Of a stretch of DNA of 64,000 nucleotides, positions 1 to 64,000 are shown piece after piece. The notes under the pieces were generated by a model. The model did no database searches. It saw only the letters and a program-made list of their open reading frames with translations, and had not been told where the DNA came from. Each line of letters begins with the position of its first letter. Positions within the stretch are counted from its first letter, which is position 1. This stretch comes from Shewanella sp. c952 (GTDB taxonomy: Bacteria > Pseudomonadota > Gammaproteobacteria > Enterobacterales > Shewanellaceae): positions 124,001 through 188,000 of the forward strand of contig NZ_BPEW01000004.1 of the NCBI RefSeq assembly GCF_019654975.1. The letters run 5' to 3'. Made by a program: the position numbers and the translations under genes.

Positions 1-1297
1 TGGTTGAACTATCGCCTACATAAGCAGGGTCTAAAGAAGCGGTACCAGTATTCTTACAGATACTTAAAAACTCTCCTACGATGTAAGAACTTTGGCCATT
101 ACCACCAACCTGCTGAGTAAGGAAAAAACAGGCAGTTCCTATAATGTCGATATCATAAGAACCATTTTCATTTGGATCACAAACCCCCACAACGATGTTC
201 AGCTCTCTCCGACTAGGTATTGCATTAGGATCGTCGGTAGTTGCGCAAGCCTGCGGCGTTTCAGAGTTATTGTCGCTGTCATACTGACTCCATGAGTACG
301 CACCATCAGAGTTCGTAATGATTGTTTCCATCACAGGTTTACCCTTATCATCAACAACAGGTACCCCGTCAACTTCTGATTGCACTTCGCCTATTGTTAC
401 TTCAGTACCTTCACATATATTGGTGTCTCTCGGATTATCAACACTATTGGTGCCAGCTTGCCCCCACTCTCCAAATCGAGTGTTCATTCCTTGTGCTGCA
501 GGACCTACCGTATTACCCGTTTTAGTCGTGGCAGTAATCCCTGCGCCGACACACTGATCTGGTGAATAGGTTCCAGAAAAAGCATCGCGAAGGTCACTAC
601 CACCGCGATCTCCATTAAGGCTAATTAGTTGGAAATTACCGGCACCATTCGCACTTGGGGCACCGGAACCGACTTTCATAACATGCAACCCATTTGCCAA
701 TCCGTAGTTATCTTCCGCAGAAGAACCTGGTTCTCCACAGACTAATAAAGGAACAACTTTATTAACACACAGTAAGTCTTGACTTCGACCCGCAACAGCA
801 GAAGCTCGGATCTCTTTATTAAAATTTAATATGTCTGCTAAAAAGTTTGATAAAGGTACATCTTCAACCTTAACTCTTACGTATTCACTGCCTTCCAAGA
901 GCACAGCGTTAAAAGGGTCTGGTAGTTGGGAGAATTCAATTTGAAGATGAGCAGTAACTTGGGTCTCATTGAAATCCGGAGTTACAAGGGAGGCAGCTGT
1001 TTTTAACTCTCCGTTTTCACTAAAATTTAGATTCTGAACCAATATTTCGTAAGCGGCTTCTCTTGCTTCGTACAATGTTGCACCATCTTGCAAAACTTTT
1101 GCCGCACTCAATGCCGCGGCATCAACGGCATTTTGTAAACGCCCTTTGCTTAACAGCATGTGTCCACCATCTAATGCAAGTGCCGCAAATGCTACAATGG
1201 CAAAGATACCGATAGTGAACATGACAAGAATAGCTCCGGATTGAAACTTCATCTTTGTAAGAATGATTGGTTTGCGAAAACGCTTAAAATCACGCAT
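1..1297 (-). CDS. TadG-like Flp pilus-assembly protein (3' end outside window)
   Basis: This is an open reading frame on the minus strand beginning MRDFKRFRKP and running without a stop to the window edge, about 432 codons. Residues about 17-45 form a hydrophobic segment (ILVMFTIGIFAIVAFAALAL). It is followed by DGGHMLLSKGRLQNAVDAAA, the pattern of TadE/TadG-like proteins, in which one N-terminal membrane helix anchors a large periplasmic domain. The rest is extracytoplasmic in character, rich in Gly, Asn and Ser with scattered Cys. It is the last visible gene of the Tad operon and starts 14 bp after the small lipoprotein gene ends. TadG is a pseudopilin-like or anchoring component in other Tad systems; its exact job here is inferred. 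The missing C-terminus prevents deciding between TadG and a longer adhesin-like variant. Confidence 0.8.
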   Translation of the reverse strand, partial: MRDFKRFRKPIILTKMKFQSGAILVMFTIGIFAIVAFAALALDGGHMLLSKGRLQNAVDAAALSAAKVLQDGATLYEAREAAYEILVQNLNFSENGELKTAASLVTPDFNETQVTAHLQIEFSQLPDPFNAVLLEGSEYVRVKVEDVPLSNFLADILNFNKEIRASAVAGRSQDLLCVNKVVPLLVCGEPGSSAEDNYGLANGLHVMKVGSGAPSANGAGNFQLISLNGDRGGSDLRDAFSGTYSPDQCVGAGITATTKTGNTVGPAAQGMNTRFGEWGQAGTNSVDNPRDTNICEGTEVTIGEVQSEVDGVPVVDDKGKPVMETIITNSDGAYSWSQYDSDNNSETPQACATTDDPNAIPSRRELNIVVGVCDPNENGSYDIDIIGTACFFLTQQVGGNGQSSYIVGEFLSICKNTGTASLDPAYVGDSST

Positions 1298-1311
1298 AAC
1301 TCGCCTCTAGT

Positions 1312-1602
1312 TCAATTGCTGCTCGAACTACCCGCTGTAACCGAGCCCATACTTTTGGAAGATTGAGGTGCTACAGAGCTACTTCTATAAGACTGCATAA
1401 CCTTACGACCATAGTTGCCTTCTAGACTAAGTATAATACCGTCGTTTTTTTCTGCAGCGTCGGGATCCAATATTTGTACTTGCTTAATCTGGTAATGACT
1501 CTCACCCATTGGAAAATCATTAACTTGGGTACACCCGGAAATCATGAATATTCCGCAAATAAATGCAGTTAATTGGACTAAAACTTCAGATCTTAATTTC
1601 AT
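1312..1602 (-). CDS. small lipoprotein in the Tad operon
   Basis: A 96-residue protein starting MKLRSEVLVQL. A longer reading from 1713 is possible, but it would overlap the upstream secretin gene. The ATG at 1602 has a GGAG Shine-Dalgarno about 8 bp upstream and lies 16 bp after the cpaC stop, so I prefer it. It has a short hydrophobic signal segment and a lipobox ending ISGC at about residue 21, predicting lipidation and outer-membrane targeting. The C-terminal 25 residues are mostly Ser, Gly and Ala. I do not recognise a family. Its position between the secretin and TadG suggests a pilotin-like or secretin-stabilising lipoprotein, comparable in position only to RcpB or other accessory Tad lipoproteins. 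Confidence 0.7.
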   Translation of the reverse strand: MKLRSEVLVQLTAFICGIFMISGCTQVNDFPMGESHYQIKQVQILDPDAAEKNDGIILSLEGNYGRKVMQSYRSSSVAPQSSKSMGSVTAGSSSSN

Positions 1603-1618
1603 TACATTTTCTCCAATT

Positions 1619-3055
1619 CTAAAGTGAGTGGCCATATTTTTGCTGAGTACCGGTATCATCAAGTTTTGCGTCTGATTCTGCAGGTTGATATGGAGTATCA
1701 CTAGAAGCCTCATTTTTTTCTTTATGCGATAACTTTCCTAACAAATAGAATTCAACGTCTGAGGGTAATACGAAACCGTCTGTTGGCAGTGAAATATCTT
1801 TTTTATTGAAAGGTCTTACTAAACGAGGGGTAACCAAAATAACCAACTCACTTTGACCATTTTGAAAGCTTTTACTTGTAAACAATTGTCCCAGAACAGG
1901 GACATCACCGAGTCCTGGTAACTTGTCAATATTCTCTCTTAATGTGTCACTGATTAATCCACTTATAGCGATAGTTTGCCCATCAGCTAATTCGACCGTA
2001 GTCGCAGTACTTCTTTTAGTTAATGAGGGTACGATTAAAGAGCTCGAAGTATTGCCTGTAATGGAAAAGCCGTTTGCGGTACTAATTTCACTAACTACTA
2101 CATTTAAGTTCAAATTAATTTGGCCTGAGTCAAGAACCGTTGGTACAAATTTTACACCCACGCCATAATCACGGTACTGAACCGTAGTGTTACCATCATC
2201 ACCTGGAACGGGAATAGGAAATTCACCACCTGATAGAAACTCAGCAGATTGTCCACTCATTGCGGTTACATTGGGTTCAGCTAATACTTTTGCGAGTCCG
2301 TTTTGTTTTGCAACATCTAGCGCAAAATTCATTAAAAGGTCACCATTCACATATTGGGCAAAAAGCCCCTTGCCGTCGACACCACCAATTCCGCCGGGGT
2401 CAAACCCACCACCGCCACCGATAACACCACCGGAAAGGTTATCTCCCTGATTAAATATAAAAAATTTGGAGTCAAATTGACGAGCAACGTTACGTTGAAC
2501 TTCAGCTACAACAACTTCTAACATCACTTGGTGATCGCCACCAATGGTCATCATATTTAATACTCGGCTAGGAGCCGTTCCTCCTGCTGCTGCCTCTGCA
2601 TAGCCTTGCGCTAGTTCTACTGCTGTATTCATTTTTTGCAGGTTAGAAGCTTGACCACTTAAAAGTAGTTGTCCTTGTGAGGTCTGAACACCCAGTTTCT
2701 CCGTTGGCAAAAACTCATGTAATCGAGTTTTCAAACCATTAAGATCATGGGTAACCTCAATGTCCATTATCTTAGAAAGTTGCTCATTCTTATCCCAAAT
2801 CATGATATTGGTACTGCCAAGCTGTTTCCCCAAAATATATAGCTCATCATTGGGCAACAGTTTGATATCAGCAATACTAGGATTACCAACAGAAACTCTA
2901 TGTACAGGTTCTTTAAGCATAAGTACCCGTGACTTGAATATCGGAATTTTTTGAATGTCACTTCTTACTTTTGCAGTCGGCCCTCCAGCATCAACGAGTG
3001 AAGTAAAAAGCAGTGCTAACAAAATTAAAAATGAATATTTCCTTAAGAATGGCAT
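1619..3055 (-). CDS. cpaC: Tad pilus outer-membrane secretin CpaC/RcpA
   Basis: 478 residues with a Sec signal peptide (MPFLRKYSFLILLALLFTSL, cleavage near VDAGG). An N-terminal pilus-secretin domain (about 25-95) contains the VSVGNPSIADI motif. A BON-like segment (about 95-150) follows. The C-terminal secretin domain (about 190-430) includes VLAEPNVTAMSGQSAEFLSGG and DVPVLGQLF, hallmarks of type II/III secretins. A Gly-rich stretch (GGGGGFDPGGIGG) lies in the middle of the protein. The product should form the outer-membrane ring through which the Flp fibre exits. It lies 46 bp downstream of cpaB and 16 bp upstream of the lipoprotein, so the genes are very probably cotranscribed. Length is normal for CpaC. 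Confidence 0.93.
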   Translation of the reverse strand: MPFLRKYSFLILLALLFTSLVDAGGPTAKVRSDIQKIPIFKSRVLMLKEPVHRVSVGNPSIADIKLLPNDELYILGKQLGSTNIMIWDKNEQLSKIMDIEVTHDLNGLKTRLHEFLPTEKLGVQTSQGQLLLSGQASNLQKMNTAVELAQGYAEAAAGGTAPSRVLNMMTIGGDHQVMLEVVVAEVQRNVARQFDSKFFIFNQGDNLSGGVIGGGGGFDPGGIGGVDGKGLFAQYVNGDLLMNFALDVAKQNGLAKVLAEPNVTAMSGQSAEFLSGGEFPIPVPGDDGNTTVQYRDYGVGVKFVPTVLDSGQINLNLNVVVSEISTANGFSITGNTSSSLIVPSLTKRSTATTVELADGQTIAISGLISDTLRENIDKLPGLGDVPVLGQLFTSKSFQNGQSELVILVTPRLVRPFNKKDISLPTDGFVLPSDVEFYLLGKLSHKEKNEASSDTPYQPAESDAKLDDTGTQQKYGHSL

Positions 3056-3101
3056 GTTGTTCTCCTGTCAAACACTATGCATTGCACTTGTTAAGTACTA
3101 T

Positions 3102-3905
3102 CTAATTATTGACTTTAATCTCTTGCTCTTTCATACCTTTAAGCAAGAGAATCTTATCTGAATTTTTAAGCTCAGATCTGACGACCGATTGCACTAACAG
3201 TGGTTTAACTTCTTTTTCTTTTCTGATATCAACTTCTTCAACTTCAGCGAGCTCAATGACGGCTTTATCATTAGGATTACGTAACGCAAGTTGTAACGAG
3301 CCGCGACTTTTAGCAATCATCAATATTTCTGCTTGATCAAGGCTTAGCTCTAAAGTGACAGCCCTAACTACTACAGGTTTATTTTCATCATTCGAAGCTC
3401 GTTGATCTATCGCCAGTATTTTTATATTAGAAAGGACGATATCGGTCTTGATACCACTACTTTTAAAGATATTAATAATATCTACCCGATTACCTGGTAG
3501 CAGAAACCCAGCTACACCGACTACATCGTTTACCCGGATGGTTACTGCTCGCATAGTTGGAGTAATTAAGCTCGCTAACGTACTTCCTTCTCCCTTCACT
3601 GTTAGACGTTCAGTCCGCAGTACTTCACCTGGGTAGAGTTTCTGTTTAACTACCTTTCCTTCAGCTTCAGCTAAATCAACTACAGCTCCTTCGGGGATTA
3701 GAGCTTCAGGAACTGATGTAAGTGATAGGTGTTTACGTTGTAATATTACTCCTAAAGGAACTTCAGTTGCCAAAGTAATTACCGTTCCAGTAGAGCTTAC
3801 AACGTCCTCTTTAGTATTGGATTTTAACCAGTTCTGGGCAAGGTAAACCGCAGTAACACCAAATACTAATGATAAAACAACAAATAAAAGGGTTTTATTA
3901 TTCAT
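3102..3905 (-). CDS. cpaB: Flp pilus assembly protein CpaB/RcpC
   Basis: 267 residues. An N-terminal membrane helix (LLFVVLSLVFGVTAVYLA) is followed by a SAF domain (about 45-105; ATEVPLGVILQRKHLS ... GKVVKQKLYPGEVL). The RcpC/CpaB C-terminal domain comes next, with VTIRVNDVVGVAGFLLPGNRVDI. CpaB is a periplasmic component that works with the CpaC secretin in Tad systems. It follows the AAA ATPase gene by 32 bp and precedes cpaC by 46 bp in the same operon. The length is typical for the family. Confidence 0.92.
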   Translation of the reverse strand: MNNKTLLFVVLSLVFGVTAVYLAQNWLKSNTKEDVVSSTGTVITLATEVPLGVILQRKHLSLTSVPEALIPEGAVVDLAEAEGKVVKQKLYPGEVLRTERLTVKGEGSTLASLITPTMRAVTIRVNDVVGVAGFLLPGNRVDIINIFKSSGIKTDIVLSNIKILAIDQRASNDENKPVVVRAVTLELSLDQAEILMIAKSRGSLQLALRNPNDKAVIELAEVEEVDIRKEKEVKPLLVQSVVRSELKNSDKILLLKGMKEQEIKVNN

Positions 3906-3937
3906 TTAGAGCTCCTACAAAATGTAGCTTATTGTCT

Positions 3938-5260
3938 TTAAACGAAATAGATTGACCATGCTGAATCAATCAAAGAAGGAGTCACGACAGATTCAAACTC
4001 CATAAAACTTATTTGATCAGACATAATCCCTAACAAATCTCTTGGATAACAAGGAATAAGCGGCTTGTCATATCTCATGTGAAATTCAATCAACAAGTAT
4101 TGGAAAACTTCTTCTGTGCAACTTAGGTTTAAATCTGCACAAACTTGAAACCATATTTTTCTATATAGTTGCTCATCTAGTGCATCAAAATGAATCTTAT
4201 AACCTAAACGTCTCAAAAATGCTTCATCTACCAATTCCTTAGGATCAAGGTTAGTAGAAAAAAGTAGAATTAGTTCAAAAGGGATCTCAAAATGTTCGCC
4301 GGACTGCAAACTTAGAAAATCTCTTCGTTCTTCCATGGGAATGATCCAGCGATTAAATAACTGCTTAGCACTAATTTTTTGTCTACCTAAATCATCTAAA
4401 AGCAATATCCCGTTGTTTGCTTTTAACTGTAGTGGCGCCATATAAGTTCGACTATGACTATCAAATTGAACTTCTAACATGTCAGCTGTAAGTTCACCAC
4501 CGGTGATTCGTAATGGTCGTTTACACCTTAACCAACGAGGGTCATGGCCTTTTGCTAAATCTAAACTTGCTGGAACTGTATCGCCCGCGACTCGATGATG
4601 CAGTTCTGGATCATAAACTTGGATAACTTCATTACCGATAGCTAAGGCATAAGGTATTAAGACATCATCGCCAATGGTCAAATTAAGGTGCCGACACAAG
4701 TAACTCTTCCCTGTACCAGGTGGCCCATAAATCAGCACTGGACGACTTGAATTCATTGCCGGACCTATTTTGAATAATAGATCTTTTGGTAGCACTAGTG
4801 CCGACAAACCTTTCTCAAGCATCTCGAATGTAATAGGGTTTGCCCGACTAGATTGTTTCCTACACACCTTATTATATTGAGCTAAAGGTACTGGCGCTAA
4901 TCCAAGGTAACCATTGCGGGACAAAGCTTGTTTAGCATGTAGTTCTCCGCCCATACTTAAGGCGTACCGCATTTGTCCATCAGAGGTTGTCTGTCGATTT
5001 TCTACCCAAGCAAGGGTTTTTGCTGCATCCAATAAATGTTGAATAATGCCACCAGTCACCCCCATCAACTTAACCATTTGTTCTTTAGTCAGCACGCCAC
5101 CATTTAATAAATGCTTTAATAAAAGGTCGAGTAAAAGAGACTCGGATAATCCGGTGTGTTCAATGTTAGTAGGTCTTGGTGCCAATCCCCCTGACACAGG
5201 AGAAATTGAACTGACCTTAGATTCAGGAGAAAGTTGTTTTAAGTGGGAATCTTGTTGCAT
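3938..5260 (-). CDS. AAA ATPase embedded in the Tad operon
   Basis: 440 residues, soluble, with no signal peptide. Walker A is GPPGTGKS (179-186). Walker B is GILLLDD (284-290), with Asp in place of the usual catalytic Glu. Sensor 1 is FSTN (334-337), and there is a probable arginine finger at FLRR (about 348-351). The N-terminal 120 residues resemble a winged-helix region (LLKHLLNGGVLTKEQMVKLM). This is an AAA+ fold of the ATPase-with-chaperone-activity type, distinct from the secretion ATPase TadA/CpaF (no TadA-type motifs) and from TadZ. It lies 9 bp after tadV and 32 bp before cpaB. The tight spacing implies a role in pilus assembly or regulation, but no substrate can be named from sequence. 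Confidence 0.85.
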   Translation of the reverse strand: MQQDSHLKQLSPESKVSSISPVSGGLAPRPTNIEHTGLSESLLLDLLLKHLLNGGVLTKEQMVKLMGVTGGIIQHLLDAAKTLAWVENRQTTSDGQMRYALSMGGELHAKQALSRNGYLGLAPVPLAQYNKVCRKQSSRANPITFEMLEKGLSALVLPKDLLFKIGPAMNSSRPVLIYGPPGTGKSYLCRHLNLTIGDDVLIPYALAIGNEVIQVYDPELHHRVAGDTVPASLDLAKGHDPRWLRCKRPLRITGGELTADMLEVQFDSHSRTYMAPLQLKANNGILLLDDLGRQKISAKQLFNRWIIPMEERRDFLSLQSGEHFEIPFELILLFSTNLDPKELVDEAFLRRLGYKIHFDALDEQLYRKIWFQVCADLNLSCTEEVFQYLLIEFHMRYDKPLIPCYPRDLLGIMSDQISFMEFESVVTPSLIDSAWSIYFV

Positions 5261-5269
5261 AAATCACCT

Positions 5270-5833
5270 CTAAAAATAACTTTGGCTAATCGAAGTATAC
5301 AAATGATTTATCTGTGGGTTGATACTGCACGCCCATAACCAGCCAAGTGCGAGTGCGGGTGCGTAAGGCACTTTTTGCCCTGCCGCTTCACCTTGCTCCG
5401 GTTTAAAGTAGGTTCTTAGATAAAAACAATCCCAATACCTCTTTGCGGTTATTTTCACACCTCTAAAACCCGTTCTCCATGCAACCAGAATAATGCTCGT
5501 GACCGAGCCTGCGACAATCGCATATAAGATACTCCAAAGGAGTAGTGTCGGCCCCATGATGGCGCCTATTCCCATCATTAGTTTGATATCGCCAGCACCC
5601 AATATTTTCAAAACGAAAGTAGGAAATAAAAGCACAAAAGCTGCAGTAAATCCGATAAAAGCGACAAGTAACCCGTCTAATTGAGCAAAGTAACTATTTA
5701 TTGTAAAACCAGCAAAAATTGCAATTAGACAAAGCCAATTTGGTATTCGCTCTTTTGACAAATCAAAGCCAATCGCTAAACAGAAAAAAACACCGGCCAT
5801 TATCACTTGAATACAGAGTTGCAAATCATTCAT
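5270..5833 (-). CDS. tadV: prepilin peptidase TadV/CpaA
   Basis: 187 residues, a hydrophobic A24-family aspartic peptidase of the short CpaA/TadV type. The two catalytic aspartates are visible: Asp24 in FDLSKERIPN after the first helix, and Asp82 in the GxGD motif GAGDIKLMMG. It should cleave the leader of the Flp pilin encoded just upstream, and possibly of pseudopilins. It has about five or six membrane segments and lacks the N-methyltransferase domain of PilD, as expected for the Tad type. It sits 78 bp downstream of flp and only 9 bp upstream of the AAA ATPase gene. Confidence 0.92.
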   Translation of the reverse strand: MNDLQLCIQVIMAGVFFCLAIGFDLSKERIPNWLCLIAIFAGFTINSYFAQLDGLLVAFIGFTAAFVLLFPTFVLKILGAGDIKLMMGIGAIMGPTLLLWSILYAIVAGSVTSIILVAWRTGFRGVKITAKRYWDCFYLRTYFKPEQGEAAGQKVPYAPALALGWLWACSINPQINHLYTSISQSYF

Positions 5834-5911
5834 TACAGTCTATTCCTTGCAAATTACGCCGTTTAAAAGCCCACATACCAGTGGGCTTGATTAAAATTCC
5901 TAAAAGTTATT

Positions 5912-6103
5912 TTAACCACAATCTGAACTTTTTCCGTTAACGGCTGAGGCTAAACAATTAATTTTACTTGTTGCGTTATCACCAAGAAGGTTAAAGGCAC
6001 CAATCATTCCACCAACAACCAAACCTCCGGCAATGGCGTACTCAACTGCCGTTAAGCCACTCTCATCTTCGATAAACTCTGTTAATAGCGATTTAATATT
6101 CAT
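5912..6103 (-). CDS. flp: Flp-family type IVb pilin
   Basis: 63 residues. A short leader ends at Gly16 in ESG, followed by LTAVEYAIAGGLVVGGMI, the class IVb processing site. Glu and Tyr lie at +5 and +6 after the cleavage point, followed by a hydrophobic alpha-helix. The mature pilin would be about 47 residues, normal for Flp. Two Cys in the C-terminal tail (INCLASAVNGKSSDCG) could form a disulfide loop. It is the first gene of the Tad operon. The gap to tadV is 78 bp, so higher expression of flp by partial termination is plausible but not proved. Confidence 0.94.
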   Translation of the reverse strand: MNIKSLLTEFIEDESGLTAVEYAIAGGLVVGGMIGAFNLLGDNATSKINCLASAVNGKSSDCG

Positions 6104-6648
6104 TTTGTACTCCAGAAAAATTTATGTATGTAATGGCACTAATCCAAAGGTTTCGGATATCTAATATATTCACATCGTTTAATTCTCAAACAATGTTTAC
6201 CTTTTAAAGGTAGCAAAGCTGAAAGGATGTGCATTTGTGGAATAATTATGTGTACTGCTGAAATGAAAGTGACACCAACCAACTATTTGTTAACAAACTA
6301 TCAATTTTGACGAAGTGTGAATCATTTAGCTCAACTAAGATACATTACCTGTAGATTTCGCCCTGATATCGCCAATACATTAGCGAAACCAATCAAAAGA
6401 TTAGATGAAAATAGTTAATAGAGCCCCGCATAACAAAACCTGACGAGGTAATATTTTATCAAATTAGACCAGATATTTATTCAGTAGCGATAGGTAATAA
6501 TGAAATAAAAGTAGAATATATGCTTAAGAAACCTTATAAATTCTATAGGTTAACAAAATTCCGCTATCAAATGATTATGTGTAGTAGTCATAAGCAGAAC
6601 AATTTCATTTACATCAAATAAAATAGAAGTAGCAAACAAAGTTTACGT
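6104..6648. other. AT-rich intergenic region upstream of flp
   Basis: 545 bp between the flp start and the end of the helix-turn-helix fragment gene, both on the minus strand. It should hold the flp promoter. A 7+7 inverted repeat, TACCTTT-T-AAAGGTA, lies at 6198-6212, about 95 bp upstream of flp. A palindromic TTTGTTAACAAA lies further upstream near 6287. I found no convincing coding sequence on either strand, and no remnant of the missing DDE half of the IS630-type transposase. Confidence 0.5.
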
Positions 6649-7065
6649 TTACCTTTCGCTGTAACCTAGTCGGTCAAGTATCTTATAGATATTAGAAATC
6701 TCATATTCAACTCCGAACTCAGAACTTATATACCTTTGTATTTCTGTGCCTTTTAACTTATCGCCACTGGTATTTTTATTTGTGCTATCAATGTAATCTA
6801 TCAGTTGTTTCTTATGTTCTTTTGTTAAAGCTGAAGGTCGCCCTGTATGTTTTTTTTCCTCTAAGCCATGTAAACCACTAGATAGATAATTACTAATCCA
6901 TCGATTTACGCTCGTTCTACTCACTTTAAGATAAGATGCTATTTGATACCGTGACTTACCATCTTGAAAATGCTGTACAGCCAGCAACTTCAGCCTCATC
7001 CTTGCACTTTTCTCTTTTCTAATTAGCTGGTTGATAGTTAATCTATCATGACAATAATCATCCAT
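6649..7065 (-). CDS. IS630-type helix-turn-helix protein lacking the DDE domain
   Basis: 138 residues from the ATG at 7065, which has an AGGAGG Shine-Dalgarno 9 bp upstream. A longer start at 7125 would lie inside the neighbouring gene. The protein has two DNA-binding parts. The first is a helix-turn-helix, KSRYQIASYLKVSRTSVNRW (about 38-57), followed by LSSGLHGLEEKKHTGRP. The second is a winged-helix part, ending ISNIYKILDRLGYSER. This matches the N-terminal DNA-binding region of IS630/Tc1-type transposases, and it stops where the catalytic DDE domain would begin. The start overlaps the stop of the L,D-transpeptidase gene by 8 bp (ATGGATGA), indicating translational coupling. It could be a truncated transposase or a domesticated regulator. 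Confidence 0.75.
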   Translation of the reverse strand: MDDYCHDRLTINQLIRKEKSARMRLKLLAVQHFQDGKSRYQIASYLKVSRTSVNRWISNYLSSGLHGLEEKKHTGRPSALTKEHKKQLIDYIDSTNKNTSGDKLKGTEIQRYISSEFGVEYEISNIYKILDRLGYSER

Positions 7066-8401
7066 TATCTTTAACCTCCTGATTATAAACGTTGGCTCTA
7101 ACTTGTAATAAGTCATCCTTATCAACCCATATATATTGGTTAGTTATAATAATGGGGATGGGGTTTTTAAGTCTAATGCTAACGGTTTCAGTTCCCTGTT
7201 TTGCTATTTTTAATATTCTCTTTTTGTCAACATTTTCCCTGCTAATCAAGTAATTGGCTAGCTGCTCTGGTTTCGCTAAACGAATACATCCATGACTTAA
7301 GGCTCTATTACTCTTAAAAAACAGATTTCTGTTGGGAGTATCATGAAGAAATATTGATTCAGAATTAGGAATTGTGAAACGATAAGCCCCTAAAGCATTC
7401 CAATACCCTGCAGTTTGAACAAGCCTGAATTTTCTAAGTGACAATCTCACTTGCTCGCTACTCATGCCCTTCAAACTTTTTTCTTTCTGGTTATCTACTC
7501 TATCGACTAGAACAAATCTTTGAGCATCCAGAAACCGTGGGTTATTTTTCAATCCTAATAGTAACTCGTCATAAACAATTGAATAAGGAGGTGTCCATGT
7601 AGGGTTTACAGTTATATTACTAATATATGTATTAAGGAGTGGTGTTTTATTATCTGTACTACCAATAATAACTGGCATTTCTAAATGTACATCTTCATCT
7701 CCTTTCACCCTCAATTTAAACTCGGAGATATTAACTTCAATATATATACTTTTCTTTTCATGAAATACAGATAGTTTTGCTTTGACTGCAGACTGTAGCT
7801 TAGTCACTATATTTTTTGGTCGTACATTAAGTAATTCAATAGACTCAATGGTTAAATTACCACTTTGGCTGAGGCCATGTCGTTTTTGAAATTGCTTAAT
7901 GCCACTCGTTATCGAAGGATCATAAATTTGTTCTCGGTAAGCGGAAAGTTGCCTATTTTCAATATCCCCTAATGACACTAACATCCACCTAAGTTTAGCT
8001 ATATCTTTAGACCTTTGTCCCATCTTATACTCATTAGGCTTTAAACTAGGCCATTTATATCGAGTAAGCTCCTTATATTCCCTTATTTTAAACCTTAGGC
8101 TTTGAATTTCTTTATCCGAATCAGCATACCTTATCAAACGCTCAAATGATATTTTATCATTATAATACAGTGAATTAACAACGCCGCTATGTTGACTATA
8201 CTTAAATATACTTTCTAAAGCATTAGATTTAAGGTGTTCATAACCAGTATTATCATTACGTACGCCAACGCTGATCCCTATATCTTCGGCCAAAGAGTTG
8301 AGACTATCGCCTGTAGAGCTAGTTAAAGCCCCCGATGAGTAAGAATAGAGGAGAAAAAAAGTAAAGATAATCAATTTCAAGTTTGTAACCTCAAGGTGCA
8401 T
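7058..8401 (-). CDS. L,D-transpeptidase (YkuD domain, YcbB-like)
   Basis: 447 residues with an N-terminal signal peptide (LIIFTFFLLYSYSSGA). A peptidoglycan-binding-1 type domain lies at about 125-190 (LRWMLVSLGD ... IKQFQKRHGLSQSGNLT). The YkuD catalytic domain spans about 215-405, with IFLHDTPNRNLFF and the active-site SHGCIRL (Cys372, His370). The product should act in the periplasm, forming 3-3 crosslinks or attaching proteins to peptidoglycan. It resembles E. coli LdtD/YcbB in domain order but is shorter. The gene is AT-rich relative to the flanking core genes and is translationally coupled to the helix-turn-helix fragment downstream. It is divergent from the membrane-protein pair starting at 8618. 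Confidence 0.88.
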   Translation of the reverse strand: MHLEVTNLKLIIFTFFLLYSYSSGALTSSTGDSLNSLAEDIGISVGVRNDNTGYEHLKSNALESIFKYSQHSGVVNSLYYNDKISFERLIRYADSDKEIQSLRFKIREYKELTRYKWPSLKPNEYKMGQRSKDIAKLRWMLVSLGDIENRQLSAYREQIYDPSITSGIKQFQKRHGLSQSGNLTIESIELLNVRPKNIVTKLQSAVKAKLSVFHEKKSIYIEVNISEFKLRVKGDEDVHLEMPVIIGSTDNKTPLLNTYISNITVNPTWTPPYSIVYDELLLGLKNNPRFLDAQRFVLVDRVDNQKEKSLKGMSSEQVRLSLRKFRLVQTAGYWNALGAYRFTIPNSESIFLHDTPNRNLFFKSNRALSHGCIRLAKPEQLANYLISRENVDKKRILKIAKQGTETVSIRLKNPIPIIITNQYIWVDKDDLLQVRANVYNQEVKDNG

Positions 8402-8617
8402 TTTGAATTAGGAAAACCTATCCCTTAACAGCTTCATCCTTGAATATTGCATTTCGCGCTAGTTTCTCAGCAGTAAAATGCCTTTTTACTTACCATATTT
8501 CTAGTTCAATTTATCAAAAAAGGCAAACCACTAATTATTCAACTCATTAGGAAAATAGCATCTATACTTAGATTAAGGTTTCTAAAAATTATGTTTCATT
8601 TGGCGGACTTAGAATGT

Positions 8618-8905
8618 ATGAGTAAAAATAACGCTCAGAGAACCCCTACCAGAATAATAGAAATATTGGTTCTAGGAGGGGTTATATCGCTAGTATTGAG
8701 CATACACCTTAATGCTATATTTAGTTCATATGGCGTTGTACAGGACATAAAATCAGATAATCCATCTGGGTCTACTCTTGCAGAAAGGTACCTTATCCTT
8801 GGGGATTGGCCAGCAAGTAGAGAAAACAAGCTCAAAGATTTCACTTCTAATTATAAAATTGGTAATAGCTCTAAAAGCAAAGAAACCAATAAGGCTGATG
8901 AATGA
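8618..8905 (+). CDS. small single-pass membrane protein, unknown
   Basis: 95 residues from the ATG at 8618. An in-frame ATG at 8591 would add nine residues; neither has a strong Shine-Dalgarno. One hydrophobic helix (IIEILVLGGVISLVLSIHLNAI) is followed by a polar tail rich in Ser, Lys and Asn. The tail contains LAERYLILGDWPASRENK. I recognise no family. The stop overlaps the start of the following enzyme gene by 4 bp (ATGA), so the two are translationally coupled and probably work together at the inner membrane. Confidence 0.6.
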   Translation: MSKNNAQRTPTRIIEILVLGGVISLVLSIHLNAIFSSYGVVQDIKSDNPSGSTLAERYLILGDWPASRENKLKDFTSNYKIGNSSKSKETNKADE

Positions 8906-10929
8906 AAAATGATAACAACAATGCATTTAGGGTTTTACTGAGAGCGACAGGTTTGCTGTTTTTATTTACGGTGTTACTCATCAACTATAGAAGTACCATT
9001 CTTCCTTATTCTCCTTTTTCTATCGCAAATGCGATGACACATTTAGATATACAGCATTTTAAAAGTATAGGTTTGATAAAAGATATCGGTTATTACTTAT
9101 TAATATTACTCCTCATCCACATTTTTTGGGCAGCCTTAATTACAATTAGTTATTACTCCATTAGAATGAAGGACCGTAATGAATTCCAAAACGATCTAAT
9201 ATTAATACTACTGACCTTGAGTCACATTACTTTTATAGTGGGTCTAAATTCATATTTATACCCCACGTCTATTACCGCTTACTTTAGAAGTAATTCATTC
9301 TCATCTCCATACTTTTTATTTGTAACAGGTAGTATATTACTTTTTATTTTTATCATGGGTGTAAGCCAGTTAAAACACCGAAAGTTAATATTTTGCTTTA
9401 TCATTTCACTTGCTTTGCTTATTATTTATCCAATCGGTACACTTCAGGTTCCACAATCAAAACTTGATAAGCCCAATATAATAATAGTAGGAATCGACGG
9501 GCTAAGGCCTGATCATCTTCATTATGAAAATCAACGGGATAACCATGCTCCATTTATTAACAATTTACTTTATAAATCTACCATATACAAAAACAGCTAT
9601 AGTCCTCAGAGTAGAACTTATGTGGCTTGGATGAGCATCCTAACAGGTCAGTACCCAAAAACAAACGGAGCAAGATTTAATTTGGCGCCACCAGAGTTAA
9701 TTAACAAAACTATTCCATTTGTGAAGGCGCTTAATAAAGATGGTTACCATACTACGTATGCAATGGATGAAAGAAGGTTCAATCAGATTGATGAGTCCTA
9801 TGGTTTTAAGTCTACAGCAGGGCCAAAAATAGGTGCTGCCGATGCATTCATCTCTAGTTTCTCAGATTTCCCTTATATCAACGTACTGTTGAACCACCCT
9901 TATTCAGATGTTATCTTTCCTTATTTAAATAATAACAGAGCATATGGGAAGTCATATTCTCCTTCTGCATTTAACAAGGAGACAATTTATAAATTAAATC
10001 CGAACAAAGCTAATTTTCTATCCGTTCATTTTTGTCAACTACATTGGCCCTATACTTCTTCTGATTTTATAGAACAAGATTCAACTAAATGGAAAGGAAA
10101 CTATAGCCATTTCATGTATAAATCAATGTTAACAAAGGTAGATAAACAAATTGAGAATTTTTTTGAAGATTTAAAACGCCTGAATTACTTAAATAATTCT
10201 ATCGTATACGTAATTTCAGATCATGGGGAGGGGTTCAAATTAGGCGAGAATCTCAATACTCTAGGCACTGCTGCCAGCCCTTCCCTTCAATCTTGGGGAC
10301 ATGGCACAAACGTGTTAGATCAAAAGCAAACTAAAGTTCTATTAGCAAGAGTGCAATTCAAGAACAGCAAGGCTATTAACAAACCTGGAATTATTGATGG
10401 GCTTTTTTCACTTGTAGATATTTTACCTACTATAAATAAAGAGCTAAATTTAAAATTACCAGTTACATTTGATGGGATTCCATTACCAAATAAAGAATCG
10501 AATGTTGTAAAAGAACGATTTGTATTTGTAGAGTCATCATTACCATCAAAAGCAATGAATGCTAGCTTTATTGATGAAAAAAAAGTCGTATCAGAAGTAG
10601 GAAAAAATTATGTTGTGCGCTCATCAGGTGAAGCTGTAATGAAGCCCAGTGACTATATAAGCTTACTCGCCCGTAAGCAACGTTCTGTTTATTACAGAGA
10701 CTATCAACTTGCTTTACTACCAAAATTAAGTAGTTTGGTTTTCATGGATTTTACCAATAACAGTGTGAGAGTAATAGAAGACGAAGAGAACGATTTACAG
10801 ATTCACAAGATGCTAATGAGTCTCTGCCTGTTTTATAAAGGCGACTTTGGTTTTGATAAAATGAATAGGTGTGCAAACTTATCCACCGAAGTGAACGATA
10901 ATGCACAGCAAGTTAGTCGAAATAATTAA
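8902..10929 (+). CDS. membrane-anchored sulfatase/phosphotransferase-superfamily enzyme
   Basis: 675 residues. About five transmembrane helices occupy residues 10-185, followed by an alkaline-phosphatase-fold domain facing the periplasm. Metal ligands are visible as Asp199 in IVGIDGLRPDH, DHGEG (Asp440-His441) and WGHG (His467). The nucleophile position lies nine residues before the TG of ILTGQYP and is Thr239 in SRTYVAW. Formylglycine sulfatases have Cys or Ser at this point. A Thr nucleophile is typical of phosphodiesterases and of phosphoethanolamine or phosphoglycerol transferases. A role in modifying an envelope glycan or lipid is therefore more likely than sulfate ester hydrolysis. Coupled to the small membrane protein upstream; composition is AT-rich, suggesting transfer. 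Confidence 0.82.
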   Translation: MKNDNNNAFRVLLRATGLLFLFTVLLINYRSTILPYSPFSIANAMTHLDIQHFKSIGLIKDIGYYLLILLLIHIFWAALITISYYSIRMKDRNEFQNDLILILLTLSHITFIVGLNSYLYPTSITAYFRSNSFSSPYFLFVTGSILLFIFIMGVSQLKHRKLIFCFIISLALLIIYPIGTLQVPQSKLDKPNIIIVGIDGLRPDHLHYENQRDNHAPFINNLLYKSTIYKNSYSPQSRTYVAWMSILTGQYPKTNGARFNLAPPELINKTIPFVKALNKDGYHTTYAMDERRFNQIDESYGFKSTAGPKIGAADAFISSFSDFPYINVLLNHPYSDVIFPYLNNNRAYGKSYSPSAFNKETIYKLNPNKANFLSVHFCQLHWPYTSSDFIEQDSTKWKGNYSHFMYKSMLTKVDKQIENFFEDLKRLNYLNNSIVYVISDHGEGFKLGENLNTLGTAASPSLQSWGHGTNVLDQKQTKVLLARVQFKNSKAINKPGIIDGLFSLVDILPTINKELNLKLPVTFDGIPLPNKESNVVKERFVFVESSLPSKAMNASFIDEKKVVSEVGKNYVVRSSGEAVMKPSDYISLLARKQRSVYYRDYQLALLPKLSSLVFMDFTNNSVRVIEDEENDLQIHKMLMSLCLFYKGDFGFDKMNRCANLSTEVNDNAQQVSRNN

Positions 10930-10990
10930 TATTACTTTATCCCTTTGGCCCTGTTAGCTTATAGTAAGAATTTACTAAAAGACTGCTGCT

Positions 10991-11410
10991 ATGTGGCTAC
11001 AAAAAAGTATCATTTTATCTGCTCGAAGTAGAGGCTTCCACTTAATCACTGACGAAATTGAGCGTGGCTTACCTACACTTAATAAGATTACAGTCGGTAC
11101 CGCACATTTATTGCTACAACACACCTCGGCATCTCTGTCACTCAATGAAAATGCAGATCCAAGTGTGCGAGTTGACTTTGAGTCCTTTATAAATCGGTTA
11201 GCGCCTGAGCGTGCGGCCTACTATACCCATACATATGAGGGAGATGACGATATGCCGGCACATCTCAAATCAAGTATGCTTGGCGTCAGTTTAACGCTTC
11301 CGATAACCAATGGGCGCTTCAACCTTGGAACTTGGCAGGGTATATATTTAGGCGAACATAGGGATTTTGGCGGGTCGAGAAAAGTCTTGGTCACGTTGCA
11401 AGGTGAATAA
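10991..11410 (+). CDS. yjbQ: YjbQ family (UPF0047) protein
   Basis: 139 residues spanning the whole UPF0047 fold. Diagnostic segments are [18 protein letters not shown] near the middle and [15 protein letters not shown] followed by [13 protein letters not shown] near the end. E. coli YjbQ has been reported to have weak thiamine-phosphate synthase activity, and the physiological role is uncertain. It starts 61 bp after the AT-rich sulfatase-like gene. Its composition is like the core genome, so the boundary of the accessory patch probably lies between them. Confidence 0.9.
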
Positions 11411-11426
11411 CATTTTCCCAAAGGGA

Positions 11427-11445
11427 ACCACTATTCAATAGTGGT
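11427..11445. other. short hairpin after yjbQ
   Basis: Inverted repeat ACCACTA-TTCAA-TAGTGGT just after the yjbQ stop, without a T tract. It may stabilise the mRNA 3' end ahead of the stronger terminator at 11492. Confidence 0.35.
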
Positions 11446-11491
11446 ATAGTGCTTAAGGTGTAACACCCTAGCTCATTGAGTATTAGCTAAC

Positions 11492-11518
11492 AAAAAGAGC
11501 GCATCAAGCGCTCTTTTT
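11492..11518. terminator. bidirectional terminator between yjbQ and the RNA methyltransferase
   Basis: Perfect stem AAAAAGAGCGC / GCGCTCTTTTT with a short loop. It has A and T tracts on both sides and sits between convergent genes, so it can end transcripts from both strands. Confidence 0.85.
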
Positions 11519-11538
11519 TAGATTTTGCAAAGTTAGTT

Positions 11539-12756
11539 TTATGCTTCAGCGATACGCTCTAGTTTCGCGTAGTAAAAACCATCAAATCCCGTTTCAGCAG
11601 GACTGATATTCTCATCTTCAATAAAGCGAAAATGTTTATTCTCAGCTAAAAATGCATCTACTTGATCGCGATTCTCTTCAGGCATAATAGAGCAAGTAGC
11701 ATAAATTAAAATACCGCCGACTTTGACCATTCTGCTATAGCTTTGCAAAATGTGCTTTTGCAAAGCTACCAGAACAGGTAGCCGCTCAGGAGTATCACGC
11801 CATTTAGCATCTGGATTACGTTTGAGTACACCAAGACCTGAACACGGTACATCGAGTAACACTCGATCAGCGGATAGCTTAAGACGCTTAATCGTTTTGC
11901 TGCTAGCAATAATGCGTGTCTCAACATTATGAGCTGCAGCTCTACGAGCACGCTGTTTAAGGTTATCTAGTTTCCATTGCTCGACATCCATCGCCAGCAA
12001 CCGGCCTTTGCCTTCCATTTGGGCAGAAATAGACAGTGTCTTACCACCCGCTCCGGCACACGCATCAACAACACGCATACCTGGTTTAGCGTCAAGCGCT
12101 TTGGCAATAAGTTGCGAGCCTGCATCTTGCTGCTCAAACCAACCTTTCTTAAAACACTCCGTTCTAAACAGTGCTGAATCGGATACCACCTCTAAAGCGG
12201 TGTCGACGCCTTCAACTTCTACAGTTTGCACCCGTTCATTACGTAGTTTTTTTGCTAATTCATCACGAGTACATTTAAGAGTATTAACACGTAAAAAACG
12301 TTTAGCAGGCTTGTTAAGCGCTGCACGTTCTGCAGGCCAGCGGTCGCCCATTTGCGCCTGCCCCATCTCGTTTAGCCAGTCAGGACAACCATCCCACAAC
12401 ACCGGTTGCTGTTTTGCGGTTTCAATACGTGTAGCCAGTTCTTGTTCATCGACTTGTAAAGCGTATTTCATTTTTGGTAACGGTAACTGGTGGAATAGAT
12501 GCCATACGTTCAACAAACGCGACCCCATTCTTGCCATCTCTTCAGCCTTTACGTCAGACAAAAAGCAGTAAAGATTCAAACGTCTTAAGATATCACCGGT
12601 TACAAGAGTGATCCGCCCTTGTTCAGAAGGCTCTAATTGCAGCCCCGAAAAATGCTGCGAATAAGCGCGATCCAGTGGCTTGCCCTCTTTTAATACAAGG
12701 TCAAGAATACTAATCACAAGTTCTGTAGAGCTAGGAGATAAAGACGAATTCAACAT
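11539..12756 (-). CDS. RsmB/NOP family 5-methylcytosine RNA methyltransferase
   Basis: 405 residues from the ATG at 12756; an upstream ATG at 12792 would add 12 residues and has no better ribosome site. An N-terminal helical region (1-150) precedes the SAM-dependent methyltransferase domain. Motif I is VVDACAGAGGKT (about 229-240). The two conserved cysteines of m5C methyltransferases are in DVPCSG (about 305) and ATCS (about 355). It probably modifies cytosine in rRNA. It is not the classical RsmB (no NusB-like arrangement seen) and lacks the C-terminal extension of RsmF, so I give no gene symbol. Confidence 0.87.
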   Translation of the reverse strand: MLNSSLSPSSTELVISILDLVLKEGKPLDRAYSQHFSGLQLEPSEQGRITLVTGDILRRLNLYCFLSDVKAEEMARMGSRLLNVWHLFHQLPLPKMKYALQVDEQELATRIETAKQQPVLWDGCPDWLNEMGQAQMGDRWPAERAALNKPAKRFLRVNTLKCTRDELAKKLRNERVQTVEVEGVDTALEVVSDSALFRTECFKKGWFEQQDAGSQLIAKALDAKPGMRVVDACAGAGGKTLSISAQMEGKGRLLAMDVEQWKLDNLKQRARRAAAHNVETRIIASSKTIKRLKLSADRVLLDVPCSGLGVLKRNPDAKWRDTPERLPVLVALQKHILQSYSRMVKVGGILIYATCSIMPEENRDQVDAFLAENKHFRFIEDENISPAETGFDGFYYAKLERIAEA

Positions 12757-12840
12757 TAAAAAGTTACCGTAGAAAGAAATCGCAGCGATCATAGGAGCAA
12801 AGTGCTAAATACGCAAGCTTACTCGCGAAAAGTCGCAATA

Positions 12841-12868
12841 AAAAAGCGACTTCAAACAAGTCGCTTTT
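12841..12868 (-). terminator. terminator downstream of the sugar transporter gene
   Basis: Stem AAAAGCGACTT / AAGTCGCTTTT with loop CAAAC. Read on the minus strand it ends in a T tract, so it terminates transcription from the FucP-type transporter at 12908-14173. Confidence 0.8.
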
Positions 12869-12907
12869 CTTATGCGCTTACAAGCGCGGTATCGCTAACC
12901 TCAAATC

Positions 12908-14173
12908 CTATAGTTTAGAACCTTTAACTCCATAGTATAGAATAAACCCATAGCAGATAACGGGTAGGATAAACGCAGGTTGGATCCCCATACTATCGGC
13001 CATTACACCTTGTAGCAGCGGTACGACCGCACCGCCTACAATAGCTAAGCATAAAAAGCCACTACCTTGAGAGGTATGTGGGCCTAAATCACGTAGCGCC
13101 AAACTAAAGATAGTTGGGAACATTATTGAATTAAACAGCCCAACCGCAAGTATTGACCACATTGCAATTTCACCAGAGGTATTCATCGCAACAACAACTA
13201 GGCTAGCGGCCATAAATGCATTAAAAGCTAATACCGTTCCTGCAGGGATTTTTTGCATTACCGCCGAACCAATAAATCGACCGACCATTGCCCCGCCCCA
13301 GTAGTAAGCGATATATTTTGCAGCGTCAGCTTCTTTCATACCGACAATATGCTCTTCACCAAGAAAGTTGACTAAAAAGCTACCTATCGAAACCTCTGCA
13401 CCGACATAGACGAATATCCCAACCGCACCGAGTACTAAATGTTTGTACTGACTGGCACTGGTTTTACCGTTTTTATCGGCGACACCTTCAACAGCTGACT
13501 CAGAATGAGCTGTAATGACCGGTAGTTTCAGCTTTGAGAATATAATCGCTAAACCGGCTAACATTGCAGACAACAGTAGATACGGTAATTTGACCACTTC
13601 TGCTTCAGCTTGCATTTGCGAAAGCCCTGATTGAGCCTCTACTGCGACAGACAATATTAAGATTGCACCAAAATATGGGGCAAAGGTTGTACCTAACGCA
13701 TTGAATGCTTGCGTTAAATTCAAGCGACTCGACGCAGTTTCAACACTACCTAATGCATTCACATAGGGGTTAGCTGCAACCTGTAAAATCGTGATCCCAG
13801 ATGCGAGCACAAACAGTGCGCCAAGAAATAGTGGGTAAACCGCCAGCGCCGCAGCAGGATAAAACAATGCACATCCTATACTTGCAATAACAAGCCCAGT
13901 GATAATCCCACGCTGGTAGCCCATTGTCTTAACCAACTTGCCTGCAGGCACAGAAACTAAAAAATATGCGCCAAAGAAGCAAAACTGGATGAGCATTGCT
14001 TCTGTATAGCTAAGCGAAAAAACCGCTTTCAAGTGCGGGATCAAAATATCATTTAAACAGGTTATAAAACCCCACATAAAAAACAGTGAAGTGAGTGAAA
14101 CCAAAGCAAAACGATAACTGCCGTTATCACCCGATGCTACAGTCGCTGTATTAGAACTAAAAGATGAAGCCAT
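12908..14173 (-). CDS. FucP-type MFS glucose/galactose transporter
   Basis: 421 residues, about 12 membrane helices. Family signatures of the FGHS (fucose/glucose/galactose:H+) group are visible: [20 protein letters not shown] in helix 1, [13 protein letters not shown], and [21 protein letters not shown]. It should import glucose or a related hexose at the inner membrane. Located beside the cytoplasmic GH13 alpha-glucosidase in the maltodextrin locus, it probably takes up glucose released by the periplasmic GH97 and GH15 enzymes. No LacI-type operator was found directly upstream, so its regulation may differ from the neighbouring genes. Confidence 0.88.
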
Positions 14174-14514
14174 ATTATTTTCTCTCTTATCAGGTCAATC
14201 TTCTTAAGTTAAAGTCATTTAAAGACTAAGTATTAGGGTCTGCTGTTCTTTCGAGCTGAGTTTTTGTTCGATTCTTTACCGTATGGAATAATGCTTCTAA
14301 CGCAAGGCTTGAGCGATGACGCTTAGCCAACTAAGTGAAGCGCTCATAACTCATTCAAGTCATAAAAGAATAGAAGCAATGAAACGAATCCAAAGGACAG
14401 CATTTCTTGGGAATTTTTTCTACGTTAAAGGCTATTTGTTGGGAATAACTACCCTACATAGCCTCGTCCTTGCCAAAATGGCCAATAAATCGGCGTAAAA
14501 ACAACCATAAAAAA
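14174..14514. other. intergenic region between transporter and alpha-glucosidase
   Basis: 341 bp between two minus-strand genes; it should contain the transporter promoter. A 60-codon plus-strand reading (14316-14498) has no ribosome site or recognisable motif and is probably noise. TGCTTCTA and TAGAAGCA form a loose inverted repeat around 14290 and 14373. Nothing else was recognised. Confidence 0.4.
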
Positions 14515-16146
14515 TCAACAGACTCTAGCAAGTTTGGCGTAAAAGCTGCCGTAGGGTGGCAATGTCAACACTCCGTTCAGAAGGGTAGATCGGGCTAAAC
14601 CATGGGCGTTAAACTCACGTTCCACTTCAAAACCAGGTAGCTCAACTGATAGCTCATTTTCACCCAAATTAAAACAGACTAAATAGCTGATTTCGTCATC
14701 GCTACGAATAAAACACAGTATTGGTTCAGGAGTATCAATAAAGCGAATGTCGCCCTCAATAAGCACTGGATGGTGTTTTCGCCAGGCAAGGAAAGTTCTA
14801 TAGCTGTTTAAAATTGAATCCTTATTCAACTCTTGGCTTTCAACCGCCAATGAATAGTGCTCTTTGGCAACAGGTAACCAAGGCACGCCATCACTAAAAC
14901 CTGCATTGCTTAAATCTTTAGACCAAGGCATTGGTGTACGGCAGCCATCGCGACCTTTGAACATTGGCCAAAATGCAATACCGAATGGATCTTGTAGTTG
15001 CTCAAACTCTATTTTGGCTTCAGTTAACCCAAGTTCTTCACCTTGATAACTACAAACGCTGCCTCTAAGCGAACATAACAAGGCATTAAGCATCTTTATC
15101 ATATCTTCTGTTGCTCGCCCTTGACCCCAACGCGTTGCCACCCGCTGTACATCATGGTTACCAATAGCCCAACATGGCCAGCCATCCCCTATCCGGCCTT
15201 CTAGCGCTTCAACGGTCTCCCGAATGTAACTTGCACTGTAGTCATTGGTTAATAGCTCAAAACTATAAGCCATATGTAATCGGTCATTACCTTGGGTGTA
15301 TTCAGCCATTGTGGCTAAGGAATCTTCTGAAGAGACTTCACCTAAGGTTACCGCACCGGGATAATGGTTAATCAGTGCCCGCAACTCTTCGATAAAACTA
15401 ACAGTTTCAGGGCGAGTATTGTTGAAGTAGTGATACTGATAAGCATAGGGATTATCTTCACTAAAACCGCGCCCCTGACGCTTGTCTTTGGGCTTTGCCG
15501 GGTTATCACGTAGAAGATCATCATGAAAGCAGAATGTAATCGCATCGAGTCTAAAACCATCAACGCCCTTATCTAACCAAAATTGCACATTGGCTAATAC
15601 GGCTGAGCGGACTCGCGGGTTGTGAAAGTTAAGATCGGGTTGGCTGGTTAAAAAGTTATGCAAGTAATATTGTTGACGCCTAGGTTCCCACTCCCATGCA
15701 CAGCCGCCAAAAATCGCTAGCCAATTATTAGGGGCTGTTCCATCCTCTTTCGGATCGGCCCAAACATACCAGTCTTGTTTGGCATTGGTTTTATTTTGTC
15801 TACTCTCTGTAAACCATTGATGCTGATCGGACGTATGACTAAGCACCTGGTCAATAACAACTTTAATGCCCAATGAGTGTGCTTTGGCAATCAGTTCATC
15901 AAAATCAGCCATGTTACCGAACATTGGGTCAATGTCTCGATAATCACTAATATCATAACCAAAGTCTTTCATTGGCGAGGTAAAAAAAGGCGATACCCAA
16001 ATTGCATCCACATTCAAGCTAGCAATGTAATCCAGTTTCTTAATAATCCCTTGTAGATCTCCAACTCCATCACCATTTGTATCCAACATACTACGTGGAT
16101 AGATTTGATAGATGACAGCGCCTCGCCACCATGTAAGTTGATCCAT
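14515..16146 (-). CDS. cytoplasmic GH13 alpha-glucosidase
   Basis: 543 residues, no signal peptide. A GH13 (beta/alpha)8 barrel starts at WWRGAVIYQIYPRS. The calcium loop motif is DTNGDGVGDLQG (22-33). The catalytic triad is Asp201 in GFRLDAITF, Glu270 in TLGEVSS and Asp332 in AIGNHDVQR. It resembles the oligo-1,6-glucosidase/alpha-glucosidase group (GH13_23-like), hydrolysing maltose and short maltodextrins to glucose after uptake. It is divergent from the TonB receptor across a promoter region with two LacI-type operators, so both directions are probably controlled by the same repressor. Confidence 0.92.
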   Translation of the reverse strand: MDQLTWWRGAVIYQIYPRSMLDTNGDGVGDLQGIIKKLDYIASLNVDAIWVSPFFTSPMKDFGYDISDYRDIDPMFGNMADFDELIAKAHSLGIKVVIDQVLSHTSDQHQWFTESRQNKTNAKQDWYVWADPKEDGTAPNNWLAIFGGCAWEWEPRRQQYYLHNFLTSQPDLNFHNPRVRSAVLANVQFWLDKGVDGFRLDAITFCFHDDLLRDNPAKPKDKRQGRGFSEDNPYAYQYHYFNNTRPETVSFIEELRALINHYPGAVTLGEVSSEDSLATMAEYTQGNDRLHMAYSFELLTNDYSASYIRETVEALEGRIGDGWPCWAIGNHDVQRVATRWGQGRATEDMIKMLNALLCSLRGSVCSYQGEELGLTEAKIEFEQLQDPFGIAFWPMFKGRDGCRTPMPWSKDLSNAGFSDGVPWLPVAKEHYSLAVESQELNKDSILNSYRTFLAWRKHHPVLIEGDIRFIDTPEPILCFIRSDDEISYLVCFNLGENELSVELPGFEVEREFNAHGLARSTLLNGVLTLPPYGSFYAKLARVC

Positions 16147-16285
16147 TCTTGCCCCTTAACACTCAATATTTAAAACTAACAAATCCAACCGTTAGTTAAA
16201 ACAATGTTGCCACCTAAAGATTGGTCGCTTTTGTTGTTAGAATGTTGGCAGCATACGTGATTTGCGAAATAGGGTTCAATATCTC

Positions 16286-16299
16286 TGCATACGTATGCA
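16286..16299. promoter_or_regulatory. LacI-type operator, site 1
   Basis: TGCATACGTATGCA is a perfect 14-bp palindrome centred on CG, as LacI-family operators are. It is one of four near-identical sites in the window and is the nearer of the two to the GH13 alpha-glucosidase start (16146). Confidence 0.8.
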
Positions 16300-16434
16300 A
16301 TAAACCAGTTGATAAATAATAAACTTTATTACTGGGATATTATGCATTAAAACAAGTACTAACGAACACATTTACGCATTAACACCTATGAGTAAAAACA
16401 ACCATTCGCAGTTATTTTAGACGGGCAAAAAGAT

Positions 16435-16448
16435 TGAATACGTATGCA
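16435..16448. promoter_or_regulatory. LacI-type operator, site 2
   Basis: TGAATACGTATGCA has the same ATACGTAT core as the other sites. It lies about 190 bp upstream of the TonB receptor start, on the same control region as site 1, which allows cooperative or looped binding. Confidence 0.8.
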
Positions 16449-16622
16449 TAACATTGTTATGGTCAGAATCTCGGGAGTAATATCTTCACCGTTGCGCAAC
16501 AATATACTTATAAACGCTGCAAAAATGTTGTAACACGTGCGCTTCTGTACCCAAACTCGTTACAACGTCAGTGATAATTAAAAAAAGGTAACTAGCCGAC
16601 AGTCTAGTTAAAGGGGATGAAG

Positions 16623-19445
16623 ATGTTGCAATTTAAACCTAGCGTGCTGACCTTAGCATTAGTCGCTGCTGGCGCGAGTATGAGCAGTTATGCTGCAGAA
16701 GAAGCCAAAGCAGAAAAAGACGATAAAGCGCAAGAAGAGCAAATAGAAGTTATTGAAGTTAAAGGTTTTAGAACCAGCGTTATTAAATCGCTTAATGTAA
16801 AACGCTTTGCTGATACCGTCTCAGAAAGCATCTCTGCGGATGACTTAGGTGCCTTGCCTGATCAATCTATCGCTGATGCTCTAACTCGGCTACCTGGTGT
16901 AACTGCAGTCAGAACGGGTGGTCAAGCCAGTGGTTTGAATATTCGCGGTTTAGACGGAGATTTCGTTTTCGCAACGTTAAATGGTCGTGAACAGGTGACT
17001 ACCGGCGGTAAACGCGCAGTAGAATTTGACCAATACCCATCAGAATTGATCACTCAAGCTCAAGTCTACAAATCACAAAAGGCTTCACTGATTGAAGGTG
17101 GTGTTGCAGGTACCGTAGAACTTAAAACTGCAGATCCGTTACAAAATGAAAAAGAGCACTCTTTTGTCGTCAACATGCGCGGAAGTTTCAATGACCAAGC
17201 AGCAGATATCGCTGATGCAGAACAATTTGGTAATCGTTTAAGCTTTTCTTACCAAGGTAAGTACTTAGAAGATACTTTAGGCGTTGCCGTTGGTTACGCT
17301 CACCTCTACCAACCTTATGTAGCCAGTCAGTTCATTGGTCTTAGGTTCAATGATGATTCACGCGACGTTAATGGTGACGGAGAAGCAGAATCAATCAGCG
17401 AAGGCTTTGAGATGCAACAAAAAGGCGGCGAAGATACTCGCGATGGCTATATGGGTGCAATCCATTGGCAACCCAATGATAACTGGAGCATCAAAGGCGA
17501 TGTATTCCACTCCAAATTTGATTCAGAAAACTTTGCCCGCGGTTTTCGCGTAAAATCGCTTAAAAATGGCGAGATCAGTAACGCTACAGTCCAAAACGGT
17601 TCAATGACTGGCGGCACAGTATCGACTGATGGAACCGACAACTTTGCCGTATTTGTTGTCAATGATAACGATTCTAAATACTCTAGCCTCACCTCAGGTG
17701 CGTTTAACGTCACCTGGAATAATGGCGATGCACTTACCGTTGCGGCAGATATTAGTTACTCAAAAGCTGATGGTGAGTTCGTTAATGGCGGCACCAGAGC
17801 GGTTATTTATGACGATATCGATAATCAAGTCCGTGCTTCAGAGTCGATCGATTACCAATTAAACGGTCTTAATCCAGCAGATGTCAGCTTTGACAAAAGT
17901 TATACCGATACAGCCACTCTAGGACTTAGAGAAGTGGGTATGTGGCCTTACGATCAACAAAACGATCTTATCGCATATAAACTCGATTTTAACTATGTAT
18001 TAGATAACGACTTTATCTCTTCTGTTGATTTTGGCGTCCGATATTCACAGCGAGAATTTAACGCGCAGCGCTCACAAGCGGGATACGGCTTCGAATTTGG
18101 CGACAACGCAGGCAATCAACCGGTTCTTCACCTAACCGATGATATGACCGACGTAGTTAACTTCGGTGGCGATCTTTCAAACTACCCAAGTTTCCTTAAA
18201 ATTGATTTTAATAAAGCGGTTGATTTAGTTAACCAACAACTTGCAGCTACCGGGCAGGATCCATTTACTCCAACAGCAAATTGGGATAATAATTGGACCA
18301 TGATCCAAAGTGGCTCAGTTAATGAAGACGTACTAGCCGGTTATGTGCAGGCTAACCTCAATATGGAGATCGGCAGCTTACCCGTTACCGGTAATATCGG
18401 TGTACGTGTCGTCAATACCGATCAGTCGAGCAAAGGCTTACAACAAGTTGGTTTTGGTTTAGGTGAAGAGATCGCCGATGAAAAAGGTGTGATTAGTACC
18501 GATTATGTTCGCAACGAAGTCGGTAAAACCTATACCGATTACCTACCCTCAATTAACTTGAACTTTCACCTTACTGATAATGACCAAATTCGTTTTGCCG
18601 CAGCTTCAGTTATGGCTCGCCCACCTATCGATAAGTTAAAGTCGGGTATGGGCTCTTGGTATGATGACTCAGCGACACCAGGATACAAAAAGTACAACGC
18701 ATGGGGTAATACGAGTCCGCTACTTGACCCGTTTTATGCAGACCAATTTGATCTGTCTTACGAGCATTACTTTGAAGACAGCGAAGGCGCAATTGCATTA
18801 GCCGTTTTCTACAAAGACATTAAGTCGTTTATCAACAACTTTACGATTCAGCCATTTGATTTTGAGCAAGCTGGTTTTATTGTTCCAGATACTATTGTCG
18901 ATAATGGCGTTGAATTCCCAGTGGTTAAGGATGAAGGTCAATACCAAACAGCCATCAATAACGACAATGGCGGCTATATCCGTGGTGTTGAACTTGCTTA
19001 CACGCAAATCTTTGACTTTTTACCAGGCGCATTTGCAGGCTTAGGTTTCACAGGTAGTTACTCTTACTCAGACAGTGAAGTTGAGTTTGAAACTGACTTA
19101 AGTGGTCAATCACTTGCTATCCCTCTTCCTGGTTTATCAGAACATGTTGCTAACACAACACTGTTTTATACACTGGAAGGTTTTGATACTCGCGTAAGCA
19201 TGCGCTACAGAAGTGAATATGTTTCAGAACAAGTTGCAGTTGAATCTCAACTCGCTTTCTTTGATGCAGAAACAATATTTGACTATCAAGCATCATATGC
19301 GATGGAAAATGGCTTAAAGCTATTGTTCCAGGTGAACAACCTTACTGACGAACCAAACAAAACTTACTTTGGTCAGCCACAACAAACTGGAACCATTCAA
19401 ACTTTCGGTCGTCAATATTACTTAGGATTTAGCTACAGCATGTAA
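16623..19445 (+). CDS. TonB-dependent maltodextrin receptor
   Basis: 940 residues. I choose the ATG at 16623 because AAGGGG lies six bases before it, whereas the ATG at 16617 directly abuts that ribosome site. A signal peptide ends at SSYA. The plug domain has a probable TonB box around IEVIEVKGF, then LGALPDQSIADALTRLPGV and GLNIRGLDGDFVFATLNGRE. The 22-stranded barrel follows and ends FGRQYYLGFSYSM. Family and context indicate outer-membrane import of maltodextrins. No SusD-type lipoprotein accompanies it, so it fits the proteobacterial single-protein receptor model. Promoter region carries LacI-type operators; transcription ends at a strong terminator at 19458. Confidence 0.9.
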   Translation: MLQFKPSVLTLALVAAGASMSSYAAEEAKAEKDDKAQEEQIEVIEVKGFRTSVIKSLNVKRFADTVSESISADDLGALPDQSIADALTRLPGVTAVRTGGQASGLNIRGLDGDFVFATLNGREQVTTGGKRAVEFDQYPSELITQAQVYKSQKASLIEGGVAGTVELKTADPLQNEKEHSFVVNMRGSFNDQAADIADAEQFGNRLSFSYQGKYLEDTLGVAVGYAHLYQPYVASQFIGLRFNDDSRDVNGDGEAESISEGFEMQQKGGEDTRDGYMGAIHWQPNDNWSIKGDVFHSKFDSENFARGFRVKSLKNGEISNATVQNGSMTGGTVSTDGTDNFAVFVVNDNDSKYSSLTSGAFNVTWNNGDALTVAADISYSKADGEFVNGGTRAVIYDDIDNQVRASESIDYQLNGLNPADVSFDKSYTDTATLGLREVGMWPYDQQNDLIAYKLDFNYVLDNDFISSVDFGVRYSQREFNAQRSQAGYGFEFGDNAGNQPVLHLTDDMTDVVNFGGDLSNYPSFLKIDFNKAVDLVNQQLAATGQDPFTPTANWDNNWTMIQSGSVNEDVLAGYVQANLNMEIGSLPVTGNIGVRVVNTDQSSKGLQQVGFGLGEEIADEKGVISTDYVRNEVGKTYTDYLPSINLNFHLTDNDQIRFAAASVMARPPIDKLKSGMGSWYDDSATPGYKKYNAWGNTSPLLDPFYADQFDLSYEHYFEDSEGAIALAVFYKDIKSFINNFTIQPFDFEQAGFIVPDTIVDNGVEFPVVKDEGQYQTAINNDNGGYIRGVELAYTQIFDFLPGAFAGLGFTGSYSYSDSEVEFETDLSGQSLAIPLPGLSEHVANTTLFYTLEGFDTRVSMRYRSEYVSEQVAVESQLAFFDAETIFDYQASYAMENGLKLLFQVNNLTDEPNKTYFGQPQQTGTIQTFGRQYYLGFSYSM

Positions 19446-19457
19446 GCTTAGTTAACC

Positions 19458-19490
19458 AAAGCCTACTTCTCTAAAGAAGTAGGCTTTTTT
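19458..19490 (+). terminator. terminator after the TonB receptor
   Basis: Stem AAAGCCTACTTCT with AGAAGTAGGCTTT around the loop CTAA, then a run of T. It is strong and lies only 13 bp after the stop, probably separating receptor expression from the downstream amylase genes. Confidence 0.88.
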
Positions 19491-19526
19491 GATTTAAAAG
19501 GCTCTATAAGCAACAAGGCTCTGATA

Positions 19527-21458
19527 ATGAACTCATCTCTAAACTGGCTTACCGCGCCAACGATTTCGATACTTTTCTGTACTGCTTTGATGCAAGATTG
19601 TCAGGCAGCTAACCTGTCATCATCAACCATAGAGCAAACGTTAAAAACAGAGCGGCTTAGAGTTGAACCGGAGTTCTGGTGGGCGGATATGGTCAATCCA
19701 ACGCTTGAGCTGATGCTTCACGGCGACAATATCGCGTCAATGCAAGCATCCTTACGGACTCGTTCAAATATCAATATTGTTGAGCAATCAACCACAGAAA
19801 ATCCAAACTATTTATTTATAAAGTTATCTCTAAAAGATGCTAAAGCGCAGACCATCACTCTGTCGCTAACAAAAAATAAGACTCAAATGCATCAGTTTGA
19901 TTACCAAATCAAACAACGACGGACTGGTTCTAGCCAGCGACAAGGCTTCGATAACAGCGATGTCATCTACCTAATTACTCCAGATCGCTTCGTTAACGGT
20001 GATACATCAAATGATAATCACAGCTCAATGCTTGAAAAGGTCAATAGAGCAGATAAAGATGGCCGTCATGGCGGTGATATACAAGGTATTATTAATAGCC
20101 TAGATTACTTACAAAAGCTTGGTGTGACCCAGCTTTGGGTCAACCCACTGCTTGAAAATAATCAGCAGCAATACTCCTACCATGGCTACTCAACAACAGA
20201 TCACTACAAGATTGACCCGCGTTTTGGCAGTAATGCGGACTACCGTCAACTTAGTGATGCCGCTAAAGATAGGGGCATTGGGATCATCAAAGATATCATC
20301 GTCAACCATATCGGCTCTAACCATTGGTGGATGACAGATATTCCTAGCAAAACCTGGATAAATGGTTTGGCTGCTAATCAGCCCATCAATACCAGTAAGT
20401 TGCCTTTTACCACTCATCGTCGTACTACAGTACAAGACCCCTACTCTGCGCCAAGCGATTTGAGCAACTTCGTCGATGGCTGGTTTGTTGATAGCATGCC
20501 AGATTTAAACCAAACGAACGAAAAACTAGCAACCTACCTGATTCAAAACAGTATTTGGTGGGTTGAGTATGCTAATTTATCTGGGATCCGTGAAGATACC
20601 TACTCCTACGCCGATAAAGAATTTTTGGCGCAATGGTCAAAAGCAATTATGGCTGAGTACCCCAAGTTTAATATAGTAGGCGAAGAATGGACTGCGAATC
20701 CCATAACTGTCTCCTATTGGCAAGCAGGAAAAATAAACCAAGATGGCTATGTCTCCTACCTTCCAAGTCTAATGGATTTCCCACTCTACGAGACCATGCT
20801 AAAAGCCTTTAATCATCCAGAATCTTGGGACAAAGGTTTTATTGAATTATATGAGATGATGGCAAATGATGTCGTTTATGCCGACCCAACTAATCTAGTG
20901 TTATTTGAAGGCAACCACGACACCAACCGTTTATTCAGCCTTTTGGATAACAATTTATCTCGTTACAAGATGGCAATGGCGTACACATTGACGTCCAATC
21001 GTATTCCGCAGATTTTTTACGGCACAGAAGTGTTAATGCAAAGCCCGGTAGAGGGTCGCCACGACGGTGCAGTAAGAGCTGACTTCCCCGGTGGTTGGTC
21101 ATCCGACGCTAGCAATGCGATGACACAGCAGGGATTAAACTCGCAACAGTTGGACGCCCAACATTTTGTTAGTACATTACTCAATTTTAGAAAAGACTCA
21201 TCTGCCATTGCTAACGGTAAGCTGATTCATTACGTACCAGAAAACGGCGTTTATGTTTACTTTAGAGCGGATAAGACAGAAACGGTGATGGTCGTGATGA
21301 ACAAGAACGATGAGCAGATAACTCTAGATAGTGAAAGATTCAAAACACAGTTGAAAAACTTTTCAACTGCAACCGATGTGATAACAGGTCAATCGCAAAA
21401 TACCTTACATAGCTTAAAAAGCCCTGCAAACTCGGTGTTAGTACTAAGCCTAAACTAA
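19527..21458 (+). CDS. exported GH13 alpha-amylase/neopullulanase-type enzyme (SusA-like)
   Basis: 643 residues with a signal peptide (cleavage near DCQA). An N-terminal cyclomaltodextrinase-type immunoglobulin-like domain (about 35-130) is followed by a GH13 barrel from FDNSDVIYLITPDRF. The catalytic triad is Asp357 in GIREDTY, Glu386 in VGEEW and Asp465 in FEGNHD. A C-terminal beta domain completes it. This layout matches the periplasmic neopullulanase SusA of Bacteroidetes starch systems and the maltodextrin amylases of Shewanella-type loci. It should cut alpha-1,4 bonds of maltodextrins in the periplasm. It lies 40 bp upstream of a second GH13 gene. Confidence 0.9.
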   Translation: MNSSLNWLTAPTISILFCTALMQDCQAANLSSSTIEQTLKTERLRVEPEFWWADMVNPTLELMLHGDNIASMQASLRTRSNINIVEQSTTENPNYLFIKLSLKDAKAQTITLSLTKNKTQMHQFDYQIKQRRTGSSQRQGFDNSDVIYLITPDRFVNGDTSNDNHSSMLEKVNRADKDGRHGGDIQGIINSLDYLQKLGVTQLWVNPLLENNQQQYSYHGYSTTDHYKIDPRFGSNADYRQLSDAAKDRGIGIIKDIIVNHIGSNHWWMTDIPSKTWINGLAANQPINTSKLPFTTHRRTTVQDPYSAPSDLSNFVDGWFVDSMPDLNQTNEKLATYLIQNSIWWVEYANLSGIREDTYSYADKEFLAQWSKAIMAEYPKFNIVGEEWTANPITVSYWQAGKINQDGYVSYLPSLMDFPLYETMLKAFNHPESWDKGFIELYEMMANDVVYADPTNLVLFEGNHDTNRLFSLLDNNLSRYKMAMAYTLTSNRIPQIFYGTEVLMQSPVEGRHDGAVRADFPGGWSSDASNAMTQQGLNSQQLDAQHFVSTLLNFRKDSSAIANGKLIHYVPENGVYVYFRADKTETVMVVMNKNDEQITLDSERFKTQLKNFSTATDVITGQSQNTLHSLKSPANSVLVLSLN

Positions 21459-21498
21459 TCAATAAGAACAACTAAATCAATGGATAGGGTTAGATTTT

Positions 21499-23565
21499 AT
21501 GACGTTTAAAACAAAGTTGGTTGATGTATGTGGTATTAACAATGCTGTTGAAAAGAGCAAACTAAAAGTATCAAAAAGCGCGTTAATAGTCAGTCTTGTC
21601 TTACCTGCGTTTTTTGCAATCGGTTGCACAGAATCATCAACGAATAGCGACGTAAACACTGCAGAAAAAGCACCTGCAAACAAAAGCACTGTTTCGACGC
21701 ATAAACAAGTAAAGCCGGTGGTTTATCAAGTCTTCACGCGCTTGTTTGGCAACAAAAACACCACCAATCAACCGTGGGGAACAAAACAGCAAAACGGTGT
21801 TGGAAAGTTTAGTGATTTTGATAACACTGCGCTACGAAGTATTAAAGCCCTCGGTACCACCCACATTTGGTATACCGGCGTCCCCCATCATGCTTTGGTT
21901 GCTGATTATAAAACCTATGGTATTAGCGACGATGACCCAGATGTCGTTAAAGGACGCGCAGGTTCCCCTTATGCTGTAAAAGATTACTACAATGTGAACC
22001 CAGATCTTGCTGATAATGTAGAGAACAGGCTGCAAGAGTTTAAAGACTTAATCAAACGCACCCATGATAATGGTATGAAGGTCGTCATCGACATCGTGCC
22101 AAATCATGTTGCTAGAGCTTATCAATCTAACTATGGCCAACATGGCGTTAGCAGCTTCGGCGTTAATGATGACACCAGTACAAGTTATAAAAGACAAAAC
22201 AACTTCTACTATGTGGTAGACGATACTGCCAGTGAACTAACTGCAAAAGCTTTCAAAGTCCCTCAGTTAACACAAGAAAATGCACCGCTAGGTGGAGAAG
22301 CTCATCCCCTTTCCGATGGTAAATTTATTGAGTTCCCCGCGAAATGGACCGGCAATGGCTCTCGCGCAGCGCAGCCGGATGCAAATGACTGGTACGAAAC
22401 CGTGAAAATCAATTATGGTGTAAAACCAGACGGCAGTTACGACTTCCCTAGCCTGCCATCTTCACTAGCAAGTCAAGACGCTAACGTCCACTATCTGCAT
22501 TGGTTATCAATAGAAACTGAAGACAAAGCACTGCCTTTTAAAGACAAACGCATTCCAGACTCTTGGGTGAAATTCAAACAAATCACTCAATTTTGGCTAG
22601 CTCAGGGTATCGATGGTTTTCGTTATGACATGGCAGAGATGGTGCCAGTGGCATTTTGGAGTTATCTAAACGCCAATATTAAACACACAAACCCTGAGGC
22701 GTTCTTATTAGCTGAAGTCTATAATCCAGCGCTTTATCGAGACTATATTCGACTCGGGAAAATGGACTATCTGTACGATAAAGTGGATATGTACGATACG
22801 CTAAAAGCCATTATTCAAGGGCAAGAAAGCACAGCCGCTATCGCAGAGAAACAAGCCTTAGTCAGTGATATCTCATCAAACATGCTGCATTTTTTGGAAA
22901 ACCATGATGAGCAAAGGATTGCTAGTGCCGATTTTGCTGATGATGCTTTTGCGGCACTGCCCGCTATGGTAGTTTCAACTACCATAAGCTCCGCCCCTAC
23001 TCTTATTTATTTCGGACAAGATGTTGGTGAAAAAGCAGCAGTGAAAGCAGGTTTTGGTAGTCCTACCCGTACCAGTATTTTCGATTATATCGGCGTTCCA
23101 GCCCATCAGCGCTACATGAACAACGGCAAATTTGATGGCGGACAATCAACGGCAAAAGAACTTGAACTAAGACGATATTACACAAAGCTGCTCAACCTAA
23201 GCCATAGCGCATCGGCACTAACAGGTGAGTATGTCGAACTCGATAGTTTTAACCGCGCAAACAAAGTGATTGGCTATGATGAGCAAACATTTGCATTTAG
23301 CCGATACAATGCTGAGCAGCAATTAATTATTGTGAGTAACTTTAGCCAGCAACACGGTAAGACGTTTACCTTACAACTACCACATTCACTCATCTCGAAG
23401 TGGAAGATTAACGCTAAGCAAATAGCGCTGGTGGACCTTTTAAATGAACCTCAAAAGTCATTAAGCGGCCAGGAGTACACACTGACAGTTATTGATGATA
23501 AGGGAGCCGTCGCTTTGACCCTTGCGCCTAATGAGTCAAAAGTACTGATGGTTAATCATCACTAA
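21499..23565 (+). CDS. GH13 alpha-amylase lipoprotein
   Basis: 688 residues. An unusually long positively charged leader precedes a hydrophobic segment (SALIVSLVLPAFFAIGC) with a lipobox Cys at residue 43. This suggests a membrane-anchored lipoprotein. The GH13 barrel runs from VVYQVFTRLFGN. The triad is Asp377 in GFRYDMAEM, Glu406 in LLAEVYNP and Asp470 in LENHDEQR. A C-terminal beta domain ends LAPNESKVLMV. It is divergent from the neighbouring SusA-like enzyme and so probably has a different product profile. It is likely cotranscribed with it (40-bp gap) and is followed by a hairpin at 23596. Confidence 0.89.
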   Translation: MTFKTKLVDVCGINNAVEKSKLKVSKSALIVSLVLPAFFAIGCTESSTNSDVNTAEKAPANKSTVSTHKQVKPVVYQVFTRLFGNKNTTNQPWGTKQQNGVGKFSDFDNTALRSIKALGTTHIWYTGVPHHALVADYKTYGISDDDPDVVKGRAGSPYAVKDYYNVNPDLADNVENRLQEFKDLIKRTHDNGMKVVIDIVPNHVARAYQSNYGQHGVSSFGVNDDTSTSYKRQNNFYYVVDDTASELTAKAFKVPQLTQENAPLGGEAHPLSDGKFIEFPAKWTGNGSRAAQPDANDWYETVKINYGVKPDGSYDFPSLPSSLASQDANVHYLHWLSIETEDKALPFKDKRIPDSWVKFKQITQFWLAQGIDGFRYDMAEMVPVAFWSYLNANIKHTNPEAFLLAEVYNPALYRDYIRLGKMDYLYDKVDMYDTLKAIIQGQESTAAIAEKQALVSDISSNMLHFLENHDEQRIASADFADDAFAALPAMVVSTTISSAPTLIYFGQDVGEKAAVKAGFGSPTRTSIFDYIGVPAHQRYMNNGKFDGGQSTAKELELRRYYTKLLNLSHSASALTGEYVELDSFNRANKVIGYDEQTFAFSRYNAEQQLIIVSNFSQQHGKTFTLQLPHSLISKWKINAKQIALVDLLNEPQKSLSGQEYTLTVIDDKGAVALTLAPNESKVLMVNHH

Positions 23566-23595
23566 ATACCAATATCGATACCAATAAAAAGTAAT

Positions 23596-23621
23596 ACAAA
23601 GCCCGTATAGACGGGCTTTGT
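23596..23621 (+). terminator. hairpin after the GH13 lipoprotein gene
   Basis: Perfect 11-bp stem ACAAAGCCCGT / ACGGGCTTTGT with loop ATAG, followed by TCATTT. The T tract is weak, so termination may be partial. Confidence 0.65.
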
Positions 23622-23676
23622 CATTTACCTGAAAAGCTAGAAATAACTTTACGGCTATACAACTAACTTGCCCATC

Positions 23677-23690
23677 TGAATACGTATGCA
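23677..23690. promoter_or_regulatory. LacI-type operator, site 3
   Basis: TGAATACGTATGCA is identical to site 2. It lies 110 bp upstream of the GH97 gene start and just upstream of a plausible promoter (TTGCAG with TAGTAT about 18 bp later), so GH97 is probably a separately controlled member of the same regulon. Confidence 0.8.
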
Positions 23691-23799
23691 AGCCATTGCA
23701 GCAAGTTTAAGGTTCAACTTAGTATGCTAACAGCAGCATAACTTCAATAAAACTTGCACGACAGAACTATAACAATAAATTAAACACAGGGATGGCACC

Positions 23800-25929
23800 A
23801 TGTACTCACTGCGCTCTACATTACTTTCGTACCATGATAACGCCGCAATACAAAAAAAGACTTTCCACGCTAAAAAGCGTTCATTATCTAAGCTGGCGAC
23901 CATCACTTCAATAATACTAGGTACGGCGTTAAGCAATGTTGTAGTGGCTAAAACGGTTTCAGTAACCTCTCCCGACAAACAAATAGTGGTGTCTATTTTT
24001 GATGACAATGGCCAGCCAGAATATAACGTTGAGTTTCATGGAAAAAAGGTCATCACCGACTCACGTCTTGGATTGGTATTTAAATCATTAGGTGAATTGG
24101 CTCAAGGCTTTACCATCGAGAAAAGCAAATTAGGCAACACTCAAAATCGTTGGCAGCAACCATGGGGTGAGCAAGAGTGGATAGAAGACAATTACAACCA
24201 AGCTAACATCACCCTGAGCAACGGCAAATATAAGCTTAAACTGCATTTTAAAGCCTTTGATGACGGTATCGGCTTTCGATATGAGCTGCCAAAACAAGCT
24301 GAGCTAAGTCAGTTAACCATCACCAATGAATTAACAGAATTTTCTGTTCCAATGCCCGAAAAAGCGCAAGCCTGGTGGATCCCAGCAAGAGGCTGGAATC
24401 GTTATGAGTACCTATACAGCAACAGCGCTTTAGACAAAGTGACTAATGTACACACTCCCTTCACTTTTAGGCTTAATTCTGGTGTGCACATGAGTATTCA
24501 CGAAGCTGCACTGGTCGATTACGCTTCGATGACTCTAAATCAACGTCGTAGCGGCAAATTAAAAGCTGATCTCACTCCCTGGTCTGACGGCAGTTTGGTC
24601 AAAACTCAAGCGGGCTTTTTCTCACCATGGCGTACTATTCAGATAAGCGATGACGCCGCAGGTTTATTAAATTCGCACTTAATTCTGAATTTGAATGAAC
24701 CCAATAAACTTGGCGATGTAAGCTGGGTAGAGCCAGGGAAATATGTCGGTATTTGGTGGGGGATGCACCTTAATGAGAATACTTGGGGCTCAGGTGAAAA
24801 GCACGGCGCCACCACCAGCGAAACCAAGCGTTATATGGATTTTGCAGCGAATAATGGCTTCGATGGTGTGTTAGTAGAAGGCTGGAATCATGGTTGGGAT
24901 GGCAGCTGGTTCCATAATGGTGACGTGTTCAGTTTTACTCAACCCTACTCCGATTTTGACCTTGATGCGGTGAGTCATTACGGCAACCAAAAAGGGGTTA
25001 AGCTAATTGGCCATCACGAAACCTCTGGCTCAGTGACAAACTACCGAAATCAGATGCAAGACGCCTACGATCTTTACCAACAGCATGGCGTCAGTCAGAT
25101 AAAGACCGGCTATGTCGCTGATGGCGGCGATATTAAGCGTATAGATGAAAACGGTATTACTCGCCATGAATGGCATGATGGTCAATTTATGGCGAACGAA
25201 TATCTATATAGCGTTCAGGAGGCAGCTAAACGTCAGCTCAGTATTAACACTCACGAACCGATAAAAGATACCGGACTGCGCCGTACCTATCCAAACTGGA
25301 TTTCTCGTGAAGGTGCCCGTGGACAAGAGTTTAACGCCTGGGGCACACCGCCGAACAATCCGGCACACACCACAACGCTTGCCTTTACCCGCATGTTAGC
25401 TGGGCCAATGGATTTCACCCCAGGTATATTCGACCTTGCCCCAAAAGGACTTGATGCGATTAATCGAGTACAAACCACTTTAACCAAGCAACTCGCTCTG
25501 TATGTCGTACTTTATAGCCCTATTCAGATGGCAGCGGATCTTCCTAGAAACTACCTTGAACGGCAAGATGCGTTTCAGTTCATCAAAGATGTACCCACCG
25601 ATTGGCATCAAAGTATCGCCTTGGCAGGTGAAGTTGGCGAGTACGTGGTATTTGCGCGACAAGAACGAGCTGGAAAAAGTGACGGAAAAGATTGGTACCT
25701 AGGTGCAATTACCGACGACAACGCCAGAGAAATTGAAGTAAAACTTGATTTTTTAACCCAAGGAATGCGTTACGAGGCGCAGATCTACCGTGATGGTAAA
25801 GGCGCTAACTGGCAAAATAATCCTTATGACTATGTCATCGAGACCAAACTAGTAAACGCTGCAGATATACTCACACTAAAGCTTGCTTCAAGCGGCGGAA
25901 CCGCAATTCGTTTTAAGGCTGTTGATTAG
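23800..25929 (+). CDS. susB: GH97 alpha-glucosidase (SusB-like)
   Basis: 709 residues with a long N-region and a signal segment (LATITSIILGTALSNVVVA). An N-terminal beta-sandwich (about 50-320) precedes a (beta/alpha)8 barrel. The conserved glutamates are Glu486 in NTHEPIKDTG, Glu504 in SREGARG and Glu510 in RGQEFNAWG. Their spacing (18 and 6) equals that of SusB Glu508, Glu526 and Glu532. The HHET glutamate (about 407) probably matches the SusB base Glu439. A calcium-dependent inverting alpha-glucosidase is therefore expected, releasing glucose from maltodextrins in the periplasm. It has its own LacI-type operator upstream and a strong terminator downstream. Confidence 0.93.
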   Translation: MYSLRSTLLSYHDNAAIQKKTFHAKKRSLSKLATITSIILGTALSNVVVAKTVSVTSPDKQIVVSIFDDNGQPEYNVEFHGKKVITDSRLGLVFKSLGELAQGFTIEKSKLGNTQNRWQQPWGEQEWIEDNYNQANITLSNGKYKLKLHFKAFDDGIGFRYELPKQAELSQLTITNELTEFSVPMPEKAQAWWIPARGWNRYEYLYSNSALDKVTNVHTPFTFRLNSGVHMSIHEAALVDYASMTLNQRRSGKLKADLTPWSDGSLVKTQAGFFSPWRTIQISDDAAGLLNSHLILNLNEPNKLGDVSWVEPGKYVGIWWGMHLNENTWGSGEKHGATTSETKRYMDFAANNGFDGVLVEGWNHGWDGSWFHNGDVFSFTQPYSDFDLDAVSHYGNQKGVKLIGHHETSGSVTNYRNQMQDAYDLYQQHGVSQIKTGYVADGGDIKRIDENGITRHEWHDGQFMANEYLYSVQEAAKRQLSINTHEPIKDTGLRRTYPNWISREGARGQEFNAWGTPPNNPAHTTTLAFTRMLAGPMDFTPGIFDLAPKGLDAINRVQTTLTKQLALYVVLYSPIQMAADLPRNYLERQDAFQFIKDVPTDWHQSIALAGEVGEYVVFARQERAGKSDGKDWYLGAITDDNAREIEVKLDFLTQGMRYEAQIYRDGKGANWQNNPYDYVIETKLVNAADILTLKLASSGGTAIRFKAVD

Positions 25930-25961
25930 AAAAAACTCGCCTTTTCTATGGCATAAACTGA

Positions 25962-25987
25962 AAAAAGCCCTTAATTAAGGGCTTTTT
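25962..25987. terminator. bidirectional terminator between GH97 and the malate-synthase-like gene
   Basis: A 26-bp perfect palindrome with AAAAAGCCCTTAA and its complement, flanked by A and T tracts. It sits between convergent genes and serves both. Confidence 0.85.
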
Positions 25988-26012
25988 CTTTTACTCACTT
26001 TCTTAGCAAGAT

Positions 26013-26525
26013 TTAGCGCTTTAGCTGGTAGTCGCTACCATCTTTCGCGGTAAACTCTTGATCGAGTACCGATGAGGCAACCACTGTATTTTCAACATTG
26101 ACCAGGCTTATCCAGTACTGGTGACCTTCAACTAAGATATCCTCAATGTTGGCACAATCTTCTGCGCCCCTTTCACTTTGTCTATCAAAAGTTAGCTCCA
26201 CATGCACGCCATTATCTTTAAGCAATATTGCGGTAGGCTCACTCTTATGACCGTTAAGCGCCACAAACTGTTTCGGACAACGTAAGCCCGTTTGGCTACC
26301 GTCTTTCATAAACACTAGCAGTTGTTGGTAGTAGACAACATAGCTGCAAGCATCCTTGTGCGATCCTGTGGCTAGCGGAAACTTGTCATCCAAAAATATT
26401 TTGGCACAAGGTGTTGAGGTATCATTTGCTGCCTGACGGACAACATTCACATCAACAAAATCCGAACCAATATATACATTATTCTCGTGGTTGTTTGCAG
26501 TGTTATTGATTGTTGATATATCCAT
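26013..26525 (-). CDS. stand-alone malate synthase G alpha/beta-domain homologue
   Basis: 170 residues, no signal peptide, with a GGACAGGACA ribosome-site region before the ATG. From about residue 43 the sequence follows malate synthase G (GlcB). Matching parts are LDDKFPLATGSHKD, GLRCPKQFV, PTAILLKDNGVHVEL and EDCANIEDILVEG. The C-terminal FTAKDGSDYQLKR resembles the later YTAxxG...LxGR segment of GlcB. The TIM-barrel stretch between these segments is missing, as are the N-terminal clasp, most of the barrel and the C-terminal plug. The product therefore corresponds to the discontinuous alpha/beta domain only (723-residue parent), and I see no full catalytic set. Function unknown. It is divergent from the ScfR-type regulator and ends at its own terminator, so it looks like a maintained gene. 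The alignment is from memory, not computed. Confidence 0.78.
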   Translation of the reverse strand: MDISTINNTANNHENNVYIGSDFVDVNVVRQAANDTSTPCAKIFLDDKFPLATGSHKDACSYVVYYQQLLVFMKDGSQTGLRCPKQFVALNGHKSEPTAILLKDNGVHVELTFDRQSERGAEDCANIEDILVEGHQYWISLVNVENTVVASSVLDQEFTAKDGSDYQLKR

Positions 26526-26573
26526 TGTCCTGTCCTCATTCGTTCCTAAAATAGGTCACTCGCCGTTACTTGC

Positions 26574-26589
26574 TTTGAAAGCTTTCAAA
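26574..26589. promoter_or_regulatory. 16-bp palindrome in the divergent promoter
   Basis: TTTGAAAGCTTTCAAA is a perfect palindrome, about 49 bp before the malate-synthase-like gene and 93 bp before the regulator gene. It is a candidate operator for a dimeric regulator. Confidence 0.55.
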
Positions 26590-26656
26590 AAACTGTTTAT
26601 TTCCTGACTGCTTGATTTGTAGTCTAGTGTAAAAATCGCTACAATTTCACAATAAA

Positions 26657-26684
26657 AATTTTACAATGTGAATTTTACAATATG
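26657..26684. repeat. 14-bp tandem repeat overlapping a start codon
   Basis: AATTTTACAATGTG is followed directly by AATTTTACAATATG, with a single mismatch. The second copy ends in the ATG of the regulator gene. An imperfect third unit (CAATTTCACAATAA) lies just upstream. No Shine-Dalgarno precedes the ATG. Likely autoregulatory binding sites placed over the transcription or translation start. Confidence 0.65.
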
Positions 26685-28217
26685 AAAAGTAATCAGAGCC
26701 TGATCAGAAAGTCACATTTTCTCGGTACCAAGATTAGAAATCTGCGTAAGAGAAACCACCTTACAATGGAAGATCTTTCAGCCCGCTGTGTGCGTGTCGA
26801 TCCTGAGTCAGCCCCCTCTGTATCTTACCTTTCGATGATTGAACGGGGTAAACGAGTCCCTAGTGCTGGGATGCTAGCGGTGATTGCCGCAGTGTTTCAA
26901 AAAGAGGTTGATTGGTTTCTCGATGACGTTCCTGAAGACAACGCAATAACACCAGAAAAAGGTCGACGCGGTGGTATAAGTGGCATGGCTTTAGAGCCGA
27001 GTTTTCTGTTTTCGAGTGATATTTTACAGATTGCCATCCCCGAAATGCTATCACAAACAGGAACTACCGGTCGTGAATTTGCCCATTTATTGATCCGCGC
27101 ACACCAAGAACATCATCAAAACCACTTCCCAGATCTTGAGCGCGCAGCTGAAGAAGTTGGTCAAAAACGGCTTCCTTTGGCATTAGATGACTTAAAAGAT
27201 ATTGCCAAATCCCTTGGGTTAAAACTGAAATGGGTCGATAGAACCCCGCAAGAAGTAGAAGATGAGATGGGGGTCAATACTGCCCATGTGGTGACTTCGT
27301 TCTTTGAGCCGCCATCAACTATCTATCTCAACAAGATGCTCAAGTCGTTCCCAACAAGGCTTAAATATGACCTTGCGGTACATATTGGTCACTGCGTTTT
27401 ACACAATAAAGACGGTTTAAAGTGCGTGTTAACAGCCGGAAGAAGACATACCGCGGCCCACGATGAGTTAACAACTCCTGCATCATCGACTTTGAATGCC
27501 CAAGATATTTTGCATGCATGGCGTGATTTCGAGTCTAGTTTCTTTGCTGGTGCATTGCTTTGTCCAAAAGTGCCCTTCAGACAATTACTAGACAGACACG
27601 GCTATGAGATAAACGTCAACAAAGCGGTTGGTGTGTCGGCATCAGTTGCAATGCGCCGAATGACCGTCGTTTCTCCCTACCCGCATTGGCATTACTTTGA
27701 TGCCTACGCACCTGGCAAATTGAAAGCGGTTTATCGCGGTAACGGCATTCCTCTGCCTTGGGGCAATATGCGGGTGGTAGAAGATCCTTGCCAGCATTGG
27801 GCCGTATTTAGAATGATCAACGAACCCAAAGTTGGTACCTCAGCTCAAATATCAATTCTCGAGGTTGCTGAAGAGCCACGGATCTACTGCTGTGAGTCAG
27901 TAAAGGTAGAAGATATGGCGGGAAACAATCACGTGCTTTGCGCAGGAATCGATCTCAATCCTGCTATTGATGCCCAAGGTGGTGATTCTGCGTCTATTGC
28001 CACAGAGCTGAAACAGATCTGTGCCGAAAATAGTGGCTCAGTAGAAATGCCAACGCATATTAAGAAAAACCTATTAAGCGTGGCAAAAATCCTTAACATT
28101 AATTGGATAGAACGCGGTATTGACAATGAAGCGCGGCTTATTTGCTCTAGAGGCGCCGTGTGCCCAAGACAACCAAGTTGCTATAAAGCCGGTAAAGCCC
28201 TTTGTGACGCAGAGTAG
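26682..28217 (+). CDS. XRE-family regulator, ScfR/DUF3612-like
   Basis: 511 residues. An N-terminal helix-turn-helix (about 12-85) contains LGTKIRNLRKRNHLTMEDLS and SYLSMIERGKRVPSAGMLA. A large C-terminal region follows, with TIYLNKMLKSFPTRLKYDLA and HIGHCVLH. This layout is that of short-chain fatty-acyl (ScfR/RamB-like) regulators and, I believe, DUF3612. Near the C-terminus there are several Cys (CSRGAVCPRQPSC) that could bind a metal or cluster. Such regulators commonly control acetate, glyoxylate or propionate genes in response to acyl-CoA. The start codon lies inside a tandem repeat with no visible ribosome site, which may mean leaderless translation. Convergent with the small lipoprotein gene. 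Confidence 0.8.
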   Translation: MKSNQSLIRKSHFLGTKIRNLRKRNHLTMEDLSARCVRVDPESAPSVSYLSMIERGKRVPSAGMLAVIAAVFQKEVDWFLDDVPEDNAITPEKGRRGGISGMALEPSFLFSSDILQIAIPEMLSQTGTTGREFAHLLIRAHQEHHQNHFPDLERAAEEVGQKRLPLALDDLKDIAKSLGLKLKWVDRTPQEVEDEMGVNTAHVVTSFFEPPSTIYLNKMLKSFPTRLKYDLAVHIGHCVLHNKDGLKCVLTAGRRHTAAHDELTTPASSTLNAQDILHAWRDFESSFFAGALLCPKVPFRQLLDRHGYEINVNKAVGVSASVAMRRMTVVSPYPHWHYFDAYAPGKLKAVYRGNGIPLPWGNMRVVEDPCQHWAVFRMINEPKVGTSAQISILEVAEEPRIYCCESVKVEDMAGNNHVLCAGIDLNPAIDAQGGDSASIATELKQICAENSGSVEMPTHIKKNLLSVAKILNINWIERGIDNEARLICSRGAVCPRQPSCYKAGKALCDAE

Positions 28218-28218
28218 C

Positions 28219-28578
28219 TTAACGATTAAGTATGCCCATTGCAGTTGCATGCACAATGATGCACTGCTCTGAATAGCCAAATTCAATTGCCAGCGTATCG
28301 TCGATAATCATATCAGCAAGTAAGACGGTACCGGCAATTTTTTGCTTAGCTTGCTCAATTGCCATCAAAGTCGACACGCCTTCATCGATAGGCAGTAAAT
28401 ATAAAAACTGTGTTTGACAGCTTTTACCTACGACAGCACCTAATTCAACAAGATCTACAGACTGAGTTACACCACGATATGTCTCAGAGGTAAATGAACC
28501 GTGATTTGCAATGTTACAACCAGTCAAGATTGAAAAGCACATAAAAACAAAAACTTGTATTTTCATCATTTTAGTCAT
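28219..28578 (-). CDS. small lipoprotein, TRL-like
   Basis: 119 residues from the ATG at 28578, with GGA about eight bases upstream; a GTG at 28584 is also in frame. A lipobox LTGC follows a hydrophobic segment (VFVFMCFSILTGC). The mature part, with VVGKSCQTQFLYLLPIDEG and a late Cys in YSEQCIIVHATA, faintly recalls the TRL-like small lipoproteins. Function is unknown. It ends 1 bp from the regulator gene stop, and its promoter faces the operator at 28628, so it may share control with the maltose transporter. Confidence 0.65.
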   Translation of the reverse strand: MTKMMKIQVFVFMCFSILTGCNIANHGSFTSETYRGVTQSVDLVELGAVVGKSCQTQFLYLLPIDEGVSTLMAIEQAKQKIAGTVLLADMIIDDTLAIEFGYSEQCIIVHATAMGILNR

Positions 28579-28919
28579 CGACACAATTCCGTTAAATGTA
28601 AGTGTTGTTATTGTTAAATATACAGCATGAATACGTATGTATTCTGTTGTGCCAAAATCAAGCTCAAGGGTAACATGGCTACCTACTTTTATTCATGCTC
28701 TGCTTGTGGTGTGGTCGGTAAAAGTATGGTCGTTTCTAACGGTTTGGCCGTTAGTTTTACCACTCGATAACAAGCTTTAGCCCAACAACGCAAACACGTT
28801 TGGTTATCGCTTGATTAGCATAGGTATAGGGTAACGGCCAGCAGAGGTCGCTAGTTGTTACCCATTTTTTTAAAGATTCGACCAACAATAATAATTCTAA
28901 CACCGAAAAGGTCTGGTTA
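28579..28919. other. divergent intergenic region upstream of the maltose transporter
   Basis: About 340 bp between the small lipoprotein (minus) and the MFS transporter (plus). It holds LacI-type operator site 4. A 31-codon reading around 28674 is too short and unlike any family I know, and it was not called. AAGGTC before the transporter ATG is a fair ribosome site. Confidence 0.5.
28628..28641. promoter_or_regulatory. LacI-type operator, site 4
   Basis: TGAATACGTATGTA shares the ATACGTAT core of sites 1-3 with one change in the right arm. It lies about 280 bp upstream of the maltose transporter gene and 50 bp upstream of the divergent lipoprotein gene. Confidence 0.75.
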
Positions 28920-30476
28920 ATGTCTGAGAACAACCCTCAACAACAAAAGCCACAGCTCAGCTTCTGGCAAATATTTAATATGTGTTTTGGATTTTTGGGC
29001 ATTCAATTTGGCTTTGCACTGCAAAATGCCAATGTAAGCCGAATATTCCAAACCCTTGGCGCATCGATTGATGATATCCCAATTCTGTGGATTGCCGCGC
29101 CTTTAACCGGACTCATTGTACAGCCTATCATCGGTTACCTGAGTGATAACACCTGGGGAAGATGGGGAAGAAGGCGACCATTCTTCGTGCTTGGTGCGGT
29201 TTGTACGACCTTAGCGCTTTTTGTTATGCCCCACTCGCCTGCTCTATGGATCGCTGCTGGCATGCTATGGATTATGGATGCATCGATTAACATCGCTATG
29301 GAACCATTTAGAGCATTTGTTGGCGATAACCTGCCCAATAAGCAACGCACTCTTGGTTATGCGATGCAAAGCTTCTTTATTGGTATTGGCGCAGTCATCG
29401 CATCAGCGCTACCCTATATTTTAAGTAATTATTTTGATGTGAGTAATACTGCGCCCGCTGGTGAGATTGCTGATTCAGTACGTTACGCTTTCTATTTTGG
29501 CGGTGCTGTTCTTTTCCTTGCTGTAATGTGGACCGTCATTTCAACAAAAGAGTACTCACCTGAAGAGTTAGCTGAATTTGAAAAGCACACTGACGAAAGT
29601 CCGATTCAAACAACGGGTCAACGTAGCGCAACACAGTACCGAAACGGAAGTATCCTCTGGGCAAGTATAGGTAGCATTTTTACTGCCACTATTTGGTTGT
29701 GTGAATGGGATAAGCAGCTATTTATTCTCAGTATCGGAATATTAAGTTTTGGTCCATTGCAGCTATACTGTGCAACCAAATTAAACCAACTAAAGCGTCA
29801 TGCTGAAACAACAGAACAGTTAAGTACAAACCGTGAAAAGCAGAGCTTAATCTTTTGCGTGGTCGATGACCTATTCAATATGCCCAAAGCGATGCATCAA
29901 CTCGCTTTAGTGCAATTTTTCTCATGGTTTGCACTATTTGCCATGTGGATCTATACCACAGCAGCCGTGACTGACTATCACTATGGTAGCCAAGATGTAT
30001 TATCAAAAGCTTATAACGATGGTGCTGACTGGGTCGGTTTACTCTTTGCAGTTTATAACGGTTTTGCAGCAATCGCGGCCATTTTCATCCCTATTCTCGC
30101 GAAAAAACTGGGTTTAAAAGTGACTCACTGCATCAACCTGTTCTGTGGTGGTCTCGGCCTTATTAGTTTTAAGTTCATCAGCGATCCCACCTTATTATGG
30201 CTGCCAATGATAGGCATAGGTATCGCTTGGGCTTCAATACTCTCTGTCCCATACGCCCTGCTCGCAAATACATTACCAGCAAAGAAAATGGGCGTTTACA
30301 TGGGAATATTTAACTTCTTTATCGTCATTCCACAATTATTGGCAGCAAGTGTGCTTGGTCTTATCGTCAGAGTGCTTTTCGATGGCCAGCCGATTTACGC
30401 ACTGATCACCGGTGGCGCGCTAATGATGGTAGCAGGTATAGCTGTGTTAAGAGTCAATGTCGACAATAGCCAGTGA
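28920..30476 (+). CDS. malT: MFS maltose/maltodextrin transporter (GPH/SLC45-like)
   Basis: 518 residues, about 12 helices with a long central cytoplasmic loop (about 200-310). Helix 1 to 2 contains MCFGFLGIQFGFALQNANVS. The GRWGRRRPFFVLGA loop and YLSDNTW motif are typical of SLC45-like proton/sugar symporters, including bacterial maltose transporters. It should import maltose or short maltodextrins across the inner membrane for the cytoplasmic GH13 enzyme. It lies downstream of a LacI-type operator and only 93 bp before the GH15 start at 30570, so the two are probably one transcript. The symbol follows Shewanella usage for a transporter and is unrelated to the E. coli MalT activator. Confidence 0.85.
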   Translation: MSENNPQQQKPQLSFWQIFNMCFGFLGIQFGFALQNANVSRIFQTLGASIDDIPILWIAAPLTGLIVQPIIGYLSDNTWGRWGRRRPFFVLGAVCTTLALFVMPHSPALWIAAGMLWIMDASINIAMEPFRAFVGDNLPNKQRTLGYAMQSFFIGIGAVIASALPYILSNYFDVSNTAPAGEIADSVRYAFYFGGAVLFLAVMWTVISTKEYSPEELAEFEKHTDESPIQTTGQRSATQYRNGSILWASIGSIFTATIWLCEWDKQLFILSIGILSFGPLQLYCATKLNQLKRHAETTEQLSTNREKQSLIFCVVDDLFNMPKAMHQLALVQFFSWFALFAMWIYTTAAVTDYHYGSQDVLSKAYNDGADWVGLLFAVYNGFAAIAAIFIPILAKKLGLKVTHCINLFCGGLGLISFKFISDPTLLWLPMIGIGIAWASILSVPYALLANTLPAKKMGVYMGIFNFFIVIPQLLAASVLGLIVRVLFDGQPIYALITGGALMMVAGIAVLRVNVDNSQ

Positions 30477-30569
30477 TCCTTGCTGAAAATCAAACTCGCA
30501 AAAAGCGTTAACAATACACTTTGTGTTTTACGCAAAATAAATAAAAAAGCATCATATTTGGGGAAGCAA

Positions 30570-33128
30570 ATGGTAGGTCCAATCACATTAAAACAAACAG
30601 TACTTACCGCCGCAGTGAGTATGGCGCTGTTACTAGCCGGCTGTAACAATCAACATACAGAAAGTAATACTGAAAATAGTACCGCAAAAAGTACTGAGCT
30701 AAATTCTGTTAAAAGTGAAACAACACAACTTAGCACTGGTAATCAGCGAAACTCTATTGCACCGGGAATTCCTGGAAGCGACCCAACATGGGCTTTTGCA
30801 GGAAAAACCGGCATTGGCACCTCTTATGAGCCCTATACAGACGGCAGTTATCAAGATAGCGCTGAAAACCCTATCAGTCGGGTTTGGTTCTCGCTTGCCC
30901 AAGGTATTATCACTGAAACCATGTTTGGTCTAATCCACAACGCACAACTGAAAGAGATGCAATTTGTTGTAACCGGTGACGGTTTTGTTGATACAGAAAA
31001 AGATGATACTGAACACTCTATCGAGTATTTACACACTGATGAGTTCGGTAGACCACTATCACTTGCCTATAAGCTTATTAATAAAGATAAAGGCGGCAAA
31101 TACCAAATAGAAAAACATATTTTTACTGATCCTGACCGCGATACACTAATGATGAAGGTGGTCTTTACTGCATTTGAATCCGGGATCACCCCATACCTAA
31201 TGGTTAACCCGCATATCGACAATAGTGGTGCAAACGATATTGCTCGGTATGACACTGCTAATAAAGTGTTTACCGTAAACACCACAGATAAAAACAGCAG
31301 TGTCATGAGTGTTAAATCAAGTGTTGATTTTAGCCAAGCAAGTGTTGGCTTTGTTGGCATCTCTGATGGATTAACCGATCTAAAAAATAACGGTGATATG
31401 AACTGGCAGTACAGCGCAACCTCCGATGAAAACCAAGGAGGAAATGTCGTGCTCACTGCCCAGTACCCGAGCCCAATAGTAAAAGCCGGCGAGCAACAAG
31501 CTAAGATAAGTTTTGATCTCGTCATCGGTTTTGGCAGCGATAAGCAAATCAGTTTAGCTAATACAGACGCGACCCTAGCAGCAGGCAGTGACAAAGTACT
31601 CGCAGCCTTTAACGGTGAAGGAGAAGCATTGGGTTGGCAAGATTATCTAAGCTCACTCGATGCATTAAATAACATGGTTAATACCACTACTGATAATGGC
31701 AAGTTGTTATACGCCAGTGCATTAGTGTTAAAAGCGCAAGAAGACAAGACCCATGCTGGCGCGTTAATCGCCTCACTTTCTAATCCATGGGGAGATACGG
31801 TTTCTGCAAAAGTTGGCAGTACCGGCTACAAAGCCGTTTGGCCACGGGACTTTTATCAATGCGCGATGGCCTTTCTAGCAATGGGCGACAGCCAAACGCC
31901 AAAAACAGCGTTTGAGTATTTAGAGAAAGTTCAGGTAACTGAAAATACTCCGGGTTATACCGGGACACCAGGTTGGTTTTTACAGAAAACCCATGTAGAT
32001 GGACAGATTGAATGGGTCGGTGTGCAGTTAGATCAGACTGCAATGCCTATCATGCTCGGCTGGAAGTTATGGCAAGCTGGGGTATTAAGCGATACTGAAA
32101 TAAGCCATTGGTATAAAAAGATGCTCAAACCTGCCGCAGAGTTTTTGGTCAATGGTGGTGAAGTTAACTTAGATTGGAATCACACCAATATAACACCACT
32201 AAAAACTCAGCAAGAACGCTGGGAGGAGCAGCAAGGTTACTCACCTTCAACCACCGCCGCAGTAATATCAGGTCTAATCAGCGCCAGTGATATAGCAGAT
32301 CATACAGGCGATGAAAAAGCGGCCAAACGTTATTTAAACACCGCCAAAATGATGCAGAGTAAAATAGCAAAACTAATGGTGACCACAAGTGGGTTACTGG
32401 CAGCATCAAGCCGCTCTAATAGTGATTCAAACCAAACTGAAACCCTACCCTATTTTGTGCGTTTAGCGCCAAACGGCGAACCAAACCTTGACACTAAGCT
32501 CGGTGACAACAATGGTAGAGATGGCCTTGATCAACGCCTTATTCTAGACGGAGGTTTTTTGGAACTGGTTCGCTACGGCGTTACTAATGCAAATGACAAG
32601 ACAGTGAGTAATACAGTTGCACTGATAGACGATGAAAAACTAGAGCATAACTTAAGAGTTAAATACCAGTTTAAAGCTAAAGATGGGTCACTTATTCCAG
32701 GCTTTAGACGTTACGGTAATGATGGTTACGGTGAAGATGAAGTCAACGGTGACAGCTACGCTGAGAAAGGTCAAAACAGTGCCGGGCAACGAGGTCGTGT
32801 TTGGCCATTTTTTACCGGAGAACGTGGCCATTTTGAGCTTGCTAAAGCCCTTAAGAGCAACAGTCTTGATAGTGACTCCCATCAAAAGCTAATCAATACC
32901 TATGTGCAAGGAATGGAAACTTTTGCCAATGAAGGGTTAATGCTACCGGAACAAGTATGGGACGGCGTTGGCAACCCTACGCGTTACCAGTATAAGCCAG
33001 CTCAAGGCACTAACTCTGCCACACCACTTGCTTGGACTCACGCAGAATACATTAAGCTGGTACGCTCAATGTCAGATAAAAAGGTATGGGATAATTACTC
33101 AATTGTCACTGACAAACTCAAGCAGTAG
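30570..33128 (+). CDS. GH15 glucoamylase lipoprotein
   Basis: 852 residues from the ATG at 30570, which has GGGGAA about six bases upstream and immediately begins a lipoprotein signal (VLTAAVSMALLLAGC). A longer TTG reading from 30480 lacks both. An N-terminal glucodextranase-type beta domain (about 55-330; GIPGSDPTWAFAGKTGIGTS) precedes the (alpha/alpha)6 barrel. Barrel motifs are VWPRDFYQ, LDQTAMPI and WEEQQGYSPST (general acid Glu552 or Glu553). GQRGRVWPFFTGERGHF and LPEQVWDG (base, about Glu794) follow. It should release glucose from maltodextrin ends at the periplasmic face of a membrane. It follows the maltose transporter gene and ends at a strong terminator. Confidence 0.92.
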   Translation: MVGPITLKQTVLTAAVSMALLLAGCNNQHTESNTENSTAKSTELNSVKSETTQLSTGNQRNSIAPGIPGSDPTWAFAGKTGIGTSYEPYTDGSYQDSAENPISRVWFSLAQGIITETMFGLIHNAQLKEMQFVVTGDGFVDTEKDDTEHSIEYLHTDEFGRPLSLAYKLINKDKGGKYQIEKHIFTDPDRDTLMMKVVFTAFESGITPYLMVNPHIDNSGANDIARYDTANKVFTVNTTDKNSSVMSVKSSVDFSQASVGFVGISDGLTDLKNNGDMNWQYSATSDENQGGNVVLTAQYPSPIVKAGEQQAKISFDLVIGFGSDKQISLANTDATLAAGSDKVLAAFNGEGEALGWQDYLSSLDALNNMVNTTTDNGKLLYASALVLKAQEDKTHAGALIASLSNPWGDTVSAKVGSTGYKAVWPRDFYQCAMAFLAMGDSQTPKTAFEYLEKVQVTENTPGYTGTPGWFLQKTHVDGQIEWVGVQLDQTAMPIMLGWKLWQAGVLSDTEISHWYKKMLKPAAEFLVNGGEVNLDWNHTNITPLKTQQERWEEQQGYSPSTTAAVISGLISASDIADHTGDEKAAKRYLNTAKMMQSKIAKLMVTTSGLLAASSRSNSDSNQTETLPYFVRLAPNGEPNLDTKLGDNNGRDGLDQRLILDGGFLELVRYGVTNANDKTVSNTVALIDDEKLEHNLRVKYQFKAKDGSLIPGFRRYGNDGYGEDEVNGDSYAEKGQNSAGQRGRVWPFFTGERGHFELAKALKSNSLDSDSHQKLINTYVQGMETFANEGLMLPEQVWDGVGNPTRYQYKPAQGTNSATPLAWTHAEYIKLVRSMSDKKVWDNYSIVTDKLKQ

Positions 33129-33154
33129 GCGGTTTAAATAAGTACAAAAAAGGT

Positions 33155-33187
33155 AAGCCCGTTAGCATCAAGCTAGCGGGCTTTTTT
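33155..33187 (+). terminator. terminator after the GH15 gene
   Basis: 12-bp stem AAGCCCGTTAGC / GCTAGCGGGCTT (one G-T pair), loop ATCAA, then six T. It closes the maltose transporter-glucoamylase transcript. Confidence 0.88.
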
Positions 33188-33232
33188 ATCGATACTTAAA
33201 CGAGCTTATTGGCAGCTATAAGCTAATTGTAT

Positions 33233-33778
33233 CTATAAGCTTAGTGAATCTCTTTCATGCTTAAGCAAGCCATATTGGAACTCACTTCCCCACGCGCCTT
33301 TAAAGAATATATTATTGATAAAATGGGCTTCTCGGCGAAACCCTACTCTTTCTAATAATTGATAGGAGGGGTGATTGTCGCAGTCAGTAGTCGCAATTAT
33401 TCGGTGCTTTTTCATATCATTAAAAAGATAATCAATAAATGCATTCAACGCTTTGGTGGCAATCCCTTTACCTTGATGCTCCGGCGCTAAAGTAAAGCCC
33501 ACTTCAACTTGCTCAGCATCAATAAAATGGATTGCAAAATCACCTAACAAGTTATTGCTGTGGGTTGCAACAATTGCAAGTTGGAACCATTGCCCTACTT
33601 CACCAAATTGATGCCCCTGCATCGATTCATACAAGCTATTGGCTTTTTCTATTGAGTAATCATTCCAGCTTTGGTATTGAGCAACCGCTTCCATCGCTCG
33701 ATAACGCGCAAAAGTCTCTAGGTCGACAAGTTCAAACTCACGAATAGTTAAATCATCTACGGTAAATATCTTCGACAT
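33233..33778 (-). CDS. GNAT acetyltransferase, RimJ/RimL type
   Basis: 181 residues with the GNAT acetyl-CoA loop VGFTLAPEHQGKGIATKAL (about 111-130) and the C-terminal SYQLLERVGFRREAHF. RimJ/RimL-type enzymes acetylate protein N-termini or small amines; the substrate here cannot be told. The start is 2 bp after the stop of the upstream acetyltransferase gene, so the two form a tandem pair in one transcript, though the sequences are only distantly similar. Confidence 0.88.
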   Translation of the reverse strand: MSKIFTVDDLTIREFELVDLETFARYRAMEAVAQYQSWNDYSIEKANSLYESMQGHQFGEVGQWFQLAIVATHSNNLLGDFAIHFIDAEQVEVGFTLAPEHQGKGIATKALNAFIDYLFNDMKKHRIIATTDCDNHPSYQLLERVGFRREAHFINNIFFKGAWGSEFQYGLLKHERDSLSL

Positions 33779-33780
33779 TG

Positions 33781-34296
33781 TTATGACTCTACTGTTAATT
33801 TATACAAACGACTCTCTTCATCGTAAGCAGCCAATTTTTCAATTTTATCAAATACAAAGCCCAGCCGCTCTAGTGTCTTTATCGAAGCCTCATTATCCAT
33901 AGAAGTCACTGCAATAAATTCCTTTGCCTTAAGAATAGTCTCACCATAGTCGAGTACCGCTTTTACCGCTTCTTGGGCATATCCTTTAGACCAAAAGGCT
34001 TTTGCAAAAGCATAACCTAGTTCGAAATCATCGCGATAATCGCGGCGTATTAAGCCACAGATCCCTATAGGAACTTCGCCTTCTCGCAATGAAACCAAGT
34101 ACATACCATAGCCGTTCTCATGATAACTTTTAGTGAAACTGTCATCGATATACTTTACCGCTTGCTCAAAGCTATGCACTTGCTTATCCGCAATCCCCTC
34201 GATAAAACTTGGTTCATTAAGCAAAGACAGAATAAAGTTCGCATCGGCAGCAGTAACCTGTCTAATTGTTAGCCGTTCACTGGTCATTAAAGCCAT
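33781..34296 (-). CDS. GNAT acetyltransferase
   Basis: 171 residues from the ATG at 34296, chosen because AAGGA lies about six bases upstream; a GTG at 34338 is an alternative. GNAT motifs are RLTIRQVTAADANFILSLLN at the N-terminus, then FELGYAFAKAFWSKGYAQEA, the acetyl-CoA pyrophosphate loop. SIKTLERLGFVFDK follows at the end. It is a small-molecule or protein acetyltransferase of unknown substrate, first gene of the tandem acetyltransferase pair. Confidence 0.87.
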   Translation of the reverse strand: MALMTSERLTIRQVTAADANFILSLLNEPSFIEGIADKQVHSFEQAVKYIDDSFTKSYHENGYGMYLVSLREGEVPIGICGLIRRDYRDDFELGYAFAKAFWSKGYAQEAVKAVLDYGETILKAKEFIAVTSMDNEASIKTLERLGFVFDKIEKLAAYDEESRLYKLTVES

Positions 34297-34497
34297 ATAA
34301 TTCCTTTTAATATATACCCGTGCTACCTGAAGGTGCACGATTCAGTGGGAATTTAATGGACTTTAATCACGGCATTGATTGCCACGAATGGTCGTTCCCT
34401 TGGTAAAATCAATAACACTGAGTAAAACCCATGCTTTTTGTATAAGAAACGCCAATCGCAGAAGTCTTTGTTCGACTCCACTCCGTTGTTGCGCTGA

Positions 34498-35010
34498 CTA
34501 GTAGATCCCAACAATTTCATATTGATGAAGTTTACCCGCGACATTAATCGAAACTTCATCATTCACTTCGCGCGACATTAGTTTTTCACCAATAGGCGAC
34601 TGCGGTGTGATGAGCATAAAATTACGTTTAGCTAATTCAATTTTTAAACCACCAGCGCTTGGTCCCATAAACAATAAGCTAACAATATCTTCTGCGTCAA
34701 CAAGCTCAACTAAGTGACCAACAGCGATAAACTTAGGTTTACGACTATCGCATTGATTCAAAGCTCGATGCTTTAACAAGGTGAATAGTTGCTCAAAAGC
34801 TGTGATATCCGCCTGACACTCTGCAACTCTAACGGATTGGCCGTGGGCAAGGTATGACGCCTCTAAACCAAAAGTATCGTACTTATTTTCAGCAACACTC
34901 TCACTACTGGTTGCAGTATCATGGGCACGTTTGGCTGCATTCATCGCATCCTGATGCACTTTGATAAGGGCTTGATGAATCGATTGCTCTATCTCTTCTC
35001 TGGTAAGCAC
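34498..35010 (-). CDS. GreA/GreB-family elongation factor-like protein
   Basis: 170 residues starting at a GTG with AAGGG seven bases upstream. The C-terminal domain contains LITPQSPIGEKLMSREVNDE (about 135-154), the signature of the GreA/GreB C-terminal RNA-polymerase-binding domain. The N-terminal half is predicted helical (EEIEQSIHQALIKVHQDAMN) but is not the canonical acidic coiled-coil tip of GreA or GreB, so transcript cleavage stimulation is uncertain. It is more likely a paralogue binding the RNA polymerase secondary channel. Monocistronic by position. Confidence 0.8.
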   Translation of the reverse strand: MLTREEIEQSIHQALIKVHQDAMNAAKRAHDTATSSESVAENKYDTFGLEASYLAHGQSVRVAECQADITAFEQLFTLLKHRALNQCDSRKPKFIAVGHLVELVDAEDIVSLLFMGPSAGGLKIELAKRNFMLITPQSPIGEKLMSREVNDEVSINVAGKLHQYEIVGIY

Positions 35011-35177
35011 GTAACGCCCTTTAGGTAATACAAAATATGTTAAATAACAGTTTTAATTATTTGCAGCATAACATGCTTGATTAAACTGATAAATTGGTTA
35101 ACTTAGAGTATGTGCAATCGAATTAACTGAGTAGTGGAACCGCTCAGAGAGCGCCATTTTTCAGTTAGGGATCATCA

Positions 35178-36098
35178 ATGCAAAACAGCCATAATAAAAA
35201 TAACAGTCAACTCCTCAACATTGGCTTGCTCAGCGTAGCAATAGCCGCAACAACATGCTCTGCGCAAGATCTAGAGCCTAGAAGCTATACCAACATTCCC
35301 ATCGGAATGAACTTTTTAGTTGTCGGCGCTGCACATTCTGAAGGTGAACTGTCACCAGCACCAACTGCGCCAATCGAAAATGCTGATATCAACATTAATG
35401 CCGCCGTTATCGGTTACGCCCATACTTTTGCACTGGCAGGGAAATCATCGAAAATTGATATGACCGCGAGTCGACTTTGCTATAAAGGCAGCGCTGATTT
35501 TCAAGGCGAACGAGTCACAGCTGATAGATGTGGCTATGGCGATGCTAATGTTCGACTCTCTTGGAACTTTTATGGTGCGCCAGCTTTAAAACCTGCCGAT
35601 TTTGCAGCATGGAAGCAAGGCGTTGTGGTCGGTACGAGTCTACAAATAACGGCCCCTACAGGAAGTTATGATAGAGATAAACTGCTTAATGCAGGTGCTA
35701 ATCGTTGGGTATTTAGACCAGGATTAGGTATGTCTCATAAACTCGGTGACTGGTATTACGATTTAATCGCTTCTGTGCGTTTTTACGGTGATAATGACGA
35801 GTATTTCAATGAGGTTAAGCTTGAGCAAGATCCACAATATACCCTACAGGGTCACCTAATTTACAACTTTAGCCGAGGTCACTGGCTATCACTCAATGCC
35901 AACTTTTATTTTGGCGGCGAAACCCACAAGGACAATATCGACTCGTTTGATTCGCAGGAGAACTCTCGTTTCGGCATCACCTATTCGGCGCCGATTAACA
36001 GAAGCAATAGCATTAAACTCTACGCTAGTACCGGGGTAGTCACTCAAGTCGGAAGCGATTTTGATACGCTCGGCGCTGTCTGGCAATACATATTCTAA
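35178..36098 (+). CDS. outer-membrane transporter-like protein (Phenol_MetA_deg family)
   Basis: 306 residues with a signal peptide (LLSVAIAATTCSAQ). The mature protein reads as alternating beta strands and carries MetA-pathway features. These are PIGMNFLVVGAAHSEGE near the start, a conserved middle segment TSLQITAPTGSYDRDKLLN, and GANRWVFRPGLGMSHKLGDW. Members are predicted outer-membrane channels; the substrate is unknown. No partner gene is adjacent. An AGGGATCATCA ribosome-site region precedes the ATG. Confidence 0.82.
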   Translation: MQNSHNKNNSQLLNIGLLSVAIAATTCSAQDLEPRSYTNIPIGMNFLVVGAAHSEGELSPAPTAPIENADININAAVIGYAHTFALAGKSSKIDMTASRLCYKGSADFQGERVTADRCGYGDANVRLSWNFYGAPALKPADFAAWKQGVVVGTSLQITAPTGSYDRDKLLNAGANRWVFRPGLGMSHKLGDWYYDLIASVRFYGDNDEYFNEVKLEQDPQYTLQGHLIYNFSRGHWLSLNANFYFGGETHKDNIDSFDSQENSRFGITYSAPINRSNSIKLYASTGVVTQVGSDFDTLGAVWQYIF

Positions 36099-36141
36099 AT
36101 ATGATTATCCATAAATATGCAGCTCAACTTAATGCACTAAT

Positions 36142-36175
36142 AAAAAAGGTTCAATGGCAGTATTACCGTTGAACC
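36142..36175 (-). terminator. terminator downstream of the uL16 hydroxylase gene
   Basis: On the minus strand GGTTCAACGG pairs with CCATTGAACC (one mismatch), followed by six T. It lies 39 bp after the roxA stop. Confidence 0.7.
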
Positions 36176-36213
36176 AGTTCTATTGGTAGTCAAGCATTTA
36201 CAAATGCTAGCAG

Positions 36214-37359
36214 TTACTCAATATCGTCGAAATACCAGTAACCAGCATTAACCCAATCAGTTAATTGATTGAGTGCTTCATCATCAGCCAACCAAGGAGT
36301 TAGCGCCTCTAGAGTTAGCTGCTGCGAGTCACATAACAGTGCGATTAACGACTCTTTAGTTTTGCCTAGTTGGATCTGTTCACCATTTATATAGAGCATG
36401 CCATCAGCGACTGTTGCTTCAAAATACAAACAGCGCAGGCCACCAAGCTTAACTAACGGCTGTTGCTTTAACTGCTCAGTCACGTCAAGAGTTTGAAAAC
36501 CTAAATGGTCTTCAGGTAAATCAAGTTCACATTTCGACTGAGTAAGATAACGACCACTAAACTCACTGATTAGCTTGTCATCTAACGTGCTGAATAACTG
36601 CTGCTTAATGCGAGCTAAGTCGGAGTGATTGACCACGCCAGAGCCATTAGCTAGTTCACGGTCCGGATCGGCAATCTGCTCATTACACAGATCGTTATCG
36701 ATAATGTGATCAGCCATTGCGCTCACCATGTCTTTCGCAGAGGCTGTTCGATAACCGACAGAGAAACTCATCGAAGGCTCAAGAGTCACACCATCATGAG
36801 GATACCCCGGTGGTAGATACAAAATATCACCAGGCAACAATTCAACATCTATGATCGGATCAAATGCTTCTGTATGCAGCAATGCAGGGTGAGCTGCAAA
36901 TTCTTTGTGAGGACCAAGATCCCCAACTCGCCAACGACGGCGACCCGAGCCTTGGCAGATAAACACATCGTAAAGGTCAATATGAGGGCCAACTCCGCCA
37001 CCAGGTGTGGCATAGCTCACCATGACATCATCAAAACGCCAGCGTGGGATAAAATCAAAACATTGAATTAACTCTTCTGCTTCCGGTAACCAGTTATTCA
37101 GTGCTTGAACAATCAAGGTCCAATCTTTTTCACCAAGTTCTTCGTAAGATTCAAATGGTCCAAACTCAGCTTGCCACTCATCGTTTGCCTTGAAGACTCG
37201 GCGAGATTCAACCAATTCATCACAAGCAAGCCCCGCCATCTCTTCAGGAGAAAGCAGATCATGAAAATTTTTAAAGCCCTGACGGATCACCAGTGGTTTT
37301 TTTTGCCAGTATTGCTCTAAGAACTGCTGCGGCGTAATACCATTTAAATCTAATTGCAT
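36214..37359 (-). CDS. roxA: ribosomal protein uL16 arginine 3-hydroxylase (RoxA/YcfD)
   Basis: 381 residues. A JmjC-type cupin domain has Fe(II) ligands His126 and Asp128 in GPHIDLYD and His188 in GYPHDG, with VGYRTAS closing the core. A dimerisation region and a C-terminal winged-helix-like part (LITLEAL-type helices, about 300-381) follow, as in E. coli YcfD. The enzyme hydroxylates an arginine of ribosomal protein L16 using 2-oxoglutarate and oxygen. Length and motif order are normal. Divergent from the exonuclease gene. Confidence 0.92.
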   Translation of the reverse strand: MQLDLNGITPQQFLEQYWQKKPLVIRQGFKNFHDLLSPEEMAGLACDELVESRRVFKANDEWQAEFGPFESYEELGEKDWTLIVQALNNWLPEAEELIQCFDFIPRWRFDDVMVSYATPGGGVGPHIDLYDVFICQGSGRRRWRVGDLGPHKEFAAHPALLHTEAFDPIIDVELLPGDILYLPPGYPHDGVTLEPSMSFSVGYRTASAKDMVSAMADHIIDNDLCNEQIADPDRELANGSGVVNHSDLARIKQQLFSTLDDKLISEFSGRYLTQSKCELDLPEDHLGFQTLDVTEQLKQQPLVKLGGLRCLYFEATVADGMLYINGEQIQLGKTKESLIALLCDSQQLTLEALTPWLADDEALNQLTDWVNAGYWYFDDIE

Positions 37360-37530
37360 ATTTATTACTCACTAAAATTTGCGGCGATCCTAGCAAGCAT
37401 TAGCATTAAGTTATTTGGGCAAGATCATAAATTGGCGATTTAGTCATAATACAATTTGCACTACATTTAAATTGACTCCCCACAATGTCGCTCTACAATA
37501 TGCACAAACTCTACTGGTAAGAACTGCACA

Positions 37531-38199
37531 TTGGCACACTCTTTTGCTTCACTCCACTCTCCAAACCTCCAAAATGATATAGCCCTAGATGCAAGTACAG
37601 TCATAGTGCTCGATTTTGAAACCACTGGCCTGTCTCCAAACCAAGGCGACCGAGCCATTGAAATTGGTGCGGTAAAATTACAAGACGGTATTGTTATTGA
37701 ACGTTTTCAAGAGCTAATGAATCCAGGCTTTCGTGTTAGCGGTTTTATCGAGAGTTACACCGGTATTAGCAATCAAATGCTAAATAGTGCAGCTCCTTGT
37801 GATGAAGTCATGGATCAGTTTGCTGACTTTATCGCTGACTATAATATGGTTGCCCATAATGCATCTTTCGACCAACGATTCTTAGATGCCGAGCTGAACG
37901 CAATTGGACGTGGTTATAACGGTCAGTTTGCTTGCTCGATGTTGATTGCTAGAAGGCTATATCAAGAAGCGCCAAACCATAAACTTGGTAGTTTAATCAG
38001 TTACAAGCAGATTAAACATGATGGTGTTTTTCATAGAGCGTTAGCGGATTCAGAGATGACAGCCGATTTATGGTTAGCAATGTTAGATGATCTTAAGCAA
38101 GATCATTGTATTGAAAATGCGGAGTTTAGATTGATGCAAACGATAACAAAGCAGAGCAAAGCCAACGTATTTAGATTTTTGTCTAATTACAGTAACTAA
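37531..38199 (+). CDS. DEDDh 3'-5' exonuclease (DnaQ-like)
   Basis: 222 residues beginning at a TTG codon at 37531; the ribosome site (GGTAAG) is modest. Exo motifs are VLDFETTGLSP (Asp28, Glu30), HNASFDQRF (Asp114) and HRALADSEMT (His168, Asp173), the DEDDh set of DnaQ/PolC-type exonucleases. It is shorter than DnaQ and lacks the theta/alpha-binding tail I would expect, so it is probably a stand-alone repair or RNA-processing exonuclease. It converges on the LacI-family regulator gene. Confidence 0.88.
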   Translation: MAHSFASLHSPNLQNDIALDASTVIVLDFETTGLSPNQGDRAIEIGAVKLQDGIVIERFQELMNPGFRVSGFIESYTGISNQMLNSAAPCDEVMDQFADFIADYNMVAHNASFDQRFLDAELNAIGRGYNGQFACSMLIARRLYQEAPNHKLGSLISYKQIKHDGVFHRALADSEMTADLWLAMLDDLKQDHCIENAEFRLMQTITKQSKANVFRFLSNYSN

Positions 38200-38207
38200 C
38201 GCCTTAT

Positions 38208-38236
38208 GCCGAGCATGACATGTTTTATCGCTCGGC
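38208..38236. other. hairpin between convergent genes
   Basis: GCCGAGC and GCTCGGC form a perfect 7-bp stem with a 15-base loop. There is no T tract on either side, so it is a weak terminator at most. Confidence 0.4.
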
Positions 38237-38249
38237 GGTTAAAAAGTTG

Positions 38250-39266
38250 CTACGCCGACTGACGCACCACTAAGTTAGTCGGGATCAGCTGCGGTGATAC
38301 CTCTTCACCGTTAATCAGTTTAAGTACACTCTCAACCAAGATTTCACCTGCAAGCATGGTATTTTGCTTAATCGTCGTTAATGGCGGATTAGCAAAACTG
38401 GCCACTGGAATATCGTCATAGCCCATTACAGCAACATCTGCTGGAACCGACAACCCTTTAGCGTTAAGCGCCCTTATGGCACCTATTGCGATAAGATCGC
38501 TCGCCGCAAAAATCGCATCGAAAGTCTCACCGCTATGCAATAAATCATTGGTCGCATCAAATCCCGATGTTTCAGTGCTTATCGCTGCAAACTGTATGGC
38601 ATTATTCTCTTTGATTCCAGCTGTTTTCAGTGCGGCTAAATGACCTAAATAACGGTCACGGAACTCAGGACTATGGCTGGATGAATCGCCAATAAAAGCA
38701 ATATTGCGATGCCCTTTTGACAAAAGATGCTCAGTAGCACTCAAGCCACCTTGATGGTTATCACAACCAATGGTTAGTACCGATTTATGATTATGCTCCG
38801 CGCCCCAAATGACAAAGTGAGTATTTTGTTCCAATAATTTTGCAAGCTTTCTTTCGTAGTCAACGAAATCACCATAGCCGAGTAAAATAATACCATCGGC
38901 CTTATTACTGTCTTCATAATCAGCATGCCAATCACTGCTTAACTGTTGAAACGAAACCAGCAGATCATAGCCCTTTTGCGCAGAAGCTCTGGTAATCGAG
39001 CCCAGCATAGAGAGAAAAAAAGGATTAATCAGCGAGTCATCATTGGTAGGATCTTCACAAAGCAATAGCGCAAGCGTCTGACTGTTTTGCATCCTTAAGT
39101 TACTGGCGTTCTTATCAACTTTATAGTTAAGTTCTTTTGCAATTGCTTGGATACGTTGACGAGTTTCTAAATTAACCAACGGACTGTCCCTTAAGGCTCT
39201 AGAGACTGTTGATTGAGACACTCCTGCTTTATAAGCTATATCAATGGACGTTGCTTTTGTAACCAT
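38250..39266 (-). CDS. malR: LacI-family repressor, probable regulator of the maltodextrin genes
   Basis: 338 residues from the ATG at 39266; a GTG four codons earlier lies too close to its ribosome site. The N-terminal helix-turn-helix is SIDIAYKAGVSQSTVSRALR with the hinge ELNYKVDKNASNLR. A periplasmic-binding-protein-like sensor domain follows (LALLLCEDPTNDDS ... MGYDDIPVASFANPPLTTIK). It is the only LacI-type gene in the window, and four LacI-type operators lie at the sugar genes, so it is the natural candidate for their repressor. It sits 5 kb outside that locus, so this assignment is inference. A tandem repeat upstream may be part of its promoter. Confidence 0.82.
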   Translation of the reverse strand: MVTKATSIDIAYKAGVSQSTVSRALRDSPLVNLETRQRIQAIAKELNYKVDKNASNLRMQNSQTLALLLCEDPTNDDSLINPFFLSMLGSITRASAQKGYDLLVSFQQLSSDWHADYEDSNKADGIILLGYGDFVDYERKLAKLLEQNTHFVIWGAEHNHKSVLTIGCDNHQGGLSATEHLLSKGHRNIAFIGDSSSHSPEFRDRYLGHLAALKTAGIKENNAIQFAAISTETSGFDATNDLLHSGETFDAIFAASDLIAIGAIRALNAKGLSVPADVAVMGYDDIPVASFANPPLTTIKQNTMLAGEILVESVLKLINGEEVSPQLIPTNLVVRQSA

Positions 39267-39291
39267 GATGTCTTTCACACCTTTATTATAG

Positions 39292-39313
39292 TTTTATGTA
39301 GTTTTTATGTAGT
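39292..39313. repeat. 11-bp perfect tandem repeat upstream of the LacI-family gene
   Basis: TTTTATGTAGT occurs twice head to tail, ending 26 bp before the regulator start codon. It could be a regulator site or slippage product. Confidence 0.5.
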
Positions 39314-39363
39314 TACTTGCATCACTCTCATCAATATAGCTCAACAGCAATATTTGAATCTGC

Positions 39364-40062
39364 TTATATGCCTAACTCATCAAACAGGTCGTCTGCACTG
39401 CTCATTTGCGTCTCTTTAGAGCTTGCAACAGGTTTAATCTGCTGAGGGGTACTGCCTTGTCCATGCTCAGCTAACAGATCGTCTAAGTCAAAATCTTCGT
39501 CAGCATCGAAATCCGTTAACTTAATAAACTCTGTTTTATCCATCGCAAACTCAAGATAAAAAATATGATTGTTTTGAGTTTTAAAAGAAACCCTTCTCGC
39601 TACCGCTTCATCAAGGTTAGTATCAACCGAAATAGTCAGTTCTTTATTAATGGTCAACATTTTTGGCTGGCTTTGACTAATTGAGGTCTGTAATTCTTTA
39701 CTGATTTTGTTGATGAAATCCCCTAGCATTTGGTTCATCAACTCACCCATCACATTACCGACTTCATCAGAGGTGTGCGAGAACGCCAATTCTGACTCAG
39801 GCATGCCCATATTAAGCATATACTCTCGATAGATCTCAATCGCTGCTGGCGCCGAGAAGTTAATCACTACTAGACCAGAGAAACCACCATCAAAAATAGA
39901 AAAACAACCTAAATCAGGTTTTAAGCAAGTACGTGTAATCGACTGCACCATTCCAGCATGAGTGATCTGGCTATTGGTGGTACTAGAAAGTACATGAGAG
40001 ACTGATATACAAAGCTTACGTAATATGTCATCAGTGGTGACAGAATCTTGCGTTGTTAGCAT
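39364..40062 (-). CDS. DUF3334 (CheX-like) protein
   Basis: 232 residues, soluble. The central region SDEVGNVMGELMNQMLGDFI resembles the active-site helix pattern of CheC/CheX chemotaxis phosphatases, and FDGGFSGLVVINFSAPAAIE fits the preceding strand. The C-terminal 45 residues are acidic and low complexity, ending SADDLFDELGI. It belongs, as I recall, to DUF3334, common in Shewanella and Vibrio. It is divergent from a chemoreceptor gene, which supports a role in chemotaxis or motility signalling, not demonstrated. Confidence 0.75.
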   Translation of the reverse strand: MLTTQDSVTTDDILRKLCISVSHVLSSTTNSQITHAGMVQSITRTCLKPDLGCFSIFDGGFSGLVVINFSAPAAIEIYREYMLNMGMPESELAFSHTSDEVGNVMGELMNQMLGDFINKISKELQTSISQSQPKMLTINKELTISVDTNLDEAVARRVSFKTQNNHIFYLEFAMDKTEFIKLTDFDADEDFDLDDLLAEHGQGSTPQQIKPVASSKETQMSSADDLFDELGI

Positions 40063-40399
40063 AATGAAAACCTTCTTGTTGTAATCTTTTCATAGTGCCG
40101 TAAACCTTTAACAAAACAAAGCAAAAACATAGCCAAATTGGAGAATTATTGCTAACTCGTACAGTCTTTAGCCAATCGTCTTCATTCAATCGGCGACCTT
40201 TTTATTCTTTAGCACTTCTAGACGAGTGAAAGTGGGACACTATGACTATTAACAGCCGTAATTAAGCGACTAAGAATGAAAAGCGGCTAAAGAACCGATA
40301 CAGTTAACATATTAAAAATAAACATAATCTTAACTGTTCTTTTTAGTCAAAATAAGCGCTACATTGAGCTTACTCTTTTTTTAGTAGAGCTTAGTTATT
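40063..40399. other. divergent intergenic region, DUF3334 / chemoreceptor
   Basis: 337 bp, AT-rich, presumably holding both promoters. I looked for a flagellar sigma-28 promoter (TAAAGTTT-N11-GCCGATAA) on both strands. I saw only isolated partial matches (CTAAAG, ACCGATAC) with wrong spacing. No other structure recognised. Confidence 0.4.
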
Positions 40400-42040
40400 A
40401 TGACAGCCATTTTAAGACAACTTACCATCCTCCAGCGACTGATTTTAATGCTTATGCTCGCTGCGATTGGCACTGTTGTGTTTGCCAGTTTTTCGATCAA
40501 TGAGCAATACAACAATCTTGTATCCCAGAAGTTGCAGCAAAATGATGCTCAACTGAATACTGTCGTTAGTATTATTGAGGCCCATAGGCAACAAGTCCTT
40601 AATGGCGAAATCTCAGAAAAAGAGGCAAAACTTGAATCAGCAAGTCTTGTTGACCAAGTAAACTTCGGTAATGACGGTTATTTTATCCTTGCCGATAGCG
40701 ACAATACTATTTTGGCTCATGGCGGAAACAAGCAAGCAGTAGGCAGAAACATAGCGAGCATCAACCAATCCGGAAATGACACAACTCTTTCAGCACTGGT
40801 AGCTAAAGCTTCAACCGACGGTAGCGCAAAGGGAGAGGTTAACTTCACTAACCCACAAAGTAGGCAGTTAGAAGGTAAATTGGTAGAAGCTAGATATTAC
40901 CCTGCTTGGAACTGGACACTTATAACGGGGAGCTATAAAAGCGAGATCAGTTCGGTGATGTACTCAATGGCGATAGATTACCTCGTCATCATGTTGATGA
41001 TTTCAATTCCTATTTTTAGTTTCTTTCTGATGCTTAATCTTTCTATTACCGCACCACTAAAAGCTGCAATTGCAGCGATGAAAGATATCGCACAAGGTGA
41101 AGGCGATTTAACCAAGAGATTACCCACTAAAGGTAAAGATGAGGTTGCAGAGCTTGCAGAAGCATTTAACCTGTTTGTCATTAAAATTGCTGATACCGTC
41201 GCCCAATTACAACCTTTAGGTAAAAGTCTTGATGATGACGCTAATCGCTTGCTAAATGCAGTACAGGAATCCAATAGCAGTGTTGATCATTTGCATCAAG
41301 AGACTAGCAGCGTCGCCACGGCAATCAACGAGATGTTATCAACCACCCACGAAATGGCTACGAACACCAGTCAAGCTGCCGATGCAGCGAACAGTGTTAA
41401 GCAGCAGGCACAGCTAAGCATGGAAAAAATGGGCAGCACTTTAGACAATACCCAGCGCTTAGTTGAAGAGCTCAAAACATCAGAGCAGATCACCCATGAA
41501 CTCGGTAGTTCGTCACAGCAGATTGGCAGTATATTGGATGTCATTAGAGGCATAGCCGACCAAACGAACCTGCTAGCCCTTAACGCAGCGATTGAAGCTG
41601 CTCGAGCCGGAGCTCATGGCCGAGGTTTTGCCGTTGTAGCTGACGAGGTACGCGCACTCGCGAATCGTACTCAAGACTCAACCAATGAAATCCAGAAGAT
41701 AATTACTGAAATCCAATCCGGTGTTGGCTCGGTAGTCTCAAGTAATGAGCGTACACAGCAGCAGTCTGAACAAGTACAAACCCAAGCCAAAGGTGTGGGT
41801 GATTCCCTAGGAGAAATCTTAGCCTTAATCGCGCATATTAGTGATATGAACACCCAGTTAGCCAGTGCGACAGAAGAGCAATCTTTGGTAACAGAAGAGA
41901 TTAATCGCAACATTTGCAGTATCACCGAATTAACTGAAGTCTCTGTCAAAGCGAATGAAAGTAATCATCATGCCGCGGTATCTTTGCAATCTATTAGCCA
42001 GAACTCAGCAAAAACCTTAGGTCAATTCAAGGTAAGCTAA
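40400..42040 (+). CDS. methyl-accepting chemotaxis protein
   Basis: 546 residues. Membrane helix 1 lies at about 12-30 and helix 2 at about 190-213 ([19 protein letters not shown]). The periplasmic part between them is a single-Cache domain ([21 protein letters not shown] ... [13 protein letters not shown]). A HAMP segment ([15 protein letters not shown]) precedes the cytoplasmic signalling hairpin with the invariant tip [20 protein letters not shown]. The ligand cannot be read from the sequence; sCache domains often bind small carboxylates. Monocistronic, with a terminator directly downstream. Confidence 0.93.
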
Positions 42041-42058
42041 ACATCATTTCCACACTCT

Positions 42059-42085
42059 AAAAGGGGCATTATTTGCCCCTTTTTC
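42059..42085 (+). terminator. terminator after the chemoreceptor gene
   Basis: Stem AAAAGGGGCA / TGCCCCTTTT around TTATT, followed by a T tract. Confidence 0.87.
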
Positions 42086-42147
42086 ATTTCTAAAACTATG
42101 TTAAGCTAAATTCAATCTGGAAAACTCATCTAAACGGAATTGAATTT

Positions 42148-42540
42148 ATGGCACGTATGACATTAGCTGTTCACCCACAGCTTTTTACTATCCATAGTCT
42201 GGCTCCCGACACAATGGTGCCAAACGACATATTCCAACAAGAGATCTATTTTATAGGCAAGACACGGGAAGAGTTGTCGGTTGTCGTTACCTCCACTTTT
42301 GAAATGGACAGCTTAGAACAGGAACATGGCTGGAGTTGCTTAGAAGTGCTCGGGCCTTTAGGCTTTTCAATGACCGGTATTTTGGCGAGTGTATCTGGCG
42401 CACTAGCCGAGCAAAAAATATCCATCTTTGCAATTTCCACCTTTGATACTGATTACATTCTAGTAAAGGAAGAAACGCTTGCCGAGGCCACTAAAGCGCT
42501 CAAGAAAAAGAACTATCAGATAATTAATCATCAAGGGTAG
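42148..42540 (+). CDS. ACT-domain protein
   Basis: 130 residues made of two ACT-like halves. The C-terminal one reads VLGPLGFSMTGILASVSGAL, then ISIFAISTFDTDYILVKEE, typical of the small ACT_3/ACT_7 family related to the aspartate-kinase regulatory domain. Such domains bind amino acids; no catalytic part is present. It lies 49 bp upstream of ptsH, in the same direction, so it may be cotranscribed with the PTS genes. Confidence 0.85.
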   Translation: MARMTLAVHPQLFTIHSLAPDTMVPNDIFQQEIYFIGKTREELSVVVTSTFEMDSLEQEHGWSCLEVLGPLGFSMTGILASVSGALAEQKISIFAISTFDTDYILVKEETLAEATKALKKKNYQIINHQG

Positions 42541-42589
42541 TCACTGTGATGACTTAGCTACTCGTTTTGCGCTAAATAGAGAACAAGAT

Positions 42590-42847
42590 ATGTATCAGAA
42601 AACAGTCACTATTACCGCCAAACACGGTATACACACACGCCCTGCTGCACTTTTGGTTAAAAAAGCTAAATCATTCGATTGCGATATTTTGGTTGAATGT
42701 AACGGTAAACAAGCAAGTGCAAAAAGTTTATTTAAATTACAAACGCTTGGACTCTATTATGGTATCGAAGTAAAGGTGATTGCAGACGGTGAACAAGCAG
42801 AACAAGCCGTAGAAGAAGTTTCCGAATTACTGATTACTCTTAGTTAA
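42590..42847 (+). CDS. ptsH: phosphocarrier protein HPr
   Basis: 85 residues, full length. The phosphorylated His15 is in KHGIHTRPAA and the regulatory-site region is ASAKSLFKLQTLGL. HPr passes phosphate from enzyme I to EIIA. It is followed after 11 bp by ptsI. No sugar-specific EIIBC gene is near. Confidence 0.94.
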   Translation: MYQKTVTITAKHGIHTRPAALLVKKAKSFDCDILVECNGKQASAKSLFKLQTLGLYYGIEVKVIADGEQAEQAVEEVSELLITLS

Positions 42848-42858
42848 AAGGCTACGTC

Positions 42859-44565
42859 ATGTCTATTAAAGGTATTGTTGTTTCTTCAGGTGTTGCATTT
42901 GGGCAGGCCCTGCATTTAAACCTGCATCATGAAAAAATTGATTACCGTAGATTACCTACATCTCAAATAGCAGATGAACAACGAAAGTTAACCCAAGCCT
43001 TTAATAAACAGAAAAGTCATTTAGAAGAAGGCTTGGCAAAACTTGAGGTTGGATCTGAACACTACGATTTAATAGAAGCTGACATACTGGTTTTAGATGA
43101 TGAATCACTGTTAGAGATGGTGCTTACAGAGGTAGAGCAACTGCAGATTAATGCAGCCGTTGCTATTGAAAGGGTTTTTGCTCTACAAGCATCTGAACTT
43201 GAGCAATTGGACGATCCTTACCTCGCTAATAGAGCGCAAGATGTCTTATGCCTTGGCAGCCGGCTTATTGCGAGACTAAGTGGCGCCCAACATCTAGATC
43301 TCAGCCAATTAACTCAACCCACTATTATACTGGCGCATGACTTAACTCCGGCAGAATTTGCCATGCTACCGCTAGAGCACATTGCAGGCTTAGTACTTAA
43401 TACCGGCGGGCTGACCAGTCACACGGCAATTCTAGCTCGCAGTGCGGGCTTGCCCGCACTGTTAAGTTGTCACTTCACTCGGGCACAGATCCATAACGGC
43501 GACGAAGTCGTCCTTAATGCTATCAACGGAGAGCTTCACCTTAAGCCCACAGCCGAAACCTTTGAAAAGCTAACGGAGCTTCGTCTACAAGATGAGGCGC
43601 ATAAACAACAACTACTATTGCTTAAAGATCTGCCCACGCAGACACTGGATGGCCACAGCGTAGCACTCCTTGCCAATGTCGGTAGCTTGAATGAAATAAG
43701 CCATCTTACTGATGTTGGCGCTGAAGGGATCGGTTTGTTCAGAACAGAGTTCATGTTAATGAACACCACCACCATTCCGCAGGAAAAAATTCAGTATCAC
43801 TTTTACTGTGATGCGCTTCACCTGATGGATGGTAAGCCCTTTACCATAAGGACACTCGATGTTGGAGCGGATAAAGAACTCCCTTGTTTAAACCCCGCTT
43901 GTGAGGAAAACCCTGCATTAGGAGTCAGAGGCATACGCTATACCTTCGCTCACCCAGAAATATTGATTACTCAGCTGAAAGCTATTTTGCGGGCGGCAAA
44001 CCACGGGCCTATTAGATTAATGTTTCCAATGCTTAATCAAGTCGAGGAGCTAGATACCCTTTTTGATCTAATAGAACAATGTAAAGTGAGATTAAATGAA
44101 GAGGAGAAAGGCTTTGGCCAGCTTAGCTATGGCATAGTGGTAGAGACCCCCGCAGCGGTAATAAACCTTGAATCAATGCTACCTAGACTTGATTTTATTA
44201 GCATAGGCACCAACGATTTAACCCAGTATGCTATGGCTGCTGATAGAACTAACCCACAGCTAACAAGAGATTACCCGTCACTATCACCCGCTATTTTAAC
44301 CTTGATACAAATGACAATAGATAGTGCAAAAAAACACAATGTTAAAGTATCACTTTGCGGTGAGCTGGCCAGCGACCCCATCGTAGCACCACTTTTAGTT
44401 GGAATGGGAATTGACGAGCTCAGCGTCAACTTAGCGTCATTACTGGAAGTTAAGTCTGCCATAAGAGCCAGTTCACACCAAGCGTGTATAGCAATGGCAG
44501 AACAGGCACATAAATTAAAAAGAATCGAAGAATTAAATCTTTATCTAACAGGTCTTAATATATAG
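42859..44565 (+). CDS. ptsI: PTS enzyme I (phosphoenolpyruvate-protein phosphotransferase)
   Basis: 568 residues. An N-terminal domain carries the phosphorylated His188 in GGLTSHTAILARSAGLPA. The PEP-binding TIM barrel contains GAEGIGLFRTEFMLMN, RTLDVGADK and FISIGTNDLTQYAMAADR. The C-terminal active-site Cys is in SLCGELASDP. It transfers phosphate from PEP to HPr. Length is typical (E. coli 575). It lies between ptsH and crr, with a 56-bp gap to crr. Confidence 0.95.
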   Translation: MSIKGIVVSSGVAFGQALHLNLHHEKIDYRRLPTSQIADEQRKLTQAFNKQKSHLEEGLAKLEVGSEHYDLIEADILVLDDESLLEMVLTEVEQLQINAAVAIERVFALQASELEQLDDPYLANRAQDVLCLGSRLIARLSGAQHLDLSQLTQPTIILAHDLTPAEFAMLPLEHIAGLVLNTGGLTSHTAILARSAGLPALLSCHFTRAQIHNGDEVVLNAINGELHLKPTAETFEKLTELRLQDEAHKQQLLLLKDLPTQTLDGHSVALLANVGSLNEISHLTDVGAEGIGLFRTEFMLMNTTTIPQEKIQYHFYCDALHLMDGKPFTIRTLDVGADKELPCLNPACEENPALGVRGIRYTFAHPEILITQLKAILRAANHGPIRLMFPMLNQVEELDTLFDLIEQCKVRLNEEEKGFGQLSYGIVVETPAAVINLESMLPRLDFISIGTNDLTQYAMAADRTNPQLTRDYPSLSPAILTLIQMTIDSAKKHNVKVSLCGELASDPIVAPLLVGMGIDELSVNLASLLEVKSAIRASSHQACIAMAEQAHKLKRIEELNLYLTGLNI

Positions 44566-44621
44566 AGATATAATAAGTGCAGTCTAATTTGAATATAATA
44601 ATGATTCCAAGGGGCAAATAA

Positions 44622-45131
44622 ATGGGATTTTTAAGCCGCATTAGACGTCTTGTTTCCGGACAAACAGACATCGCGGGAAGTGTAAATGTATACGCGCCCG
44701 TTTCAGGCAAAATTGTTGCTATCGAGAAAGTACCTGATGCGGTATTTTCCGAGAAAATAGTCGGTGATGGTCTAGCCATAGCGCCAACGGGTAAGCATAT
44801 TGTTGCCCCCATTGACGGAACCATAGGTAAAATTTTTGAGACTAATCATGCGTTCAGTATTGAATCTCCTCAAGGCTTAGAGATTTTCGTCCATTTCGGC
44901 ATCGGTACTGTTGAGCTCCGAGGCAACGGTTTCCAACGTCTTGCCGAAGAGGGCCAAGAGGTAAAAATGGGTGAACCTATTCTTGAATTTGATATTGAAT
45001 ATTTAAAAGAGCATGCAGATAGCTTATTAACGCCTGTACTGATTGCGAATATGGAAGATATACAAAGTCTGGATAAGAAACAGGGAAGCTTAGAAGCAGG
45101 CAAAGACGTTATCTTTTCTGCAATGCTCTAA
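44622..45131 (+). CDS. crr: PTS glucose-type EIIA (Crr)
   Basis: 169 residues. The active His91 is in EIFVHFGIGT and the partner His76 in ETNHAFS. APVSGKIVAIEKVPDAVFSEK and GLAIAPTGKHIVAPIDG are family signatures. It receives phosphate from HPr and in enteric bacteria regulates adenylate cyclase and sugar permeases. With glucose and maltose imported by MFS permeases here, a regulatory role is likely (inference). The AAGGGG ribosome site is strong. Confidence 0.94.
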   Translation: MGFLSRIRRLVSGQTDIAGSVNVYAPVSGKIVAIEKVPDAVFSEKIVGDGLAIAPTGKHIVAPIDGTIGKIFETNHAFSIESPQGLEIFVHFGIGTVELRGNGFQRLAEEGQEVKMGEPILEFDIEYLKEHADSLLTPVLIANMEDIQSLDKKQGSLEAGKDVIFSAML

Positions 45132-45178
45132 CCTCTGTTAAGTTTTTAAGCTACCTAATTATCTAGTAACATAAGGAT

Positions 45179-45202
45179 AGCCTAATGGAATCATTAGGCT
45201 TT
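45179..45202 (+). terminator. hairpin after crr
   Basis: Perfect 9-bp stem AGCCTAATG / CATTAGGCT with loop GAAT, then TTATGTTG. It is a probable but weak terminator of the pts operon. Confidence 0.6.
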
Positions 45203-45363
45203 ATGTTGCAACCATGTAAGCTTTTAGCAAACAAAATTCAGATGACATACGCATTGGCGTGAATAAACCTCATTAACAGCATTACTGCTCGATTTCGTCT
45301 TGAGCCTTTATAGAACCAATGCCACAATGCAAAACACAAAAATTAGATAATGGAGTACCCCCT

Positions 45364-45708
45364 TTGACACTTTTCGGCATTAAGAATTGCGATACCGTGC
45401 GTAAAGCCCGCAAATGGCTTGAACAGAATAATCTTAGCGTTAATTTTCACGATTTTCGTGAGGACGGACTTACCGAAGAGTTAGTAAAAGAGTGGTCTGC
45501 CATTGTCGGCTGGGAAACCTTATTTAACAAGCGTAGTACGAGCTTTAGAAATCTCACTGATGCAGAAAAAAATGACATCAACGAGAAAAAGGCCATAGCG
45601 CTTATGGTGCTATACCCAACTTTGATAAAGCGCCCAGTACTCGCGGGCGACGGCAAGGTCAAAGTTGGCTTCAAAGAAGCTGAATATAAAGCGTGGTTCA
45701 AACTATGA
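45364..45708 (+). CDS. yffB: ArsC/Spx-family reductase-like protein YffB
   Basis: 114 residues. I choose the TTG at 45364, because GGAG precedes it by eight bases and the family begins directly with the [19 protein letters not shown] motif. An ATG at 45319 would add 15 non-homologous residues. A single Cys near the N-terminus replaces the CxxC of classical enzymes. The conserved C-terminal part is [11 protein letters not shown]. The function of YffB is not settled. The stop overlaps the dapE start by 4 bp (ATGA), the conserved yffB-dapE pairing. Confidence 0.88.
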
Positions 45709-46850
45709 GTAAGTTGAACGATTCGCCTGTGCTCGCACTGGCTAAAGACCTTATTTCTCGCCCTTCGGTTACGCCGCTGGATGAAGGTTGTCAAACTTTG
45801 ATGGCCGATAGACTAAAAGATGCCGGTTTCAATATTGAAGACATGGTGTTTGAAGACACCACCAACATGTGGGCGAGAAAAGGCACACAAAATCCCGTTT
45901 TCTGTTTCGCAGGTCATACCGATGTTGTCCCCGTTGGCGATCTCAATCGCTGGCATACACCTCCCTTTGAGCCGGTCGTAATAGATGACTACCTGCATGG
46001 TCGTGGCGCTGCCGACATGAAAGGCTCTCTCGCTGCTATGGTTGTCGCCACTGAGCGGTTCGTAAACAAACATCCAGATCATAAAGGCTCTATCGCGTTT
46101 CTCATTACCAGTGATGAAGAGGGACCGTTTATTAACGGGACTACGCGAGTCATCGATACCTTAGAAGCTCGTAATGAAAAAATTACTTGGTCACTTGTCG
46201 GAGAGCCATCGTCTACACATAAGCTCGGCGATATTGTAAAAAATGGCCGCCGCGGTAGCTTAACAGGAAATTTAACGGTTAAAGGGATCCAAGGCCATGT
46301 TGCCTACCCTCACCTAGCTGATAACCCGATACACAAAGCTTCTCCAGCATTAGATGAGCTAGCGCGTATGAAATGGGATAACGGCAATGAGTTCTTCCCA
46401 CCGACCAGCTTTCAAATCGCCAATATTAACGGCGGAACAGGCGCGTCAAACGTCATTCCTGGCGCATTAGAAGTGATGTTCAATTTTAGATATTCTACTG
46501 AGGTCACCGCAGAGATCCTTATTGATCGCGTACTTAATATCCTAGATGCCCATGGGCTAGATTACGATATCAACTGGATATTCAATGGCCTACCTTTTCT
46601 AACGGGTGATGGGCCATTACTTGATGCTACCCGTGATGCGATTAAAAAAGTGACTGGGCTAGACACAGATCCACAGACATCAGGTGGCACTTCAGATGGT
46701 CGTTTTATTGCACCAACCGGAGCACATGTACTTGAATTAGGCCCTGTCAACGCCACTATTCATAAGGTCAATGAGTGCGTAAAGGTATCAGATCTTGAAC
46801 AGCTAACGCTATGCTACGAAGCTATTTTGGAAAACTTACTTTGCGAGTAG
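45705..46850 (+). CDS. dapE: succinyl-diaminopimelate desuccinylase
   Basis: 381 residues from the ATG at 45705, which overlaps the yffB stop. M20 peptidase-fold zinc enzyme. Metal and catalytic motifs are [35 protein letters not shown] and [20 protein letters not shown]. It releases succinate from N-succinyl-LL-diaminopimelate in lysine and peptidoglycan synthesis. It is translationally coupled to yffB and overlaps the following carboxypeptidase gene. Confidence 0.94.
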
Positions 46851-47518
46851 CCTCGCCTCATCTTTACGGACTTAGCAGTGCTCATTTAGTTGAGTACTGC
46901 GGCTTCCTACTCGAAACAGAAACCGCTGTCGCATTTGAAAAAATGCGCATTGCAGCCGCCAAAGACGGTATCACCTTAGAGATATGTTCCGCTTTTCGAG
47001 ACTTTGAACGGCAGCAACATATCTGGAATGCAAAAGCCAGCGGCAAACGAGTGTTGCTCGATTCAGACTCAAAGCCTGTAGACATTAATGAAAAAACTCC
47101 CGAGCAAATAATAGCACTAATCTTATTGTGGTCAGCGCTACCTGGAACTTCACGTCATCATTGGGGAACTGATATCGATGTTTTTGATAGCAATGCTATT
47201 TCAAAGGACAAGTTACAACTAGTACCGCAAGAATACGCGTCGAATGGCCCTTGCCATCAACTTTATATTTGGTTAGTGCAGAACGCACAGCAATTTGGTT
47301 TTTACTTTCCTTTTCAACAAGGGTTAAGCGGTGTGAGTCCAGAGCCTTGGCATTTAAGTTACTTACCGGTATCAACAGGATTTTTAAATAGTTTTGACAC
47401 CCAAACTTTACGAAAAATACTGCAAGACTCTTCAGTCTTATATAAAGAATCGTTGTTCAATAACCTAGAGGGTTTGGCGCAAGAATATGTTTTTCGAGTC
47501 GCGCCGGCTCCGCTATAA
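46811..47518 (+). CDS. M15-family D-alanyl-D-alanine carboxypeptidase-like protein
   Basis: 235 residues from the ATG at 46811, overlapping dapE by 40 bp. A TTG at 46841 would reduce the overlap to 10 bp and is an equally good start. Zinc-ligand motifs of VanY-type M15 peptidases are visible: [28 protein letters not shown] and EPWHLSY. There is no signal peptide, so it may act in the cytoplasm or be exported by another route. Its place after dapE suggests a role in peptidoglycan peptide metabolism. Confidence 0.87.
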
Positions 47519-47569
47519 GACCGTACTTATTTAATATCGAATAAATTCACAATTGACAGAGAATAATCC

Positions 47570-48400
47570 GTGAAAAATCAAGATTTCGCCGCTCATAGAC
47601 AGCAATATACTATCGATAATCAGACGTTAAGTTTTATTGATATCGGTCAAGGCCCAGCCCTTTTGTTTGGCCACAGCTACCTGTGGGACGCGCAAATGTG
47701 GGCACCACAGATTGAGTTTTTGAGTCACCACTATCGCTGTATTGTGCCAGATCTATGGGGTCATGGCTTGTCAGATGCAATGCCTACAAGTAACCGCAGC
47801 CTTCGCGATATATCAGCCCAGATGCTTTCCTTGATGGATAGTTTGGAAATTGAAGAGTTTTCGGTCATCGGCTTATCCGTTGGTGCAATGTGGGGCGCCG
47901 AACTTGCCCTTGCCGCGCCAACCCGAGTTAAACGTTTAGTCATGATGAACAGCTTTATCGGTTTTGAACCGGAGATCACTCGCGATAAATACTACGCTAT
48001 GCTCGATGTGATTAAGCATGAACAAGCTGTCTCTGCTTCGCTACGCACCACTATAACGCCACTGTTTTTTGCTGATCAGCCTAAGGTTGAACTAGTTGAG
48101 CTATTTAATACTCGCTTAGCAAGCATTGATCATGAGCAGGTAGATACTATTTATCGGTTAGGAAAAATGATTTTTGGTAGACGAGACACAACCGAGGAAG
48201 CAGATAAACTAACCCTTCCCTGCTTAATCATGGCGGGCTTACAAGATAAGGCTCGCTCGGTACTAGAAAGTTATCTAATGCACGATATTATTGACGGCAG
48301 TAAGTTTGTTCATATTCCAGATGCTGGACATATATCGACTCTTGAACAGCCTGAATTTGTTAACCAACAGCTTAGCCAGTTTTTAAAAGCCACAGACTAA
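47570..48400 (+). CDS. alpha/beta-fold hydrolase
   Basis: 276 residues starting at a GTG. The nucleophile elbow is VIGLSVGAMWG, the oxyanion-region motif is GHSYLWDAQMW, and the catalytic His is in PDAGHIS near the C-terminus. The sequence PDLWGHGLSDAMP is typical of esterase/haloalkane dehalogenase-like hydrolases. The substrate is not predictable. It lies 51 bp after the carboxypeptidase gene. Confidence 0.88.
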   Translation: MKNQDFAAHRQQYTIDNQTLSFIDIGQGPALLFGHSYLWDAQMWAPQIEFLSHHYRCIVPDLWGHGLSDAMPTSNRSLRDISAQMLSLMDSLEIEEFSVIGLSVGAMWGAELALAAPTRVKRLVMMNSFIGFEPEITRDKYYAMLDVIKHEQAVSASLRTTITPLFFADQPKVELVELFNTRLASIDHEQVDTIYRLGKMIFGRRDTTEEADKLTLPCLIMAGLQDKARSVLESYLMHDIIDGSKFVHIPDAGHISTLEQPEFVNQQLSQFLKATD

Positions 48401-48567
48401 GCTCAGTTGTTACTTAACAGCACTTAATTTTAACAATTGGTTGAGGTTTGCGTTCTATACTGTTACGTAGCACAACGGCACGACTGAATAGACCAGCACG
48501 GCAAGTCATTAGTGCTATGCTGGCAACGCATCAATATTCTCGTTAACAGACTGAAAATAAGACCAGA

Positions 48568-49179
48568 ATGAAATTACTTAAACCGCTTTTTGATAACAAC
48601 AAACGCTGGGCTGGCCGTATTCTTGAAGAAGACCCTAAATTCTTTGAGCAGTTAGCTAAACAGCAAAACCCTGAATATTTATGGATTGGTTGCTCCGACA
48701 GTAGAGTACCGTCTAACCAGATCATCGATCTTATGCCAGGCGAAGTCTTCGTCCATCGCAATATTGCTAATATGGTCATTCATACTGATCTCAACTGCCT
48801 GTCGGTACTGCAGTACGCTGTCGAAGTACTGAAAGTAAAGCATATTATGGTTGTTGGTCATTATGGCTGCGGTGGTGTAAAGGCTTCTATGGGCACTGAA
48901 CGCTTAGGTCTGATTGACAACTGGCTTGGCCATCTGCGTGATATTCACCGCTTACACAAACAAGATTTAGATAAGCTGGACGAAGAAGCACGTTTTGACC
49001 GTCTCTGTGAACTAAATGTCATGGAACAAGTGGCTAATGTTAGTAGTACGACTATTGTGCAAGAAGCTTGGCATAGTGGCCAAGATGTTGCCATTCATGG
49101 TTGGATCTACAGTGTTGAAAATGGGCTTCTTTCTGACTTAGATGTCACCGTTAATAAAGAAAGCGAGCTTGGTAAGTAA
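48568..49179 (+). CDS. can: beta-class carbonic anhydrase
   Basis: 203 residues. Zinc ligands are Cys42, His98 and Cys101, with Asp44 and Arg46 in CSDSRVP. Further motifs are GEVFVHRNIANMV and GHYGCGGVKA. It catalyses reversible CO2 hydration in the cytoplasm. Length and motifs match E. coli Can. A terminator follows at 49200. Confidence 0.94.
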   Translation: MKLLKPLFDNNKRWAGRILEEDPKFFEQLAKQQNPEYLWIGCSDSRVPSNQIIDLMPGEVFVHRNIANMVIHTDLNCLSVLQYAVEVLKVKHIMVVGHYGCGGVKASMGTERLGLIDNWLGHLRDIHRLHKQDLDKLDEEARFDRLCELNVMEQVANVSSTTIVQEAWHSGQDVAIHGWIYSVENGLLSDLDVTVNKESELGK

Positions 49180-49199
49180 GCATTAGTGACAGTTAAAAT

Positions 49200-49233
49200 A
49201 GGCTACCACTCTTCCCTGACTGGTAGCCTTTTA
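49200..49233 (+). terminator. terminator after can
   Basis: AGGCTACCA / TGGTAGCCT stem with a 12-base loop, followed by TTTTATTTT. Confidence 0.78.
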
Positions 49234-49376
49234 TTTTACTATTTAGTACCAATCAACCTCTTTATAGCAATTCAATCACGCTAAAACCGCTTGATTAAGG
49301 GATATTTGATATATATCCGAAGAAAATCATCAAGAAATCTCGCAGTTACCCCCATATCGCAGTTATAATCCATTAG

Positions 49377-50606
<1,230 letters not shown>

Positions 50607-50618
50607 TCGCATTTTATA

Positions 50619-51757
<1,139 letters not shown>

Positions 51758-51775
51758 ACTCGCTTTTAGATGCTA

Positions 51776-51810
51776 AATGGGCTTCTATAAAGGAGCCCAT
51801 TAATTTTATT
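51776..51810 (+). terminator. terminator-like hairpin between kdnB and kdsB
   Basis: AATGGGCT / AGCCCATT stem, 10-base loop, followed by AATTTTATTA. It ends just before the kdsB ribosome site, so it could attenuate kdsB. Confidence 0.6.
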
Positions 51811-51824
51811 ATTAGGTAAATTGA

Positions 51825-52562
51825 ATGAATGTAACCTTGTTAATCCCTGCTCGATACGGCTCAAGCCGTTTTCCTGGTAAGCCACTGGCTCCAATCAATG
51901 GCAAACCAATGATCCAGCATGTTTACGAGCGTGCATCGCTTGCAAAAGGGTTGACTGATATCTACGTCGCGACCGATGACGATCGCATCAAAGATGCCGT
52001 TGAAGGGTTTGGCGGAAAAGTTGTCATGACAAGTGCAGAAGCTGCATCAGGTACCGACCGAATCGAAGATGCGATTACCCAGCTAGGTTTAGCCGAAGAT
52101 GACTTAGTGGTCAATCTGCAAGGCGATCAGCCGCTTATCGATCCTATTTCGATTGAACAGATTATTAGCCTTTTTGAACGTCACCCTGGTGAGTTCGGAA
52201 TGGCGACCCTCGGTTTTCAAATCACCGAAGAGGAAGAACTTAACGATCCTAAACACGTGAAACTCGTGTTTGATAATGAGTTTAACGCACTGTATTTTTC
52301 TCGTGCGCGCATCCCTTTTGGCCGTGATACCGATGACTACCCAGTTTACAAGCACTTGGGTGTTTACGCTTATACACGAAAGTTTGTACACACGTTTGCC
52401 AAGTTACCGCTTGGACGCCTCGAAGATCTTGAAAAACTTGAGCAACTACGTGCATTAGAGCACGGTTATAAAATCAAAGTCGCCATCAGCGCCTTTGATT
52501 CCCCTGAAGTTGATACACCAGAAGACATTCGCATCTGTGAATCTCGCTTAGCGGTTGATTAA
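51825..52562 (+). CDS. kdsB: (8-amino-)3-deoxy-manno-octulosonate cytidylyltransferase
   Basis: 245 residues, glycosyltransferase-A-like fold. Motifs are [37 protein letters not shown] and [13 protein letters not shown]. It activates Kdo, or in Shewanella 8-amino-Kdo, as the CMP-sugar for lipopolysaccharide inner-core synthesis. Located directly after kdnA and kdnB, it is likely the version preferring the amino sugar. It is 14 bp upstream of the DUF2897 gene. Confidence 0.94.
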
Positions 52563-52576
52563 TTAAGGATAAGTTT

Positions 52577-52777
52577 ATGTCTGATCTTGAAGTTGGTCTC
52601 ATTATTTTATTAGTTATTGGTGTTATCGCCAGCAATTTAGCCGTACTAAAATACAGTGCAAAGTATAAAATGCCACAATTTGGTAAAGATCAGAAAAAAC
52701 CTAGTAGTTCAAAAGCTCCTGAGTCTGTAGATAAAGATGAAAGCGAAGGTTCAGATAAGGATAAAGACGGCGTATAG
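52577..52777 (+). CDS. DUF2897 small membrane protein
   Basis: 66 residues. One N-terminal transmembrane helix (VGLIILLVIGVIASNLAVL) is followed by the conserved KMPQFGK segment. The highly charged tail is rich in Asp, Glu, Lys and Ser. It matches the DUF2897 family of gammaproteobacteria, function unknown. It lies 14 bp after kdsB and ends before a strong terminator, so it is the last gene of that transcript. Confidence 0.83.
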   Translation: MSDLEVGLIILLVIGVIASNLAVLKYSAKYKMPQFGKDQKKPSSSKAPESVDKDESEGSDKDKDGV

Positions 52778-52828
52778 CCATGCGCTTATCATTGATTCGT
52801 TTTTATATCCTCTAGATTTTTAGACATT

Positions 52829-52856
52829 AAAAAAGGCGCTTAAAGCGCCTTTTTTG
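52829..52856 (+). terminator. terminator after the kdn cluster
   Basis: AAAAAAGGCGCT / AGCGCCTTTTTT around TAA, between convergent genes. It is suited to termination on both strands. Confidence 0.87.
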
Positions 52857-52899
52857 TTGTCTATGACCCGTCTCAACTAACTATTACTGATAATAGCAA

Positions 52900-55800
52900 T
52901 CACTCAGCTAGCTCTTTTTCAAGCTGTTGGGCTACCAATTCAGGTGAACCAGAGTTCTTAGCCAGTAATGAGTAAGCCACAGGAATAACAAACAAGGTAA
53001 AAAATGTCGCTAAGCTAATGCCTGATAACACCACCACACCAATCACAAAGCGTGTTTCAGCGCCAGCGCCTTGCGCCATAACCAAAGGTATTGCTCCAGC
53101 AGCAGTTGTGATACCTGTCATTAAAATTGGCCGTAGTCGCTGACTCGAAGCTTGGATAATTGCATCTTTAAACTCCACGCCTTTATCGCGCAACTGGTTA
53201 GCAAATTCAACAATCAAAATACCATTTTTAGCCGCAAGGCCAACCAACATGATGATCCCTATTTGGCTGTAAATATTTAGACTTTGACCCGTTGCCCACA
53301 GACCAATTAAGGCGCCTAAAGTCGCCAATGGCACCGTTAGCATTATCACCACCGGATGCACATAGCTTTCAAACTGGGCAGCTAATACCAAGAAAACAAT
53401 ACCTAACGCTAAGATAAACACAAAGTACATTGAGTTACCCGAATCTTGGTAATCGAGTGATTGTCCTTTGTAGCTGACAATCGCCTCTGCAGGCAGGTAC
53501 TCATGCGTTAAATCATTGAGGTAATCAAGCGCCTCACCTAAGCTATAGCCATCGGCAAGGTTCGCCTCAATGGTAATGGCTCGCATGCGGTTATATCGAT
53601 TTAACTGACTCGCATCGGCAAACTCTTCCACGCTAACAAGGTTAGATAATGGAATAAGCTCCTGAGAACGATCTGAGCGCACATAGATATTTTCTAGATC
53701 GGTTGCGGTATTTTGGTTTTCTCGATTACCTTCAATAATGACGTCGTACTCTTCACCGTCACGCATAAAGGTTGTCACTAATCGAGAACCTAACATCGAC
53801 TCTAGCGTTCGACCAATATGAGAGATAGATACGCCAAGATCTGATGCTCTGTCTTTATCGATCACCACTCTGAGTTGTGGCTTTGTCTCTTTGTAGTCAT
53901 GATCTAATCCAACAAGGTTTGGATTCTCTTTTGCCTTTTCAAGAATGATATCGCGCCAGCGAGCTAATTCATCATAACTTGGGCCGCCTAATACAAACTG
54001 TACAGGCTTACCGACCCCACGACCAAATGCTTGCCGCATCACTGGGAATGCTCGCACACCTGCGAGATCTGACAACCGACCACGTATATCGCCGATGATC
54101 TCAAATGCGCTGCGTCTTACCGCCCAATCTTCCAGTACAATAATCGCCATACCATTAGAGAAATTAGAGCTACGACCAAAACCACGTGGTGCTCGGATAA
54201 GCAGGCGTTTAATTTCACCGGCTTCTACTAGCGGCATCAGCCTGTTTTCTATCTCATCCATGTAGGATTCTATGTATTCGAAGCTCGCACCTTGAGGACC
54301 ATTGACGATAAGGAACATCGATCCCCTATCCTCTCTTGGCGCAAACTCTTGTGGCACTTCTTTCGCAAGGTATGCACTGCTCACCAAAGCGATAAGAATG
54401 AGCGAGGAAACCAAGAATGGATGTGACATCGCTTTACGGAGCCATGCTCGGTATCCGGCAGACAGTTTATCCATACCACTGTCTATTTTTCTCACTAACC
54501 AAGATGATTGACCTGCAGGTTTTAACACCTTAGAACACATCATCGGACTTAGCGTTAATGCTACGATACTAGAGAAAATAACCGCAGCACTCATAGCAAC
54601 AGCAAATTCTTTAAACAGTTTACCCAAATCGCCTTCTAGGAAGGTTATCGGCATAAATACCGCTACCAGTACTAAGGTTGTGGCGACAACTGCAAAAGCG
54701 ACTTCTCGGGCACCCAAAAATGCTGCTTTAAGAGGTGAATCACCCTCTTCAATCCGGCGGTGAATATTTTCTAACACGACAATGGCGTCATCAACCACCA
54801 TACCAATGGCTAAAATCATTGCTAAAAGTGTCAGTAAGTTAATGGTATAACCTAGCGCATAGAGTACGATAAATGTCGCCATTAACGAGACAGGTACCGT
54901 TAATGCAGGGATCAACATCGCCCGGACACTGCCTAAGAAAAGATAGATCACCACGATAACCAAAAACATCGCAATAAACAGAGTTTGATAAACTTCTTTT
55001 ACTGATGCCTCAATAAACACTGAGCTATCGTACGAGCGCTTAATCTCCATGCCAGCGGGTAAGGTTGGATTGATTTGATCAACCAACTCATTCGCTGCTC
55101 TTGCAACATCAAGGGTGTTGGCGGTGGACTGCTTAGAAACACCTAGACCAATCATTGCCTCACGGTTACCTCTAAAGGTAATACGCTCCTCTTCAGAACC
55201 AATTTCAACTTTAGCAACATCACCTAGTTTAATAAGGTAACCATCGTCACCTTCAGCCAGTACCAAATTGGCAAAATCTTCCGAAGTTCTAAAGCTTCTT
55301 TCAAGCCTAACGGTGAAATGACGCTCCTTTGATTCAACACTACCTGCAGGTAATTCGACGTTTTCAGAACGCAGTGCTTTTTCAATATCTGCCACGGTGA
55401 GATTTCGTGCTGCTAGCGCTTGTCTGTCGATCCACACACGCATGGCATACACTTTACCGCCACCGAGTCGCATATTCGCCACACCATCAATCACTGAAAA
55501 GCGATCAACTAAATAGCGTCTTGCATAATCCGTTAACTGCAACGTGTTCATCTGATCAGAGACTAGGTTTAGCCACATAATCACTTCATCACCACCGTTA
55601 GCTTTTTGCACTTCTGGTGGTTCAGCTTCTTCCGGTAGATTATTCAATAAGCCAGAAACTCTATCACGTACATCGTTTGCCGCAGCCTCAATATCTCGGC
55701 CAACATCAAACTCTAGGGTAACGCGTGAGCGACCATCACTGCTTGAGGAGCTAATATGTTTAATCCCCTCTACACCACTAATACGGTCTTCTACAAGCTG

Positions 55801-55992
55801 AGTAATACGGCTTTCAACTACCGCTGCGCTTGCGCCGCGATAGTTGGTTTGAATTGATACCACTGGAGGGTCAATATTTGGATATTCTCGTAGCGGTAAC
55901 TTTTCAAATGCTACAAGACCAAAAACGATTAACAGGATACTGATAACCGAAGCGAAAACCGGCCGCTTAACCGATATGTCAGTTAAGATCAT
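52900..55992 (-). CDS. RND efflux pump permease (HAE1 family)
   Basis: 1030 residues with the AcrB/MexB architecture: twelve helices and two large periplasmic loops. The start MILTDISVKRPVFASVISIL is typical. The proton-relay aspartates lie in the helix-4 motif MVVDDAIVVLENI (about 400). The final helices include GLAAKNGILIVEFANQLRDK. It exports drugs or other amphiphiles from the inner membrane and periplasm. It overlaps the adaptor gene by 4 bp. No TolC-type gene is adjacent, so an outer-membrane partner elsewhere is required. Confidence 0.92.
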   Translation of the reverse strand: MILTDISVKRPVFASVISILLIVFGLVAFEKLPLREYPNIDPPVVSIQTNYRGASAAVVESRITQLVEDRISGVEGIKHISSSSSDGRSRVTLEFDVGRDIEAAANDVRDRVSGLLNNLPEEAEPPEVQKANGGDEVIMWLNLVSDQMNTLQLTDYARRYLVDRFSVIDGVANMRLGGGKVYAMRVWIDRQALAARNLTVADIEKALRSENVELPAGSVESKERHFTVRLERSFRTSEDFANLVLAEGDDGYLIKLGDVAKVEIGSEEERITFRGNREAMIGLGVSKQSTANTLDVARAANELVDQINPTLPAGMEIKRSYDSSVFIEASVKEVYQTLFIAMFLVIVVIYLFLGSVRAMLIPALTVPVSLMATFIVLYALGYTINLLTLLAMILAIGMVVDDAIVVLENIHRRIEEGDSPLKAAFLGAREVAFAVVATTLVLVAVFMPITFLEGDLGKLFKEFAVAMSAAVIFSSIVALTLSPMMCSKVLKPAGQSSWLVRKIDSGMDKLSAGYRAWLRKAMSHPFLVSSLILIALVSSAYLAKEVPQEFAPREDRGSMFLIVNGPQGASFEYIESYMDEIENRLMPLVEAGEIKRLLIRAPRGFGRSSNFSNGMAIIVLEDWAVRRSAFEIIGDIRGRLSDLAGVRAFPVMRQAFGRGVGKPVQFVLGGPSYDELARWRDIILEKAKENPNLVGLDHDYKETKPQLRVVIDKDRASDLGVSISHIGRTLESMLGSRLVTTFMRDGEEYDVIIEGNRENQNTATDLENIYVRSDRSQELIPLSNLVSVEEFADASQLNRYNRMRAITIEANLADGYSLGEALDYLNDLTHEYLPAEAIVSYKGQSLDYQDSGNSMYFVFILALGIVFLVLAAQFESYVHPVVIMLTVPLATLGALIGLWATGQSLNIYSQIGIIMLVGLAAKNGILIVEFANQLRDKGVEFKDAIIQASSQRLRPILMTGITTAAGAIPLVMAQGAGAETRFVIGVVVLSGISLATFFTLFVIPVAYSLLAKNSGSPELVAQQLEKELAE

Positions 55993-57074
55993 GCCACTGG
56001 CTCCACACTAGCTTGTTTAAGAAAACTGAATTTTTCGCTAAAAGTCACTTTAACGGAATCACCGGGCCTAACTTTTAGGATCCCGCGGATCACCACTTGT
56101 TCATCGAGTTCAACTCCGTCTAGAATTTCAACCCAACCACGTTTACGTAAACCAAGCGTCACCTGCTTTTGCTCAACCACGCCTTCGTCATTAACCAGAT
56201 AAACATAGTGTCTATCCTGTACTGGAATAATTGCGGACTCTGGCAGAATAAGCGCTTCTCGGCTTTGCTTGATAAGTTTTACTTTCATCAACATTCCGGG
56301 CAGTAAACGATGTTTTGGATTAGGGATCTCTGCACGAACTATAACGGCGCGGGTTTGCGGGTTAATGCGGCTATCAATAGAGGTCACTTTGCCAATGAAC
56401 ATTTCACCGTCGAAGGCAACAGCGGTAGCTTCCACTGTTTTACCAATCGCTAACGATTGCAAGAAACGCTCTGGCACTGAGAAATCGAGCTTGATGACAG
56501 AGATATCATCGAGTGTTGTAATTGCTTTACCTGGAGTCACTAACGCACCTACACTCACTTGACGCAAGCCTAACGCGCCCGAAAAGGGTGCACTAATACG
56601 TCTATCACTGAGCGCAGATTGAGATTGTACTAATTCAGCTTTAGCAGTATCGATAAGAGTTTGCAGTCTATCTCTTTCAAGCTCTGCAATCGTTTGGCTG
56701 GTAACCAGCGTTCGAATACGATCTAACTCTCGTTGGTGATCTTTGACTTTGACTTTGGCAACGGTAACACGTGCTTTTTGCTCACTATCTTGTAACTGTA
56801 CCAGCAAGCGCCCCTTCTCAACTAAATCACCATCGTTGAAATTAACCTTGGTAACCACTTCAGATACTTTAGGGGTGACGGTAATAGATTCGTTTGCCCT
56901 GCTGGTTCCTAACGCTTCAACTTCATCGCGTATAGGTTGAATAGCGGCTTTTGCTACAACAACATTGGGTGTAGGCCTAGATTTTTTGGCTTTAGTTACA
57001 TTATCAGTTTTAAGATATTGATAACCAAAGGCGGCAGCTAATGCAATTAGTATAATTATTGTTATTTTTTTCAT
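55989..57074 (-). CDS. RND efflux periplasmic adaptor subunit
   Basis: 361 residues with an uncleaved-looking N-terminal anchor (ITIIILIALAAAFGYQYL). It has HlyD/membrane-fusion architecture: a lipoyl half-motif (SEVVTKVNFNDGDLVEKGRL), an alpha-hairpin (about 95-150), a second lipoyl half (SGALGLRQVSVGALVTPG), and a beta-barrel and membrane-proximal part. It links the permease to the outer-membrane channel. It is the first gene of the pump operon, preceded by a strong AGGGAAG ribosome site and a palindromic operator at 57113. Confidence 0.92.
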   Translation of the reverse strand: MKKITIIILIALAAAFGYQYLKTDNVTKAKKSRPTPNVVVAKAAIQPIRDEVEALGTSRANESITVTPKVSEVVTKVNFNDGDLVEKGRLLVQLQDSEQKARVTVAKVKVKDHQRELDRIRTLVTSQTIAELERDRLQTLIDTAKAELVQSQSALSDRRISAPFSGALGLRQVSVGALVTPGKAITTLDDISVIKLDFSVPERFLQSLAIGKTVEATAVAFDGEMFIGKVTSIDSRINPQTRAVIVRAEIPNPKHRLLPGMLMKVKLIKQSREALILPESAIIPVQDRHYVYLVNDEGVVEQKQVTLGLRKRGWVEILDGVELDEQVVIRGILKVRPGDSVKVTFSEKFSFLKQASVEPVA

Positions 57075-57372
57075 GACTTCCCTAACAAACTGCTTTATTC
57101 AATTAGGGGTAGTTTACCTAGGTAAAACCAAGCTTCAATACGTTTTACCTTTTCTTACAATTAACACATTTCATTCACACACTTACGCGCAGCAGATAAT
57201 AGCGAGTTAGCGGCTATTCAAGTCAATAATATATCAACCTGCCGATATAACAGTTTTAGCTGTTTACATTCCAAAACAAACAAGCATAAACGTTTTGAAC
57301 ATCTAGATAAGAGGCATTCAAGCATTATACTGTGAAGAAATAGTTATCTAGCTAGTGGTATAAAGAAGGCAA
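57075..57372. other. promoter region of the RND operon
   Basis: About 300 bp. On the minus strand TTGAAG and TAAACT form a plausible promoter with 16-17 bp spacing, and the palindrome at 57113-57126 lies in the spacer. A second GGTAAAA half-site (about 57144-57150) lies further upstream. Nothing else was recognised. Confidence 0.5.
57113..57126. promoter_or_regulatory. palindromic operator of the RND operon
   Basis: TTTACCTAGGTAAA is a perfect 14-bp palindrome, 39 bp upstream of the adaptor start. It is placed like TetR/AcrR-type operators between promoter elements. No regulator gene is adjacent. Confidence 0.65.
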
Positions 57373-57399
57373 TAAAAAAGGAGCCACATAGGCTCCTTT
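57373..57399 (-). terminator. terminator downstream of bamC
   Basis: AAAGGAGCC / GGCTCCTTT with loop ACATA, ending in a T tract on the minus strand, 19 bp past the bamC stop. Confidence 0.85.
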
Positions 57400-57417
57400 C
57401 ATTAGAACGGCAATCGA

Positions 57418-58518
57418 CTAACGGACTTTACGATCTTCTTCCATTAGCTCTGAGAAACCTTCATAGACGGCGATAACAACTTCACTTTCTAATGGTTCAT
57501 TGTCAGCACCAAGTAAGTGGATCTGCGTTTTATCGTCAGCGCTATCATCTTTAAGTTCGATGCGGTAAGAACCTTCATCTAAACTCAGTTTTTTCTCACC
57601 CCATAAAGAGCTCCAAAAACCTGAATCATCGACCACGTTGATATAAAGCAGACCTTTGTTACTGTCCATATCTACAATTTCGAAGCCCATCTCAGGTAAA
57701 ACGATACGTAAACGATCCCATGTACGTTTGAACTTAGCATCGGCTAGCCAGTAAGCTTGTTCATCTTGCTCAGAGATCAAGTCAACATCAATACCAAGAC
57801 TTTGTTTAAGACGCTTAGCTTTCATAGCTTGAGCACGTTTAATACTCATGTAACTAATAGAGTCATTCAGGATATCAATCGTATAACGACGCTTATCTTC
57901 TCCGCTAAGCAAAATCTCTTGTTGCTCACCGTCATAAGACTCTTCGTGTTCAATCAAACTGATTGTAACGTTACCGCTACGACCATGTGGGCGAATATCA
58001 ACGTCATACTTATAACGTTGGCGCAACAGGTAAACTTTGTCACTGCCCCAAAAGCTAGACTCAACCACTTCAGAGCTTTCAATCCAATCAGTTTCAAAGG
58101 TGCCAGCATCATAGTCTTCAGCACGGATCTGAACTGACTCACTTGCAAAGTACTCTTTTAATACATCAAAGATCTCTTGCTTTAGGTCTGAGTCATTATC
58201 AATGGACTCAACCATAATTTTAATATTGTCATCACCCTCTTCGACACGCGTTCCCGCAGCCATAGGCAATACCTGTAGCGGAGGACGAATATCTAAGGTG
58301 CTGCCCACTAGCGTCTTATCAACTTTAGCGCCAACCTCGGGGATATCATATTCTTTACTATATGTCGGTTGATTAAGCCCTTCAGGAATAACCAGTTTAG
58401 GCGCTGATGCTAGATCTTGATATTGCTGATCAACATCATTCGCTTGCCTTCTATCAATTGGTGTACTGCACGCTGTGACAGCCGCAATCAGTATTAATGG
58501 TGATACTTGCTTTAGCAT
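57418..58518 (-). CDS. bamC: outer-membrane assembly lipoprotein BamC
   Basis: 366 residues with a lipoprotein signal ending TACS (Cys17). A disordered N-terminal stretch (20-100; VIPEGLNQPTYSKEYDIP) would contact BamD. Two helix-grip domains (about 105-215 and 245-360; PRMGFEIVD-type core LPEMGFEIVDMDSNKGLLYI) follow. BamC is a subunit of the beta-barrel assembly machine. It follows dapA by 6 bp, the conserved dapA-bamC order. Confidence 0.92.
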   Translation of the reverse strand: MLKQVSPLILIAAVTACSTPIDRRQANDVDQQYQDLASAPKLVIPEGLNQPTYSKEYDIPEVGAKVDKTLVGSTLDIRPPLQVLPMAAGTRVEEGDDNIKIMVESIDNDSDLKQEIFDVLKEYFASESVQIRAEDYDAGTFETDWIESSEVVESSFWGSDKVYLLRQRYKYDVDIRPHGRSGNVTISLIEHEESYDGEQQEILLSGEDKRRYTIDILNDSISYMSIKRAQAMKAKRLKQSLGIDVDLISEQDEQAYWLADAKFKRTWDRLRIVLPEMGFEIVDMDSNKGLLYINVVDDSGFWSSLWGEKKLSLDEGSYRIELKDDSADDKTQIHLLGADNEPLESEVVIAVYEGFSELMEEDRKVR

Positions 58519-58524
58519 TTATTC

Positions 58525-59406
58525 TTAAACCTCAATTCGGGCATTTTTCATTGCTTCTAGCAACAGACCATGAAACTCACTAGAAAGTTCAGTTAAAGGT
58601 AAACGAATTTCTCCTTTACTGATAAGTCCCATTTGATGAGCAGCCCATTTTACAGGGATTGGGTTGGCTTCACAAAATAAAGCGCTGAATAAACTTTGCA
58701 TCGACTTTTCAACAGCAATAGCTTCTGCAGTATTGCCAGCAAGTGCGGCATCACACATCGCTTTAAATGCTTTAGGAACAATGTTGTTAGCAACCGAAAT
58801 GATACCGTTACCGCCCAAAGTTAAAAATTCGCGTGCTGTAGCGTCATCACCACTGTAAAGCAAAAAATCGTCGCCGCACAAACTGCGAAGTTTACTTACA
58901 CGAGTAAGATCGCCAGTGGCTTCTTTTACACCAATAATGTTACTAACGCTTGCGAGCTCTGCTACCGTTTCAGGTAACATATCAACCGAAGTACGCCCAG
59001 GTACATTGTACAATATTTGTGGAATATCAGTACTTTGAGCTACAGCTTTATAATGTGCAATCAAGCCTTTTGGAGACGGCTTATTGTAATATGGAGTCAC
59101 ACCCAGCATGGCTTCAACACCAACACTAGACAGACCTTTTGTCAGTTCTATCGCTTCTGCAGTGGCATTTGCGCCATTACCACCAATAATTGGAATGCGG
59201 CCAGCGGCAAAACTTACCGTCTGTTGGACGACTTGAATATGCTCTTTTGCTGGCAGTGTTGCTGACTCACCAGTAGTGCCAACTGCAACGATGCCATCGG
59301 TACCTTGGGCAATATGGTACTCAACTAAATTCTCAAGACTCTTATTATCTACTGTGCCATCACTATTCATTGGTGTGATTAAGGCAACGATGCTTCCGTT
59401 TATCAT
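58525..59406 (-). CDS. dapA: 4-hydroxy-tetrahydrodipicolinate synthase
   Basis: 293 residues. The Schiff-base Lys161 is in GVKEATGD, Tyr133 in [10 protein letters not shown], and the substrate loop is GTTGESATL. It condenses pyruvate and aspartate semialdehyde in the diaminopimelate and lysine pathway. Length matches E. coli DapA (292). It is divergent from gcvR across 238 bp, and bamC follows directly. Confidence 0.95.
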
Positions 59407-59644
59407 GTGTATTCCCCAAGGGTTCAGGACTGGCTATGGTACTGATGGAATCAGTTAAAGACAAGCACTAGTACACAACTCATTCCAGATTCATTATCAA
59501 CTTGAAACATATTAAATATTTGATTTTGTAACTACGACAAAGATCGCAAATAGAGCAACATGTGATAGCATTGCTGACCATGAAAAAAAAGCACCATGAA
59601 ATTGCTGTTTTTTTGGGCTAACTAATATAAAGATGGGGTATTAA

Positions 59645-60181
59645 ATGTCCAACCACTTGGTCGTTACTGCAATGGGGGCCGACCGTCCAGGTATTGTGAG
59701 TAAATTTGCACGACTCGCAAGTGAGTGTGACTGTGACATAGTCGACAGTCGTATGGCGTTGTTCGGTAATGAATTCACTTTAATTATGATGTTATCTGGC
59801 TCATGGCCTTCTATCACCAAGATGGAATCAACCTTACCTAGCTTGAGTGTTGAGCTAGAACTGATGACAGTCATGAAACGGACAGCTAAACATACACCGA
59901 AAAATTACATTTCTCGCTTAGAAGTTAACTTCAGTGGTTTTGATCAACGTGGAACCATGAAAAAAATCACTCAGTTTCTTGCCGATCGTTCATTAGATTT
60001 GGGGGCGGTAAAGTCCCACGCAGAAGAAGACGATACTGGCGAACCGACTCAGAACATCTCATTGACCATAAATGTCCCTGAAAAAGTCGATCTTGAAAAG
60101 CTTGAAGTCAGTATGCATGAACTCGCAAAAGAGTTGTCACTAGAGTGTACCTTGGAGCATATGCAAGGCATAGACAGCTAA
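59645..60181 (+). CDS. gcvR: glycine cleavage system regulator GcvR-like ACT protein
   Basis: 178 residues with two ACT domains. The first is MSNHLVVTAMGADRPGIVSK ... SLSVELELMTV. The second is LEVNFSGFDQRGTMKKITQF ... ISLTINVPEKVDLEKLEV. In E. coli GcvR antagonises GcvA at the glycine cleavage genes. The order dapA, gcvR, bcp matches the conserved gammaproteobacterial block. 17 bp separates it from bcp. Confidence 0.9.
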   Translation: MSNHLVVTAMGADRPGIVSKFARLASECDCDIVDSRMALFGNEFTLIMMLSGSWPSITKMESTLPSLSVELELMTVMKRTAKHTPKNYISRLEVNFSGFDQRGTMKKITQFLADRSLDLGAVKSHAEEDDTGEPTQNISLTINVPEKVDLEKLEVSMHELAKELSLECTLEHMQGIDS

Positions 60182-60198
60182 AATCATAGGGAAAAGAT

Positions 60199-60666
60199 AT
60201 GCATACCTTAACAGTAGGCGATAAAGCGCCACAGTTTACTCTACAAAATCAAAATGATGAGACTATCAGCTTATCAGAAGCATTACAGACTGGTCCGGTG
60301 TTAGTTTATTTTTATCCAAAAGCGTCAACACCAGGCTGCACAGTGCAAGCGTGTGGCTTAAGAGATAGTCAGCCACAACTTAATGATCTTTCTGTTACCG
60401 TATTTGGTATTAGCCCAGATCCAGTCGCAAAGCTTGCAAAGTTCTCAGATAAGCAATCGCTCAATTTCTCACTGCTAAGTGATGAAGACCATGCAATCGC
60501 CGATGCATTTGGTGTTTGGGGAGAGAAAAAATTTATGGGTAAAATTTATGACGGTATTCACCGTCTAAGTTTCCTCGTAGGCCAAGATGGTAATATTGCT
60601 CACGTGTTCAATAAATTTAAAACGAAAGATCACCACGAAGTGGTTCTTGCCTATTTAGCCGAGTAA
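60199..60666 (+). CDS. bcp: thioredoxin-dependent thiol peroxidase Bcp
   Basis: 155 residues. Peroxiredoxin fold with peroxidatic Cys47 in PKASTPGCTVQACGLRD and a second Cys52 five residues later, the atypical 2-Cys pattern of Bcp. VFGISPDPVAKLAKF follows. It reduces hydrogen and organic peroxides in the cytoplasm. Cotranscribed with gcvR. Confidence 0.93.
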   Translation: MHTLTVGDKAPQFTLQNQNDETISLSEALQTGPVLVYFYPKASTPGCTVQACGLRDSQPQLNDLSVTVFGISPDPVAKLAKFSDKQSLNFSLLSDEDHAIADAFGVWGEKKFMGKIYDGIHRLSFLVGQDGNIAHVFNKFKTKDHHEVVLAYLAE

Positions 60667-60682
60667 CTAACACTGACTCAAT

Positions 60683-60709
60683 AAAAAGGAGCCTAGAAGG
60701 CTCCTTTTT
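60683..60709. terminator. bidirectional terminator bcp / argO
   Basis: AAAAAGGAGCC / GGCTCCTTTTT with loop TAGAA, flanked by A and T tracts between convergent genes. Confidence 0.87.
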
Positions 60710-60717
60710 TTATTATT

Positions 60718-61329
60718 CTATAAGTATGGATATATTAACGCTAAAGCAATAGACCACATTGTTAGGCAGATAAATCTATCTAAGTAGCACCACGCTTTAG
60801 GCTTCTGAAATATAGGACTTAAGTAGCGAGCTCCAATACTTAAGCTAAAAAACCATACAAATGATGCCAACACAGCCCCAGCCCCAAACCATTGCTTTGC
60901 CGTGCCTTCAAACTGCACACTAATGCTTCCTAGCAGTACCACGGTATCTAAATACAAGTGTGGATTAAGAAAGCTTATTGCTAATGTGGTAATAACTGCT
61001 TTTTTGAGGCTATCAGCGGCTAATCCTTGCTCATCTTCCATTTTTTGCTCAGTAAAAGATGATTTCAATGCGCCATAACCATATATAAAAAGAAAAATAG
61101 CACCACCAAAACTGGCGATATCTTTGATCAGTGGAAAGGCAAGTATAAGATGCCCAAGCCCTGCAACGCCTGCCGTGATCATAATGGCGTCAATAAATGA
61201 GCACAGCGCCGCTATGGGCAACGAATGTGATTGCTTTAAGCCCTGTTTTAATACAAATGCGTTTTGCGCACCTACCGCCATGATGAGACTGCCACCGATT
61301 GCCATTCCCTGAATGAATGCTGTTTGCAT
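60718..61329 (-). CDS. argO: LysE/ArgO family amino-acid exporter
   Basis: 203 residues, about six membrane helices. Family signatures are GGSLIMAVGAQNAFVLKQGL near the N-terminus, SFIDAIMITAGVAGLGHLI, and SFLNPHLYLDTVVLLGSI. It should export arginine, or basic amino acids, to the periplasm. It is divergent from argP, whose product activates argO in E. coli, which supports the assignment. Confidence 0.9.
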   Translation of the reverse strand: MQTAFIQGMAIGGSLIMAVGAQNAFVLKQGLKQSHSLPIAALCSFIDAIMITAGVAGLGHLILAFPLIKDIASFGGAIFLFIYGYGALKSSFTEQKMEDEQGLAADSLKKAVITTLAISFLNPHLYLDTVVLLGSISVQFEGTAKQWFGAGAVLASFVWFFSLSIGARYLSPIFQKPKAWCYLDRFICLTMWSIALALIYPYL

Positions 61330-61451
61330 GAAATTACCTAAAATATGAAGACGACGAATTAGCGAGCAGAATATTCCCCAAACAAAAATAAGTACAACTA
61401 ATTAAATTTATGTATCATTAGTAAAACTTATAATTGATTACTTAGTCTCCT

Positions 61452-62351
61452 ATGTTTGATTACGCCCATCTAAAAGCATTATCGATAGTGGTATCACAAG
61501 GTGGCTTTGATAAGGCTGCTAAACACCTTTTCATTAGCCAATCTGCAGTCTCACAGCGGATTAAACAGCTCGAAGACAAAGTAGGACAAGCCCTAGTCGT
61601 TCGAGCTACACCTGTGTATGCCACTGAAATGGGCAAGCGCCTGCTGAGGCATTATGCTCAAGTTCAATTGCTTGAGAGTGAACTGCGCACAGAAATGAAT
61701 GTTGATGACCCTTCGTTGCCGACGATTGTGCGTATCGCTGTCAACGCTGATAGTTTGGCGACTTGGTTTTTACCCGCATTAACTGAAGTTTTTAAACGTC
61801 ACAAATGGTTATTAGAACTAGTCGTTGATGATGAAGCCTATACCCATCATTTGCTAAAAAGTGGTGACGCTGTTGGCTGTGTCACCACCAGCCAATCGCC
61901 TATGGCGGGCTGCAGTAGCGAATACCTTGGCAACATGGAATACATGTGTGTAGCTACCCCGGATTTTATCGCCGAGTACTTTGACCAATTAACACAGCAA
62001 CCAGATTCAATACTTAAAGCACCAGCGGTGGTCTTTTCTACTAAAGACAAACTTCACGATAAGTTTCTTAATTTTTATTTTGGTATCAATGAAGGCAGCA
62101 CTCGAGAGCATAAAATCCCTTCATCTGAAAGTTTTCTCGAAGCGATAACTATGGGCTTAGGATATGGATTAGTGGCGCATCTGCAAGCAAAACCATTGTT
62201 GGAAAGTGGCGATTTAATCGAAGTATTCCCAGGAAAGCGGATGCAGGTCCCCCTTTATTGGCAACATTGGAATATAAAAGCTAAACAAACGACTATCGTT
62301 TATCGTTCGTTAGCAGCGACTGCACGCCACTTGCTCATAAACCCTGAATAA
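61452..62351 (+). CDS. argP: LysR-family regulator ArgP
   Basis: 299 residues. The N-terminal winged helix-turn-helix contains FDKAAKHLFISQSAVSQRIK. The C-terminal effector domain includes VTTSQSPMAGCSSEYLGNMEYMC (read in two parts, about 135-157). Length and motifs match ArgP/IciA. It senses arginine and lysine, and its divergent neighbour argO is the classical target. A TCTCCT stretch precedes the ATG, so the ribosome site is weak. Confidence 0.9.
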   Translation: MFDYAHLKALSIVVSQGGFDKAAKHLFISQSAVSQRIKQLEDKVGQALVVRATPVYATEMGKRLLRHYAQVQLLESELRTEMNVDDPSLPTIVRIAVNADSLATWFLPALTEVFKRHKWLLELVVDDEAYTHHLLKSGDAVGCVTTSQSPMAGCSSEYLGNMEYMCVATPDFIAEYFDQLTQQPDSILKAPAVVFSTKDKLHDKFLNFYFGINEGSTREHKIPSSESFLEAITMGLGYGLVAHLQAKPLLESGDLIEVFPGKRMQVPLYWQHWNIKAKQTTIVYRSLAATARHLLINPE

Positions 62352-62353
62352 AA

Positions 62354-62371
62354 AAGGGGCATCAGCCCCTT
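62354..62371 (-). terminator. terminator downstream of perM
   Basis: AAGGGGC / GCCCCTT with loop ATCA; read on the minus strand it ends in a T tract. It lies between argP and perM stops. Confidence 0.7.
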
Positions 62372-62396
62372 AATGTTTTTCGATGTAGTTGCCGTC

Positions 62397-63491
62397 TTAT
62401 TTAACCAAAGGTTCTGCTTCGATGGCTTGTTCTGCTGAAGCGCCATGAACGGGCCATGCGTTGATAACCGCTTTTACTAGCGATGCTAAAGGGATGGCAA
62501 AGAAAACGCCCCACACGCCCCACAGGCCTCCAAACACTAATACAGCCGCGATAATAAACACTGGATGCAAATCAACGGCGTCTGAAAATAGAATAGGCAC
62601 AAGTAAATTACCGTCCAATGCTTGAATAATACCGTAGCCGATCATCAAGTAGCCAAACTCGGAACTGATCCCCCACTGGAAAAATGCGACTAATGCGATA
62701 GGTAATGTCACAAGCGTTGCCCCTACATAAGGGATCAATACCGACAGGCCTGTTAATACCCCTAGCAGCGCAGCGTATCTAAGATCCATCACCGCAAAGA
62801 AGGCATAACTCACAACACCGATGATCACTATTTCGATAATTTTTCCACGAATATAGTTAAAGATCTGCTGATGCATTTCATTCCAAACTTTGCGCGCTAA
62901 ATCACGATTGGAAGGAAAGAACCGCTTACTACCACGCAGTAGCTCATCTTTGTCTTTTAAGAAGAAAAACACCAACAGTGGCACCAATATCGCGTATACC
63001 ATTAGCACTAACAATGAAGCTGAATAACCGAGCAACTGTTTACCGATATCCAGTAAGTGCTGAGTATCGAGCATTTTTTTCAGTTCGCCGACCATGGTGT
63101 CTAACTGAGTTGGATTAACGAATTGCGGATATTGGTTTATAAACTGCTGTGCAGTCAATAATCCTTTATCAATCATACTTGGTAGGTCCCCAATCAAGCT
63201 AACCCCCTGCCTCCAGAGACTTGGGATCAAACCAAAACTGATCAATAACATCAAACCAATGAACAGAATCAACACTAATGAAGCGGCCGGAGTACGATTA
63301 ATACCAATACGCGCCATCTGAGCGACAGGCCACTCCAATAAGAAAGCGAGCACAAGCGCAACCAATAACGGCGCTAATAAGCCACCTGCGAAATAGATGG
63401 CGAGTGCTAAACCAACAAGAATAAGCACTAAAGTAACAGCTTGTGGATCACTAAAACGTTCTTTGTACCAACGACTTAAGATTGTTAACAT
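62397..63491 (-). CDS. perM: AI-2E family transporter PerM
   Basis: 364 residues, about seven or eight membrane helices. Family features are LLVALVLAFLLEWPVAQMA near the N-terminus, FFFLKDKDELLRGSKRFFP in the middle, and the C-terminal LDGNLLVPILFSDAVDLHP. E. coli PerM (YfgO) is next to bepA, and the same neighbourhood seems to occur here. The transported substrate is not firmly known. Confidence 0.88.
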   Translation of the reverse strand: MLTILSRWYKERFSDPQAVTLVLILVGLALAIYFAGGLLAPLLVALVLAFLLEWPVAQMARIGINRTPAASLVLILFIGLMLLISFGLIPSLWRQGVSLIGDLPSMIDKGLLTAQQFINQYPQFVNPTQLDTMVGELKKMLDTQHLLDIGKQLLGYSASLLVLMVYAILVPLLVFFFLKDKDELLRGSKRFFPSNRDLARKVWNEMHQQIFNYIRGKIIEIVIIGVVSYAFFAVMDLRYAALLGVLTGLSVLIPYVGATLVTLPIALVAFFQWGISSEFGYLMIGYGIIQALDGNLLVPILFSDAVDLHPVFIIAAVLVFGGLWGVWGVFFAIPLASLVKAVINAWPVHGASAEQAIEAEPLVK

Positions 63492-63582
63492 TCATTTACC
63501 CTGATGCGACAGCTAATACTATGTACTGCTGTCGATAAAAAAGATGTTCTACATCTAAAATGTAAAACAGTTTAAAGTCACT

Positions 63583-63798
63583 TTACTTAGTGATCTCAAG
63601 TGTTAAAACTGACTCTTTCGATTGTATTATTTGATGATGATAACCGACTTTTTTTAAATAACGGGGAACATCTTGCCTAGAACCGGGGTCTGATAACAAA
63701 ACCCTTAGTTTTTCGCCAGTGTCGATCTGCTTTAAAGCTAATTTAACTTTTACGAGTGGCAATGGACAGCGAAAGGCTGTTAAATCAATAATAATCAT
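63583..63798 (-). CDS. TusA-family sulfur carrier protein
   Basis: 71 residues from the ATG at 63798; a TTG two codons earlier also starts the frame. The single Cys is in the conserved RCPLPLVKVK motif. The remainder has the small alpha/beta fold pattern VLLSDPGSRQDVPRYLKKVG. TusA-like proteins move persulfide sulfur, for example in tRNA thiolation. It resembles TusA/YedF paralogues; I cannot say which. It lies between perM (same strand) and the divergent bepA-like gene. Confidence 0.85.
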   Translation of the reverse strand: MIIIDLTAFRCPLPLVKVKLALKQIDTGEKLRVLLSDPGSRQDVPRYLKKVGYHHQIIQSKESVLTLEITK

Positions 63799-63909
63799 AA
63801 TCAACTTGCTATAAACAATCTAAGGCTATTATCCTAATAAGCAGTGCAAACCACAAGCAAGCATTGTGGCCTTACAACAAGAAAAGCATAGCCCAATTTA
63901 AGGATCCGC

Positions 63910-64000
63910 TTGAGCAAATTAACTTTTTCGAAATCTATTATTGCAGGGACATTGGCATTTACCTTAGCAGCCTCACCTGTTGCCTACGCCAATAACGATC
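63910..64000 (+). CDS. bepA: start of a probable BepA-type periplasmic protease (cut by window)
   Basis: Begins at a TTG with AAGGA about six bases upstream and reads open to the window edge. Only a signal peptide is visible: an N-region with two Lys, a hydrophobic core (IIAGTLAFTLAAS) and a PVAYA cleavage site. The identification as the BepA/YfgC M48 metalloprotease-chaperone rests on synteny with perM, not on its own sequence. Confidence 0.5.
   Translation, partial: MSKLTFSKSIIAGTLAFTLAASPVAYANND

Follow-up and report, generated by a model that had tools for sequence, protein, structure and literature searches.

A stand-alone malate synthase G insertion domain is the steady genomic partner of a DUF3612 regulator in Shewanella and its relatives and may serve as its co-regulator

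In Shewanella sp. c952, the alpha/beta insertion domain of malate synthase G (MSG) is encoded as a stand-alone protein by a small gene that is divergent from the gene of a DUF3612 transcriptional regulator, and across the sampled order the regulator and its MSG-derived partner occurred in exactly the same genomes. An enzyme remnant kept in this way beside one gene-control protein suggests a role in gene regulation. We lean toward the view that the pruned domain was retained as a stand-alone co-regulator of DUF3612, to which it would bind, once its catalysis had become redundant.

In the window, the whole 64,000-nucleotide stretch of DNA that was analyzed, the small gene encodes a protein of 170 aa on the minus strand at 26013..26525, identified as an ORF and by matches to NF006511 and PF20658. 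An earlier note on this DNA had described the ORF, and it does run from ATG to stop, with the strand corrected to minus (26525→26013); the plus-strand translation of 26013-26525 held nine stops. The separate ribosome site claimed for the gene was spotted by eye as an AGGA-type site 5' of the ATG. Its claimed terminator was present as a terminator-like hairpin (25962..25987, unstranded) between the small gene and a converging glycosidase gene, and it was weak, one being found versus 0.9 expected in shuffled sequences. A sigma-70 promoter scan was uninformative (three found versus 2.1 expected). The homology of the first segment to MSG was confirmed, with Pfam MSG_insertion (PF20658) matching residues 41-103 (E 9.3e-21; 74.3 bits, over the gathering score of 24.8), phmmer aligning residues 35-151 with malate synthase G chains of solved structure (best E 2e-21), and 38% identity to GlcB of the same genome over residues 40-152. 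The whole protein (residues 1-169) matched positions 1-185 of the 190 in NF006511/PRK08951, named 'malate synthase' (E 1.5e-67; 227.2 bits, passing the curated cut-off of 173 bits), and fell below the cut-off of TIGR01345, the malate synthase G equivalog (79.5 versus 989 bits; profile 169-279 of 721). PF20658 was the sole Pfam match; MS_N, TIM barrel and MS_C were not recognised by Pfam. Since the TIM barrel and the C-terminal domain, where the catalytic residues lie, are missing, catalysis by the small protein is impossible. AlphaFold2 run on five sequences gave a pLDDT of 35 for the small protein; a fold shared with the MSG domain is predicted from sequence homology. The nearest named relatives were S. 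kaireitica (98%), S. gelidimarina (92%), S. abyssi (90%), and S. pneumatophori (72%). The gene pair lies within a polysaccharide-utilisation cluster (window 19527-33128) whose members, named by eye, include two amylase-like, GH97-like, MFS transporter, and glucoamylase-like proteins, a setting shared only by S. kaireitica (L003) among these four relatives.

Four parts of the protein, all on the minus strand, could be related to MSG. Residues 1-25 (26451..26525) are a relic of the MSG N-terminus, matched at the level of the family and degenerate in the window copy; residues 41-133 (26127..26405) form the first segment of the alpha/beta insertion domain, as seen by Pfam, phmmer and alignment; residues 134-145 (GHQYWISLVNVE; 26091..26126) align as a relic of the intervening barrel piece; and residues 156-168 (QEFTAKDGSDYQL; 26022..26060) are the second segment, by alignment to linked MSG, that is, MSG encoded beside DUF3612. 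The resemblance of the C-terminus to a later MSG segment was upheld, FTAKDGSDYQLKR aligning with YTAQDGSDYRLSGRAL of a full-length linked MSG (L114). Absence of the barrel piece between the two segments was largely correct, with a relic remaining (HQYWISLV versus YRNWLGLM in MSG), so that the domain-precise pruning of the earlier note is near rather than exact: about 25 N-terminal MSG residues, at the family level, and the barrel-piece relic are retained. Across 10 diverse small proteins, W138 and S140 of the barrel-piece relic and A160, K161, G163, D165 and Y166 of the second segment were invariant. A profile of the first 32 residues of the small proteins was searched against 686 background proteins and 14 linked and 21 unlinked MSG-type proteins. 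Its best four matches were N-terminal regions, one from a full-length linked MSG and three from half-pruned intermediates (E 1e-6 to 5e-4); the other linked MSGs matched at E 0.2-0.7, mixed with background from 0.65. From these N-terminal matches, the small gene was probably shortened from within, keeping its original start. In the E. coli enzyme, both MSG segments fold as one alpha/beta domain. For M. tuberculosis MSG, a passage of PMC5207166 limits the inserted domain to residues 135-265, and PMC3112382, in part, describes it as missing from isoforms A and H.

The regulator gene (26682..28217, plus strand) encodes 511 aa, in which Pfam identified HTH_3 (E 2.8e-9), a weak IrrE-like region (Peptidase_M78, E 0.0025, under cut-off) and DUF3612 (PF12268, E 1.6e-106). 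Converging on it, a 121-aa lipoprotein-like ORF (window 28219-28584, minus strand) recurs in five loci (cluster 7) and matched no Pfam or NCBIfam family over cut-off. To follow the pair across genomes, we drew 146 genomes from the family and 394 from the order, 507 of them distinct by handle numbering, calling DUF3612 over its cut-off and small or linked proteins at 120 bits or more. The gap that divides these from ordinary MSG at 120 bits is narrow (123 versus 119.8); the frame lengths near it, 158-172 versus 734 aa, still keep the two separable. DUF3612 was present in 183 of the 507 genomes, and the identical 183 held a small protein or a DUF3612-linked MSG. The earlier note had proposed looking for the same short protein beside this regulator elsewhere, and the two genes were divergent neighbors in 182 of the 183 genomes, 25 of these having a full-length linked MSG. 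In the sole exception (G132), 10 bp separate the start of the small gene from the end of its contig, and DUF3612 and its operator are at the end of another contig. The partner was small in 154 genomes, full-length in 25, half-pruned in three (334, 342 and 403 aa in G230, G407 and G490; MSG_insertion alone was seen by Pfam in the two scanned), and split in one (frames of 453 and 294 aa in G365). Within the sampled order, then, the constant element of DUF3612's partner is the alpha/beta domain.

Seventeen further small copies were located away from DUF3612, always in genomes that also have an adjacent copy, and a single tandem copy was found, in G494. Among genomes of the same genus, 117 of 123 had both genes and six had neither. 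At eight of the 10 full-length linked loci inspected, MSG was directly followed by a gene of cluster 3, a putative isocitrate lyase from Pfam scans of one linked-locus member and one member from the c952 genome. Side-by-side DUF3612 and small genes were also found in plasmid records of V. parahaemolyticus and V. tritonius; the plasmid record of Vibrio sp. THAF190c carries no annotation at the matching region. Two matches in phage records were both annotated as malate synthase G, and a scan of viral contigs found no relatives of the small protein. In one Shewanella genome (G143:C1:636438-636961), DUF3612 was read in two overlapping frames, possibly through a frameshift or sequencing error, and the small gene matched in full. 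Two other Shewanella small proteins were divergent (L082 of G108, 133.6 bits; L067 of G014, 123 bits), and the DUF3612 match beside them was still strong (304.8 and 352 bits, respectively).

Outside the order, the class sample (n = 274, the c952 genome included) contained four other genomes with DUF3612. In G762, isocitrate lyase came after a 137-aa small protein that was divergent from DUF3612; in G672, DUF3612 faced isocitrate lyase and then an ordinary-type MSG; in G523 (L214), its divergent neighbor was a malate synthase the size of type A, with isocitrate lyase next, and the alpha/beta domain was not found at this locus; in G749, the locus was interrupted by a contig end. All four had at least one pair of operator repeats with 0-2 mismatches. 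The arrangements in G523 and G672 mean that DUF3612 can exist without an alpha/beta partner, which is therefore not universal. Together, the class-level loci support DUF3612 as a glyoxylate-shunt regulator.

Between the two genes, three direct repeats of AATTTYACA with a 14-bp period form a predicted operator of 37 bp (26643..26679, plus strand), a candidate DUF3612 binding site. In the window it reads AATTTCACA-N5-AATTTTACA-N5-AATTTTACA, lies upstream of DUF3612 and ends 2 bp before its ATG. A predicted operator was located between the pair in 58 of 58 loci, which are not independent because some are near-identical. Over its 27 fixed positions, 57 loci showed two mismatches or fewer, versus 9-14 at best in shuffled regions (one per locus); the miss, L106, reflects an over-extended start, and the operator is there with one mismatch. 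A two-repeat search of 18 genomes allowing two mismatches recovered the operator at the pair in all 18 and at all seven extra small-gene copies in these genomes (six distant, one tandem). No further match at one mismatch or fewer was found in the c952 genome. A match there with two mismatches (C3:254439, beside a gene that is YbaB-like by eye) looks like chance, given that the pattern read backwards yields five matches in this genome versus three.

The operator was also found upstream of aceBA, with 0-1 mismatch, in all eight genomes of group f21, apparently Vibrio, that have the high-scoring aceB type (833-876 bits; sites L174:5883-5905 and L186-L192). This DUF3612-type operator at f21 aceBA makes a predicted glyoxylate-shunt regulon. 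No operator at two mismatches or fewer was detected in the other 13 aceB regions of about 1 kb (nine Shewanella, two f15, one f6, one f21), nor in the aceB region of the c952 genome, which brings Shewanella to 10. With that one f21 region (G165) counted in, it was absent from the second f21 aceB type in the four genomes checked (G165, G239, G340, and G478). G266, where no type-A malate synthase scored over cut-off, still has the operator near the same LysR gene. Parts of a Shewanella regulon study (PMC3223726) assign aceBA to five other regulators and list an SO0072 regulon as 'ABC efflux transporter'; no match of the latter to DUF3612 was made.

The tree of the alpha/beta domain (84 rows) separated 63 small and linked proteins from 21 unlinked MSGs (SH-aLRT 99). 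Rooted on the latter, the small proteins and the three intermediates formed a clade, again at 99, nested in full-length linked MSG. In a second tree of 70 rows, for which 16 near-duplicate or long small-protein rows were dropped and two class-level rows added, both groupings received 100/99. Here, the DUF3612-linked MSG of the distant G672 grouped with unlinked MSGs, and the small protein of the distant G762 fell among small proteins on a long branch. The small proteins as a clade apart from the intermediates were weakly resolved (83 and 86/41). The tree, synteny, the shared operator and the shared N-terminus support the small gene as a pruned descendant of an MSG gene that was once divergent beside DUF3612.

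Malate synthases were surveyed in 57 genomes, comprising 35 with the small form, three with intermediates, 15 with full-length linked MSG, one with the split form and three Shewanella without the pair. All 38 pruned genomes contained another malate synthase, either a type A that passed the cut-off or a full-length G without linkage to DUF3612, which would have made pruning possible. The linked enzyme was the only malate synthase in nine of the 15 full-length linked genomes (in one of the nine, G390, it scores just under the MSG cut-off), and no other malate synthase was found in G365 with its split MSG. The isocitrate lyase family was matched in 57 of 57 genomes, by a model that also matches PrpB-like frames of about 300 aa. 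The full-length glcB that the earlier note had suggested seeking in the c952 genome is present (G000:C4:90153-92303), flanked by isocitrate lyase and a LysR regulator, as is a malate synthase A (G000:C47:22304-23836).

Purifying selection on the small gene was evident from dN/dS values of 0.037-0.13 in nine Shewanella pairs (dS 0.02-1.2), which are not independent, L004 and L072 being near-identical, and of 0.18 in the single f21 pair in range. For the regulator, dN/dS was 0.016-0.020 in three pairs and 0.10 in one. Among full-length linked MSGs (38 pairs from 10 sequences), the first alpha/beta segment was 0.60 identical where the rest was 0.60-0.70 identical; at the same identity of the rest, it was 0.48-0.49 identical in unlinked MSGs (156 pairs from 21 sequences). 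Seven signature residues (49 F, 68 H, 71 A, 73 F, 80 G, 89 A, and 94 K) recurred in most of the small and linked proteins but in few unlinked MSGs. The window copy has four of the seven and departs with Q68, V71 and M73. Positions 159 and 166 were also flagged, covered by just eight and three of the 21 unlinked rows, respectively.

Expression of a likely family member has been reported. Parts of PMC10014275 describe a V. vulnificus 'glcB', VV2_1647 ('malate synthase-related'), whose transcript rises with aceA and aceB in stationary phase and whose protein, in proteomics cited there, is less abundant in a stressosome mutant. The VV2_1647 primers matched f21 small-gene loci with three to four mismatches each, both in the same genes (e.g., L047 and L039) and spanning 79 bp end to end; one forward-primer match (L114, four mismatches) fell in the locus of a linked full-length MSG. 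These matches to f21 small genes make VV2_1647 very probably the small protein.

If the domain is a co-regulator, the glyoxylate shunt would be controlled by DUF3612 through binding to the AATTTYACA triple repeat, and the alpha/beta domain would contact DUF3612 or present metabolic state to it. A linked full-length MSG would then be a 'trigger enzyme' reporting to its own regulator through this domain. Where another malate synthase took over catalysis, the clasp, barrel and C-terminal domain would be lost and the alpha/beta domain kept, and the small gene, under control of the DUF3612 operator, would complete a feedback loop. Of the uses floated in the earlier note, partnership with the neighboring regulator gained the most support (co-occurrence, synteny, operator, tree, and dN/dS); operator binding by DUF3612, its physical contact with the small protein, the sign of regulation and a ligand are what we infer beyond these. 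A wider claim, to which we give rather less than even credence, is that the MSG insertion domain is a transcription-factor docking module in one large clade, with linked MSGs as trigger enzymes that signal glyoxylate-shunt activity to DUF3612 and the small protein as their surviving signaling half. Several observations speak against a co-regulator: the pairing breaks in G523 and G672, 17 small copies lie away from DUF3612, the window copy is off the signature at three of seven positions, and aceB in 10 Shewanella genomes has no upstream operator with two mismatches or fewer. In the main rival, the small protein is a plain target of DUF3612 and an effector on the shunt enzymes: it would work downstream, binding isocitrate lyase or malate synthase A to tune glyoxylate-shunt flux, and would leave the regulator untouched. 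Synteny and a shared operator are likewise compatible with such a regulator-target pair, and the same operator on aceBA in eight f21 genomes, its retention at extra small copies away from the regulator (7/7 checked), and the occurrence of isocitrate lyase family matches (57/57) and of a malate synthase in pruned genomes (38/38) all favor it. We nevertheless regard it as unlikely, because linked MSG, itself the enzyme, shows extra constraint on its alpha/beta domain and because the constant neighbor is the regulator, not aceBA.

Further from the evidence, and improbable in our estimate, is a small-molecule sensor or buffer working alone, for example on glyoxylate or acyl-CoA. It draws on eight polar residues (H56, Y62, D75, H108, E110, D129, K161, and D165) that were invariant in 10 diverse small proteins, but H56, Y62, H108, E110 and D129 were nearly as conserved in unlinked MSG (0.95-1.00) and may thus be structural. 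The earlier note had also offered an inhibitor that forms a complex. With MSG as its target, this would suit a small protein that is an MSG domain itself in a genome with a full MSG; yet 23 of 35 small-protein genomes tested lacked full-length MSG, so that MSG cannot be its general target. Inhibition of GlcB was thereby ruled out as a general role, and we hold an inhibitor or assembly partner of full-length MSG to be highly improbable. A decaying remnant without function would agree with descent from an enzyme gene made redundant, with lengths of 150-221 aa among 50 small ORFs and with the divergent copies in G014 and G108. One stop lay inside 31 of 117 Shewanella matches, and in the window this is the gene's own stop. 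Decay is nonetheless hardly credible: a pseudogene was rejected on dN/dS of 0.037-0.18, an open small ORF was called in 24 of 25 Shewanella loci (the 25th, G014, being displaced by a longer overlapping ORF), duplicated copies keep the operator, and parts of PMC10014275 report transcript and protein in V. vulnificus, for a gene putatively identified here through its primers. The contention that this is not a random truncation was thus sustained by a domain-level MSG remnant, a conserved neighborhood, purifying selection and an intact frame.

These loci present a natural deletion series beside one regulator and operator, from the full enzyme through half-pruned intermediates to the domain alone. 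To our knowledge, no function has been assigned to the MSG inserted domain, and the series offers a concrete, testable role for it. For a large group of marine bacteria it points to a predicted glyoxylate-shunt regulator, and the label 'malate synthase' can be corrected on a protein found in 117 of 123 same-genus genomes sampled. The small-protein family is already known, as a label only: NF006511/PRK08951 (190 positions) covers the same short proteins across Shewanella and the named Vibrio plasmid records, its name is misleading for a protein without barrel or C-terminal domain, and the model is silent on regulator, operator and origin. A literature search, with most subscription journals outside its scope, found no paper naming DUF3612 or PRK08951 and none on the module, the origin of the small protein or the operator.

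The regulator had been called ScfR-type in the earlier note; a similar architecture was found, and the defining motif and the RamB equivalog model were not matched. ScfR/IsaR proteins (RamB, PrpR, and PccR), which regulate acyl-CoA assimilation and are characterised by binding of acyl-CoA and a [4Fe4S] cluster, resemble DUF3612 in their HTH, weak IrrE-like region and cysteine-rich C-terminus, and in being divergent from glyoxylate-cycle genes with repeated operator boxes. According to passages of PMC10370305 and PMC6765138, members such as RamB act on glyoxylate-cycle genes through divergent promoters that carry repeated boxes, and the latter gives C-X2-C-X4-C as the defining motif. Unlike them, DUF3612 has three boxes with a 14-bp period, and sequence similarity was detected at the HTH level only. 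Its C-terminus carried C-X5-C-X5-C in 62 of 62 aligned regulators and no C-X2-C-X4-C, which ruled out formal ScfR membership, and it scored 12.5 bits against the RamB equivalog model (cut-off 700). C36, C370, C404, C447, C488, C494 and C500 were invariant in all 62, which suggests a metal or Fe-S site. By analogy, DUF3612 would work like ScfR without being classed as one. The small protein is homologous to the GlcB alpha/beta domain PF20658 (PDB 1d8c, 5oas) and lacks a recognised MS_N, TIM barrel and MS_C. Yeast Gal3 belongs to the trigger enzymes and enzyme-derived regulators. Citrate synthase CitA in Caulobacter (PMC7083601) is another example. In both systems an enzyme or its inactive relative is used in regulation, as proposed here; unlike CitA and Gal3, the small protein retains nothing but an insertion domain that is not catalytic, and its presumed contact with the regulator is drawn from genomic association.
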